Source of the DNA: a virus
Virus record (IMG/VR): IMGVR_UViG_3300037460_000303
Location: 1 to 37,832 of that record
Reading direction: 5' to 3' (one strand)
Length of the DNA stretch: 37,832 nt
The notes below the pieces were generated by a model, which saw only the letters and a program-made list of their open reading frames with translations, made no database searches and was not told where the DNA came from. A program made the position numbers and the translations under genes. This document shows positions 1 through 37,832 of the stretch, one piece after another (position 1 is the stretch's first letter; every line of letters begins with the position of its first letter).

Positions 1-145
1 TTTAAAATTGGGGCGATGCTAGAAGATGCGAGTGAAAACGCTTTTGACAGGCAAGGCCCAGGTTGGAAATCCTTAAAGCCGTCTACAAAAAAACAAAGAG
101 CCAGAAAGGGTCATACTGGTAAAATTTTACAAAGATCAGGTGCTT
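1..145. repeat. Terminal redundancy, left copy
   Basis: This stretch repeats the last 145 bases of the window. From base 20 onward the copies are identical. Four differences sit at positions 9, 12, 15 and 19, and all four are synonymous in the gpG-like reading frame. The overlap shows the unit is circular or circularly permuted. It could be a real terminal redundancy or an assembly overlap. Confidence 0.95.
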
Positions 146-336
146 TGGCTAATTCAGTCACATCTCAAATTAAAGGAAATGCTGTTTTCATCGGATCAAA
201 TCTTGAATACGCAAGGGCTCACCAATTAGGCAATAGAAGAAATAATCTTCCAAAACGTGAATATTTAATACTTTCAGAGGCAGAACTTAGAAAGTCTAAT
301 TTCATTTTAAGCAAACACATGGTAAGGGGAACATGA
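1..336 (+). CDS. Mu gpG-like virion morphogenesis (tail completion) protein, 3' part
   Basis: This is the C-terminal portion of a gene that begins at ATG 37601; the frame is open from base 1. Joined across the ends it gives about 140 residues, the usual size for the Mu gpG / phage tail completion family. Features typical of that family are the basic N-terminal half (KKQRARKG), a segment ending YARAHQLG, and the closing PKREYL motif. The family acts at head completion and head-tail joining. It follows the gpF-like gene as in Mu, and its TGA overlaps the ATG of the Mor-like gene (ATGA at 333-336), which implies translational coupling. An ATG at 16 is only an internal methionine. Confidence 0.85.
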   Translation, partial: FKIGAMLEDASENAFDRQGPGWKSLKPSTKKQRARKGHTGKILQRSGALANSVTSQIKGNAVFIGSNLEYARAHQLGNRRNNLPKREYLILSEAELRKSNFILSKHMVRGT

Positions 337-599
337 AGTCATTCGTAAAAAAATGGAATAGGGACGATATACCAAACAAAGGTTTGAAAGAAGTTTCGGA
401 CGTTATCGGTATAAATGCGGTAAAAGCTTTATTAGTCAAGTGCCCAGGTATGACTTTCCACATTCCAAAAAAATATTATTCTCAATTGGATGATAGTTTT
501 TTGAAAAAGCACAGGAAAGAAAAAGCAACCTGGCTTGCCCACAAACTAGGGTTATCAGTCAGAACGATTTATCGAAAATTACAAAAATTAGCTGATTGA
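333..599 (+). CDS. Mor/C-family transcriptional activator
   Basis: The 88-residue protein has the Mor/C layout. A helical dimerisation segment (GINAVKALLVKC) leads to a short strand with the family's IPK signature (FHIPKKYY), followed by a C-terminal helix-turn-helix (about residues 63-85: ATWLAHKLGLSVRTIYRKL). In Mu, Mor and C activate middle and late promoters that lack good -35 boxes. This copy is shorter than Mu Mor because it lacks most of the acidic N-terminus. The SD is AAGGGG, and the start overlaps the gpG-like stop. It is the last gene of the rightward head operon and overlaps the convergent NinG gene by 12 bases. I infer that it switches on the leftward late operon. Confidence 0.85.
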   Translation: MKSFVKKWNRDDIPNKGLKEVSDVIGINAVKALLVKCPGMTFHIPKKYYSQLDDSFLKKHRKEKATWLAHKLGLSVRTIYRKLQKLAD

Positions 600-1022
600 C
601 TTATCTCGCTTCATGGATTCAACCCTGTTTGAGTAGAATTTTAAGTGGATCTCTAACTCTTCAACGGTAGTCCTTACAAATTGTTTAGATAATTGCCTTA
701 ATAATTCTGGGGTACCAATATCATAGGTTTTAGTTAAAAAAGCCTCGTATTGTTCTAGATTGCCCCCTAGCCTACAATTACAGTTTTCGCATTGAGGATG
801 ACAGTTTTTTTCCATCCATCTAGTGGAAATATTCCAACGGTTTACAAAATGCCCGTTTTGCATACGGTCCCAAGAATCAATTCTATTGCAAGTGCAGCAC
901 TTAGTAAAACCCCATTCATCGGCATTGAATAGCCTAATGTACTGGGAAAAAACGGTATCTAGTCGCTTTTCTAGGGCTTTCTTGTGTATTTTAGTGATCT
1001 TAGGGTCCATCCTCTGAGCCAC
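588..1022 (-). CDS. ninG: NinG-like (Rap) recombination protein
   Basis: It matches the lambda NinG family: CCTCNRIDSW, then MQNGHFVNR, then EKNCHPQCENCNCRLGGN, followed by the Y-x-FL tail typical of NinG. The Cys and His residues would bind zinc in an HNH-like fold. NinG/Rap promotes recombination by acting on branched DNA. At 144 residues it is shorter than lambda NinG and lacks the extended N-terminus. The start is uncertain: GTG at 1022 overlaps the endolysin end by about 50 bases, and ATG at 1010 is in frame but has an SD-like AGAGG directly against it. It is the last leftward gene and runs into the Mor-like gene tail to tail. Confidence 0.85.
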   Translation of the reverse strand: MAQRMDPKITKIHKKALEKRLDTVFSQYIRLFNADEWGFTKCCTCNRIDSWDRMQNGHFVNRWNISTRWMEKNCHPQCENCNCRLGGNLEQYEAFLTKTYDIGTPELLRQLSKQFVRTTVEELEIHLKFYSNRVESMKRDKSIS

Positions 1023-1534
1023 TTGAACTTAACCGGCTTTGCATAACACTTACTAAAGTATAGATTTATGCGCTCTTGAACAATGACATTTGCAAACTGA
1101 GAACTGGCACCGTTTAATTTGCTTATTGTGGCGGGTCCAATTAAACCATCCACAACCAAACAGTTTTTGAAATACTTGTTTATGGTTTCTTGAAAGAACC
1201 TAACAGCCGATCTTTTCCCTAGATTAATACCGCAATCAAAAAGGTGCTCGGCAAACAATGGATCTTTGATTTTATGGCATTTTAGAGGGACCCAGAAATA
1301 TTTGTAATAAAAAGCGTCAACCATTTTGTTTAATTTGAAGTCATTGAACTTTTCATTATTTTTTATTTTACGGCCCGCATTTTTCTTGATTCGGTCAATT
1401 ATCGCCCACCCTTCCCACTTAGGCCAGAATTTTCTCGCGATTCCAATATAAGTTTCCTTTCCTTCGTCATCAGGATCATTAGCGTAGCCACCCTCAGAGC
1501 GCCTCACATCATACATTGCAGTTTTAAAGCTCAC
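971..1534 (-). CDS. GH108-family endolysin (N-acetylmuramidase)
   Basis: The 187-residue protein carries the glycoside hydrolase 108 N-terminal signature SEGGYANDPDDEG...TYIGI; the Glu at residue 14 is the expected catalytic acid. The later part (DGLIGPATISKLN) matches the C-terminal peptidoglycan-binding domain normally paired with GH108. It should cut the glycan backbone of the cell wall at lysis. No signal peptide or SAR-type segment is visible, so a separate holin is expected. The start is GTG 1534 with SD AGAGG six bases upstream. It overlaps the preceding 57-residue ORF and the following NinG gene. Confidence 0.9.
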   Translation of the reverse strand: MSFKTAMYDVRRSEGGYANDPDDEGKETYIGIARKFWPKWEGWAIIDRIKKNAGRKIKNNEKFNDFKLNKMVDAFYYKYFWVPLKCHKIKDPLFAEHLFDCGINLGKRSAVRFFQETINKYFKNCLVVDGLIGPATISKLNGASSQFANVIVQERINLYFSKCYAKPVKFKWLRGWTLRSLKYTRKP

Positions 1535-1697
1535 TTAGTACCTCTTTTATTTTTACCCTTAAATCCAGGTATGGTTTTTGTTTTTCTGGTTCTGATGTGG
1601 CTGAATGGAAAATGGCAGCCCTAGTTAAACCGTTATCTATCAAAGGATTACTTAATATTTTCTTTAATCTTTTGAGTAAAAGCTTGTCTTTTGTCAC
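1524..1697 (-). CDS. Small basic protein, possibly the frameshifted tail of the 1712-1963 gene
   Basis: This open frame ends with TAA at 1524-1526, overlapping the endolysin start. The nearest usable start is GTG 1697, giving 57 residues rich in Leu and Lys (KDKLLLKRLKKIL near the N-terminus, VKIKEVLSEL at the end). There is no convincing SD. The frame is open further upstream, overlaps the end of the 1712-1963 gene, and lies in its -1 frame. A heptamer A AAG GGG at 1742-1748 could join the two. The product could therefore be a separate coupled gene, a programmed frameshift product or a broken longer gene. Function unknown. Confidence 0.5.
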   Translation of the reverse strand: MTKDKLLLKRLKKILSNPLIDNGLTRAAIFHSATSEPEKQKPYLDLRVKIKEVLSEL

Positions 1698-1711
1698 ACT
1701 CTCAAAAGGCT

Positions 1712-1963
1712 CTATAGGAGGAATACCATTTTTGATAGATTCCCCTTTAATTTCATTTTGCCAAGATCATCAGAATGTTTAAACGAGATCGGGCCCATTG
1801 GAAACCCTTCGTCGCCTATTTCCATGACCTGGAATTTACCCTCTTTGGGTTTTATTTCGTTTTCACTTGCATTTGACAAACCCATTACGAGAAAACAAAC
1901 GCCCTCGCCTTTTTCCATTACTTCGCCGGTTTGGTCCCTTAGTATATCACCGCAATTTATCAC
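1712..1963 (-). CDS. Hypothetical 83-residue protein
   Basis: The protein starts at GTG 1963 with a good SD (GGGAG, about eight bases upstream). No family is recognised; it has no membrane segment. The middle is a mix of Glu, Lys and Gly (NEIKPKEGKFQVMEIGDEGFP), and the last residues (MVFLL) come from the stretch where the -1 frame is also open. It lies just downstream of a terminator for the KE-rich gene and upstream of the endolysin, so it may belong to a late or lysis group. See the possible frameshift at 1742-1748. Confidence 0.6.
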   Translation of the reverse strand: MINCGDILRDQTGEVMEKGEGVCFLVMGLSNASENEIKPKEGKFQVMEIGDEGFPMGPISFKHSDDLGKMKLKGNLSKMVFLL

Positions 1964-1978
1964 TTTTTCACTCCCTTT

Positions 1979-2002
1979 AAAAAGGGCGATGTAAACCGCC
2001 CT
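1979..2002 (-). terminator. Leftward rho-independent terminator
   Basis: Read on the minus strand, stem AGGGCG, loop GTTTACAT and stem CGCCCT are followed directly by TTTTT. The six base pairs are perfect. It lies seven bases past the stop of the KE-rich gene and before the SD of the next gene, so the downstream lysis-side genes may depend on read-through or on a separate promoter. Confidence 0.8.
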
Positions 2003-2008
2003 AGTGAT

Positions 2009-2359
2009 TTATTTGTTTCTTTTAGGTGCTTTAGCGTCTGCTTTCGCCTTTTTTTCTGCTTCGATTTTCTGGTATTTTGCAACCAATTTATCAGAATCAA
2101 CATGATATTTCGAGTTAATTTCAGAAATTTTAGCACGATCTTTTCGGCCTAAACCGTCTAGTGCTCGGGCTCTTGCCATTGCAAGTTCGCTTGATTCAGA
2201 TTTAAGGGTTTTAGTGCTTGCCGTTTCTGATTCTACAGTTTCAACTACCGGTTCTGGCGCTTCTTCGGTGACAGTTTCTTCAGTTTCAACTACTTCGGCC
2301 ACTGGTTCGATAATTTCTTCGACTTTTGTCTCTTCAGATTTCTTGCTTTTCTTTCCCAT
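2009..2359 (-). CDS. Low-complexity Lys/Glu-rich protein
   Basis: The 116-residue protein has a Glu/Val/Thr-rich N-terminal half (repeats of the type EPVAEVVETEETV) and a charged, probably helical C-terminal half (KYQKIEAEKKAKADAKAPKR). It starts with a basic patch MGKKSKKSEE. It is probably disordered or coiled coil. The SD is GAGG, about six bases before ATG 2359. A terminator follows, and a degenerate copy of the early operator/promoter lies upstream (2418-2439), so it may form its own transcription unit. No family is recognised; function unknown. Confidence 0.75.
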   Translation of the reverse strand: MGKKSKKSEETKVEEIIEPVAEVVETEETVTEEAPEPVVETVESETASTKTLKSESSELAMARARALDGLGRKDRAKISEINSKYHVDSDKLVAKYQKIEAEKKAKADAKAPKRNK

Positions 2360-2417
2360 TTTATCCTCAGTTATTTAAAATTTATATTGCCAAAATATAC
2401 TTTTATTGTCAGTACCT

Positions 2418-2439
2418 AGTTATAAATATTATTAAGCGC
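2418..2439 (-). promoter_or_regulatory. Degenerate copy of the early operator/promoter
   Basis: On the plus strand, AGTTATAAATAT (2418-2429) is followed directly by TATTAAGCGC (2430-2439). Both blocks also occur at the early promoter (8094-8105 and 8117-8126), where 11 bases containing the -10 hexamer separate them. This copy has lost that spacer and half of the palindrome. It may be a regulator-binding site or a decayed duplicate. Confidence 0.5.
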
Positions 2440-2497
2440 GTATAGGCTCGAATAAGACATTTTGGTTTTTTAATACACACAAGCACCCTAAGCTCAT

Positions 2498-2893
2498 TTA
2501 ACCGGCTTCAGCGTTCTGGTACGCTTGTTGTGGGGTTAAATTTCCATCAACCACGTGAACCAGTTGTTTCATGTAGCGAGCGACCCAATCAGCCGGAGCA
2601 ACGCCTCCGGTATATTCTATTTGCTTTGCTTCAGATTGATTAGTCGAATACTCTTTGTATTTATCCCTTAAGATTTCTTTAAGCCTACCATCACTAGGGA
2701 TTGTTTTTTCATTTTCCATGATATACCTGAAAAACGGCTTAATTTTGTCTGTTCTTAGTGTTTTTAAAGTTTCCTCAAGTAGTTTGACTTTCATATCAAT
2801 TAACCCATTAGTGGCTGATCTGTTAAAACTGACAAATAAATTCATTAGCTGACTTTTAAATATATCCGTTCTTTCTGCGTTCCAATCATTCAT
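2498..2893 (-). CDS. Putative replication accessory / helicase-loader-like protein
   Basis: The start is taken as ATG 2893 (MNDWNAERTDIFK), which has SD AGGGAC nine bases upstream; the frame is open to 2926 but without a better site. The product has about 131 mostly helical residues, with KPFFRYIMENEKTIPSDGRLKEILRDKY in the middle and PADWVARYMKQLV near the end. It overlaps the end of the replication organiser by a few bases, where phages often carry a helicase loader or primosome partner. No Walker motif is seen, so it is not a DnaC-type ATPase. Function is inferred from position only. Confidence 0.6.
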   Translation of the reverse strand: MNDWNAERTDIFKSQLMNLFVSFNRSATNGLIDMKVKLLEETLKTLRTDKIKPFFRYIMENEKTIPSDGRLKEILRDKYKEYSTNQSEAKQIEYTGGVAPADWVARYMKQLVHVVDGNLTPQQAYQNAEAG

Positions 2894-2895
2894 TT

Positions 2896-3660
2896 TTAAA
2901 CGTCCCTTTGTTGTTCTAGCGCCCATTGAATCATTTCCTCTTGCTCTTGCATGTGTGCAGGTACACTAGGTTTATTGAAAGTACCTGTTTGGTTTAAGTA
3001 CCCCTCAAACTTTGAGCCAAATAAAGTTTCTGGCCTTAAATATTTTTCTTGATCGGTTCCTTTCCATTCTGCCGACTTTTTGAAGATCACCGTTTTGAAG
3101 TTATCAAAAGTAAACCCCTCTTTGAGTCTTGTATTTATCAATAATTTGGTTTTACCAATATTCGGTTTGTAATTTGATCCAACAATTTGATTTAAGTATT
3201 TTACAATTCCTGTTTGTATTGTATTGTCTTGTTCTGTAGTGTTATGTACTGTAGTGTTATGTACTGTAGTGTTATGTACTGTAGTCGTAGCAAGCCCAGA
3301 GCCTACTCTGGGATCGCTCTGAGTTTGCCCAGTTTCCTCTATCCAAGCGATTTTAGGCCCTTTTAGAAAATCTATCGCCCGCTTAAATGAGTTTTGAGAA
3401 AATCCCGTCATAATTTCAAAATCATCAAAATCGAGAGGCCCAGTTTCATTTTCTAACACCCCTCTCTTAGGCATTTTTGACGCTAATTGTATCAACAAAA
3501 TCCAACAAGAAAATATTTCATTCTTGTTTTTATGTTTGGATAATTTTAGATAAGAAAGCCCGTCCATTTTGTTTGGTAACGGTATCCACTTGTTTTTTTT
3601 ATACCTTCTAGATTCTGCAATCTCGAAGTTTTCATCCCAATTTTTTATAATAAACGTCAT
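2896..3660 (-). CDS. Replication organiser with conserved phage C-terminal domain (Phg_2220_C type)
   Basis: The 254-residue protein has an N-terminal winged-helix-like region (about 1-110, with DFDDFEIMTGFSQNSFKRAIDFL), a low-complexity linker with TTVHN repeats (about 123-145), and a C-terminal domain (about 150-230). The C-terminal domain matches the conserved phage replisome-organiser type: YLNQIVG, NIGKTKLLINTRLKEGFT, and YLRPETLFGSKFEGYLNQ. Such proteins bind the origin and recruit the replicative helicase. The gene follows a 285-base repeat-rich region that may hold the origin or its promoters, and it is followed by a putative partner protein. The linker is encoded by a 15-bp tandem repeat. 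Confidence 0.8.
   Translation of the reverse strand: MTFIIKNWDENFEIAESRRYKKNKWIPLPNKMDGLSYLKLSKHKNKNEIFSCWILLIQLASKMPKRGVLENETGPLDFDDFEIMTGFSQNSFKRAIDFLKGPKIAWIEETGQTQSDPRVGSGLATTTVHNTTVHNTTVHNTTEQDNTIQTGIVKYLNQIVGSNYKPNIGKTKLLINTRLKEGFTFDNFKTVIFKKSAEWKGTDQEKYLRPETLFGSKFEGYLNQTGTFNKPSVPAHMQEQEEMIQWALEQQRDV
3236..3285 (-). repeat. 15-bp tandem repeat in the replication gene
   Basis: The unit GTAGTGTTATGTACT (plus strand) occurs three times in full (3236-3250, 3251-3265, 3266-3280), plus five bases of a fourth. It keeps the reading frame and encodes TTVHN repeats between the two domains. It is a candidate site for copy-number change. Confidence 0.95.
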
Positions 3661-3772
3661 TTTGTACCACCAATCTTAAAATGAGGCTCGCGCGAAGATT
3701 GGCATAGACACGCAGACTTTCGCAGCTAGAAGCTGACCTCAAAAATTTAACAGATTACCAATCTTACTTTTT

Positions 3773-3801
3773 AATATAAAAAACTATTACCCATAGGGTA
3801 G
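3773..3801 (-). promoter_or_regulatory. Leftward promoter-like element, proximal copy
   Basis: On the minus strand CTACCC (3801-3796) is followed by exactly 17 bases and then TATATT (3778-3773), continuing as TATATTAAA. The same layout occurs at 3913-3941. The CTACCC box lies inside the TACCC-ATA-GGGTA hairpin. The -35 box is not sigma70-like, which suggests a phage-specific activator. It would serve the replication gene. Confidence 0.5.
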
Positions 3802-3912
3802 TTAAATACTTCGCCCGACCAGTTGCAAGCAAACTGCTACGTAAAAACTCGCGAGGTCGGCCAGACGAAGATTCTTAAATTTTAAATTCTGATTTCATAG
3901 CAGTTGAAGTTT

Positions 3913-3941
3913 AATATACAAAATGATTTTCAAATGGGTAG
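3913..3941 (-). promoter_or_regulatory. Leftward promoter-like element, distal copy
   Basis: CTACCC (3941-3936), 17 bases, TATATT (3918-3913) on the minus strand, also extended to TATATTAAA. It matches the element at 3773-3801 in both boxes and in spacing while the spacer differs, as expected for conserved binding sites. Confidence 0.5.
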
Positions 3942-3945
3942 GTAC

Positions 3946-4089
3946 TTAATTAATAAACGCCTGTTTCCCGTCAGCAATCACAATCGCGGTATCAATTTTC
4001 TCGATAATTTTCTTATGTAGAGCAGAATACTTTTCGCGTTCCTCAGTTCTCGCTCTTGTAACTGCCTTTAGTTCGTAATTTTTAATCAT
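3946..4089 (-). CDS. Small charged protein, 47 residues
   Basis: ATG 4089 is preceded by AGAGGTGAAAG, a very strong SD that spans the stop of the upstream gene. The product is helical and charged (VTRARTEEREKYSALHKKIIEKID) and ends KQAFIN. An in-frame ATG nine codons upstream lacks an SD. It is the last gene before the repeat-rich region. No family recognised. Confidence 0.7.
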   Translation of the reverse strand: MIKNYELKAVTRARTEEREKYSALHKKIIEKIDTAIVIADGKQAFIN

Positions 4090-4093
4090 TCTT

Positions 4094-4264
4094 TCACCTC
4101 TTTGGAAAATATTCATTTATATAGATTACTGTTTTTCTCAATTCCTCTTCACAATCCGTCGGGTACTTTGACCTTATAATAACTTTCACATTCGGATTGA
4201 TAAAATCGTAAATGTTGTAAGCCAACAGAAAACAAAATATTAAGAGGAAAAATTCAGATTTCAT
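4094..4264 (-). CDS. Small membrane-anchored protein, 56 residues
   Basis: The start ATG 4264 overlaps the stop of the winged-helix gene (ATGA), so translation is probably coupled. Residues 5-16 form a hydrophobic stretch (FFLLIFCFLLAY) that reads as a signal anchor or a single membrane span; the rest is polar with one Cys and a Glu-rich turn (DCEEELRKT). Its stop lies within the SD of the following gene. Function unknown. Confidence 0.65.
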   Translation of the reverse strand: MKSEFFLLIFCFLLAYNIYDFINPNVKVIIRSKYPTDCEEELRKTVIYINEYFPKR

Positions 4265-4584
4265 TCTAAAACTTGATACTCATTAAGACCGCCTATAGTT
4301 CTGCGCCGCCTGTTTACTGTGAAGCCACCGAAACGGTCTTTTCTTAGGTGCCTAAGCTGCGCTGAGATTGACGTTTCTGGATAACCTAGCTCATCGCTAA
4401 TCTCTGAGCAAGTTCGCCAAATTCCGTCAAGCATAAGCTGTTTAATTTTCTCATGTTGGTTTTCTAATCGGCTATGGTCAATCTTGGGTATGTAGTCGGG
4501 CCCGTTGAAATGTGGCTTCGGGTTGTCCATGAACATTGACTCTTGCTCGCCAAATTCTGGTAGGATTGAGTTATCTTGTTTCAA
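4261..4584 (-). CDS. Winged-helix DNA-binding protein
   Basis: The 107-residue protein has an N-terminal tail of about 38 residues. A winged-helix domain follows: HEKIKQLMLDGIWRTCSEIS (helix 1 and turn), ELGYPETSISAQLRHLRKD (helices 2-3, recognition helix), then FGGFTVNRRRR (wing with Arg patch) and LNEYQVL. This arrangement is common in phage early regions next to recombination genes. It starts at TTG 4584 with SD GGAGGGG five bases upstream. It may regulate the CTACCC elements just downstream, which is inference from position. One base separates it from the upstream gene. Confidence 0.75.
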   Translation of the reverse strand: MKQDNSILPEFGEQESMFMDNPKPHFNGPDYIPKIDHSRLENQHEKIKQLMLDGIWRTCSEISDELGYPETSISAQLRHLRKDRFGGFTVNRRRRTIGGLNEYQVLE

Positions 4585-4585
4585 T

Positions 4586-4870
4586 TTACCCCTCCAAAGT
4601 TTTGATTAAAAGGTTTAAATAAGATGATTCCAAAACCGTCTGACCACCTTCCTTGCACTTTAAACCTTGTAAAATATCTAGTGCTAGTTTATTTCTATTC
4701 AATGTTAGCAATATTTTTTTATACTTAGCAATCCCAACAGGGTAAAGCGTGGCGGTCCCGTCATCGTTCATGTGGAGGCCACCTGGTTCACTTCTATCGC
4801 TTTGTTTATTTTCACAAACAATCATTTGAATATCTGTACATCTACAATTAAACAGATTTTTGTTATCCAC
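4586..4870 (-). CDS. Hypothetical 94-residue protein
   Basis: No family is recognised. The N-terminal part has two close Cys residues (FNCRCTDIQM) and a third (VCENK). The C-terminal part looks helical (YKKILLTLNRNKLALDILQGL). It sits in a tightly packed run between the zinc-ribbon-like and winged-helix genes and ends one base before the TTG of the latter. Early expression is likely from its position. Confidence 0.65.
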   Translation of the reverse strand: MDNKNLFNCRCTDIQMIVCENKQSDRSEPGGLHMNDDGTATLYPVGIAKYKKILLTLNRNKLALDILQGLKCKEGGQTVLESSYLNLLIKTLEG

Positions 4871-5065
4871 CTACGGCCTCCTTTGATGTTCATCAGCGTT
4901 CTTACAAGTCGCATAATGTGGCCTATGGCCGGTTACTTTGTCTCCAATAGTCAGAACGATAGACGTTTTAACACGGTCTACCGCTATTTTACCGCCCTTG
5001 GTTGATTCGGCCCAATAGATCGGAGCCTGGCAACTTAAACAGAAAGCTTCTCGAAAGTTATTCAT
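4871..5065 (-). CDS. Small zinc-ribbon-like phage protein
   Basis: The 64-residue protein has the layout of a common phage family: CLSCQAPIYWAES (a CxxC knuckle with Pro-Ile-Tyr-Trp), a basic Val-Asp segment (KIAVDRV), then HRPHYATCKNADEHQRR supplying His and Cys ligands. It probably binds zinc. The first ATG is followed by NNFREAF. The role in phage infection is not known; neighbours suggest early or replication functions. Confidence 0.65.
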   Translation of the reverse strand: MNNFREAFCLSCQAPIYWAESTKGGKIAVDRVKTSIVLTIGDKVTGHRPHYATCKNADEHQRRP

Positions 5066-5089
5066 TGAATTTATCCCCTTACTTAAACA

Positions 5090-5476
5090 TTAATTCTTTT
5101 CTATCTGACTATAATCCACTTCATTAGGGGATTCTATATCGATACCCAACACTAAAGACCCATACCTCTGAATATCTTCTAAAAACTTAATCCATTGCAC
5201 AGTAGTTAGTTTTGAAGTAGGTATTATAAATGTTCCAATTTTGTCATCAAAAAACTGTAGAAACTTGAATTTAACGATCTCTTTGGCCATCTCCCTACTT
5301 ACTTTCTTACCTGAAAGCCTAGTCATAGCCTCAGATAATTGACCTAAAACAGGGCCATGAAAATGGCGGTTTTGACCATTAGTTCTCTTTTTCTTGAGTT
5401 TTTCAATAGTGTAATCCCCATCTTTTAAATCAGACAGGGATTCAGCTATTTTACCGTTTTTGATTTCAATTTTCAT
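5090..5476 (-). CDS. QN-motif recombination-associated protein (NinB-like)
   Basis: The 128-residue protein carries KKRTNGQNRHFHGPVLGQLSEAM (a Q-N-x3-H-G pattern) and a later segment FIIPTSKLTTVQWIKFLEDIQRYGS. This resembles phage proteins annotated as NinB-like or single-strand-DNA recombination mediators. It sits near the Sak4-like ATPase, in the same operon as NinG, which supports a recombination role. Assignment to NinB proper is uncertain; it could be another family with the same QN motif. Its start overlaps the stop of the membrane peptide gene (ATGA). Confidence 0.55.
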   Translation of the reverse strand: MKIEIKNGKIAESLSDLKDGDYTIEKLKKKRTNGQNRHFHGPVLGQLSEAMTRLSGKKVSREMAKEIVKFKFLQFFDDKIGTFIIPTSKLTTVQWIKFLEDIQRYGSLVLGIDIESPNEVDYSQIEKN

Positions 5477-5643
5477 TCAATCTTTTCGTTTAAAAGATGA
5501 AGCATAATATTATCTATCCTATCAATATTATCATTTAAAAGTTTAATCTCTTTTCGTTGGTCTGTTAGCTCATAATATTGGTTTAATAGACAAATAACCA
5601 CTAGAGACAGAATTAAGAGATCTAAAATTATAATTAATTGCAT
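5473..5643 (-). CDS. Small membrane protein with coiled-coil tail, 56 residues
   Basis: ATG 5643 has SD AAAGGAAC. Residues 2-20 form a membrane span (LIIILDLLILSLVVICLL), followed by a polar helical tail with heptad-like hydrophobics (KEIKLLNDNIDRIDNIMLHLL). It overlaps the gene before it, and its TGA overlaps the next ATG. The layout resembles the 66-residue protein at 7133-7333. Function unknown; a spanin- or antiholin-like role cannot be excluded. Confidence 0.7.
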   Translation of the reverse strand: MQLIIILDLLILSLVVICLLNQYYELTDQRKEIKLLNDNIDRIDNIMLHLLNEKIE

Positions 5644-5906
5644 TTTTGTTCCTTTCGTTTAAGGTGTTCCAACACTAATTCTTTGAGAAACTCAACAACA
5701 TCTATAGAAGGATCTTCTGACTCTTTATTAAGATCAAATTCGGATGTAATATCAATATCTAAAAAAACTACTTTCTGAATAGTATAATGAACCTCCTGTG
5801 AATCTGGTTCCTCTGGGACACCAAATCGGCCCCTAGCGCCAGTATGGCACTCACCTATGTTCTCTTCATATTCTACCTTACAATCTATTTCTGGAAAATC
5901 AAACAT
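5634..5906 (-). CDS. Hypothetical acidic protein, 90 residues
   Basis: The product is acidic (FDFPEIDCKVEYEENIGEC, later DIDITSEFDLNKESEDPSIDV) with a helical C-terminus (VVEFLKELVLEHLKRKEQ). It is mostly beta and charged, with no recognised family. It overlaps the ATPase stop by eight bases and the next membrane peptide by ten, so the three are likely co-translated. A partner role for the ATPase is possible but unproven. Confidence 0.65.
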   Translation of the reverse strand: MFDFPEIDCKVEYEENIGECHTGARGRFGVPEEPDSQEVHYTIQKVVFLDIDITSEFDLNKESEDPSIDVVEFLKELVLEHLKRKEQKCN

Positions 5907-6948
5907 TATCGTCCTCCGTTATACCTATCAATGATTTACTGTCATTAAGTAGCTGTTCGTTCTCTGGTGACTGAAGGTTCACTGAGTTTAAATATTCTTC
6001 ATTAAGTTTATGCCATCCCTCAATTGTATCACATTTTAATATTCTCTCATCCCATCGATCTTGTGGCTTGGTACTTTTACTTACCCGTTTCATGTGAGTA
6101 CTGAAAAGTTGTTTCCAGGTTTCAGTTTTGTTAGATGGGTTTCCAGTTAGAGTATCCCATAAATAATCACCAAATTCATTTACAAATTTGGCTACTTTAA
6201 CACCCTCATATTCTTCTTTTGTTTTACAGGCTGTTAAGTGCTTGTTCCACTCTGATCTTTTAGGCTTCTCTTTTTCATCTTCAATAGGAGATTCACCTTG
6301 TTCATATTCGTTAAGCTCTGATAAAACCATGTTAAGATCATTCTCAATCAAAACGTCTTGAAATAGTCCCATTGGGCTTTTAACAGTGTTATTACCGTTA
6401 TTCTTGGTTAGAAAGTAGTATTGACCATCTTTAACAACCGTCTGTAAAACCATAGTAAACAAACCCTCTAAGGTGATAGTCTGGTCTAACATTTTACCGA
6501 TAGTCTTACATTTTATTTTACCGTTCTCACCCTCTTCTGAATGACTGAAAAACACTACATTCAAATCAGGTCTTAAGCTATTACAAGCATTTATCACACT
6601 CCAAGCGTTTGAAGCTATTTGTGTAAACTTGGTAAACCCCGTTTCAGAAGCTCTTTTCATGTATTCATTAGCCATTAAATATTGGTAATCATCTATTATT
6701 ATAGTCTTTATTTCTGGACGGTCTTTTGAAATCTTATTTAACGATTGAATTATTTGTATAGCGTTATCAGTAACAAAAATATTTGCCGGACCCGTCTCAT
6801 TCTCTGGATGAAACTTGCTTCTCCATTTTGGAAAAGGCAAAGGCTTTGATATTATTTGTATTAAAAATGTAGATTCAGAAAGCATATTTCTAAGACTACA
6901 ACTTTTACCTGTTCCCGACTCACCTATTATTAGTGTTGGATTGCTCAT
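5899..6948 (-). CDS. Sak4-like phage recombination ATPase (AAA/RecA-fold)
   Basis: The 349-residue protein opens with a Walker A motif at residues 9-16 (GESGTGKS) followed by CSLRNML, and has a Walker B at about 83-87 (IIIDD, then YQYLMANEY). Sensor-like strands follow (NVVFFSHSEEGE). This matches the single-domain P-loop ATPases of phages related to Sak4, which pair with single-strand binding or annealing proteins in recombination. The region after about residue 220 is charged and probably a separate helical domain (KRSEWNKHLTACKTKEEYEGVK). Its start overlaps the stop of the 53-residue gene (ATGA). It is not a MuB homologue by layout. Confidence 0.75.
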   Translation of the reverse strand: MSNPTLIIGESGTGKSCSLRNMLSESTFLIQIISKPLPFPKWRSKFHPENETGPANIFVTDNAIQIIQSLNKISKDRPEIKTIIIDDYQYLMANEYMKRASETGFTKFTQIASNAWSVINACNSLRPDLNVVFFSHSEEGENGKIKCKTIGKMLDQTITLEGLFTMVLQTVVKDGQYYFLTKNNGNNTVKSPMGLFQDVLIENDLNMVLSELNEYEQGESPIEDEKEKPKRSEWNKHLTACKTKEEYEGVKVAKFVNEFGDYLWDTLTGNPSNKTETWKQLFSTHMKRVSKSTKPQDRWDERILKCDTIEGWHKLNEEYLNSVNLQSPENEQLLNDSKSLIGITEDDNV

Positions 6949-7106
6949 GTTAGTTCTCCCTTAAAATTAACTGTTGTTGTTTTACCGGTCCCTTCATGAT
7001 ATTCTTTTAGTACTCGTTTGATTTGCTCTGTTGCTCCGTTCCCTTTAATTCTATCACAGGACAATAGGGTACTCAAAATCAGTTCCATTTGTTGATGGTT
7101 ATCCAT
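6945..7106 (-). CDS. Small protein, 53 residues
   Basis: ATG 7106 has SD AGGAG 11 bases upstream. Its TGA overlaps the ATPase start. The product is helical (QQMELILSTLLSCDRIK, EQIKRVLKEYHEG) with a KTTTVNFKGEL end. No family is recognised. Overlap with the ATPase suggests coupled expression. Confidence 0.65.
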   Translation of the reverse strand: MDNHQQMELILSTLLSCDRIKGNGATEQIKRVLKEYHEGTGKTTTVNFKGELT

Positions 7107-7132
7107 TTTGGTTTTCACTCCTTAGTTTTTGG

Positions 7133-7333
7133 TTATAAATTGTTTTCTATATCCTCTAATATGTTGTCAATTTCGTTTATATTTCTTTGTTGATTCAATA
7201 GCAGTTTCACGCGCTCAAACATGAGTTGGTGAGATTCGGAAACTTCCCTTAATTTCCGCCTCTCTCTAATATACATATATATCAAAAAAAGGTTACTTAA
7301 AAATGAAATAGTCATCCATGTAACGACACTCAT
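7133..7333 (-). CDS. Membrane protein with cytoplasmic coiled coil, 66 residues
   Basis: A single membrane span covers residues 4-22 (VTWMTISFLSNLFLIYMYI), followed by a positive patch (RERRKLRE) and a coiled coil (MFERVKLLLNQQRNINEIDNILEDI). The positive-inside rule places the tail in the cytoplasm. It overlaps the HTH gene stop by four bases. Role unknown. Confidence 0.7.
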   Translation of the reverse strand: MSVVTWMTISFLSNLFLIYMYIRERRKLREVSESHQLMFERVKLLLNQQRNINEIDNILEDIENNL

Positions 7334-7515
7334 TCGACACCTATTTCAATAAGGTAATCATTGATAGAATCTATCACCCGCTTTTGCTTTGGGCTCTCGC
7401 CTAGCTTATAACGCCTGAGTGCGTCTTGTGATATTTTCATGCCCATAGCCGCCTCTTTGTGTGAACCGGCTATGTTTTCAGCTTCGGTTAGTTTTGTTGT
7501 TAGTCTTTTGGTCAA
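7330..7515 (-). CDS. Small helix-turn-helix protein (Cro-like size)
   Basis: This 61-residue protein looks like a compact HTH domain: HKEAAMGMKISQDALRRYKLGES fits helix-turn-helix (AAMGMKISQDALRRYK), followed by KRVIDSINDYLIEIG. It is the only Cro-sized candidate in the early operon and could bind the 14-bp palindrome in the early promoter. That pairing is inference. It overlaps the gene upstream by 38 bases and shares ATGA with the gene downstream. Confidence 0.6.
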   Translation of the reverse strand: MTKRLTTKLTEAENIAGSHKEAAMGMKISQDALRRYKLGESPKQKRVIDSINDYLIEIGVE

Positions 7516-7684
7516 TTTCGATCTCCTTATTTTGAATTTTTAATATTGCGACTTGTATTTCAAGTGCAGCCGTAACTTTTCCCTGGGCGAAAGTCTCGTC
7601 AAAATTCTTTTTAGCCACGGAAAATTCTTTCTCGTATCCTTTTTGCATCTGGTCTAATTCCTCTAAAATATGATCATAGTTCAT
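7478..7684 (-). CDS. Coiled-coil protein, 68 residues
   Basis: An almost entirely helical, charged product (HILEELDQMQKGYEKEF, AALEIQVAILKIQNKEIEIDQ). No family recognised. Its ATG 7684 overlaps the stop of the 45-residue gene (TAATG), and its own end runs 38 bases into the HTH gene, so it is translated as part of the early cluster. Confidence 0.65.
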   Translation of the reverse strand: MNYDHILEELDQMQKGYEKEFSVAKKNFDETFAQGKVTAALEIQVAILKIQNKEIEIDQKTNNKTNRS

Positions 7685-7821
7685 TACGAGACCCCCTCGT
7701 TTTTAACTTTACTAAAACAGTGTTTGCAATAAACTGGGTACGTCTTTTTCAAATCGAATACATCGCCAGTTACCTCATGTATGCCGAAAAAACAGAATGT
7801 TTTGTTTATTAATTTTATCAT
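7684..7821 (-). CDS. Small Cys-containing protein, 45 residues
   Basis: ATG 7821 lies in a TAATG overlap with the upstream stop and has SD GAGGGGTGA. The product contains YCKHCF (CxxC) and one further Cys in a hydrophobic N-terminus (TFCFFGIHE), so a metal site is possible. Phage zinc-knuckle peptides of this kind (FGxHxW...YCxxC) are common. Its TAA overlaps the next ATG (TAATG). Confidence 0.65.
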   Translation of the reverse strand: MIKLINKTFCFFGIHEVTGDVFDLKKTYPVYCKHCFSKVKNEGVS

Positions 7822-8075
7822 TATTCACCCCTCAAATACTTTAAACATTCATCTGTAATTATATCGTCTTTTGTCATTTCATAAACTAATTCTGATAATA
7901 TTTCTTCTCTAAACCACACGGCCAAATCCAGTTTATTATATTTTCGCCCGTTTATTTCAACACCCCAGAACCAGGGCTCATCTTCATCAAATAACGCTGT
8001 AACTGTCACAAGTTTTACGTCTTCTTCGCCGACTGGGATTTCCACTTCAATTTCTGTGTCTAATGAATTACTCAT
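7821..8075 (-). CDS. Acidic protein, first gene of the early operon, 84 residues
   Basis: First leftward gene after the early promoter. The product is strongly acidic at the start (DTEIEVEIPVGEEDVKL) and contains a compact beta segment (VTVTALFDEDEPWFWGVEINGRKYNKLDLA). The C-terminus is helical (MTKDDIITDECLKYL). The SD is AAAGGAAATCAAAAT before ATG 8075. Highly acidic, early-expressed phage proteins are sometimes DNA mimics or inhibitors, but nothing here proves that. No family recognised. Confidence 0.65.
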   Translation of the reverse strand: MSNSLDTEIEVEIPVGEEDVKLVTVTALFDEDEPWFWGVEINGRKYNKLDLAVWFREEILSELVYEMTKDDIITDECLKYLRGE

Positions 8076-8105
8076 ATTTTGATTTCCTTTAGCAGTTATA
8101 AATAT

Positions 8106-8134
8106 ATACTAACACTTATTAAGCGCTTAATCAA
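8106..8134 (-). promoter_or_regulatory. Early leftward promoter
   Basis: On the minus strand -35 TTGATT (8134-8129), a 17-base spacer and -10 TAGTAT (8111-8106) precede ATG 8075 by about 30 bases. It should drive the early block. The spacer carries most of a palindromic operator, so repression by occlusion is likely. Confidence 0.7.
8118..8131. promoter_or_regulatory. 14-bp palindromic operator
   Basis: ATTAAGCGCTTAAT is a perfect inverted repeat lying between the -35 and -10 boxes of the early promoter. A dimeric HTH regulator, possibly the 61-residue protein at 7330-7515, is the expected ligand. A half-conserved copy lies at 2430-2439. Confidence 0.7.
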
Positions 8135-8174
8135 GTGGAAAATGAAAATACTTTGAAATAAATTTTGGGCAAAG

Positions 8175-8195
8175 AAAAACCCTCATTTCTGAGGG
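8175..8195 (-). terminator. Rho-independent terminator ending the late leftward operon
   Basis: Minus strand: CCCTCA, loop GAAA, TGAGGG, then TTTTT. The stem is perfect with a stable GNRA loop. It lies 48 bases after the glycosyltransferase stop and just before the early promoter, separating late from early leftward transcription. Confidence 0.9.
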
Positions 8196-8242
8196 CTATC
8201 TGTGTATCGCTAATACCGTTTCGAGCTATTAATAATAATAAC

Positions 8243-8878
8243 CTATCTAGGGATATGCTCCAAGCTTAATCTACCATCTAAAACAACAGGTATTCCATAA
8301 TCGCGGAGCTTTAAGCAAAAACCGATATCATCAAATACAGTATCCATATAGCGGCCCCGATCCTCAGGTACTTTAATAGTGCGAGATTCAATCCAAGGAT
8401 ACTCAATTTTTTTTAACAGATCCCTACTAATTAAACAAAAGCCAAAGCCGCCGAAATATTCGGTTCCTTCGTAAATCCTGTTTGTGCCTGGGTCTATGTG
8501 GTTATCATAATTTGAACAGCCGGGAAACCCTTCTAAATACTTACCGCCGACCATTTTACCGCTCATCTTGTTACCTGGCTTGTATGGATAAAGCCCAAAT
8601 ACAACAGGTTTTTGCAATTCATACATTTTAATAAAATCGTCAAACGTGCCTACTACGTCAGAATCCCAAAACAGACAATAATCGATTGAACTATCAAAAG
8701 GCACGTTTTCAGCACTACCCCAAAGAAGATCGTTTCTAGCCCTTAATACGTCAGCGCTTTCGATAGATTGACCAATGAACTTGATACCGTTCCATTCTTT
8801 TGGGAAATTAGATATTGCTTGAATAGTCTCTTGGACCATATCATTTTTATTAAGTACGCATATTTTAACTACGATCAT
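8243..8878 (-). CDS. GT-A-fold glycosyltransferase-like protein
   Basis: The 211-residue protein has a DxD-type motif (YCLFWDSDVVG, about residues 68-78) that would bind metal and nucleotide-sugar, a FGGFGFCLISRDLL segment and a C-terminal FDDIGFCLKLRDYGIPVVLDGRLSLEHI that matches the acceptor-side end of family-2-like transferases. It is the last gene of the late operon, overlapping the fibre-like gene by ATGA, so it may modify a virion protein or the host surface. The natural sugar and target are unknown. It is shorter than usual but has no visible break. Confidence 0.7.
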   Translation of the reverse strand: MIVVKICVLNKNDMVQETIQAISNFPKEWNGIKFIGQSIESADVLRARNDLLWGSAENVPFDSSIDYCLFWDSDVVGTFDDFIKMYELQKPVVFGLYPYKPGNKMSGKMVGGKYLEGFPGCSNYDNHIDPGTNRIYEGTEYFGGFGFCLISRDLLKKIEYPWIESRTIKVPEDRGRYMDTVFDDIGFCLKLRDYGIPVVLDGRLSLEHIPR

Positions 8879-10305
8879 ACTTTGCGATCCCCGAATTGAT
8901 TTCCGTGGCCCATATATTGAAGAGTCCAGTTTACATCGTGACCGATTAAACCGGGTAAATATGCTGTTAAATTGCCTGATCCAATAGAAAAATTAATACT
9001 ACCACTAGCCCCGTCAATATCATTGAAAAATGATAATTGGGATTGACCTAAAATTGTTCTAGTACCCCCGTCCGATCGCACCGCCACATGATAAATTGCA
9101 GAAAAAGAAGCGCTTAAATCGGTTTTTAGTCCGTTAACAAAAACCAAATAAGTTGAAACACCATCGTCAACACTACCGCCGATATCAAAATCAACCGTGC
9201 CTGAAGTATTAGTCCCTAGCGTTGTCGCGGTCCTAGTTGTATCAATGGATATTCTATTTGAATCAGTCCATCGTTCCTGAGTGCCTTCTGTAAAAGGATT
9301 AGGAGAAACTCCCTGGCCTCCTCCAATATCAAGCCTTTCTGTGATCCTAGCGTCTGATAAATCGTTAAATTGAAGCCCTCGAAGAAAAAGCGGGTCTGGT
9401 CCACTAAAATAACCTGATCTATCTGTTGTTACGCCTGGGGGTATTGATTTCATATCACCCCGACCCGTAACCCTAAGAGCGCCACCTGGACCAAAAGCCT
9501 CACCCTCAACAGTACCGCCAAACCTCTCTGTAACAAAGTTATCTAAAGCGAAGTTTCCAGAAACCGCGCTCGTTACTTCAATTTTGAAAGGAGCTTCACT
9601 TTCATTAGTAGATTTAAAATAAACCTCTTTACCGTTGCCGACAGAAGTATCCAAAACAATCACCTCGGTAGAGGTTTCCGAAGAAAGGGATAGTACACCG
9701 ACAAAAGAAGAAAAAACTACATCATAAGTGAATTTATACCATGTATTCGGGTACATTCTTTCAGGTTTATTATTTTCTGAAATCTGCGAAGCCTCAGAGG
9801 ATCCGGCAAAAAAATTATAACCCAACTGTGAGCCAGACCCAATGGTAAAACCGCCAACAAGAACCCAAAGAGAACTAGAGTCAAAACCACCGTCATTGAT
9901 AAAATTACCGCCTACAGGGCTTGAGCGGTCTTGAACGTGGAAATTACCACTAAATATTGATAGCAATTCCTCTGAAGTGTAACCGCCGAAAGCTGTGTCA
10001 TCTGGTGAAATTGTTATTTTCTCACCATCTACTAAACGAATACCGCCGACGCTATCAAGTGAAAGAAGTTTTCCAGAACTCATTAGGATATTCAAAAGAA
10101 AGGTTTTTGAACCGTTTATTGTCTGGGCCCCTTCGATTAAAACCTGTTTGGTATCATCAGACCAATATTTAAGAGCGCCACCTGGCAATTTAGCGACTTG
10201 TCTATTGTCTACGTTTTCAACGCCTTTTTGCTTCTCTTTGAGATTGGCCGCCAAAGCCGCCGGAGTATCGAAATACCTGATTATATCTTCAAAATCGTTT
10301 GCCAT
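8875..10305 (-). CDS. Tail fibre / receptor-binding-like structural protein
   Basis: The 476-residue protein has a short helical N-terminus (FEDIIRYFDTPAALAANLKEKQK) followed by Gly/Ser/Thr-rich beta sequence throughout, with an early segment ALKYWSDDTKQVLIEGAQTINGSKTF that resembles fibre shaft or connector strands. No Cys motifs and no enzymatic site are seen. A fibre or receptor-binding function is inferred from composition and from its place after the tail hub at the end of the late operon, next to a glycosyltransferase. Confidence 0.6.
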   Translation of the reverse strand: MANDFEDIIRYFDTPAALAANLKEKQKGVENVDNRQVAKLPGGALKYWSDDTKQVLIEGAQTINGSKTFLLNILMSSGKLLSLDSVGGIRLVDGEKITISPDDTAFGGYTSEELLSIFSGNFHVQDRSSPVGGNFINDGGFDSSSLWVLVGGFTIGSGSQLGYNFFAGSSEASQISENNKPERMYPNTWYKFTYDVVFSSFVGVLSLSSETSTEVIVLDTSVGNGKEVYFKSTNESEAPFKIEVTSAVSGNFALDNFVTERFGGTVEGEAFGPGGALRVTGRGDMKSIPPGVTTDRSGYFSGPDPLFLRGLQFNDLSDARITERLDIGGGQGVSPNPFTEGTQERWTDSNRISIDTTRTATTLGTNTSGTVDFDIGGSVDDGVSTYLVFVNGLKTDLSASFSAIYHVAVRSDGGTRTILGQSQLSFFNDIDGASGSINFSIGSGNLTAYLPGLIGHDVNWTLQYMGHGNQFGDRKV

Positions 10306-10327
10306 AATAGTACCTCAATATAAATTT

Positions 10328-13300
10328 TTAACAATCCGATGGCTCTGTAATCGTATCGGGATTGGTTCCAAGTTCTGTTATCGTGTCTGGGCTCGTTCCT
10401 GTTTCAATTATTAAGCAGCCCCTAATATCTTCAATATCAGACGGTATAAGGGTCAATTCTAAAATAATAGTATCAGTGGGGGGGTTGATCTTAATTTTGC
10501 TTATATACCCCTCTTTCTGTTCGCCTGCCGTGTGTTTTTTATCTCTGAAGGTCGTAAAATCCAATAACTCTAATTCTGCGTGTTCTGGTGTTATTGGAAT
10601 GTGAAAATTGGCTATTTCCTTTTGTCTTGTAGACCATTCGACTATGTGTTCAAGCAGCATTACCGGACTAGAATACATTCCAGGGTCGGCTTTGAAGTTT
10701 GATTCATCCACAAACCATCTGCAATCGCCTAATCTTTTAGGTAACGGATTAACAACCAAAGTCTTTAAATAAGCTTGGTGGCAAGCGTTCCACATCTCAG
10801 AGGATCGGTTGTAGTCAGTCATTCCACCGGCGAAAGTAGTCCACAATTTAACCCTAGTTGAGTGAATCCTCATTGTGATAGGTCCAGTTTCCTCATCGCC
10901 ATCCATAAAGCCAGATAAGTTTTCAAATGAAACTTGAATTTCGGCGGCTTGAACTGAAACTATTTCACCATAATCTATAATACCGTTTTCAGCTTCATAA
11001 GATACGATTAAGCCCACAATAGCAAACTCAGAAGGCAAAGCAGCCCACTGGACAAGTACTTCAGAGCTTCCATTGGTATCAATAGAGAATACAGCTTTTA
11101 TGGCCGCAGAATCTTCAAAATCGTTAGCGCCATCTGTTGAAAGGTGTCTTTCTGGGAAACTATCTTCATCTACTTTCTTGATAAAAACTGATTTTTCAAA
11201 CCTTTTAGCGGGCTCATTCCATTCATAATTTATTTCAAATTCATTATATACTTGATTGATATCTGATAGAATTATAGGGCTGATTGTGCCTTGAACTATG
11301 TTTCCGCTTGTATCGGAAAATTCAGCCACGGGATCAGTAAAATCTCTAAATGCTTTTAATTTTCTTTTCCCGCTTCTGCCTGGGAAAATTCCCACAAATG
11401 ATTGTTGAGCCATTTCTTTTAAATAATTAAAACTTTTGGCTCTCTCTGTTATCTGCCTACCCGCGCCCCAGTTTTTTCTCGAATCAATACCGGTTAAGTC
11501 GAAATCATCCCCATCAGTTAAGCCATCGTATGACTCTAATATCTTGAGAAAAATATTATATAGGTTTGTGGTCGGCTCATCGCTTATATCCGTACGCTCG
11601 CCGATTGTCTTGATAAAAATATCATCGTTTATAATGTTAATTTCTTTTTCACCGGCGAAACAAACCTCATTTACAGTAATAGTTATGTTGTTACCTGGAC
11701 CCGTCAATTCGTGGCCACTCCCAAAAGTAACCTCTAACGTGGGTACCGCTCGAAATGCGACTTTTGAGTCATAAACATCGGATATATTTAACTGTTCTTT
11801 TTTTATTCCAAATAGTAAAGGGTTGTTTTCGCTATCACCGTAATATATAGGAGGTATTAAATCAAATGATTTTATTTCCGAAGCCGTAAAGTTACCGGTA
11901 GACATTGCGATATTTCTTGATATGATCTCATCTTTATACCTTATCAAAAGTCGCCCATTCAAGTCATAGAACGCAATTCCTATTTCCTGATCCACCTCTT
12001 CAACAGAGGCGGACTCAGATTGAACGGTCCAATTTCCTAACACATAAAATTTATCATAATTCGCATTTAACATTTCATCCGGTAAATCAAACAATATATT
12101 ACAACTAAATCGACTATTTTGTCCTGGTGCTATTTGTTGAAAAACGGCAGAATTACCGGTAAGTGGGTCTTTGTCTATTACGTTTGGTACGTCCTCATTT
12201 ATCGGCGGGAAATCATCAGAGACTAAAGATCCTGGTTTGGTAAAATCTAAAGCGCGTATTCTGTAAGCTCTTTTAGGTGTAAAAGGAAATAGTTTTACAA
12301 AAGACCCATCGTTTCCGGTAACATCGGTAAACGCCGTTATTCCTGGGAACCCATAAGAATTAATATCATCTTCGCTAGATTTTCCTATTATCTCAGACAC
12401 ATCCACATAATCAAATTGATCTTTATCAAAATAAGAAAGCTGTTTTGTGTCTCCAAAATTATCATTTGGAAAATCTGTTATTTTTTCATTTGACACTATG
12501 TAAGAATTTTCAAAATCAAAAACCTCTACCCACGTCCCTAATTCTGCTCCCGCTGCGTTTGGGGGCACCGGTGTTATTGTAGATTCATCTGTTTTAGCGT
12601 CAATTTCTAAAGTTACATGCCGCTCACCACTTGGAAAGGTTGTCACACCTTGGATTCTTGTTATTTTAAAAGCCTCTTCACTAGCCCCCGCTAAAACAAA
12701 TTTCAAAAACTTACCTAAGAAAATAGACTCTTCGTTTTTAAGCTTGCCCACGTTTATTTGTACTAGTACTTCGGTTATATTACCGCTTCCATCCTCTGTT
12801 GTATCGTAAGCACTTACCTGAGCGATCATGCGGTCTTGACCGTTAGTTCTCGCAATGACTAAAGGCTCGCTAGTAACTTGGATATTTAAAAGTTTAGCGT
12901 TGTTTTGATAACCAAAAGTAACTGGAATTGGCTTTCCGATTGTTTTTTTTAATATGCCTGAAAAAGAGGTTTCGTTTGCTGTTTGAGGCGGTAAAACCTT
13001 ATGAGCATTTTGGAAGTTATCCTGACAAATAAGGTCGATTTTAGTTTCATTATAAGAATATTTTTGAACTATTCCCGTCCAAACATTATAAAAAACATTG
13101 TCTATCACCACATAATAACGAATAGTACGGTTTAACATAAAGAATTTTTCATCGTCAATTATATCAAAAAGCGGTTGCCCCTCGAAAGTACCGGATTCAA
13201 TCTTTATGTTGTCCAGTGAGAAATTTACACCAGACAAAGAGCCATAGTCACCCGAGGTAAGTACGTTTATAATCCTCACTGGGCTACCTAGAGAGCCTCT

Positions 13301-13633
13301 AGAAGAGATAACACCCTCGCCCCACTTGATTGCATTAGCTGTGCTTAGTTCGCCGGTAGGGACCACCGTAGACCCATCGTAATTAGGCCGACCTGTTATT
13401 ATACGAAAAGCAGAACCACCGGCCCCGCCATTAAGCAAAGCATCGTTAAATAAACCAATTACTGGTTCGTCGGGAATATCGGTATTGTCAGATATGTCAA
13501 TTTCAATTGCGTAATTTATTACGTGTGAGGTTGATACCGGCGGAAGGTCGCCAGAGATCATCGACTCGACTATCTGGCGGTCATAATACTCGTTTGGGTT
13601 GGCTTTTAAACCTGACGGTTCTATTTCAGCCAT
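10328..13633 (-). CDS. Large tail hub / tip protein
   Basis: At 1101 residues it is the largest product. It is beta-rich and contains sections typical of tail hub proteins: an early FFMLNRTIRYYVVIDNVFYNVWTGIV stretch, DLICQDNFQNAHKVLP, and a C-terminal WRFVDESNFKADPG-like stretch followed by a hub-type end (HIPITPEHAELELLDFTTF). It probably forms the base of the tail with the distal tail protein. The last 25 residues contain a GTSPDTITEL / GTNPDTITEP repeat. ATG 13633 follows the previous stop directly. The hub role is inferred from size and order; homology was not tested. Confidence 0.6.
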   Translation of the reverse strand: MAEIEPSGLKANPNEYYDRQIVESMISGDLPPVSTSHVINYAIEIDISDNTDIPDEPVIGLFNDALLNGGAGGSAFRIITGRPNYDGSTVVPTGELSTANAIKWGEGVISSRGSLGSPVRIINVLTSGDYGSLSGVNFSLDNIKIESGTFEGQPLFDIIDDEKFFMLNRTIRYYVVIDNVFYNVWTGIVQKYSYNETKIDLICQDNFQNAHKVLPPQTANETSFSGILKKTIGKPIPVTFGYQNNAKLLNIQVTSEPLVIARTNGQDRMIAQVSAYDTTEDGSGNITEVLVQINVGKLKNEESIFLGKFLKFVLAGASEEAFKITRIQGVTTFPSGERHVTLEIDAKTDESTITPVPPNAAGAELGTWVEVFDFENSYIVSNEKITDFPNDNFGDTKQLSYFDKDQFDYVDVSEIIGKSSEDDINSYGFPGITAFTDVTGNDGSFVKLFPFTPKRAYRIRALDFTKPGSLVSDDFPPINEDVPNVIDKDPLTGNSAVFQQIAPGQNSRFSCNILFDLPDEMLNANYDKFYVLGNWTVQSESASVEEVDQEIGIAFYDLNGRLLIRYKDEIISRNIAMSTGNFTASEIKSFDLIPPIYYGDSENNPLLFGIKKEQLNISDVYDSKVAFRAVPTLEVTFGSGHELTGPGNNITITVNEVCFAGEKEINIINDDIFIKTIGERTDISDEPTTNLYNIFLKILESYDGLTDGDDFDLTGIDSRKNWGAGRQITERAKSFNYLKEMAQQSFVGIFPGRSGKRKLKAFRDFTDPVAEFSDTSGNIVQGTISPIILSDINQVYNEFEINYEWNEPAKRFEKSVFIKKVDEDSFPERHLSTDGANDFEDSAAIKAVFSIDTNGSSEVLVQWAALPSEFAIVGLIVSYEAENGIIDYGEIVSVQAAEIQVSFENLSGFMDGDEETGPITMRIHSTRVKLWTTFAGGMTDYNRSSEMWNACHQAYLKTLVVNPLPKRLGDCRWFVDESNFKADPGMYSSPVMLLEHIVEWSTRQKEIANFHIPITPEHAELELLDFTTFRDKKHTAGEQKEGYISKIKINPPTDTIILELTLIPSDIEDIRGCLIIETGTSPDTITELGTNPDTITEPSDC

Positions 13634-14428
13634 TTAATCCGCCATTATGAATCGTATTTTCTTAGTCCTAGCACCTGGGGCGCTGAATTTATAAGCAATA
13701 GACTTTCCATTCGTGTCGGCAGCGGATAAATCGATTTTGTAATCACCATCGCTTATCTCGGTCGCCGGCGTATTAGTCATAGACACATAAGCCCCGCCGT
13801 CAATCGACCTTTCGCAAAGAGGTGTTTTCAATAAAGCCGGTGACACATCGTCAGACTCTAAAACAAGGCCAAAAGTAAGATTAGGGAAAGCTGTATTTTT
13901 CTGAAGTGTTTCGGGTAAATTATCCGTTTTACCTTTAATATCATCCAATTTAGTACTAGAGGTCGCTTGATTTGCGATGATAGTATCTTGTTTAGATTCA
14001 GTGGCGTCACCAAAACCAGTGGCACTTTGCCAAGACCCGGATCCGTGAGCTGACTCTAAATCCGCTAATATTGTAGATATAATGGTGGACGAATCAATAA
14101 AGGCTGGTATTGTTCCGTCCTCTCTAGAGTTTGTATTTACCGCCTGATTGCCTACAATCACCTTATGGATCTCGTAAGTTTCCTCTGTAAGGTCGGCCCC
14201 ACCGTTAGATGTGAAACGCCAAAGACCGTCGGCGATATGCACTAAATTCACAAAAAGCTCACCAACAGAAGTGAAAGTCCCGGGGCCATTATCTAAATAT
14301 CTATTGTTCGATACTTTCCTGATAGACACTTGAGCCGTTGATAAACCCGAAGTAATACCAACCTTTTGATTGTTTTGTAGCTCCAGGCTTACGGCGACAT
14401 TTGATCCGCTTCTCTTGATAACACTCAT
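13634..14428 (-). CDS. Minor tail / structural protein
   Basis: 264 residues with a beta-rich N-terminal half (IKRSGSNVAVSLELQNNQKVG...), a central helical stretch with a spaced repeat (ATESKQDTIIANQATSSTKLDDIKGKTDNLPETLQK) typical of phage fibre or baseplate trimers, and a beta C-terminus ending in RTKKIRFIMAD. The SD is AAAGG upstream of ATG 14428. It lies between the DUF4376-like protein and the hub. The exact role is unknown. Confidence 0.6.
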   Translation of the reverse strand: MSVIKRSGSNVAVSLELQNNQKVGITSGLSTAQVSIRKVSNNRYLDNGPGTFTSVGELFVNLVHIADGLWRFTSNGGADLTEETYEIHKVIVGNQAVNTNSREDGTIPAFIDSSTIISTILADLESAHGSGSWQSATGFGDATESKQDTIIANQATSSTKLDDIKGKTDNLPETLQKNTAFPNLTFGLVLESDDVSPALLKTPLCERSIDGGAYVSMTNTPATEISDGDYKIDLSAADTNGKSIAYKFSAPGARTKKIRFIMAD

Positions 14429-14440
14429 AATTAAACCTTT

Positions 14441-15007
14441 TTACCTGTCGTCAGTTATTGCGTCCACTGCAGCTTCATCGACAGCATCATTAACTTGAAT
14501 CTTTATATCTCTGCCAGTATCTAAATGGGATTTTTTAGTGCCTAGCCCGTCTAAATGGTAAGCGTTTAGTTCTGACGTACTATTTACATCGTACCCATAA
14601 TCGTCATCTTGAGTTATTGTAAGCGGATAATTAATAGCACCCACCTCAGAACTAGCGGATTTAGCCCCAGTACCATTTATTTGGGCCTCTGGAGAAAGAG
14701 AGAATTTTTTTCCATTATGCGTAAAACCATTGGAAATTAACTTACTTGTTTTAACATCAATTTTTTTCTTTCTCTTCTTCTTGTATCCGACAAGTTTTTC
14801 AGGTGCCGTTTCTACAACAGTTTCCCAAGACACTCCGTTCCATTTTTCATGGTCGGCAGTATCGTCATTTTTTTTGCAAGCTGCCGTGTAAGTAACATCA
14901 ACTCTTTCGGTTTCATTAGCTGAATCGAACGATCCATCATTAGTAAAATCACAAAACCCTTTTCTTAAAAGAACCCCAGTCGCAGTTTCAATTACTCCAT
15001 TCATCAT
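14441..15007 (-). CDS. DUF4376-like tail-associated protein
   Basis: 188 residues. The N-terminal part contains KWNGVSWETVVETAP and a very basic patch (YKKKRKKKID). The C-terminal half fits the DUF4376 pattern seen in tail-fibre-associated proteins: SNGFTHNGKKFSLSPEAQINGTG, with YPLTITQDDDYGYDV before the end. It overlaps the YkgJ-type gene. A structural or fibre-assembly role is likely. Confidence 0.55.
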   Translation of the reverse strand: MMNGVIETATGVLLRKGFCDFTNDGSFDSANETERVDVTYTAACKKNDDTADHEKWNGVSWETVVETAPEKLVGYKKKRKKKIDVKTSKLISNGFTHNGKKFSLSPEAQINGTGAKSASSEVGAINYPLTITQDDDYGYDVNSTSELNAYHLDGLGTKKSHLDTGRDIKIQVNDAVDEAAVDAITDDR

Positions 15008-15333
15008 AAAAACCCCACCATGTTATTTTCTCTCATTTCTAAACATCGAGCAGAACCTTTTTCAAATTGCTTACATTTGTCTGGTCTAGTCGAATAAATT
15101 TCACACTTAACACTTTCGCCTATAACTCCGCTAAGAGCCTTACAACAAAATCCACCATTACAAGGTTTAAATCCCATGTGGTTTTTTTGCCATTCAAATT
15201 TAGATTTATATACATCAGGTATCTTGCCCCACTCATCATTAGTTGCGTAGACTCTTAAATTAATATCAGTCTTGTCAGTGCAGCAAATACCGCATGTAAC
15301 ACAATCAAGCTCTTCTAAGTTAGAGATTGTCAT
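15004..15333 (-). CDS. YkgJ-type Cys-cluster protein (UPF0153-like)
   Basis: The 109-residue protein has the full cluster layout of the YkgJ family: CVTCGICC near the N-terminus, PCNGGFCCKAL in the middle, then CEIYSTRPDKCKQFEKGSARC. This set of Cys residues is thought to bind zinc or an iron-sulfur cluster, and the same module occurs in FliB-type lysine methylases. It sits inside the tail gene cluster between a fibre-like protein and a DUF4376-like protein. That is unusual and may mean it modifies a virion protein, but no transferase domain is present. Confidence 0.75.
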   Translation of the reverse strand: MTISNLEELDCVTCGICCTDKTDINLRVYATNDEWGKIPDVYKSKFEWQKNHMGFKPCNGGFCCKALSGVIGESVKCEIYSTRPDKCKQFEKGSARCLEMRENNMVGFL

Positions 15334-16063
15334 GATACCCTATTACTGATAAATCTAATTCATCATCATTATCCTCAACTTGATAATCTAAACTTTGAGC
15401 TGCATTTGTTATCGGCTCTATGACCCCATACCCTTCTCTATTTTTATCTCCTTGCAGGTGTATTTTAAATCCAAGATCCGTAAGAGAAGATCCTGTTGGC
15501 CGTAATGTTGCAAAATCATTTTTATCGTCTGCTTCATAATTAAAAGCTAATATCGGAGCTGTGGAAGTAACAGGCATAAACGCTGACAGGCTTACAGCAG
15601 TATAAGACGTTGCTGACCCATTTGTTAGCACTCGTAATGTAGTTTCGTTAGTCAAATAAACCATGCGCCTATTGTTAGCGTTACCTTCTTGCGTAAAGTT
15701 TAATATATTACTACTACTGTTATTTCTTACAGCTCCCACTCTTCTAAAATACTGGTAGCCTGCCGGCAATGTAGGGGTTGTTTGGTTTGTTGATAGTATG
15801 CCTGCGACCCCAGAAGAACCAGAAATAATATAACATGTGTAAAGCGTGTTTGCTGCTTCTGATCCTGTATCTAAGCCCCCTGCTCCTGAAGTGGAAATAT
15901 CTACCGTTAGAGGGCTGGGATTTATAACATTGACAGAATCAGTGCTATCTCTACATTCTCCGACCCCTATAGATATTTGCCCGCTATTTATCCTCGTCAG
16001 TTTTAAATAGTTAAAGTTTCCTGGGGGAAGTATTAAAGGATCGCCACCAATTCTAGTACTCAT
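15320..16063 (-). CDS. Tail fibre-like structural protein
   Basis: 247 residues, mostly beta and rich in Ser, Thr, Gly and Asn. LPAGYQYFRRVGAVRNNSSS is a motif that recurs in phage fibre and tail appendage proteins. The beta-structured C-terminus contains DFATLRPTGSSL. It overlaps the membrane protein upstream (ATGA) and the YkgJ-type gene downstream. Function is inferred from composition and position. Confidence 0.6.
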   Translation of the reverse strand: MSTRIGGDPLILPPGNFNYLKLTRINSGQISIGVGECRDSTDSVNVINPSPLTVDISTSGAGGLDTGSEAANTLYTCYIISGSSGVAGILSTNQTTPTLPAGYQYFRRVGAVRNNSSSNILNFTQEGNANNRRMVYLTNETTLRVLTNGSATSYTAVSLSAFMPVTSTAPILAFNYEADDKNDFATLRPTGSSLTDLGFKIHLQGDKNREGYGVIEPITNAAQSLDYQVEDNDDELDLSVIGYHDNL

Positions 16064-16374
16064 TTACGGACCTCAATTTTTAAAGAATCTATCTGGCTTT
16101 GTAAAAAGTCTAGTTTCTCGAAATGAACTGAATCAATTTTTTTCACAATCGGCTTACCTTGGTTAATCACAATCTCTTTGACCGGGCCTCTAATTATTGG
16201 TAAAATAGTTTTTTGGCCTATAGGTATGATAACTAAAGTTGTAATAGTAGAACCGAAAAATAAGAAAGTACCCCCAACAGACACGACAACGCTCCAATTT
16301 TTCAGTAAAAGAGTAAAAAGCGACCAGATATAGGTAAACGCTTCTCTGTGTCCGATTTTCTTTTGATTAGTCAT
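16060..16374 (-). CDS. Membrane protein, candidate holin
   Basis: 104 residues with a long hydrophobic region from about residue 18 to 53 (LLLKNWSVVVSVGGTFLFFGSTITTLVIIPI) that fits one long or two short spans, and a C-terminal polar coiled-coil-like tail (FEKLDFLQSQIDSLKIEV). A holin or spanin-like role is possible because the endolysin has no export signal, but it lies in the tail cluster far from the endolysin. Overlaps both neighbours. Confidence 0.55.
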   Translation of the reverse strand: MTNQKKIGHREAFTYIWSLFTLLLKNWSVVVSVGGTFLFFGSTITTLVIIPIGQKTILPIIRGPVKEIVINQGKPIVKKIDSVHFEKLDFLQSQIDSLKIEVRK

Positions 16375-16715
16375 TCCATTAATCCCGGTATTTTGTAAGG
16401 GTCAGTCCCGTCTTTTTGGATCAAGTAAATTAAACAGTTATTTATTCTAGTGAACCTTTTATCACCAACAGTTAAATTTTCTTGTATCTCTTTTACATCG
16501 TTTTTAACGCCTTGAACCTCATCTCCTATTCTGGTTTTAAAATCGACCATATCTTTTTTGTCAACTTTTAGATTTAAAGCTTTGATTAAGTTTGTATGAT
16601 TTAGTGTGTTCTTGTTGAATAAATAATTCCAACCCCAAGAAAAAGCTTTTTGAAAAACGGTCAAAGCAAATAAAATGAGCGCCACGGTCAAAGGGCTTAT
16701 TGTTATTTCTTTCAT
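16371..16715 (-). CDS. Membrane-anchored coiled-coil protein
   Basis: 114 residues: one N-terminal span (LTVALILFALTVFQKAFSW), a polar stretch, then a coiled coil (MVDFKTRIGDEVQGVKNDVKEIQENL). This layout resembles XhlA-like and spanin-like phage proteins. ATGA overlaps join it to the receiver protein upstream and to the candidate holin downstream, so the three are probably translated together. Confidence 0.6.
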   Translation of the reverse strand: MKEITISPLTVALILFALTVFQKAFSWGWNYLFNKNTLNHTNLIKALNLKVDKKDMVDFKTRIGDEVQGVKNDVKEIQENLTVGDKRFTRINNCLIYLIQKDGTDPYKIPGLME

Positions 16716-17074
16716 TCATTTACCTCTAGCACTCCCATTTCAAATAATACTCGCTCGATCTCAACTTTATCCGCTCCACCATCCAAAAAGTGCTTGCAGC
16801 CCCGCTGCTTTGTCCCAACCTCTGCCCCTGGGTCTAATAAATACGACATCACGACAGTTTTTTCCTTTTGCTCATCAGTCATTCTTTCGAGAACCCCAAA
16901 ACCGTCTAGTATCGGCATTTGGAGGTCAAGAAATATTAGTTCATAATCATTTTCTAAAAGCTTCAATCCTTGTACGCCATCATAGGCAGAGTCAAAGCTT
17001 ATTTTGTTTTTAAATTTGTGCTTTAATACAGTATGATAATCCTTTTGGTCATTTATGATCAGAGCTTTCAACAT
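16712..17074 (-). CDS. Receiver (CheY-like) domain protein lacking the conserved lysine
   Basis: A 120-residue stand-alone receiver fold. Strand 1 is ALIINDQKD with N8-D9 in place of the usual acidic pair. The phospho-acceptor position is D50 (FLDLQMPILDGFG). S77 (VVMSY) stands where Thr/Ser normally lies. In the segment HFLDGGAD the conserved Lys before the last helix is replaced by D98/G99. It has no output domain. It could act as a decoy, or as a binding platform for a host regulator. Located between beta-helix and membrane genes in the late operon, which is unusual for phages. Confidence 0.75.
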   Translation of the reverse strand: MLKALIINDQKDYHTVLKHKFKNKISFDSAYDGVQGLKLLENDYELIFLDLQMPILDGFGVLERMTDEQKEKTVVMSYLLDPGAEVGTKQRGCKHFLDGGADKVEIERVLFEMGVLEVNE

Positions 17075-17077
17075 TTA

Positions 17078-18004
17078 TCATATCCCTATGAAAATACCTG
17101 TATGAATAGATCCGCCGCCAACGCCACCCGCTGAAGGAGGGGGAAAGGGTTCTGGTTGATGAATTCCCATTGGGAAGATATCGCCCATAGGGTTCTGATC
17201 CACGTCCTCAGTGAAAAAAGCTGATAAATCTAAACCAACATTCCACAGGACAGAGCTTGAATCTATATGAAAATCCACTCCGTCATTTACAAAATTCATG
17301 CTCGCTAGCGTTTGGTTTATAAGAGAGCCTGCACCCGGAGCGGTGGCATCTGTCGAACAGTTATTACTTCCTGTAACTACACCATTAAAATCATTGAAAA
17401 CAGTATTAATAGCCACGCAATTATTGCATATAAGAGTCGTAAAAGCATCATGTGTAAACCCATTATCATCGCAACCATACGCAATACAATTATAAGCATA
17501 AAAAGTATTATTAGCATTGAATCCTTGGAATCCGTTTCCATTAGGGGCGTTTGCAATGCAATTTATAGCTCGACCATGTCCTGTAAACACAAAAGCACCT
17601 TTTGAGTTAAATAATCCTTTAGATCTACATCTTAAGAAAAGAGTGTTGTTCGCATTAGCGTCTATCCTAAACCCTCTCTGTACGGTAGCAGTATATGTAA
17701 GTTGAATATCTCTTATCTGGCAATAATCAGAAGTTATCTTAAACCCATCTCCATTAAATAAATTGTTAATCACTATAACTCCACCATCCATAATACCAGC
17801 GGACTCGGCACCACTTGCGGCTCTCACGATAATATGATCGTCTGCCGACTCGTTCGCAAACCCATCAATATTGACTATTTCGTTATAGCTACCCGCTTCC
17901 ATAACAACCTCATGTACCCCTTGTCCGGACAAATTGGGAGGGATAGCGGCTATAGCAGCCCCTAAGGTTGCATAAACACTAGGTACATCATAGATAGTGG
18001 ACAT
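17078..18004 (-). CDS. Right-handed beta-helix tail appendage protein
   Basis: 308 residues. After an N-terminal segment (TIYDVPSVYATLGAAIAAIPP) the sequence shows the recurring coil pattern of parallel beta-helices: DGFKITSDYCQIRDIQLTY, NNTLFLRCRSKGL, GRAINCIANAPNGNGF, NNTFYAYNCIAYGCDDNGF. The Asn-ladder and Cys positions recur about every 20 residues. Such domains occur in tailspikes and polysaccharide-degrading enzymes. The C-terminus is a Pro/Gly-rich linker (PEPFPPPSAGGVGGGS) and a short hydrophobic end, so it may be anchored to another tail part. Catalytic residues cannot be assigned. Confidence 0.65.
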   Translation of the reverse strand: MSTIYDVPSVYATLGAAIAAIPPNLSGQGVHEVVMEAGSYNEIVNIDGFANESADDHIIVRAASGAESAGIMDGGVIVINNLFNGDGFKITSDYCQIRDIQLTYTATVQRGFRIDANANNTLFLRCRSKGLFNSKGAFVFTGHGRAINCIANAPNGNGFQGFNANNTFYAYNCIAYGCDDNGFTHDAFTTLICNNCVAINTVFNDFNGVVTGSNNCSTDATAPGAGSLINQTLASMNFVNDGVDFHIDSSSVLWNVGLDLSAFFTEDVDQNPMGDIFPMGIHQPEPFPPPSAGGVGGGSIHTGIFIGI

Positions 18005-18373
18005 TTAAACCTCAGTGAAAATAAAATTGGAAAAAGTTAACTGACCACCAAGGCCAGGATCAACGGGTCCACGTTCTGAAAGGGCTTCTAATTCACCTGA
18101 AGAAAAACAATTTAGATCTACATTTGTTCTAGGTGTAAGTACAACGTCTTGCTCATCTTTGATTGGAGAGTTTAAATATTTTTCTATTTCTTCATGTTGT
18201 TCGGTTGTAATGTCTACATCTTTCCAATAAAAAATTTCTTTCATTTTATCAGCAAGATCCCAATCACCACAGCAGTCACCACTGCATATCTGAACAACTC
18301 TTCCCACAAGTTTACCATTGGGTACGCCTTCAACAGAAGATAGGTTCCTAGAAATTAAAACAGTGTATATCAC
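18005..18373 (-). CDS. Hypothetical tail-region protein, 122 residues
   Basis: GTG start at 18373 in a TAGTG overlap with the gene upstream. The N-terminal part includes CSGDCCGDWDLADKMKEIFYW, three close Cys residues that might bind a metal. The later part (TPRTNVDLNCFSSGELEAL) is of mixed composition. No family is recognised. Confidence 0.6.
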   Translation of the reverse strand: MIYTVLISRNLSSVEGVPNGKLVGRVVQICSGDCCGDWDLADKMKEIFYWKDVDITTEQHEEIEKYLNSPIKDEQDVVLTPRTNVDLNCFSSGELEALSERGPVDPGLGGQLTFSNFIFTEV

Positions 18374-18639
18374 TAAGCTAGTCCCGTTACACTAGTTACG
18401 CCTGATGTGCCTATAATGGTGTACTTTTTCACTGTGATGGCGTAAATTGCCCCACCTTTTACAGGTATTGTTTGCGGCGTGTCATCTAAAGCAACCACAC
18501 CCAAAACACCATCAACGTCAGGTATAAACGCCCTTGGGTAATCCTCTTTGTTCGTGGTAGGGTCTACGATTGTTCTTTCTAAAGTATCATCTAGAGCAAA
18601 AGTTTGTGGCTTTGGTGATGATTTGGTACGATTCGACAT
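18373..18639 (-). CDS. Small structural protein, 88 residues
   Basis: Beta-rich (IPVKGGAIYAITVKKYTIIGTSGVTSVTGLA) with a polar N-terminal tail. It lies between the distal-tail-like gene and the 122-residue gene. It resembles small phage tail-tip or virion-surface proteins in composition only. Confidence 0.55.
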   Translation of the reverse strand: MSNRTKSSPKPQTFALDDTLERTIVDPTTNKEDYPRAFIPDVDGVLGVVALDDTPQTIPVKGGAIYAITVKKYTIIGTSGVTSVTGLA

Positions 18640-18657
18640 TTTTAAACCTCAATTTTA

Positions 18658-19425
18658 TTATTCATTCCAGTAAGCAAGATCTCTTGCAAACGTGATACTT
18701 AAATTCCAATCACAAAAGCCCTGTCGACCCAAATCATCCCATCGAATAACTCGACAATTGAAGGGGCCTAAACCGGCTCTCGTACCAAATGGATATAAAA
18801 TATTTCCGAAGCTTGGGAAAGGTATTTTATTCGCTCTTGCTGTAGTTGATAGGTAACGGCGAATTGCGGCCATTTCGTCACGGTCTTGATTGAACCTAGC
18901 CTGGTAGGTACCGGCTTCAGTACCGTCTTGAGCGAGATGATCCTGAATATAGATATCCTGATCATAAGTGAATAATTTATTCATTTCAAAAACCGTTTCT
19001 CTTGTATCTACATGACCCAAAGTTCTTAAGGTATCAAGCGAGGTGACCACGTTAATAAAACTGGGGTCAACCATTCTCAAGCTTAAGCTCATCTCGTAAA
19101 CTTTAAATGAAACGTGCCTTATTTTACCGTAACCAGTGACAATCACCTTAACGTCGCCAGTGTGGTCCACATCGGCCCCGAATATTTCTTCACCAGAGTT
19201 ACAATTTATGATAAAATTCGCTCGCCTTTGAGCCAAAACTAGCTCTAAATCGGTTAATTCATCAATCGGCCCTCGAAAAGTCACGTCTGCGCTGTAAATA
19301 TCCTCATCAGCGGACCTATCACAGCCTCGCCAGTTTGAATCGGCCCGTTGAGCCCATTTAAGAGATAATTTAGTCTGCGGCTTATATTTCCAAAGCACTA
19401 GAACTGATCGACCATCCCAGATCAT
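18658..19425 (-). CDS. Distal-tail-like protein
   Basis: The 255-residue protein immediately follows the tape measure (ATGA overlap), where siphoviruses encode the distal tail protein. It starts MIWDGRSVLVLWKYK and contains YSADVTFRGPIDELTDLELVL, GYGKIRHVSFKVYEMSLSLRMVDPSF and a C-terminal FCDWNLSITFARDLAYWN, a beta-rich plan consistent with distal tail or baseplate proteins. Sequence homology is not obvious; the call rests on order and composition. Confidence 0.6.
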   Translation of the reverse strand: MIWDGRSVLVLWKYKPQTKLSLKWAQRADSNWRGCDRSADEDIYSADVTFRGPIDELTDLELVLAQRRANFIINCNSGEEIFGADVDHTGDVKVIVTGYGKIRHVSFKVYEMSLSLRMVDPSFINVVTSLDTLRTLGHVDTRETVFEMNKLFTYDQDIYIQDHLAQDGTEAGTYQARFNQDRDEMAAIRRYLSTTARANKIPFPSFGNILYPFGTRAGLGPFNCRVIRWDDLGRQGFCDWNLSITFARDLAYWNE

Positions 19426-21518
19426 ATTAGCTCATGAACCTCAGAATCACGCTGTAATTCGGAAAAACTTTGTATTTGCTCTTGCATGGTTTCTTGAACC
19501 ATTGAGGCAATTTTAACAGGATCGCCGTTTTGTACGTTAATCACTGGGGCCTGAAAGGTAATCGTGTTTCCACCTCCACCGCCTGCCAGAACGCGCTCAA
19601 ACTCTCTGTTTTGCCTAGCCGTGAGAACCCTTTCGCCACCATTCGCTAAAATTGGTACTGAATCACCAGATCTTGGGCCCTCAACTACACCGCCCTGGGC
19701 GAATTTTTGAGAGCTTATTTTAGCCACATTAGCAGCGGCAGCGGCCCCAACAGAAGCGGCCAGTAAAAAATTCAAAGGAGGGGGGGCCGAACCAAGAGCT
19801 TTTTGAACTCCTAATGTGCCGCTTATTACAGCCTCAGTAATTGCGATAGCTTTTTGTGCTGCCGCGAATTTCTTAAATCCCGCTAAAGCGGCCCCAGTAT
19901 TGGCCAAAATACCTTGGGTCGCAGTAATATTAGTTTGTAATCTAGCGTCGGCAGCGGCTTTTTCCATTTCAGCCCGTCTTTTTATCACCTGCCCGACAAT
20001 ATCAACCTCTTTAAAACCGGCTTCCCTCAAAACAAGATTTTTTTGTTTTAATTGATCTTGAAAAATCAACAAATCTTGCTCATCTGAGGATAACGATTGT
20101 CGGCGAAACTCTTCTTTAATCAAGAGCGCGTCTTCAAATAGTTTCATTTCAGTTTCAATAAATTTAGCATCGGCTGCGGCTTTCATATCAGCCTTTTTTT
20201 GTGCCGCCGCTTGTTCTTTTTTGAGTCTCTTTGCTGCCGCCGGGTCTACCGACGAACCGCCTGTAACGTCACCACCTACCGAACCAGTAGAAACTTCAGA
20301 AACCGCTTTTTTGGCCTCTGTCGCACCATTAGCGATATCTTTAAAATGTTTTATAAGCCTAGAGCCTTCAGCAACGGACCCAACACCCTCGTTAAAAAGT
20401 TCGTTACCGGCAATTAGACCTTGGCGACCTAGTTTTTCTATAGCCGAGGTCGTGTCAGCAATTCCATCTTTCCAACCATCAGGAATAAATCTATCGGGCA
20501 ATATTCCTATTAATTTCTCAACACCGCCGGTTATCTTAGATATAGCTACGAAAAACAATCCTACAAAGGAGTTTAATCCACCGGAAATAATTTTAAATAA
20601 AGCGTTTAAACCATTGAAAGTGTCTTTGACTATTGCAAATAAAAATTTAACTGAATTAGCTATTGCATCAAAAATAGCTTTTATCTTACCGCTTTCCTGG
20701 CCCGCAATAAGGAAATTTTTAAACCCTCCGGTAGCCTCTAAAAGCAAAGGTATTATTGCATCACCAAGCAACTCTTGAACATCGCCCAATACATTACCGA
20801 ATTGAATCAAAGGGCCTTCACCACTAAGAGCAACGGCTTTGGCTAATCCTCCAAACTGAGATTCTAATTCTTTTAAAATCAATTTTTGTGCGCTTGCAAT
20901 ATCGCCGGTTTTCTGAAAGTTTTTTATAACATTCTCTTGCTCTTTTGAGAAAGTAATGCCCACCCTACGCAAAGCCGTCAATCCTGTTGTCGGGTCGTTT
21001 AAAGCTTTACCCAGTTGTATCGCGGACTCTTTTACATCAGTGCCCATAGCTGTAGAAAGGTTAAGCATAGCCTCTGTGGCTTGTGGAAATACGTCTTTAC
21101 CTATGCCCTTAAAGGTCAATAACATTGACTGACCCCTCAAGATAACCTCATCGCCAAAAGTGGTTACGTTCTGGAAACCTTGGGCCATTTTTTCAAGCTC
21201 CGCAGTTGTTACACCGGCAGCGCCCCCAGTAGCTTTGATCGTTTGTGCTACTTTAGCAACCGCCGAAGCTTGCTCACCGGCGAGGCTTACCGACTCCTTT
21301 AGTATGCCGTTAATTTTAGAGAAAATGAAAAGACCACCGGCAGCCCCGGCCAGTGTCTTTAAATTTAGACCCAATCCAGTAGAGGCTTTCTGAGTTTTTT
21401 TAAATTCGCTTTGTATCTTTTTGTTAGACTTAACAACATCACTTGAGAATTGTTTTACTTTTTTAGTGGCCCCTTTGTTATTGACCTCAATCCCAATTTC
21501 AACTTTTTTGCTGCCCAT
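19422..21518 (-). CDS. Tape measure protein
   Basis: 698 residues. A basic N-terminal coiled coil (KKVKQFSSDVVKSNKKIQSEFKK) leads into Ala/Gly-rich helical sequence, and a central hydrophobic cluster (FLIAG...IANSVKFLFAIVKDTFNGLNALFK) is the usual membrane-active part. The C-terminal AQGGVVEGPRSGDSVPILANGGERVLTARQN is the classic tape measure ending. It sets tail length; at about 1.5 A per residue this implies a tail near 100 nm. It starts at ATG 21518, overlapping the chaperone stop (TAATG). Confidence 0.92.
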   Translation of the reverse strand: MGSKKVEIGIEVNNKGATKKVKQFSSDVVKSNKKIQSEFKKTQKASTGLGLNLKTLAGAAGGLFIFSKINGILKESVSLAGEQASAVAKVAQTIKATGGAAGVTTAELEKMAQGFQNVTTFGDEVILRGQSMLLTFKGIGKDVFPQATEAMLNLSTAMGTDVKESAIQLGKALNDPTTGLTALRRVGITFSKEQENVIKNFQKTGDIASAQKLILKELESQFGGLAKAVALSGEGPLIQFGNVLGDVQELLGDAIIPLLLEATGGFKNFLIAGQESGKIKAIFDAIANSVKFLFAIVKDTFNGLNALFKIISGGLNSFVGLFFVAISKITGGVEKLIGILPDRFIPDGWKDGIADTTSAIEKLGRQGLIAGNELFNEGVGSVAEGSRLIKHFKDIANGATEAKKAVSEVSTGSVGGDVTGGSSVDPAAAKRLKKEQAAAQKKADMKAAADAKFIETEMKLFEDALLIKEEFRRQSLSSDEQDLLIFQDQLKQKNLVLREAGFKEVDIVGQVIKRRAEMEKAAADARLQTNITATQGILANTGAALAGFKKFAAAQKAIAITEAVISGTLGVQKALGSAPPPLNFLLAASVGAAAAANVAKISSQKFAQGGVVEGPRSGDSVPILANGGERVLTARQNREFERVLAGGGGGNTITFQAPVINVQNGDPVKIASMVQETMQEQIQSFSELQRDSEVHELI

Positions 21519-21874
21519 TAACGCCCCTGTTTAGCCTTCAATTCTGCTTTTATTTTTTCAGACTCTTCTTTGCTTTCTTTTATTTTAGATATCACTCTAT
21601 CACAATATTGAACAATCTTCCAAAACTTTGAATTTTGCTCTAAAAAAGATTTTTCTGTCGGCCATTTGTTATAGTTTTTTAAAACAGTATAGCATTTAAA
21701 ATAAAATTGTGCGTGAGCTGTGAGTAAATTAATTGGGCTTTCTGTCAAGTTAATTGCGCCAATTCCCTCACAATTTTGACACCCTTCACCAACACACGCC
21801 CAACATAATACAGGATATTCCCCGGCTTCGTGCGAATCAATCGCACCCTGAAAAATAGAAGTGAGGATCAGGAG
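21518..21874 (-). CDS. Tail assembly chaperone T extension (made by -1 frameshift from gpG)
   Basis: This frame is open from the slippery site to a stop at 21518-21520 and has no good start of its own, apart from a TTG at 21748. Read through A AAA AAC it fuses to the 126-residue gpG-like protein to give about 243 residues. Directly after the shift come CWACVGEG and CQNCEGIG (fusion residues about 149-164), two exact tandem CxxCxGxG motifs as in the DnaJ zinc finger. The rest is helical and charged (VQYCDRVISKIKESKEESEKIKAELK). It lies just before the tape measure, the canonical place for gpGT. Confidence 0.85.
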   Translation of the reverse strand, partial: LLILTSIFQGAIDSHEAGEYPVLCWACVGEGCQNCEGIGAINLTESPINLLTAHAQFYFKCYTVLKNYNKWPTEKSFLEQNSKFWKIVQYCDRVISKIKESKEESEKIKAELKAKQGR

Positions 21875-22248
21875 TTTTTTAACTCGTCCTCTTCGATATC
21901 AGCCAAAGCCCTTATTTTAGCGCTTAACTCTCGCCTTTGTGCTATTGGTATTTTCCTAAGTATATCAGACTTCCAAGGGGTCATTTTACCGGGATATTCA
22001 AAACCGTCTTTATCTCTAGAAAATATCACTTTTCCAAAGTTTTTTACCTTTTTAAGACCCATGTTTAGAACATGAAGAGAAATAGTTCCATATTGCATTT
22101 GGCCGTTAATCTGTACATTATCATCTAAAAAAGCCTCTTGCTCTATTGTTAGGCTCGTTAGAGTCCAGACTGTTTGTTCTTTTTCTGGTAGTTTCCTGTC
22201 ACAAAGACAGATATACTCAAAATCTGAAAATGATTGTAATGGTTGCAT
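21868..22248 (-). CDS. Tail assembly chaperone, gpG-like
   Basis: 126 residues, beginning MQPLQSFSDFEYICLCDRKLPE. The gene sits between tail tube and tape measure as in lambda-type tails. It ends EEDELKNS, and the last codons overlap the slippery heptamer A AAA AAC (21880-21874) in the zero frame (tta aaa aac). The short form terminates at TGA 21868. The SD AAGGGA is six bases from ATG 22248 and is paired in a perfect six-base hairpin. Confidence 0.8.
   Translation of the reverse strand: MQPLQSFSDFEYICLCDRKLPEKEQTVWTLTSLTIEQEAFLDDNVQINGQMQYGTISLHVLNMGLKKVKNFGKVIFSRDKDGFEYPGKMTPWKSDILRKIPIAQRRELSAKIRALADIEEDELKNS
21874..21880 (-). other. Programmed -1 frameshift site
   Basis: Minus strand reads TTAAAAAAC with frame tta|aaa|aac, so A AAA AAC is a canonical X XXY YYZ slippery heptamer. 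Shifting to the -1 frame gives an uninterrupted reading through the T extension. Downstream stem-loops were not checked in detail. Confidence 0.85.
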
Positions 22249-22254
22249 AGTGTA

Positions 22255-22272
22255 TCCCTTGTTAAAAAGGGA
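22255..22272 (-). promoter_or_regulatory. Hairpin sequestering the SD of the tail chaperone gene
   Basis: Minus strand: TCCCTT, loop TTTAAC, AAGGGA. The second arm is the SD of gpG (ATG 22248). Perfect six-base pairing suggests control of translation. The rest of the 123-base gap upstream also holds a GGGG/CCCC pairing with a short T-run, a weak possible leftward terminator (about 22308-22332). Confidence 0.5.
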
Positions 22273-22371
22273 AATATAGAACTATTTGGCGCTAGTAGCT
22301 ATAAGAAAGGGGCCTAATCAAAGAACCCCCCTCCCAACCTCTAGCGAAGGGATACGCTTTCGGAGTGAAAA

Positions 22372-23802
22372 CTATATAAAAAGCATTTCCCATTCATCGT
22401 CATCGGTACCGGTACACATAGCTTCGACCTCAAGGCTAGTAATACCGTCTTTTTCACCTACGGGCAATGCTGCGAACTCAAGAGAATCAGCAAAGAACCA
22501 GACTAATTTGTCCAAAACTGTACCGACGCTCATTTGTAGTGCAACCTTAGTTCCTTGATCTAATTTATCAAAGAAATCAAAGGTAGCGGCCAGTTCATGC
22601 TCACAGCTAAGAGTGATTTTAGGCTCTCTTGAGGTAAGTTTGGCCCCTTCGATACCAGAATCACCAGTGGCGTTTCCGTTTTCACGTTGAACGATATTGT
22701 TTCCCATATCGAAATTAATACCAGAGAAAACAGGCTCAAAAGCATCTAGTTTAAGCTGAGAGTTTTTTACAATTGGAGGTGCCTCAGTTTCTTTTATGGT
22801 CACGGTCATTGTTTTATCGCCGATATCTTCTTTAGGGCCCTCAAATGCGAAATCAAGAAACATCGCTTTGTTTGCGGCAGCCTCAAAACTCATATTAGCC
22901 ATTGCGGAGCGAGAGCCCCAGTGGAAGCCATCGTTTTCAAAATCAACAGTCGCAACTTCATGGCAGCCTGAGAATGGTTTAACCGCAAAACCTTTTACGG
23001 TAGGGGCAAGAGCTGAAGTTGTAGTCGCCCCGCTTATACTACCCGTTAAAACCTCACCAGAAACAAAAGTACCGGAAATTATATCAAAATGAATTTTTAA
23101 CTCACCATTTAGAACAGGTTTCAATACTCGCCCAGTGGCTCCACTTGTCGTACCGGTTATGATATCACCTCTTACAAATTTGTTTCCTGTTATGGCTCCA
23201 ATCGTAATACATGATAAAGCCCTATAACCACAACCAGAGGCAATCAAAGACCATGCGAATTCAAGATCTCTTTGAATGTAACCCACAGCGGTAGAATCGG
23301 ACAAATCATCACCAGTGTCTGAATCTTTGTTTGGGTTAATGATTTCGATTACGTCAGAACCGTCATCCACATTTGTTATCAAAAAAGTACCGTTATTTAT
23401 TGGATTTACGGCATTTATTACGGTGTAATACATACCTGGCAAAACATTGGAAAAATCTTCGCTACCATCATGAGATATATTATGAATGAAATCCGCGTCC
23501 CATCTAATTTGATCAATACCCATACCCTCAAGACTCGCCTCAACCCCATAGAAATCATCTGGCGTATTAGCCTCAACTCTGAAAGTAGTGTTAATTGCTT
23601 TTGTTGATTCTAGTGATCCGATATTAGATAAAGAAGCAAGAGCAATATCTCTTTTTTCTCTAGGTGCGTTATATTCGGGTGTTGCACCGGCATAAACGCG
23701 CGCTCGACCATCATTAGGTATTAATGAAACCGCTGTACCTGGTACATCTTCTATTCGGCCTAAAACGATTATTTTTCTTGATAACAATGGGCAATTTGAC
23801 AT
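22372..23802 (-). CDS. Major tail tube protein with large insert
   Basis: 476 residues, long for a tail tube protein. N-terminal IVLGRIEDVPGTAVSLIPND is a typical start; a central region contains GDIITGTTSGATGRV and GEVLTGSISGATTTS, a repeated element found in phage structural proteins; and the C-terminal part (SCEHELAATFDFFDKLDQGTKVAL) is compatible with a tube domain. Directly upstream of the tail chaperones, the standard place. The SD is AGGGG. Confidence 0.75.
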   Translation of the reverse strand: MSNCPLLSRKIIVLGRIEDVPGTAVSLIPNDGRARVYAGATPEYNAPREKRDIALASLSNIGSLESTKAINTTFRVEANTPDDFYGVEASLEGMGIDQIRWDADFIHNISHDGSEDFSNVLPGMYYTVINAVNPINNGTFLITNVDDGSDVIEIINPNKDSDTGDDLSDSTAVGYIQRDLEFAWSLIASGCGYRALSCITIGAITGNKFVRGDIITGTTSGATGRVLKPVLNGELKIHFDIISGTFVSGEVLTGSISGATTTSALAPTVKGFAVKPFSGCHEVATVDFENDGFHWGSRSAMANMSFEAAANKAMFLDFAFEGPKEDIGDKTMTVTIKETEAPPIVKNSQLKLDAFEPVFSGINFDMGNNIVQRENGNATGDSGIEGAKLTSREPKITLSCEHELAATFDFFDKLDQGTKVALQMSVGTVLDKLVWFFADSLEFAALPVGEKDGITSLEVEAMCTGTDDDEWEMLFI

Positions 23803-23817
23803 TATGCACCCCTATGA

Positions 23818-24276
23818 TTAAATGGTTTCACTTGGTTCACTTCTTTTGACTCTGTAATCGATTTCCCATTCCATTTCAATACGACCTGGACGGGCAACAA
23901 TGTTTGTAAAAAATCTTTGGTCATTGAGTAAATCGGCTTTGGTCCAACCTTTGTCCTGTAAATCGGCGTGGCCCGCCTCAAGTACTCTTTGAAAGTCTTG
24001 CAATACTTTTGACAAAGCGAGCCTAGAATCTGGCTCTGTAACATTGTCCACGGTAATAATAAATTTGGCTGTGAGCGTGGCCGAATATGAATCAACCATT
24101 TGCTCATCAGCATCGAGAAAGTCCTCGTCGGTATAGTCTGTTTTAACATTTGGATATGTTTTTGAATTAGGTTTAAACTGATTGATATCATCATAATCAA
24201 AATTAAACCCCGTCCCAATAGACATGGCATCAATCTGTGAATCAATTTCGCTTGTAATATCATTTTTAATAGTCAT
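23818..24276 (-). CDS. Tail terminator / connector-like protein
   Basis: 152 residues, acidic near the start (NFDYDDINQFKP) with a closing KDQRFFTNIVARPGRIEMEWEIDYRVKR-like beta end. It lies between the gp37-like gene and tail tube, where tail terminators or head-tail joining proteins occur. A second long frame overlapping here (23802-24263) is Met/Leu-rich with implausible composition and is treated as a shadow. The start overlaps the previous stop (ATGA). Confidence 0.65.
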   Translation of the reverse strand: MTIKNDITSEIDSQIDAMSIGTGFNFDYDDINQFKPNSKTYPNVKTDYTDEDFLDADEQMVDSYSATLTAKFIITVDNVTEPDSRLALSKVLQDFQRVLEAGHADLQDKGWTKADLLNDQRFFTNIVARPGRIEMEWEIDYRVKRSEPSETI

Positions 24277-24719
24277 TCTTGAGACTCTTCAATAGTGTTA
24301 CCCATTGTGATCTGGTAAATATAATACTGGGCCTCGCGCCCTAAAAAACTGCGGTCAATTGGAAACATGTAACTGGAATCTTCAAAGCCATCTGGTGTAA
24401 AGCCTGATAGGACTCTGAGAATTTCCTGGGATACATCGTAAATCCCCTCTTGATTCGATTGTTTCCTTAAATTTTTCTTAATAATGTTGAATTGCCATGT
24501 ATAAGCGGCTTGCTGAGTAAGTACCGTTTGGTTATTACCTTCGGGTGGTTCCCAGAAACTAGATTGAAACGCAACTAAAATAGCCCCGCCTTTGTGCTTC
24601 ATTTGTCCGATATAGTTATCAAAACTTTCTGGATACGATCTAATTTCAATGCTCTTATTGGGCAATAGATCGGCCTGAAGCTTTGCTATGATCTTTTCTT
24701 CGTAGTCGTTTAAATCCAT
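24273..24719 (-). CDS. Mu gp37-like (DUF1834-like) head-tail protein
   Basis: 148 residues. It follows the DUF1320 protein with a TAATG overlap exactly as Mu gp37 follows gp36. It starts MDLNDYEEKIIAKLQADL, has GGAILVAFQSSFWEPPE and a segment YDVSQEILRVLSGF, consistent with the family that joins head and tail. Assignment is by order plus a general match of pattern. Confidence 0.65.
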   Translation of the reverse strand: MDLNDYEEKIIAKLQADLLPNKSIEIRSYPESFDNYIGQMKHKGGAILVAFQSSFWEPPEGNNQTVLTQQAAYTWQFNIIKKNLRKQSNQEGIYDVSQEILRVLSGFTPDGFEDSSYMFPIDRSFLGREAQYYIYQITMGNTIEESQE

Positions 24720-25198
24720 TAGCAGGGCCCGTTATAATAACCGTCTAAGAAGCCTTTACCATCCGGTTGGCTTACGAATATCTGAGATTTACCGGCTGTG
24801 CTGCCTTGACCAGATCCTTTATAAATACCGGCTGTGTTAGCTGTGCTAGTTGGATCATCAATTAAAAGAGTACCGGCCTGGACCATACCAAGCTTTTTGC
24901 GAACATCCTCAATATCATCTCTAAGAACATCAGGGATCTCAAGGTTTATTCTTCTTCGATATAATTGGTAAATGGCCAGTGAAACCGACCAATCCTTAAC
25001 CGCTAGAGCAACGGTAGAAGTTACGGGCAAATCATGTTTGCCTCGTAAGTATGTATTAATTTCGTTATCTGCGCGTTCTATAGCGGAGGTAATCTTTGCG
25101 TCGTCTACGGTATCAACAGGATCAGAATCATCAGTCAGTTGAATTAAATCATCGTCTGAAAGAATCTCCTGAATATCCGATTTAGTACTGTAAGCCAC
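24719..25198 (-). CDS. DUF1320 (Mu gp36-like) head completion protein
   Basis: 159 residues with the DUF1320 pattern: YSTKSDIQEILSDDDLIQLTDD at the N-terminus, AIERADNEINTYLRGKHDLP, then LAIYQLYRRRINLEIPDVLRDD. The C-terminal 40 residues are Gly/Ser-rich and flexible. Mu gp36 is a head-tail connector. It lies directly downstream of the major capsid gene. Confidence 0.85.
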   Translation of the reverse strand: MAYSTKSDIQEILSDDDLIQLTDDSDPVDTVDDAKITSAIERADNEINTYLRGKHDLPVTSTVALAVKDWSVSLAIYQLYRRRINLEIPDVLRDDIEDVRKKLGMVQAGTLLIDDPTSTANTAGIYKGSGQGSTAGKSQIFVSQPDGKGFLDGYYNGPC

Positions 25199-25219
25199 AA
25201 AGCATTTACCTCAGTTATA

Positions 25220-26200
25220 CTATGTTAATATTGTGTCGATCCAAAGATAACCGGCAGAATTGGCAGTAACTACTGTGCCAGTTTCTTCCATTGAATCATA
25301 TACATGGCCTTTCTTTTCGTTATGCCAATAGCTCTCAGTGATACGAACTTGTTTGTTATCAAGTTTTGATCTAGTCTGAACACCGGCGTTAAGTTTTTTA
25401 CGGCCAGGACCTTGAAAGGCGTATAAGAAAGCAGAACCCTTAGTATCGTTCTTTTCCCAAATGTATTGACCTGCATAAGCATCGGTTGAACCGGCATCGG
25501 CTGTATTCATAACAGCTCCACCAACTACAACACTACCAATTTGGAGAATGTTTGCTAATGAATCGGCTGTAAGTGAATCACGGCCTACATATTTAAGCTG
25601 TTCTCTCATATCGTCAATTCGTTTGATTGCTTGCATAGTGCCGAAATCAAGCATTAATCTAAGAGATTTAGGGTTTACACCTTCTCTTTTAAGTTTAGAA
25701 AGGGCTACATCAAAATCAGCTAAGAAAGTAGATGTAGAAGGGGCGAGCCATGAACCGGCCTGATCTTTTCCACCGGCTACACCGTCGGACCAAGTATCAG
25801 CAAAAATCGCTTCAGCAACTCTGATCTCACGACCTAAGTCTAAATCTTTTGAATTCTTTTCGATTGAATCAGTGGCTAATTCGATAGGGGGTGATTGTCC
25901 GTTAGGAATACCCGCATCTCGAAGATCTTCACGTGTGATCATATCAGAAGCCGCATATTGTTTGGTATTGGCATCGACGGTATCACGTTCAACCTGAGTA
26001 GTTTTGATTCTAGTACCTGGCGCACGTTCTGAGGCTCCGCTTTGGAACTGTTCACCCTTGTTATAACGTGTAATTTTTTGTTTTGGGCTCATGAGTTCAA
26101 TCATGGGGAAAACTTCTTTATTGATCAATTCGCTGTCGTGAAATTTGACAGAAATATCTTGTGCGTGTCCGACTAGAACTTCTACATTTTGACCACTCAT
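25220..26200 (-). CDS. Major capsid protein (HK97-fold, inferred)
   Basis: The 326-residue protein has typical capsid features: an N-terminal arm, an E-loop-like segment with basic residues (YNKGEQFQSGASERAPGTRIKTTQVERD), an A-domain like end (LNAGVQTRSKLDNKQVRITESYWHNEKKG), and GYLWIDTIL at the C-terminus. It is downstream of the decoration-protein gene and upstream of the DUF1320 connector, like gpT in Mu. Its length is close to Mu T. No direct homology test was possible. Confidence 0.8.
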   Translation of the reverse strand: MSGQNVEVLVGHAQDISVKFHDSELINKEVFPMIELMSPKQKITRYNKGEQFQSGASERAPGTRIKTTQVERDTVDANTKQYAASDMITREDLRDAGIPNGQSPPIELATDSIEKNSKDLDLGREIRVAEAIFADTWSDGVAGGKDQAGSWLAPSTSTFLADFDVALSKLKREGVNPKSLRLMLDFGTMQAIKRIDDMREQLKYVGRDSLTADSLANILQIGSVVVGGAVMNTADAGSTDAYAGQYIWEKNDTKGSAFLYAFQGPGRKKLNAGVQTRSKLDNKQVRITESYWHNEKKGHVYDSMEETGTVVTANSAGYLWIDTILT

Positions 26201-26262
26201 TTTGATAACCTCTTATTTTGTTGTTGTGAAAACCGTTTAATTAAATAATTTAAAAGACTTGA

Positions 26263-26643
26263 TTAAGCTGTTGTGCCGCCTCTAGTTAGGTGAATAATAG
26301 AATACTTGTCTAGTGCGCTTCCACCTTCGTCAGCTTGACCCACTTCACGCTTGCCTGAAGCTGATGTAATAGCTTTACCGGCTGCGTCAGAAGCAACTAC
26401 AGCCCCGTTTGCGACTGCGGCACCAGAAAGAACTCGAACTACATTACCAGAATTTTGCAAATGAACTTCAACAGATTCGCCTTGTGCGACGGTTTTTGAA
26501 GCTACGCCCTTGATCTCTTCGCCATCACCACAGGTAACGACTTCGCCATTGGAATCCAATTTAACAAAGGTATCCGCGACAATAGCAGCGCCCGCAATGT
26601 AAGTGAGTGATTTTTCTTCTGATACTTTTCTGCCTTGTCCCAT
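26263..26643 (-). CDS. Capsid decoration / cement protein
   Basis: 126 residues rich in Ala, Gly, Val and Ser, with alternating strands (TYIAGAAIVADTFVKLDSNGEVVTCGDGEEIKGVAS...). This is the usual composition of DUF2190-like or head-decoration proteins encoded between the protease/scaffold and major capsid genes. It would bind outside the capsid. The SD is AGAGG, 10 bases before ATG. Confidence 0.7.
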   Translation of the reverse strand: MGQGRKVSEEKSLTYIAGAAIVADTFVKLDSNGEVVTCGDGEEIKGVASKTVAQGESVEVHLQNSGNVVRVLSGAAVANGAVVASDAAGKAITSASGKREVGQADEGGSALDKYSIIHLTRGGTTA

Positions 26644-26706
26644 GATAAGAGCCTCTTTTTAAATTGTAAATTCGTTATTTGTTAATAATTTGTTCTAATC
26701 TCTTGA

Positions 26707-27240
26707 TTAAACTGAAGCTTTGAAAAGTCCAGGTTCTTTTTCTTGTAATTTTTTGATTGATTCGCCGTAAGTGCCACCGTCTTTTTCTTGGATAGCCGAG
26801 GCTTTTTCTTTGATTTGAGCTTCTATTGAAGCGGCTGCTTCGCTAACTTCGCCAAATACTGTGCCTGGTGTTACGCTTGCTTTCTTGTTCTCAAGGCTCA
26901 ATTTGTAATTTTCTAGAGGTGTTCGAGATACTGTTTCGTCACCTTCTTTAAATTCTTGAGCGGCTTGGCCATCTAAAGCCTTAACGGTCATAAGAATAGA
27001 TTGCTTTTCAGCAGGGTCGATTTTTCCATCAGAAACCAATTTTTCAGCAAAAGCGTTGTGCTCTGCGTCTTTTTTCTCAGATTCAATGGTATCAATGCTT
27101 GTTTGAAGCTCTTTGCTCTTAGCTTCTGAGGCCACAAGTTTTTCAGAAAACTCGCCTGATTCAATTGTTTTGGCTTCTAAGTCAGCTTTTAGTGAAGTGA
27201 CTTCAATTTCTTGTAATTTAAATGCTGCTTCGTAATCCAT
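26707..27240 (-). CDS. Nested scaffold protein (Mu gpZ-like)
   Basis: In-frame ATG 27240 (MDYEAAFKLQ) within the protease gene is preceded by TGAGGATC about eight bases upstream, a good SD. It would give a 177-residue coiled-coil protein equal to the scaffold half, as Mu makes gpZ from gene I. The nested arrangement is supported by the SD, not by expression data. Confidence 0.6.
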   Translation of the reverse strand: MDYEAAFKLQEIEVTSLKADLEAKTIESGEFSEKLVASEAKSKELQTSIDTIESEKKDAEHNAFAEKLVSDGKIDPAEKQSILMTVKALDGQAAQEFKEGDETVSRTPLENYKLSLENKKASVTPGTVFGEVSEAAASIEAQIKEKASAIQEKDGGTYGESIKKLQEKEPGLFKASV

Positions 27241-27882
27241 TTTTTGATCCTCATTTGGGGTTTCTTTGAAAGTTTCCATTACTTTTGGTTCGGTAATTCT
27301 GGTTTGCTTAAGGTCATCTATTGAGAACTGAGATATAATACTGTCAGCCGTTTCGAGCCCTTTTTCACCTATCATGAAATCACGCATGCTTTGAAACATT
27401 CTTCCAACCGTTCTAAGGCCGAAAGCCGCGTCCATTTCAGCAAATTCAACGTCAATTTCAGCAAATTCGATAGTCTGAATATCTTCGCTTTCTGAATACG
27501 CGAAATCTGGCATACCTTTAACGGCAACCGGAGCACCACCAAAAAACCCAACATGCTTTAAGGATTTGTTTCCTCTAAGAGCAATTGATCGATGTTTAAA
27601 ATTCTTTCTTTTTAGAGCTTCGCCAAATTCCTCTGTAATATCTGACATCCTAGCGAAAAGCTTCTTACCCTTGCGAAATAATTCGTTTGGTTCAAACCAC
27701 GCGTAAGCGGGTGAGTTTTCTTTAGGGTGACCGATTACAGCCGGAACCGAATCTTTCATTTCGTTCGTGGCTTCGATTATTTGATCTAGATCCGCTTCAG
27801 TCCACGTTTGAGTATTCCCAGCGCCATCCGTTTGCTTACCGGCTCTGAATATTTCCATTGTGACTGTTTTGGTCTTGCTCAT
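26707..27882 (-). CDS. Mu gpI-like prohead protease with C-terminal scaffold
   Basis: 391 residues. The N-terminal half (about 1-140) is the Mu-like protease domain: AVIGHPKENSPAYAW supplies the His, FKHRSIALRG the Ser. The C-terminal half from about residue 215 is a coiled coil (LKADLEAKTIESGEFSEKLVASEAKSKELQTSIDTIESEKKDAEH), as for a scaffold. In Mu, gpZ is made from an internal start of gene I. An ATG at 27240 has its own SD here. The gene starts the leftward late operon. No SD was found before ATG 27882, so translation of the first gene may be unusual or depend on another start. Confidence 0.85.
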   Translation of the reverse strand: MSKTKTVTMEIFRAGKQTDGAGNTQTWTEADLDQIIEATNEMKDSVPAVIGHPKENSPAYAWFEPNELFRKGKKLFARMSDITEEFGEALKRKNFKHRSIALRGNKSLKHVGFFGGAPVAVKGMPDFAYSESEDIQTIEFAEIDVEFAEMDAAFGLRTVGRMFQSMRDFMIGEKGLETADSIISQFSIDDLKQTRITEPKVMETFKETPNEDQKMDYEAAFKLQEIEVTSLKADLEAKTIESGEFSEKLVASEAKSKELQTSIDTIESEKKDAEHNAFAEKLVSDGKIDPAEKQSILMTVKALDGQAAQEFKEGDETVSRTPLENYKLSLENKKASVTPGTVFGEVSEAAASIEAQIKEKASAIQEKDGGTYGESIKKLQEKEPGLFKASV

Positions 27883-27932
27883 TATGAAGATTAAATTAAA
27901 ACAAGTTTTTTTGCGCTCCTACGACAAAACGC

Positions 27933-27961
27933 TAGTCAATGGCACTGAATAATTGTATACT
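27933..27961 (+). promoter_or_regulatory. Rightward promoter for the accessory block
   Basis: TAGTCA (27933-27938), 17-base spacer, TATACT (27956-27961) on the plus strand. The first gene with an SD follows at 28031. The region between 27883 and 27932 serves the opposite, leftward late operon and shows no clear -35/-10 pair, so activator control of that side is possible. Confidence 0.55.
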
Positions 27962-28030
27962 GTAGTTAAGATTAAGAACTGCTATGAAAATCGAAAACAT
28001 TTAAAGAGAGAAAGGGCATAAGGGGGTAGG

Positions 28031-28204
28031 ATGCTAGATCCGTTCACAATGCAAGAGGCCACGCCAGAGCGCGAGGCTGAAATCAGACAGAACCAGAAAG
28101 ATTTTTTATTCGGTAGTGAGAATAACAATGATATGTACAAGTTCAAAGACGATAACACGCACCAGGGCAAGAATATAAAGCCTAGACGGTATAGGAGGGG
28201 GTAG
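28031..28204 (+). CDS. Small hydrophilic protein, 57 residues
   Basis: ATG 28031 follows AGGGGGTAGG, a strong G-rich SD. Product: MLDPFTMQEATPEREAEI at the N-terminus, then NQKDFLFGSENN and a basic end (KNIKPRRYRRG). No family is recognised. The end of the gene (TATAGGAGGGGGTAG) supplies the SD for the next ORF. Confidence 0.6.
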   Translation: MLDPFTMQEATPEREAEIRQNQKDFLFGSENNNDMYKFKDDNTHQGKNIKPRRYRRG

Positions 28205-28207
28205 GGT

Positions 28208-28279
28208 ATGGAACTACAAAATGGCACTGGGAGAGGTTTATTTAACACACAATCTAACAGAGTATTTGAAAACAATTAA
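28208..28279 (+). CDS. Possible 23-residue peptide
   Basis: ATG 28208 follows AGGAGGGGGTAGGGT and is in frame to TAA 28277-28279. It ends just before the SD of the ParB-like gene. The peptide (NGTGRGLFNTQSNR region) has no recognisable feature. It may be a leader or merely a spacer. Confidence 0.3.
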   Translation: MELQNGTGRGLFNTQSNRVFENN

Positions 28280-28288
28280 GGAGAGAAT

Positions 28289-28717
28289 ATGGATTACAAA
28301 AGACAAGATATTAACACACTACTTTCAGATATACAAGGGTTTATGGACTCTTATGAAAGTCTAACTACAAAAATGGAGTTTATAAACGATGTAAGAGAAT
28401 ATATTCATGAAAATGGGCCATTCAAAAATGAACCGGTAGATTTTGTAAGGTGGGTTGTTACAGATGATGTAATAGCTAATGAGTATAACCCTAATAAGGT
28501 CGCACCTCCTGAGATGGAATTATTAGAAGTGAGTATAATGAATGATGGATATACTCAACCTATTGTTACATGGCCTAATAATGATAAATCAGAGGTTGTG
28601 GATGGTTTTCACAGAAGTAGGGTTGGTAGAGAGTCTGCTATTGTTAAAGAAAGGATCATGGGGTTTTTGCCAACAGTAGCTATAAGAAATGAGCAGGCAA
28701 GCAAAAATCAATCTTAA
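28289..28717 (+). CDS. ParB/sulfiredoxin-fold N-terminal domain protein, apparently truncated
   Basis: The 142-residue product has a helical lead and then a ParB-type nuclease-fold core: VRWVVTDDVIANEYNPNKVAPPEMELLEVSIMNDG, YTQPIVTWPN, and VVDGFHRSRVGRES. Phage proteins of this type usually continue after a stretch like GFLPTVAIRN into TIRHNRARG and a helical domain. Here the frame stops at ASKNQS, so the C-terminal part seems lost, right where the methyltransferase segment begins. The SD AAGGAGAG precedes ATG 28289. Confidence 0.7.
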   Translation: MDYKRQDINTLLSDIQGFMDSYESLTTKMEFINDVREYIHENGPFKNEPVDFVRWVVTDDVIANEYNPNKVAPPEMELLEVSIMNDGYTQPIVTWPNNDKSEVVDGFHRSRVGRESAIVKERIMGFLPTVAIRNEQASKNQS

Positions 28718-28811
28718 AGGATTTCCAACTGATTCAAAACCCGAATAATTGTGGAGACAATAAAACCTAAGCTACTTATCAATTTAATATGGAACAAAAG
28801 GGAGTTAGTTT

Positions 28812-28871
28812 ATGGCTTGTAGCGATGGCAAAATTTCTATCTTTTTAAAAATGTTCCAAACTGTCAGGTAA
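28812..28871 (+). CDS. Possible 19-residue leader peptide
   Basis: ATG 28812 has SD GGGAG and runs 20 codons (stop at 28869-28871), within the 247-base gap between the ParB-like gene and the methyltransferase. It ends inside a short hairpin with a T-run. It could be a leader or a remnant of a lost gene; not recognised. Confidence 0.25.
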   Translation: MACSDGKISIFLKMFQTVR

Positions 28872-28889
28872 ACCACCTAGGTTTATTTT
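28869..28889 (+). terminator. Weak rightward terminator
   Basis: TAAACC, loop ACCTA, GGTTTA, then TTTT. The stem is only six bases and AT-rich, so its efficiency is doubtful. It would separate the ParB-like gene from the methyltransferase promoter. Confidence 0.35.
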
Positions 28890-28921
28890 AAAGAACAAAA
28901 CCTGTAAATTGAAATTTATTA

Positions 28922-28951
28922 TTGAGTTTCATTTTAAATAAGAGCTAGTAT
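28922..28951 (+). promoter_or_regulatory. Methyltransferase promoter
   Basis: TTGAGT (28922-28927), 18 bases, TAGTAT (28946-28951). It lies about 30 bases before the TTG start of the methyltransferase and is consistent with the gene being its own transcription unit. Confidence 0.5.
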
Positions 28952-28982
28952 TTTTTAAACATTATTGAAGAGGCTAACGAAC

Positions 28983-29984
28983 TTGAAAAGTAAAACAAAA
29001 AAACCTATTACTTTTATTGATTTATTTGCCGGTATTGGTGGGTTTCGATTGGCCTTTGAAAAATATGGTGGCAAATGTGTTTTTTCAAGTGAATGGGATA
29101 AATACGCTCAACAAACATATGAATATAATTTTGGTGAAAAACCTCATGGCGATATTTGTGAAATAAACAAAAGCGACATTCCTAAACATGATATTCTTTG
29201 TGGGGGATTTCCATGTCAACCTTTTTCTCTAGCAGGTGTCTCCAAAAAAAACTCAATGGGGCGAGAACACGGTTTTAAAGATAAAACCCAAGGCACCTTA
29301 TTTTTTGAAATTAAAGAAATCCTTCGGCTTAAGAGACCTAAGGCATTTATGCTAGAGAATGTAAAGAATTTAATTTCACACGATAGTGGCAAAACTTTTA
29401 AAACGATAATGGAATCCCTTGAGGACGATTTGAACTACACAGTAAATTGGAAAGTTGTGGACGGGTCAAAATGGGTTCCACAACACCGTGAAAGGATTTT
29501 TATTGTTGGGTATGACAATAATAGATTTGACCTCACTAAAGATATGATTAAAATTCCTGATAGACCAAATGCTCGCTATGTCTATAAACCTTTAAATGAA
29601 ATAATTAAAAAAGATGTTGAAGGGTATACTGTTGGTCCTGGAACTTGGGATACACTTGTTAGACATAAAAAACATCATGCTTTAAAAGGAAATGGATTTG
29701 GCTATGGGTTACATTCTATACCGATCCAAAATGATGTAATTACAAGGACCATTTCTGCTAGATATCATAAAGATGGCGCAGAAGTGCTGATTGAACAGCC
29801 AGGTAATAGACCAAGAAGGTTGACTATTGAAGAGGCAATGCAGCTACAGGGCTATGATCCTAAAAGTTTTCATTTTCCAGTTTCTATGACCCAATCGTAC
29901 AGACAAATAGGCAATAGCGTTGTAGTGCCTGCTGTCAAGGCCACAGCAAATGAGATCATCAAACTTTTAAAAAAACTAGCATAG
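28983..29984 (+). CDS. DNA C5-cytosine methyltransferase
   Basis: All main C5-methylase motifs are present in order: motif I FIDLFAGIGGFRLAFE, motif IV GGFPCQPFSLAG (catalytic Cys78), motif VI LENVKNL, motif VIII QHRERIFIVGYD, then a target-recognition region and motifs IX-X (RPRRLTIEEAMQLQGYD, QIGNSVVVPAVKA). It transfers a methyl group from SAM to cytosine C5. TTG 28983 is preferred because AAGAGG lies nine bases upstream; an in-frame TTG at 28965 has no SD. The product has 333 residues. No restriction endonuclease is adjacent; the next gene is a helicase fragment. The recognition sequence is unknown. Confidence 0.92.
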   Translation: MKSKTKKPITFIDLFAGIGGFRLAFEKYGGKCVFSSEWDKYAQQTYEYNFGEKPHGDICEINKSDIPKHDILCGGFPCQPFSLAGVSKKNSMGREHGFKDKTQGTLFFEIKEILRLKRPKAFMLENVKNLISHDSGKTFKTIMESLEDDLNYTVNWKVVDGSKWVPQHRERIFIVGYDNNRFDLTKDMIKIPDRPNARYVYKPLNEIIKKDVEGYTVGPGTWDTLVRHKKHHALKGNGFGYGLHSIPIQNDVITRTISARYHKDGAEVLIEQPGNRPRRLTIEEAMQLQGYDPKSFHFPVSMTQSYRQIGNSVVVPAVKATANEIIKLLKKLA

Positions 29985-29996
29985 TTAACTAATTAA

Positions 29997-30590
29997 ATGG
30001 ATGTAGCAACCTGGCATATAGTTGATAACACATTAGTGCTAAAAAGTAATGGACTGCTTTACCAGCCGACTTCGAGTGAAATAGTTGGAATTCAATTTAA
30101 AAATAAACCTATAAAAACAGACGGCCATCAGCTTTGTGAGAAACCTTCCCGACATTTACCTAAACTAAAACTTCATAGGTTTCCACTACCAATTAGGCTA
30201 GTAATAAGATTCTCAAGAAGCCGTACTACCAAGCCACAAGTAGGAATAATCGCCAAACTGAGACAATCAGAAATAAAGGTGGAGGATTCTAATTATGACC
30301 ATTTAATTTATGAAAACGAATGGCATCCACTGGACAACGATAGTTTAACAGATATTAAAAAAGTTCTAGTTGAATGTGAAGTTAAGCAGCTTACAAATAT
30401 AACGATGAAACAATGTTTGTCATTAATGAAATCTGGTAGCGATTTAATTGCAATAGAATATACAGATGTTCAAGGGAATAACTCCCCTACTACACTTAGC
30501 GAATTTGATACAAATAAAATTGATGCAACATTATATCCCTACCAAACTAGTGGGGTAAATTGGCTGTTCAATGGTTTGGCGATGAGATAG
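29997..30590 (+). CDS. SNF2-type helicase N-terminal fragment
   Basis: The 197-residue product has an N-terminal domain of unknown fold. It ends with ATLYPYQTSGVNWLFNGLAMR, which matches the start of SNF2 helicases (L-x-PYQ-x2-GV-x-WL, Q-motif region). The Walker A motif and all later helicase motifs are missing because the frame stops here, and the downstream bases continue a different frame. No SD is visible, and it lies 12 bases after the methyltransferase. It may be the remains of a methylase-helicase locus. I could not identify the intact system. Confidence 0.6.
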   Translation: MDVATWHIVDNTLVLKSNGLLYQPTSSEIVGIQFKNKPIKTDGHQLCEKPSRHLPKLKLHRFPLPIRLVIRFSRSRTTKPQVGIIAKLRQSEIKVEDSNYDHLIYENEWHPLDNDSLTDIKKVLVECEVKQLTNITMKQCLSLMKSGSDLIAIEYTDVQGNNSPTTLSEFDTNKIDATLYPYQTSGVNWLFNGLAMR

Positions 30591-30694
30591 AGAATGGAAA
30601 CGGAAATATTGAATATGATGAGTTAGAACTAATCTATAAAAAACTCCTATCCAAACCAACAGAACCAGACACCACAGACAAGGGAGGGGGGTAG
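30551..30694 (+). pseudogene. Remnant of a small phage gene, 3' part
   Basis: A frame different from the helicase fragment is open from after TAG 30548 to TAG 30692-30694. It reads VQWFGDEIENGNGNIEYDEL and ends LIYKKLLSKPTEPDTTDKGGG, which looks like real protein. Only a TTG at 30560 with weak SD could start it. Most likely it is the end of a phage gene whose 5' part was replaced by the helicase fragment. Its last codons (GGGAGGGGGG) supply the SD for the next ORF. Confidence 0.45.
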
Positions 30695-30766
30695 ATGGAA
30701 GAATACAAACTAATATTATTAGTCGTGGCCATGTTAGCTTTTATAATTGCAGTGGTTTTAAAATGA
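30695..30766 (+). CDS. 23-residue single-span membrane peptide
   Basis: ATG 30695 directly follows GGGAGGGGGGTAG (strong SD, stop of the previous frame). The peptide is MEEYK followed by a hydrophobic span (LILLVVAMLAFIIAVVL) and Lys. Its TGA overlaps ATG 30763. The design is typical of small phage membrane peptides. Function unknown. Confidence 0.55.
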   Translation: MEEYKLILLVVAMLAFIIAVVLK

Positions 30767-30801
30767 AAAGCACCGTATTTAAACCAAACAACGGAGAAGG
30801 A

Positions 30802-30957
30802 ATGGAAGAAACTTTTGAACAATGGCTAGAAAGCTTAAATCAGTACGCTAAAGATTTAGGATGGCCACCAAACTTTGACGATTGCGAAGAGACTAGAGAG
30901 TGTTACGAAGATGGTGAAACGAAAGCTCAAGCATTTGGTGATATGTTTAGGAATTAA
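30802..30957 (+). CDS. Small acidic protein, 51-64 residues
   Basis: ATG 30802 (MEETFEQWLESLNQ) has SD GGAGAAGG; an in-frame ATG at 30763 overlaps the membrane-peptide stop but lacks an SD. The product has EQWLESLNQYAKDLGWPPNF and an acidic Cys-containing segment (DDCEETRECYEDGE). No family is recognised. Confidence 0.6.
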   Translation: MEETFEQWLESLNQYAKDLGWPPNFDDCEETRECYEDGETKAQAFGDMFRN

Positions 30958-31003
30958 CCAAAGAGGAATAAATGACACCCACTAACAAAGAGGAGCTGTA
31001 GAG

Positions 31004-31216
31004 ATGGATGACTATAGTAAGAGAAGAATAACTCTAAATGAGGAGATTTCAATAGCCTTTTATCATTGGGATCACACAGAAAACGAGCTTTCGATTGAGG
31101 GAGAGGTTGGCGGATGCTATTTCTGTTCAGGCACTAATATTGATATTGCAATCACCAAAGAGAAAGCGGTTGAGTTAATTGAAATTCTTAATGGATTTTT
31201 AACCCCCAAAGACTAA
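31004..31216 (+). CDS. Hypothetical protein, 70 residues
   Basis: The SD AGGAG precedes ATG 31004. Beta-rich start (RRITLNEEISIAFYHWDHTENELSIEGEV) with GGCYFCSGTN, which could be a CxxC site, and a helical C-terminus. Part of the rightward string of small genes. No family recognised. Confidence 0.6.
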   Translation: MDDYSKRRITLNEEISIAFYHWDHTENELSIEGEVGGCYFCSGTNIDIAITKEKAVELIEILNGFLTPKD

Positions 31217-31222
31217 GGAGAG

Positions 31223-31435
31223 ATGAAGAGAATGGATATAGACGCACTAAGACAAGCACACGAAAAGCTAAAGAGGAAAAGTCTGAAGCAAAGGGACCGC
31301 ATCAAGGAACTGGAAGAAGGATTAGAAGGGTTAATTAAATTTAGCGAAGATGAAAAGCAAGAGGGGATGGTGGGTTATAACTCCGGCCTGATAATCATGA
31401 GTTTAGCAGTATCTAGACTTTTAACCCAAGGATAG
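31223..31435 (+). CDS. Coiled-coil protein, 70 residues
   Basis: The N-terminal 45 residues form a charged coiled coil (HEKLKRKSLKQRDRIKELEEGLEGLIKF). Two starts are possible: ATG 31223, very close to AAGGAG, or ATG 31232. No family recognised. Confidence 0.6.
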   Translation: MKRMDIDALRQAHEKLKRKSLKQRDRIKELEEGLEGLIKFSEDEKQEGMVGYNSGLIIMSLAVSRLLTQG

Positions 31436-31445
31436 GTAAACAAAG

Positions 31446-31748
31446 ATGAGAGAGATAAAATTATACCACTACAGAATAGGCTACATACCCTTTAATAAGA
31501 CCGGAAAAAAGAACCTTGTAACTATAGTCGATAAATCAAAAGATTACGTGCATAGACAGTTTATGGAAGATCCAATTTCGTTTGCCAATAGATTAAGCAA
31601 AATATTTCACATCCCAGGCCAGTTTTTTTCGTTTGATCTAGAAGATATTACCATAAACGGTGAATCAATAATTACAAAGGAAATGCGAGAATCTAGAATA
31701 ACTATACAAATGAAACTAATGGAGACAACAAAATGGCAGACAAAATAG
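31446..31748 (+). CDS. Hypothetical protein, 100 residues
   Basis: Starts REIKLYHYRIGYIPFNKTGKK and continues as mixed alpha/beta. ISFANRLSKIFHIPGQFFSF suggests a helix followed by a hydrophobic strand. Its last 16 bases overlap the next gene in another frame. Not recognised. Confidence 0.6.
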   Translation: MREIKLYHYRIGYIPFNKTGKKNLVTIVDKSKDYVHRQFMEDPISFANRLSKIFHIPGQFFSFDLEDITINGESIITKEMRESRITIQMKLMETTKWQTK

Positions 31749-32035
31749 AAATACCTGAAGAGGTGAAGCTAATCGTAAAGGATTATTATGAGTATAAACA
31801 GAAGGAATCAACAATTAATAATGTTGGCCCTGTTTATGAGTTCTTAAACGACCTCATACAGAAACAAGACAACGAGATCAAGGTTGGGGATTGGTACTAT
31901 AGGAAAGAAAACCAAGGGTTTACATTCCACCACTGTGATATTTCAAGCGAAGGTGTTAACGCCAACACCGACACAAACATCCACAAAGCCCCTAAAGAAC
32001 TAATACCAGGGCTTGAGAAGTTGAGGGGGGAATAA
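31733..32035 (+). CDS. Small protein, paralogue of the 32415-32708 product
   Basis: 100 residues. After a helical start (EEVKLIVKDYYEYK) comes IKVGDWYYRKENQGFTFHHCD, whose GD-W/F-Y/F-Y...G...C pattern recurs in the protein at 32415-32708, pointing to a duplicated small phage family. The stop overlaps the next ATG (TAATG). No function known. Confidence 0.65.
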   Translation: MADKIEIPEEVKLIVKDYYEYKQKESTINNVGPVYEFLNDLIQKQDNEIKVGDWYYRKENQGFTFHHCDISSEGVNANTDTNIHKAPKELIPGLEKLRGE

Positions 32036-32235
32036 TGGAAAAGCGATTTAACTTATACTTAGATATTTATGAAGGGTTTGATTGTCAATACGCCTGTGCT
32101 TATTCAAATCCTGGTCAAGAAATTCCAAAAGGATGGAGGCGTGTAAAAATACCCGTTATTCTGCCTGATGATGCAATGGAGTTTATTAAAGCTGATTTCA
32201 AAACTGAAGAGGTAACAGCAGTAGAGGCGAAATGA
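32035..32235 (+). CDS. Hypothetical protein, 66 residues
   Basis: TAATG overlap with the previous gene; SD GAGGGGG. It reads RFNLYLDIYEGFDCQYACAYS then PKGWRRVKIPVILPDDAMEFIKA, a compact alpha/beta sequence. Overlaps the next ORF by ATGA. Not recognised. Confidence 0.6.
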   Translation: MEKRFNLYLDIYEGFDCQYACAYSNPGQEIPKGWRRVKIPVILPDDAMEFIKADFKTEEVTAVEAK

Positions 32236-32390
32236 CTTTAACTTTACAAGGAGTAGTGGCACCAGAAGGTAGGTGTGGAAGGGCTCGAACCCTGATTACC
32301 AAAGTGTGGGATGACTATACTAGTTGTCGGTGGAAAGTGCTACTTAGTTTAGTACATCGATCTAGACAATTTCCTGCCTACTCTTTGTAA
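32232..32390 (+). CDS. Small basic protein, 52 residues
   Basis: ATG 32232 overlaps the preceding stop (ATGA). The product (LQGVVAPEGRCGRARTLITK in the first half, SCRWKVLLSLVHRSRQF later) is basic with two Cys. The segment at 32281-32293 looks like a tRNA T-arm on the opposite strand, but this reading frame explains the sequence better. Confidence 0.5.
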   Translation: MTLTLQGVVAPEGRCGRARTLITKVWDDYTSCRWKVLLSLVHRSRQFPAYSL

Positions 32391-32414
32391 AACAACAATT
32401 AAACGAGGATGAAT

Positions 32415-32708
32415 ATGACTGAAAGAACAACTAAAATTGAGATGGAACTAACCCACAATGAATATCTTAGATACAAAGAAATGGCCAAAGCATTAGATAG
32501 CCCTAATCCATACAATTTGATTTGCGCTCTTTACGAAACAGAACAGAACAGGATACAAATAGGGGATTTCTTTTACTCTACAGAACAAAACGGGGTAGAT
32601 ATAAGGAAATGTGATAATCAAAATCAAGCTGATAGGCTCAATAGTATTGGTCAGTTTAAAAAGTTACCCGAAAATTTTGACTTTTTATCCTTAATTGAGG
32701 GCAAATGA
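32415..32708 (+). CDS. Small protein, paralogue of the 31733-32035 product
   Basis: SD GAGG is six bases before ATG 32415; ATG 32409 is directly adjacent to the SD and is less likely. It has a helical N-terminal half (LTHNEYLRYKEMAKALDS) and IQIGDFFYSTEQNGVDIRKCD, which parallels IKVGDWYYRKENQGFTFHHCD of the neighbour at 31733. It ends in an ATGA overlap with the next gene. Confidence 0.65.
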   Translation: MTERTTKIEMELTHNEYLRYKEMAKALDSPNPYNLICALYETEQNRIQIGDFFYSTEQNGVDIRKCDNQNQADRLNSIGQFKKLPENFDFLSLIEGK

Positions 32709-32872
32709 ATAAGCGAGAGATGCAAGAAATATCTATGAAATTCGCACCGAGGCCAGAGGATATTAATTTTATTAATTATCCATCAGACAGGGAGCAAGTC
32801 CAGGCGGTTGTGAAAAAGGGGCCAAGAGCCCCCCAATATCTTTCGACATTAACCTCCAATAAATTGGATTGA
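32705..32872 (+). CDS. Small protein, 55 residues
   Basis: ATG 32705 overlaps the previous stop. Sequence includes MKFAPRPEDINFINYPSDR and QAVVKKGPRAPQYLSTL. The codons for KKGPRAP form a hairpin that acts as a terminator signature on the opposite strand. Not recognised. Confidence 0.55.
   Translation: MNKREMQEISMKFAPRPEDINFINYPSDREQVQAVVKKGPRAPQYLSTLTSNKLD
32813..32832 (-). terminator. Leftward terminator-like hairpin inside a rightward gene
   Basis: Minus strand: GGGGC, loop TCTTG, GCCCC, then TTTTT. All genes here run rightward. It could stop antisense transcription coming from the head operon side, or be a by-product of coding sequence. Confidence 0.4.
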
Positions 32873-32887
32873 TAATAAGGTACTATA

Positions 32888-33091
32888 ATGACTAAAAAAA
32901 TGCCACCCAGAACAGGAACTATTTTGCAAATATACCAATGTGAGATTATAGACGTGTTTCACTCGCAAATTGATGCTGTAAGAAAAACCGGTGTAACCGC
33001 AAATCTTTTAAGTCAGGCTCTAAACGGTATTAACGAATCCTGTGGAGGTTACGAATGGAAGTACGCTAAGGGAATAGACGGATTGTTTTAA
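32888..33091 (+). CDS. NUMOD1-like DNA-binding protein
   Basis: 67 residues. ILQIYQCEIIDVFHSQIDAVRKTGVTANLLSQALNG...CGGYEWKYA matches the NUMOD1 layout, a short DNA-binding repeat normally attached to homing endonucleases. No GIY-YIG or HNH nuclease part is present. It may be an orphan specificity module or a small regulator. The SD AAGG precedes ATG 32888. Confidence 0.6.
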   Translation: MTKKMPPRTGTILQIYQCEIIDVFHSQIDAVRKTGVTANLLSQALNGINESCGGYEWKYAKGIDGLF

Positions 33092-33154
33092 AAAAAGTCT
33101 TAGCCCGTAAAAACGCGATAGAATCGACACTTTTAGATGATAACAAGGGGAATT

Positions 33155-33355
33155 ATGATTATCAATTCAGGCTTAAAAGACAAAAACAATCGTGAAATTT
33201 TAGACGGCCATACAATAAAAGCTACCGGCATAAAAGATAATCTGGGGCGTGAATATAAAATATCATTTGAAAAAGGGTGTTTTACGGCTAAATGCTATAA
33301 ATCTGAAACGTGCCTTGGTAATTTGAACCTTTCGGATTTCGAGATTCTTGATTAA
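33155..33355 (+). CDS. YopX-like small protein
   Basis: The ATG at 33155 has AAGGGG as SD; an in-frame ATG at 33137 lacks one. It has 66 residues: NSGLKDKNNREILDGHTIKATG, GREYKISFEKGCFTAKCYK, a pattern similar to phage YopX-type proteins (GLKDKxGxEIxEGD...G). It is shorter than those. Function unknown. Confidence 0.55.
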   Translation: MIINSGLKDKNNREILDGHTIKATGIKDNLGREYKISFEKGCFTAKCYKSETCLGNLNLSDFEILD

Positions 33356-33406
33356 AAAACCGCTTTGAACTCCGCCAAAATATCGTAATTTAACAGTAAA
33401 GGGAAA

Positions 33407-33913
33407 TTGAGCAAATCTATGCAAGAGCTAGATCCAAATAAAGAGATCATTTCCGAAGAGGAAAAGAAAACTCGCCTAGCGATTTTTGATGATAATCATG
33501 TAGCTATAACTCAGGCTTATTGGGGCTTTATTGAGCAAAATAACAGGATGCCCACTTATTCATGGGTAGCCGAGGAAACGGGCCTTGCGCTTAATACCGT
33601 TCGCACTCATCTAAAAAGCTACAAAGAGAAAGATCTCAAGGATCAAGTAGAGAAATTCAAAATTTTTAGCGATGACGTAATGTTAGGCCAAATAAAGAGG
33701 GCCAGAGAGGGTGGTCACGGTTCAACGGATGCGGCTAAACTGTATTATCAAATAGTCCATAACTTCAAACCTGGATTAGAGTTAAGTATCAAGAAAGGCA
33801 CAGATTATGGCAAAATGACCCTAGATGAGCTTACAGAGCTACAAAAGCAGAAGGTAGATAAATTTGAATCAAAACTCCTCCGACTCGCAAGAGATCGCGA
33901 TACTCCAAGCTGA
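33407..33913 (+). CDS. Terminase small subunit-like protein
   Basis: 168 residues. A central HTH (PTYSWVAEETGLALNTVRTHLKSYK, about residues 49-73) would bind the packaging site, followed by a helical oligomerisation part. Directly upstream of, and overlapping, the large subunit. Start is TTG 33407 with SD AAAGGG; ATG 33419 is a second option. The family is not certain because small terminases vary greatly, so the call leans on the HTH and order. Confidence 0.7.
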   Translation: MSKSMQELDPNKEIISEEEKKTRLAIFDDNHVAITQAYWGFIEQNNRMPTYSWVAEETGLALNTVRTHLKSYKEKDLKDQVEKFKIFSDDVMLGQIKRAREGGHGSTDAAKLYYQIVHNFKPGLELSIKKGTDYGKMTLDELTELQKQKVDKFESKLLRLARDRDTPS

Positions 33914-35375
33914 AACCGAGCAAATCAATTTAGAGATTGAGCGGCGTATTTGTCGCGCTTCTTTGTACGGTACTGTTCGGACGTTTTGGGATGTGATAAT
34001 ACCAGACCCTTTTCGCTATAACTGGCATATTGAATATTTGTGCAATGAGATGCAAAAAGTTGGGCAATGGGTGATAGATCGTCAACCGGCTGAATATGAT
34101 TTGATAATAAATGTACCCCCTGGTACTACAAAATCGACAATTTGCTCTGTTTTCTTCCATGTTTGGCTTTGGATTAATGCGCCGTGGGTTCGTATGATCT
34201 CAGCTTCACACACAAATGATTTGGCTATTGAGCACTCTATTTTATCTAGAGATGTGATGAAATCGCAGAAATTTAGAACTTTATTTCCGCATAGGGTGAA
34301 TTTTAAGTCAGATCAAGACAATAAGACCTATTATAGAAATGTTCGAGGCGGGTCTCGGGTGGCCACTTCGGTTGGTGGCAATATCATGGGTAAGCATGGT
34401 CATATAATTACGATAGATGATCTAATCGACCCAAAAAAGACCGCTTCGGACGTTGAGAGGGAAAAGGCGAATGATTATATATCTAGGACCTTATCTACTC
34501 GAAAAGTTGACAAAGAGAATACGCCCACGGTTTTGATAATGCAGCGATTACACGAACTGGACCCCACTGGGTTTTTATTGTTTAAGGCCGAAGAATCAGG
34601 CAAGAGGATAAAACACATTTGCTTGCCCGGTGATGATACTTTGGGCAATATTAAGCCTCATTTATTGAAATTCATGTATAAAGACGGTCTTTTAGATCCG
34701 AATAGGTTGAATCGAAACGCTTTAAAGATAATGGAAACCGATCTCGGAGAATCTGATTTTACAGGCCAGGTTAGGCAGTCGCCACAGGCCCCTGGCGGTA
34801 ATATTTTGAAAAGGGAGTGGTTTAAGTGGTATGAGGAATTGCCGAAAGAAAGGCCTATTTCAAAGATTCAGAGTTGGGATACTGCATTTAAAAAGACCAA
34901 AACTTCTGCTTATAATTGCGGATTGACGTTTTATGAGTATAGGGATGGGTATTATCTAGAGGATGCGATTTTTGAAAAGATGGAGTATCCAGAGCTTAAG
35001 GCTTCAATATTAGCTTATGAAACTGCTCACAGCCCTAATTTAGTTTTAATTGAAGATAAGGCCACGGGCACCCCGATTATACAAGAATTGACCCGAGATA
35101 ATAAAATCAACTTCATACCAATTTTACCGGATGGAGATAAGGTTCAAAGGGCTCATGCAAGTTCTAGTACTGTCAAGGCCGGAAATGTTTATATTCGGAG
35201 CAATGCAAAATGGACTCATAAATTAATAAATCAATTGATACTTTTTCCAAATTGCCAGATTAAAGATATTATGGATGCTTTCTCACAGTACATAAATTAT
35301 ATCAGAGATAACCCCAGTGTCCCGGTAACTAGAATGGTTGGCGGTGGGAAGTCTAAAGTCACTAGAAATTACTAA
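33864..35375 (+). CDS. Terminase large subunit
   Basis: 503 residues. ATPase domain: Walker A at about 83-91 (NVPPGTTKS), Walker B at about 181-187 (IITIDDL), and a coupling-type motif after RVATSVGGNIMGKHG. Nuclease domain: SWDTAFK (first metal Asp), LIEDKATG (second acidic cluster) and KDIMDAFSQYI near the C-terminus, as in RNase-H-fold terminases. It cuts and pumps DNA into the prohead. TTG 33864 overlaps the small subunit by 50 bases; AAGG is about 11 bases upstream. Confidence 0.92.
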   Translation: MNQNSSDSQEIAILQAETEQINLEIERRICRASLYGTVRTFWDVIIPDPFRYNWHIEYLCNEMQKVGQWVIDRQPAEYDLIINVPPGTTKSTICSVFFHVWLWINAPWVRMISASHTNDLAIEHSILSRDVMKSQKFRTLFPHRVNFKSDQDNKTYYRNVRGGSRVATSVGGNIMGKHGHIITIDDLIDPKKTASDVEREKANDYISRTLSTRKVDKENTPTVLIMQRLHELDPTGFLLFKAEESGKRIKHICLPGDDTLGNIKPHLLKFMYKDGLLDPNRLNRNALKIMETDLGESDFTGQVRQSPQAPGGNILKREWFKWYEELPKERPISKIQSWDTAFKKTKTSAYNCGLTFYEYRDGYYLEDAIFEKMEYPELKASILAYETAHSPNLVLIEDKATGTPIIQELTRDNKINFIPILPDGDKVQRAHASSSTVKAGNVYIRSNAKWTHKLINQLILFPNCQIKDIMDAFSQYINYIRDNPSVPVTRMVGGGKSKVTRNY

Positions 35376-35384
35376 TAGGTTATT

Positions 35385-36857
35385 ATGACAAATCCAAGAA
35401 TCCGAGATAAAGATTTTAAAGTAAGCGACTCGAAATACAGTAGGGGTAACTCAATAGATGCTTTTGCCACGGCTGACGTATTGCCCAATCCCGATCCAGT
35501 ATTAAACACTCAAAACAGTTTGGCTACTTGGCAGAATTTTAGAAATATCTTTTGGGACCCACATTTGACCGCTGTTATAGCTTCAAGGAAATCGGTTACT
35601 TTATCTAAAAAGTGGTATATCGAGGGCGGTAAATCACCGTCTAGAGTACGTAAATTCATTGAGAAAAATTTTGAAAACCTTGATATTCATAGGGCCACTG
35701 AAGAAATTTTAGACGCTCCTTTTTTCGGCATGCAGGCAATGGAGCCTATTTGGGGTAGCCCTGAAGGTGTCGAAGGTGAGAACAAGATATTTTGCAAAGA
35801 GTTCACTGGTCGCCCTGCTTGGTGGTTTCAATACGACAAAGAGAATAAGCTTAGATTCAGATCAAAAGATAATTTCTGGCCTGGTGATCCTGTCGAAGAT
35901 ATGAGTTTAATCGTGGCTAGGAATAACCCAAAGTATGAGAATCCTTATGGAGAGGCTCTTCTAAGTAAAATTTATTGGTCGATTAACTTCAAGAAAGCTG
36001 CTTTTAAATATTGGATCGAGTTCGCCGAAAAGAACGGTTCGCCCTACTCTATTGGTAAAGTACCTAGAAATGCGGGCGAAGCTGAATACGACGAACTCTT
36101 AGAAAGGCTGCAAGAATTGGTTAACGGATCTTCAGCCGTAATTCCTGATGACACTAGCGTCGAGTTTATTTCGTCTGGAAGCAAATCAAGCGCTGATATC
36201 TACAAAGATTTAATGAACGCCGCGAATCAAGAAATTTCAAAGGCAATTCTAGGCCAAACCCTTACAACAGAGTCAGGTGAGAAAGGATCTAGGGCGCTAG
36301 GCCAGGTGCATGATAACGTAAGGCTTGATATCGCCGAAGCCGATGAAATAATGGCCGAAACTTGCTTTAATGTGCTTATCCGGTGGATTGTAGATATAAA
36401 TTTTGGTCCAAATGTTGTGGCTCCTACGTTTAAATATGAGCATGAAAAGGATATTAAAAAGGATCTAGCCGAAAGGGATAAAATATTAAGTGAATTAGGT
36501 GTTAAGTTTGATGCCGAATATTTTAAAGAAATTTATAATTTGGCCGATAATCACTTCACAATGGTTGAGCCTGTTGTAACTGAGTTACAAGATGAGCCAG
36601 AGTTTCGAGAGGCTTCTGAATTTGAAGATCAGAAAGCTGTGGATAATTTTATTAATGGCTTGACTAATAAAGAGCTTCAAAAGGATTCAGAGTTTTTAGA
36701 GCCAATAATAAAAATGATTGAGAAAGCTAGTTCATTTGAAGAGGCTCAAGGCGCTTTAATAAGCCTGTTTCCTGAAATTAGGCCAAAACGATTAGAAAAG
36801 TTATTAGGCAGGGCTCTTTTTTCTACCCAAAGCCTAACCCGCAACACAGAGGATTAA
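35385..36857 (+). CDS. DUF935 portal protein (Mu gp29-like)
   Basis: 490 residues in the Mu-type portal family: an early segment SLATWQNFRNIFWDPHLTAVIASRKSVTLSKKW, then MQAMEPIWGSPEGVEG, GRPAWWFQYDKENKLRF, YGEALLSKIYWSINFKKAAFKYWIEFAEKNG, and LGQTLTTESGEKGSRALGQVH. It forms the dodecameric ring through which DNA enters. It lies between TerL and gpF-like proteins, as in Mu. Confidence 0.9.
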   Translation: MTNPRIRDKDFKVSDSKYSRGNSIDAFATADVLPNPDPVLNTQNSLATWQNFRNIFWDPHLTAVIASRKSVTLSKKWYIEGGKSPSRVRKFIEKNFENLDIHRATEEILDAPFFGMQAMEPIWGSPEGVEGENKIFCKEFTGRPAWWFQYDKENKLRFRSKDNFWPGDPVEDMSLIVARNNPKYENPYGEALLSKIYWSINFKKAAFKYWIEFAEKNGSPYSIGKVPRNAGEAEYDELLERLQELVNGSSAVIPDDTSVEFISSGSKSSADIYKDLMNAANQEISKAILGQTLTTESGEKGSRALGQVHDNVRLDIAEADEIMAETCFNVLIRWIVDINFGPNVVAPTFKYEHEKDIKKDLAERDKILSELGVKFDAEYFKEIYNLADNHFTMVEPVVTELQDEPEFREASEFEDQKAVDNFINGLTNKELQKDSEFLEPIIKMIEKASSFEEAQGALISLFPEIRPKRLEKLLGRALFSTQSLTRNTED

Positions 36858-37604
36858 TTGGCAATCCCAGGTAAAATAATCGTCGACGCTTCAAAAGTTA
36901 GCCCAGAGGAGGCTATTAAAATTTTTGATAAGCAAGGGATCAAGATATCAAAGACTGCCGAAGAAACTAGAAAAGCGGTAGAGGAAAAGGTCTTTGCAAT
37001 TACCCAAGACGTTCAAATGAGCGTGGTTCAAGATGTTCGAGACGCTTTGTCAAAAGCCTTGAAAGATGGGCAAACTTTTGAAACTTTTCAGAAGGATATT
37101 AAAAATACTTTGGCCAAAAAGGGTTGGACGGGCGAAAGGACGGCTATAATCGGAGGTGAAGAGGTCCAAGTACTTACGACCCCGTACCGTTTAAAGACCA
37201 TATACAGAACTAATATTCAATCGGCGTTAAATGCCGGTAGATTCGAGCGCCAGGTCGATAACGCGTCCGACAGACCCTTCTTAATGCTAATTGACGGTAT
37301 TGTGGAGAAATCCAGATCATCTCACAAGAAACAATCTGGTTCAATACAGCCAATTACTTCAAGTTTTTGGAAAGCGCCTAATTCTTGGTACCCTCCAAAT
37401 GGGTTTAATTGTACTGGTCGAACTCGCGCACTCACAAGAGCACAAGCTAAAAGCCGGGGAATTAAGATAAACAACAGAGCGTTAAAACCGGACCCAGGAT
37501 TCGGGTCAAACCCTGCTACTCAATTTTTTAAGCCTGAAAAAGAAGATTTCGATACTGATATCTGGGAAGCCGGTCAAGATTTAGAGCCGAGTACTTTGAA
37601 ATGA
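36858..37604 (+). CDS. Mu gpF-like head morphogenesis protein
   Basis: 248 residues. The C-terminal half carries the SPP1 gp7 / Mu gpF signature: YRTNIQSALNAGRFERQVDN, then SSHKKQSGSI, and FWKAPNSWYPPNGFNCTGRTRALT. These minor head proteins sit at the portal vertex. TTG 36858 has SD AGAGG; it directly follows the portal stop. Its TGA overlaps the gpG-like ATG 37601. Confidence 0.88.
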   Translation: MAIPGKIIVDASKVSPEEAIKIFDKQGIKISKTAEETRKAVEEKVFAITQDVQMSVVQDVRDALSKALKDGQTFETFQKDIKNTLAKKGWTGERTAIIGGEEVQVLTTPYRLKTIYRTNIQSALNAGRFERQVDNASDRPFLMLIDGIVEKSRSSHKKQSGSIQPITSSFWKAPNSWYPPNGFNCTGRTRALTRAQAKSRGIKINNRALKPDPGFGSNPATQFFKPEKEDFDTDIWEAGQDLEPSTLK

Positions 37605-37832
37605 TAAATTTCACAATAAAATCAAATGAAGTTCAAGCCTTATTCAAACAATTGGGTTTTAATACACAAAATATAAAACCGGCTTTATTTAAAATCGGCG
37701 CCATGTTAGAAGATGCGAGTGAAAACGCTTTTGACAGGCAAGGCCCAGGTTGGAAATCCTTAAAGCCGTCTACAAAAAAACAAAGAGCCAGAAAGGGTCA
37801 TACTGGTAAAATTTTACAAAGATCAGGTGCTT
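37601..37832 (+). CDS. Mu gpG-like virion morphogenesis protein, 5' part
   Basis: Starts at ATG 37601 (MINFTIKSNEVQALFKQLG) in an ATGA overlap with the gpF-like gene and runs off the right end. The last 145 bases repeat the start of the window, so the gene continues at position 1 and ends at 336. The N-terminal helical region is typical of the family. Confidence 0.85.
   Translation, partial: MINFTIKSNEVQALFKQLGFNTQNIKPALFKIGAMLEDASENAFDRQGPGWKSLKPSTKKQRARKGHTGKILQRSGA
37688..37832. repeat. Terminal redundancy, right copy
   Basis: Matches 1-145. Differences at 37696, 37699, 37702 and 37706 correspond to positions 9, 12, 15 and 19. All are synonymous, so they look like natural alleles rather than random errors. 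Confidence 0.95.

What the first reader, a model, noticed from the sequence alone, without database searches (positions are those of the whole stretch)
28289..30694. C5-methylase plus cut-off SNF2 helicase inserted between damaged phage genes
The ParB-like gene stops early exactly before the methylase segment, and the frame after the helicase fragment (30551-30694) looks like the end of a phage gene without its start. The helicase stops just after its PYQ-x2-GV-x-WL motif, before Walker A. This looks like acquisition of part of a host methylase-helicase defence or modification locus, keeping the methylase as protection and breaking the effector. The N-terminal domain before the SNF2 part (about 175 residues) is not one I recognise.
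Basis: partly seen in the sequence, partly recalled or inferred. Interest (0 to 1): 0.72.

Follow-up and report, generated by a model that had tools for sequence, protein, structure and literature searches.

The report
Phage with captured, cut-off methylase locus
A Mu-like phage has lost a conserved two-gene module and carries in its place a 1.85-kb piece of a bacterial restriction-modification locus, with the DNA-methylating gene whole and the helicase cut off before its motor, so the phage probably uses the methylase to shield its DNA; this looks like a very recent case of a known kind of event.

Summary
Four near-identical phage contigs (98-100% identity) lack the methylase. Two of them span both junctions and carry a complete ParB-like gene (IbrB, 383 aa), an IbrA/PAPS-reductase gene and two small genes. 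In the window, 2,509 bp of that are gone and 1,840-1,855 bp of foreign DNA stand there. The left break is at 28708|28709. The right break lies in an 8-bp microhomology, 30556-30563. Full-length IbrB is the rule: 78 of 79 relatives; the exception is the same phage in another contig, which repeats the left junction. The foreign piece is a complete Dcm/EcoRII-type C5 methylase plus the first ~190 residues of an SNF2 helicase, ending before Walker A. The same dcm-SNF2 order stands in Legionella shakespearei in front of EcoRII-N/B3, MORC-type ATPase, HNH and Vsr genes. That is the MORC/SNF2 restriction-modification type predicted by Iyer et al. 2008. Expected target: CCWGG. The phage has 54 such sites outside the insert and no avoidance, so self-methylation could protect it. 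Catalysis, specificity and benefit are inferred. A chimeric assembly is not fully excluded, because only the left junction is seen twice.

The parts
28289..28708 (+). Remnant of IbrB (ParB-like): residues 1-140 of a 383-aa protein; two foreign residues (QS) and a stop follow
   Evidence: 97.99-100% DNA identity to L003-L006 up to 28708, where those continue into intact IbrB; 78/79 relatives full length
28708..28709 (.). Left junction
   Evidence: Identity to insert-free relatives ends here; the same junction is in contig L002/L179, IMGVR_UViG_3300043170_000049
28709..28982 (+). Foreign non-coding leader upstream of the methylase; no frame resembles the N-terminal extension of other Dcm-type methylases
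   Evidence: Three-frame translation; no Rfam family or tRNA; only chance-level promoter matches
28983..29984 (+). Complete C5-cytosine methyltransferase (333 aa from the TTG at 28983, 339 aa from 28965), Dcm/EcoRII type, likely CCWGG
   Evidence: PF00145 6e-83; PADLOC MTase_II 414 bits, DrmMII 398 bits; PCQ, ENV and GNS motifs and the GNGFGYG target-recognition core shared with E. coli Dcm; 73% identity to Legionella shakespearei
29997..30563 (+). 5' fragment of an SNF2 helicase gene (residues 1-189), ending just before Walker A
   Evidence: 24-28% identity over residues 6-190 to L085, L161 and L198, and over 57-190 to L082; alignment
30556..30563 (.). Right junction: 8-bp microhomology TAAATTGG between the helicase gene and the phage gene
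   Evidence: a random join shares 8 bp or more with frequency 0.00024
30560..30694 (+). Remnant: last 44 codons of a 126-aa phage ORF of unknown function that has lost its start
   Evidence: Complete in L003:8695-9075 and in L004

Best explanation
In a single lineage of a Mu-like phage, and very recently, illegitimate recombination replaced 2.5 kb (most of ibrB, all of ibrA, two small ORFs) with about 1.85 kb from a bacterial MORC/SNF2-type restriction-modification locus. The piece holds the locus's whole Dcm-type methylase gene and the 5' end of its SNF2 helicase gene. Shown by sequence: both junctions against near-identical insert-free relatives, the intact methylase frame, the helicase ending before its ATPase core, and the origin family. 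Inferred: the methylase is expressed in the phage and methylates CCWGG in phage DNA, so the phage resists EcoRII/MORC-type restriction. The helicase stub is an inactive by-product. No selective retention has been shown.
For: Flanks are 97.99-100% identical to insert-free contigs, and the right flank is 100% identical to L003/L004 for over 850 bp past the junction. The truncation is unique to this lineage. The left junction is present in a second contig, 99.978% identical over 17.9 kb. Methylase domain and motifs are complete. Legionella L085 has dcm followed at once by SNF2, EcoRII-N/B3, MORC-type HATPase, HNH and Vsr. Five further loci carry the same gene set. Most close methylase relatives sit beside an EcoRII endonuclease and often Vsr. 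54 CCWGG sites lie outside the insert, and the count over the whole window is 57 against about 47 expected. A precedent for protection exists: loss of the plasmid pKAZ3 dcm increased EcoRII restriction about 2,700-fold (PMC11602122). The phage encodes a Sak4-like annealing protein.
Against: No reads, expression or methylation data. The right junction is seen in only one assembly. The second contig ends 192 bases into the insert. Specificity is inferred: the target-recognition domain is only 27% identical to Dcm, although its core motif is kept. The donor DNA itself was not found, so the left breakpoint on the donor side is unknown. No promoter stands out.
Confidence: 0.62

Rival explanations
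1. Chimera: the contig joins phage DNA to bacterial DNA by template switching during amplification, or by misassembly, at short matching sequences.
For: The right junction is an 8-bp microhomology and appears in no other viral contig. The second contig ends inside the insert. One contig (L005) is 100% identical over 3.1 kb of the left flank but has no insert.
Against: The left junction is repeated in a second contig that differs elsewhere by four bases. 8 bp is shorter than usual assembly k-mers. The contig carries both flanks and overlapping ends. The phage population shows another similar event: an 8-bp-repeat deletion of window 31419-32359 in L003 and L004.
Confidence: 0.17
2. Real replacement, but passive: the methylase is cargo in a defective or short-lived variant and gives no benefit.
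For: Two flanking genes are broken, the event is too young to show selection, the donor's own promoter may not work in the phage's host, and a TTG start is likely.
Against: The methylase frame and all its motifs are intact. The phage keeps its head, packaging and tail genes. The lineage is in two contigs.
Confidence: 0.18
3. Part of a defence cassette carried on purpose, with the 142-aa ParB-like and 197-aa helicase-like proteins as functional short proteins.
For: Phages and prophages often carry defence genes (general knowledge).
Against: Short versions occur in no other phage. The helicase stub ends in out-of-frame phage sequence and has no ATPase motif.
Confidence: 0.03

Closest known systems
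MORC/SNF2-type restriction-modification loci (Iyer, Abhiman and Aravind 2008, PMC2292703)
   Same: The donor's gene family: dcm methylase plus SWI2/SNF2 helicase, with HNH or EcoRII-like nuclease, a DNA-binding protein linked with EcoRII-like enzymes, MORC GHKL ATPase and Vsr in the intact relatives.
   Different: The window holds only the methylase and a helicase stub; no ATPase, nuclease, B3 or Vsr gene was seen beside it.
Orphan Dcm/EcoRII-type methylases on phages and plasmids (such as the dcm genes of plasmid pKAZ3, PMC11602122)
   Same: A C5 methylase without its endonuclease on a mobile element, likely with CCWGG specificity.
   Different: Here the scar of capture is still visible: a partial donor neighbour and two broken recipient genes.
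DISARM methylase DrmMII
   Same: The methylase scores 398 bits against DrmMII PDLC02653, and DISARM is reported to modify CCWGG (PMC11676413).
   Different: The neighbouring helicase is not DrmD: intact relatives sit with MORC, HNH and EcoRII-N, and the Legionella helicase scores best against ZorD.

Membership tests
Dcm/EcoRII-type C5 methyltransferase | Complete PF00145 domain with PCQ, ENV and GNS motifs | tested here: met
   Profile 1-324 of 324, E 6e-83; motifs
Dcm/EcoRII-type C5 methyltransferase | Target-recognition domain like that of CCWGG enzymes | tested here: inconclusive
   GNGFGYG core shared with E. coli Dcm and EcoRII-linked enzymes, but only 27% identity to Dcm over the domain
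Dcm/EcoRII-type C5 methyltransferase | Methylates the second C of CCWGG | not testable with these tools
   Needs expression and sequencing
MORC/SNF2 restriction-modification system | dcm next to an SNF2 helicase of this family | tested here: met
   Same order as Legionella L085; N-terminal region aligned with relatives from several phyla
MORC/SNF2 restriction-modification system | Functional SNF2 ATPase core | tested here: not met
   Stops before Walker A
MORC/SNF2 restriction-modification system | MORC ATPase and HNH/EcoRII nuclease genes | tested here: not met
   Neighbouring ORFs are phage genes; the phage's own sequence resumes at 30556. So the window holds a fragment, not a system
DISARM | drmA, drmB, drmC, drmD or drmE beside drmMII | tested here: not met
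   The flanks are the phage's own genes, shared with insert-free relatives, and the adjacent helicase stub has no DrmD hit

The most novel reading that the evidence does not exclude
The lost IbrB-IbrA pair (ParB-like plus PAPS reductase, conserved in this phage group) is itself a DNA-modifying or anti-restriction module, and the event swapped one self-marking chemistry for another at the same place. That would point to a function for the widespread IbrAB pair.
Probability: 0.15. Interest if true: 0.7.

Novelty: new member of a known kind. Interest (0 to 1): 0.42.

Why it matters
Phages often carry orphan methylases, but how they acquired them is rarely visible. Here the insert-free relatives, both junctions and the donor family are all known, so capture of an anti-restriction gene can be seen almost as it happened, through a microhomology join and without a transposon or integrase at the junctions. 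It also shows that the otherwise conserved ibrBA pair may be dispensable, and gives a natural pair of phages for testing what each module does.

Tried and rejected
Transposon or integron-like capture: no repeats, tRNA or Rfam element at the borders, and the right junction is a plain microhomology. Missing N-terminal extension of the methylase hidden upstream: three-frame translation shows none, and some complete relatives lack it too. Foreignness by codon use: the methylase (-0.98) and stub (-1.07) lie about within the phage range (mean -1.07, sd 0.05), so composition does not decide. Fold of the helicase N-terminal region: pLDDT 40, not usable, no fold search made. PDB sequence search with the stub: none. 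Close helicase relatives in viral and genome contigs by short patterns: none; relatives were then found beside methylase loci and by profile in 1,159 genomes. CCWGG avoidance: none. Exact right-junction pattern in other viral contigs: none.

Full report
What the window is. The window is a virus record of 37,832 bases whose two ends appear to overlap, so it is probably a complete or near-complete genome. It has a Mu-type portal, a Mu F-like protein, a large terminase, a head maturation protease, a tail tape measure protein, an endolysin and a Sak4-like annealing protein. No near relative is in the named-phage collection by DNA; the best portal match there is 36% identical. Five IMG/VR contigs are 98-100% identical at DNA level over the left flank.

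The observation. At 28289-28717 there is a 142-aa ParB-like ORF, at 28965-29984 a C5 methylase, at 29997-30590 a helicase-like ORF, and at 30560-30694 the tail of a gene without its start. In the relatives L003 and L004 the ParB-like gene is 383 aa (IbrB type). It is followed by a 405-aa PAPS-reductase/DUF3440 protein (IbrA type), a 92-aa ORF and a 126-aa ORF, and the end of the last is exactly the tail left in the window. The window departs from them after 28708 and rejoins at 30549-30556. The rejoining sequence is AGTGGGGTAAATTGG in the window and AGTTGGTTAAATTGG in L003. The conserved helicase Trp at 30561-30563 shows that the donor runs to at least 30563, so TAAATTGG is shared by both parents. 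A random join shares 8 bp or more with frequency 0.00024. Thus 2,509 bp were replaced by 1,840-1,855 bp.

Is it a real, unusual change? Among 79 complete IbrB ORFs in relatives, 78 are full length. The one short copy is contig L002 (3300043170_000049), which is the same phage: four mismatches over 17,869 bp, all at 19536-19602. Every contig that reaches far enough carries IbrA near IbrB; the exceptions are L002 and L006, whose contig ends first. L002 has the same left junction and continues 192 bases into the insert. I could not tell whether it comes from the same sample as the window, so it supports the junction but is not a fully independent proof. The right junction was found in no other viral contig.

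What the foreign piece is. The methylase is complete. Its closest relatives in bacterial genomes (up to 73% identity) mostly stand beside an EcoRII endonuclease, often with Vsr. In Legionella shakespearei (L085) the order is dcm, SNF2 helicase (655 aa), EcoRII-N/B3 protein (140 aa), MORC-type HATPase (544 aa), HNH nuclease (278 aa), Vsr. The same set is in a Lachnospiraceae genome (L161), on Agrobacterium and Rhizobium plasmids (L082, L083), in one genome drawn from the class of Legionella (L197) and in one drawn from the phylum of the Muricauda locus (L198). Iyer, Abhiman and Aravind (PMC2292703) described this as the SWI2/SNF2 group of MORC restriction-modification loci; that the HATPase here is a MORC in their strict sense (against a paraMORC) was not tested. 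The window's stub aligns with these helicases from residue 1 to the YPYQxxGxxWL motif at 24-28% identity. It has no Pfam name, shows only a weak match to ZorD (E 0.005), and did not fold with confidence. The donor itself was not found.

How it probably works. Established knowledge of C5 methylases, together with the shared GNGFGYG recognition core and the EcoRII/Vsr neighbours, points to CCWGG (DISARM's methylase, whose family this one also matches, is reported to modify CCWGG). The phage has 54 CCWGG sites outside the insert and does not avoid them, so an EcoRII-type or MORC-type restricting host would be a real barrier and self-methylation would lower it. A plasmid dcm gene does this: its loss raised EcoRII restriction about 2,700-fold (PMC11602122). 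Expression, activity and benefit in this phage are inferred. The helicase stub cannot be an ATPase. It looks like a scar of the junction, not a selected effector knock-out.

How it may have arisen. The microhomology at the right junction and the lack of repeats or integration signs fit illegitimate recombination. The relatives L003 and L004 show another event of the same kind, a 941-bp deletion at an 8-bp repeat (window 31419-32359). The phage's Sak4-like annealing protein could help, although 8 bp is short for it; this step is inference.

Verdict. The event is a replacement of ibrBA, it is young and lineage-specific, and its donor family is already known. It is a new, unusually clear example of phage capture of a probable anti-restriction methylase. 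The main remaining doubt is a chimeric contig.

Noticed in passing
window 31419-32359: 941 bp (several small ORFs) present in the window but deleted in the near-identical phages L003 and L004, with an 8-bp direct repeat (ATCTAGAC) at the ends.
   Followed up: partly
window 19536-19602: The only four differences between the window and contig L179 over 17.9 kb cluster within 67 bp near one end of the tape-measure gene (19422-21518); the adjacent stretch 19709-22243 is also replaced between the window and the contig of L004.
   Followed up: no
L084:578-10014: In Desulforhopalus vacuolatus a close methylase relative (69% identity) without EcoRII follows what looks like a Zorya type I operon (MotA/ExbB-like, OmpA, EH_Signature, SNF2-Mrr).
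   Followed up: partly
L003:6001-8383 and loci L007-L081: The IbrB-IbrA pair (ParB-like plus PAPS reductase/DUF3440) is conserved side by side in almost all relatives of this phage group, function unknown.
   Followed up: partly
window 3211-3285: Five copies of a 15-bp tandem repeat (TGTTATGTACTGTAG) inside the replication initiation-like gene.
   Followed up: no
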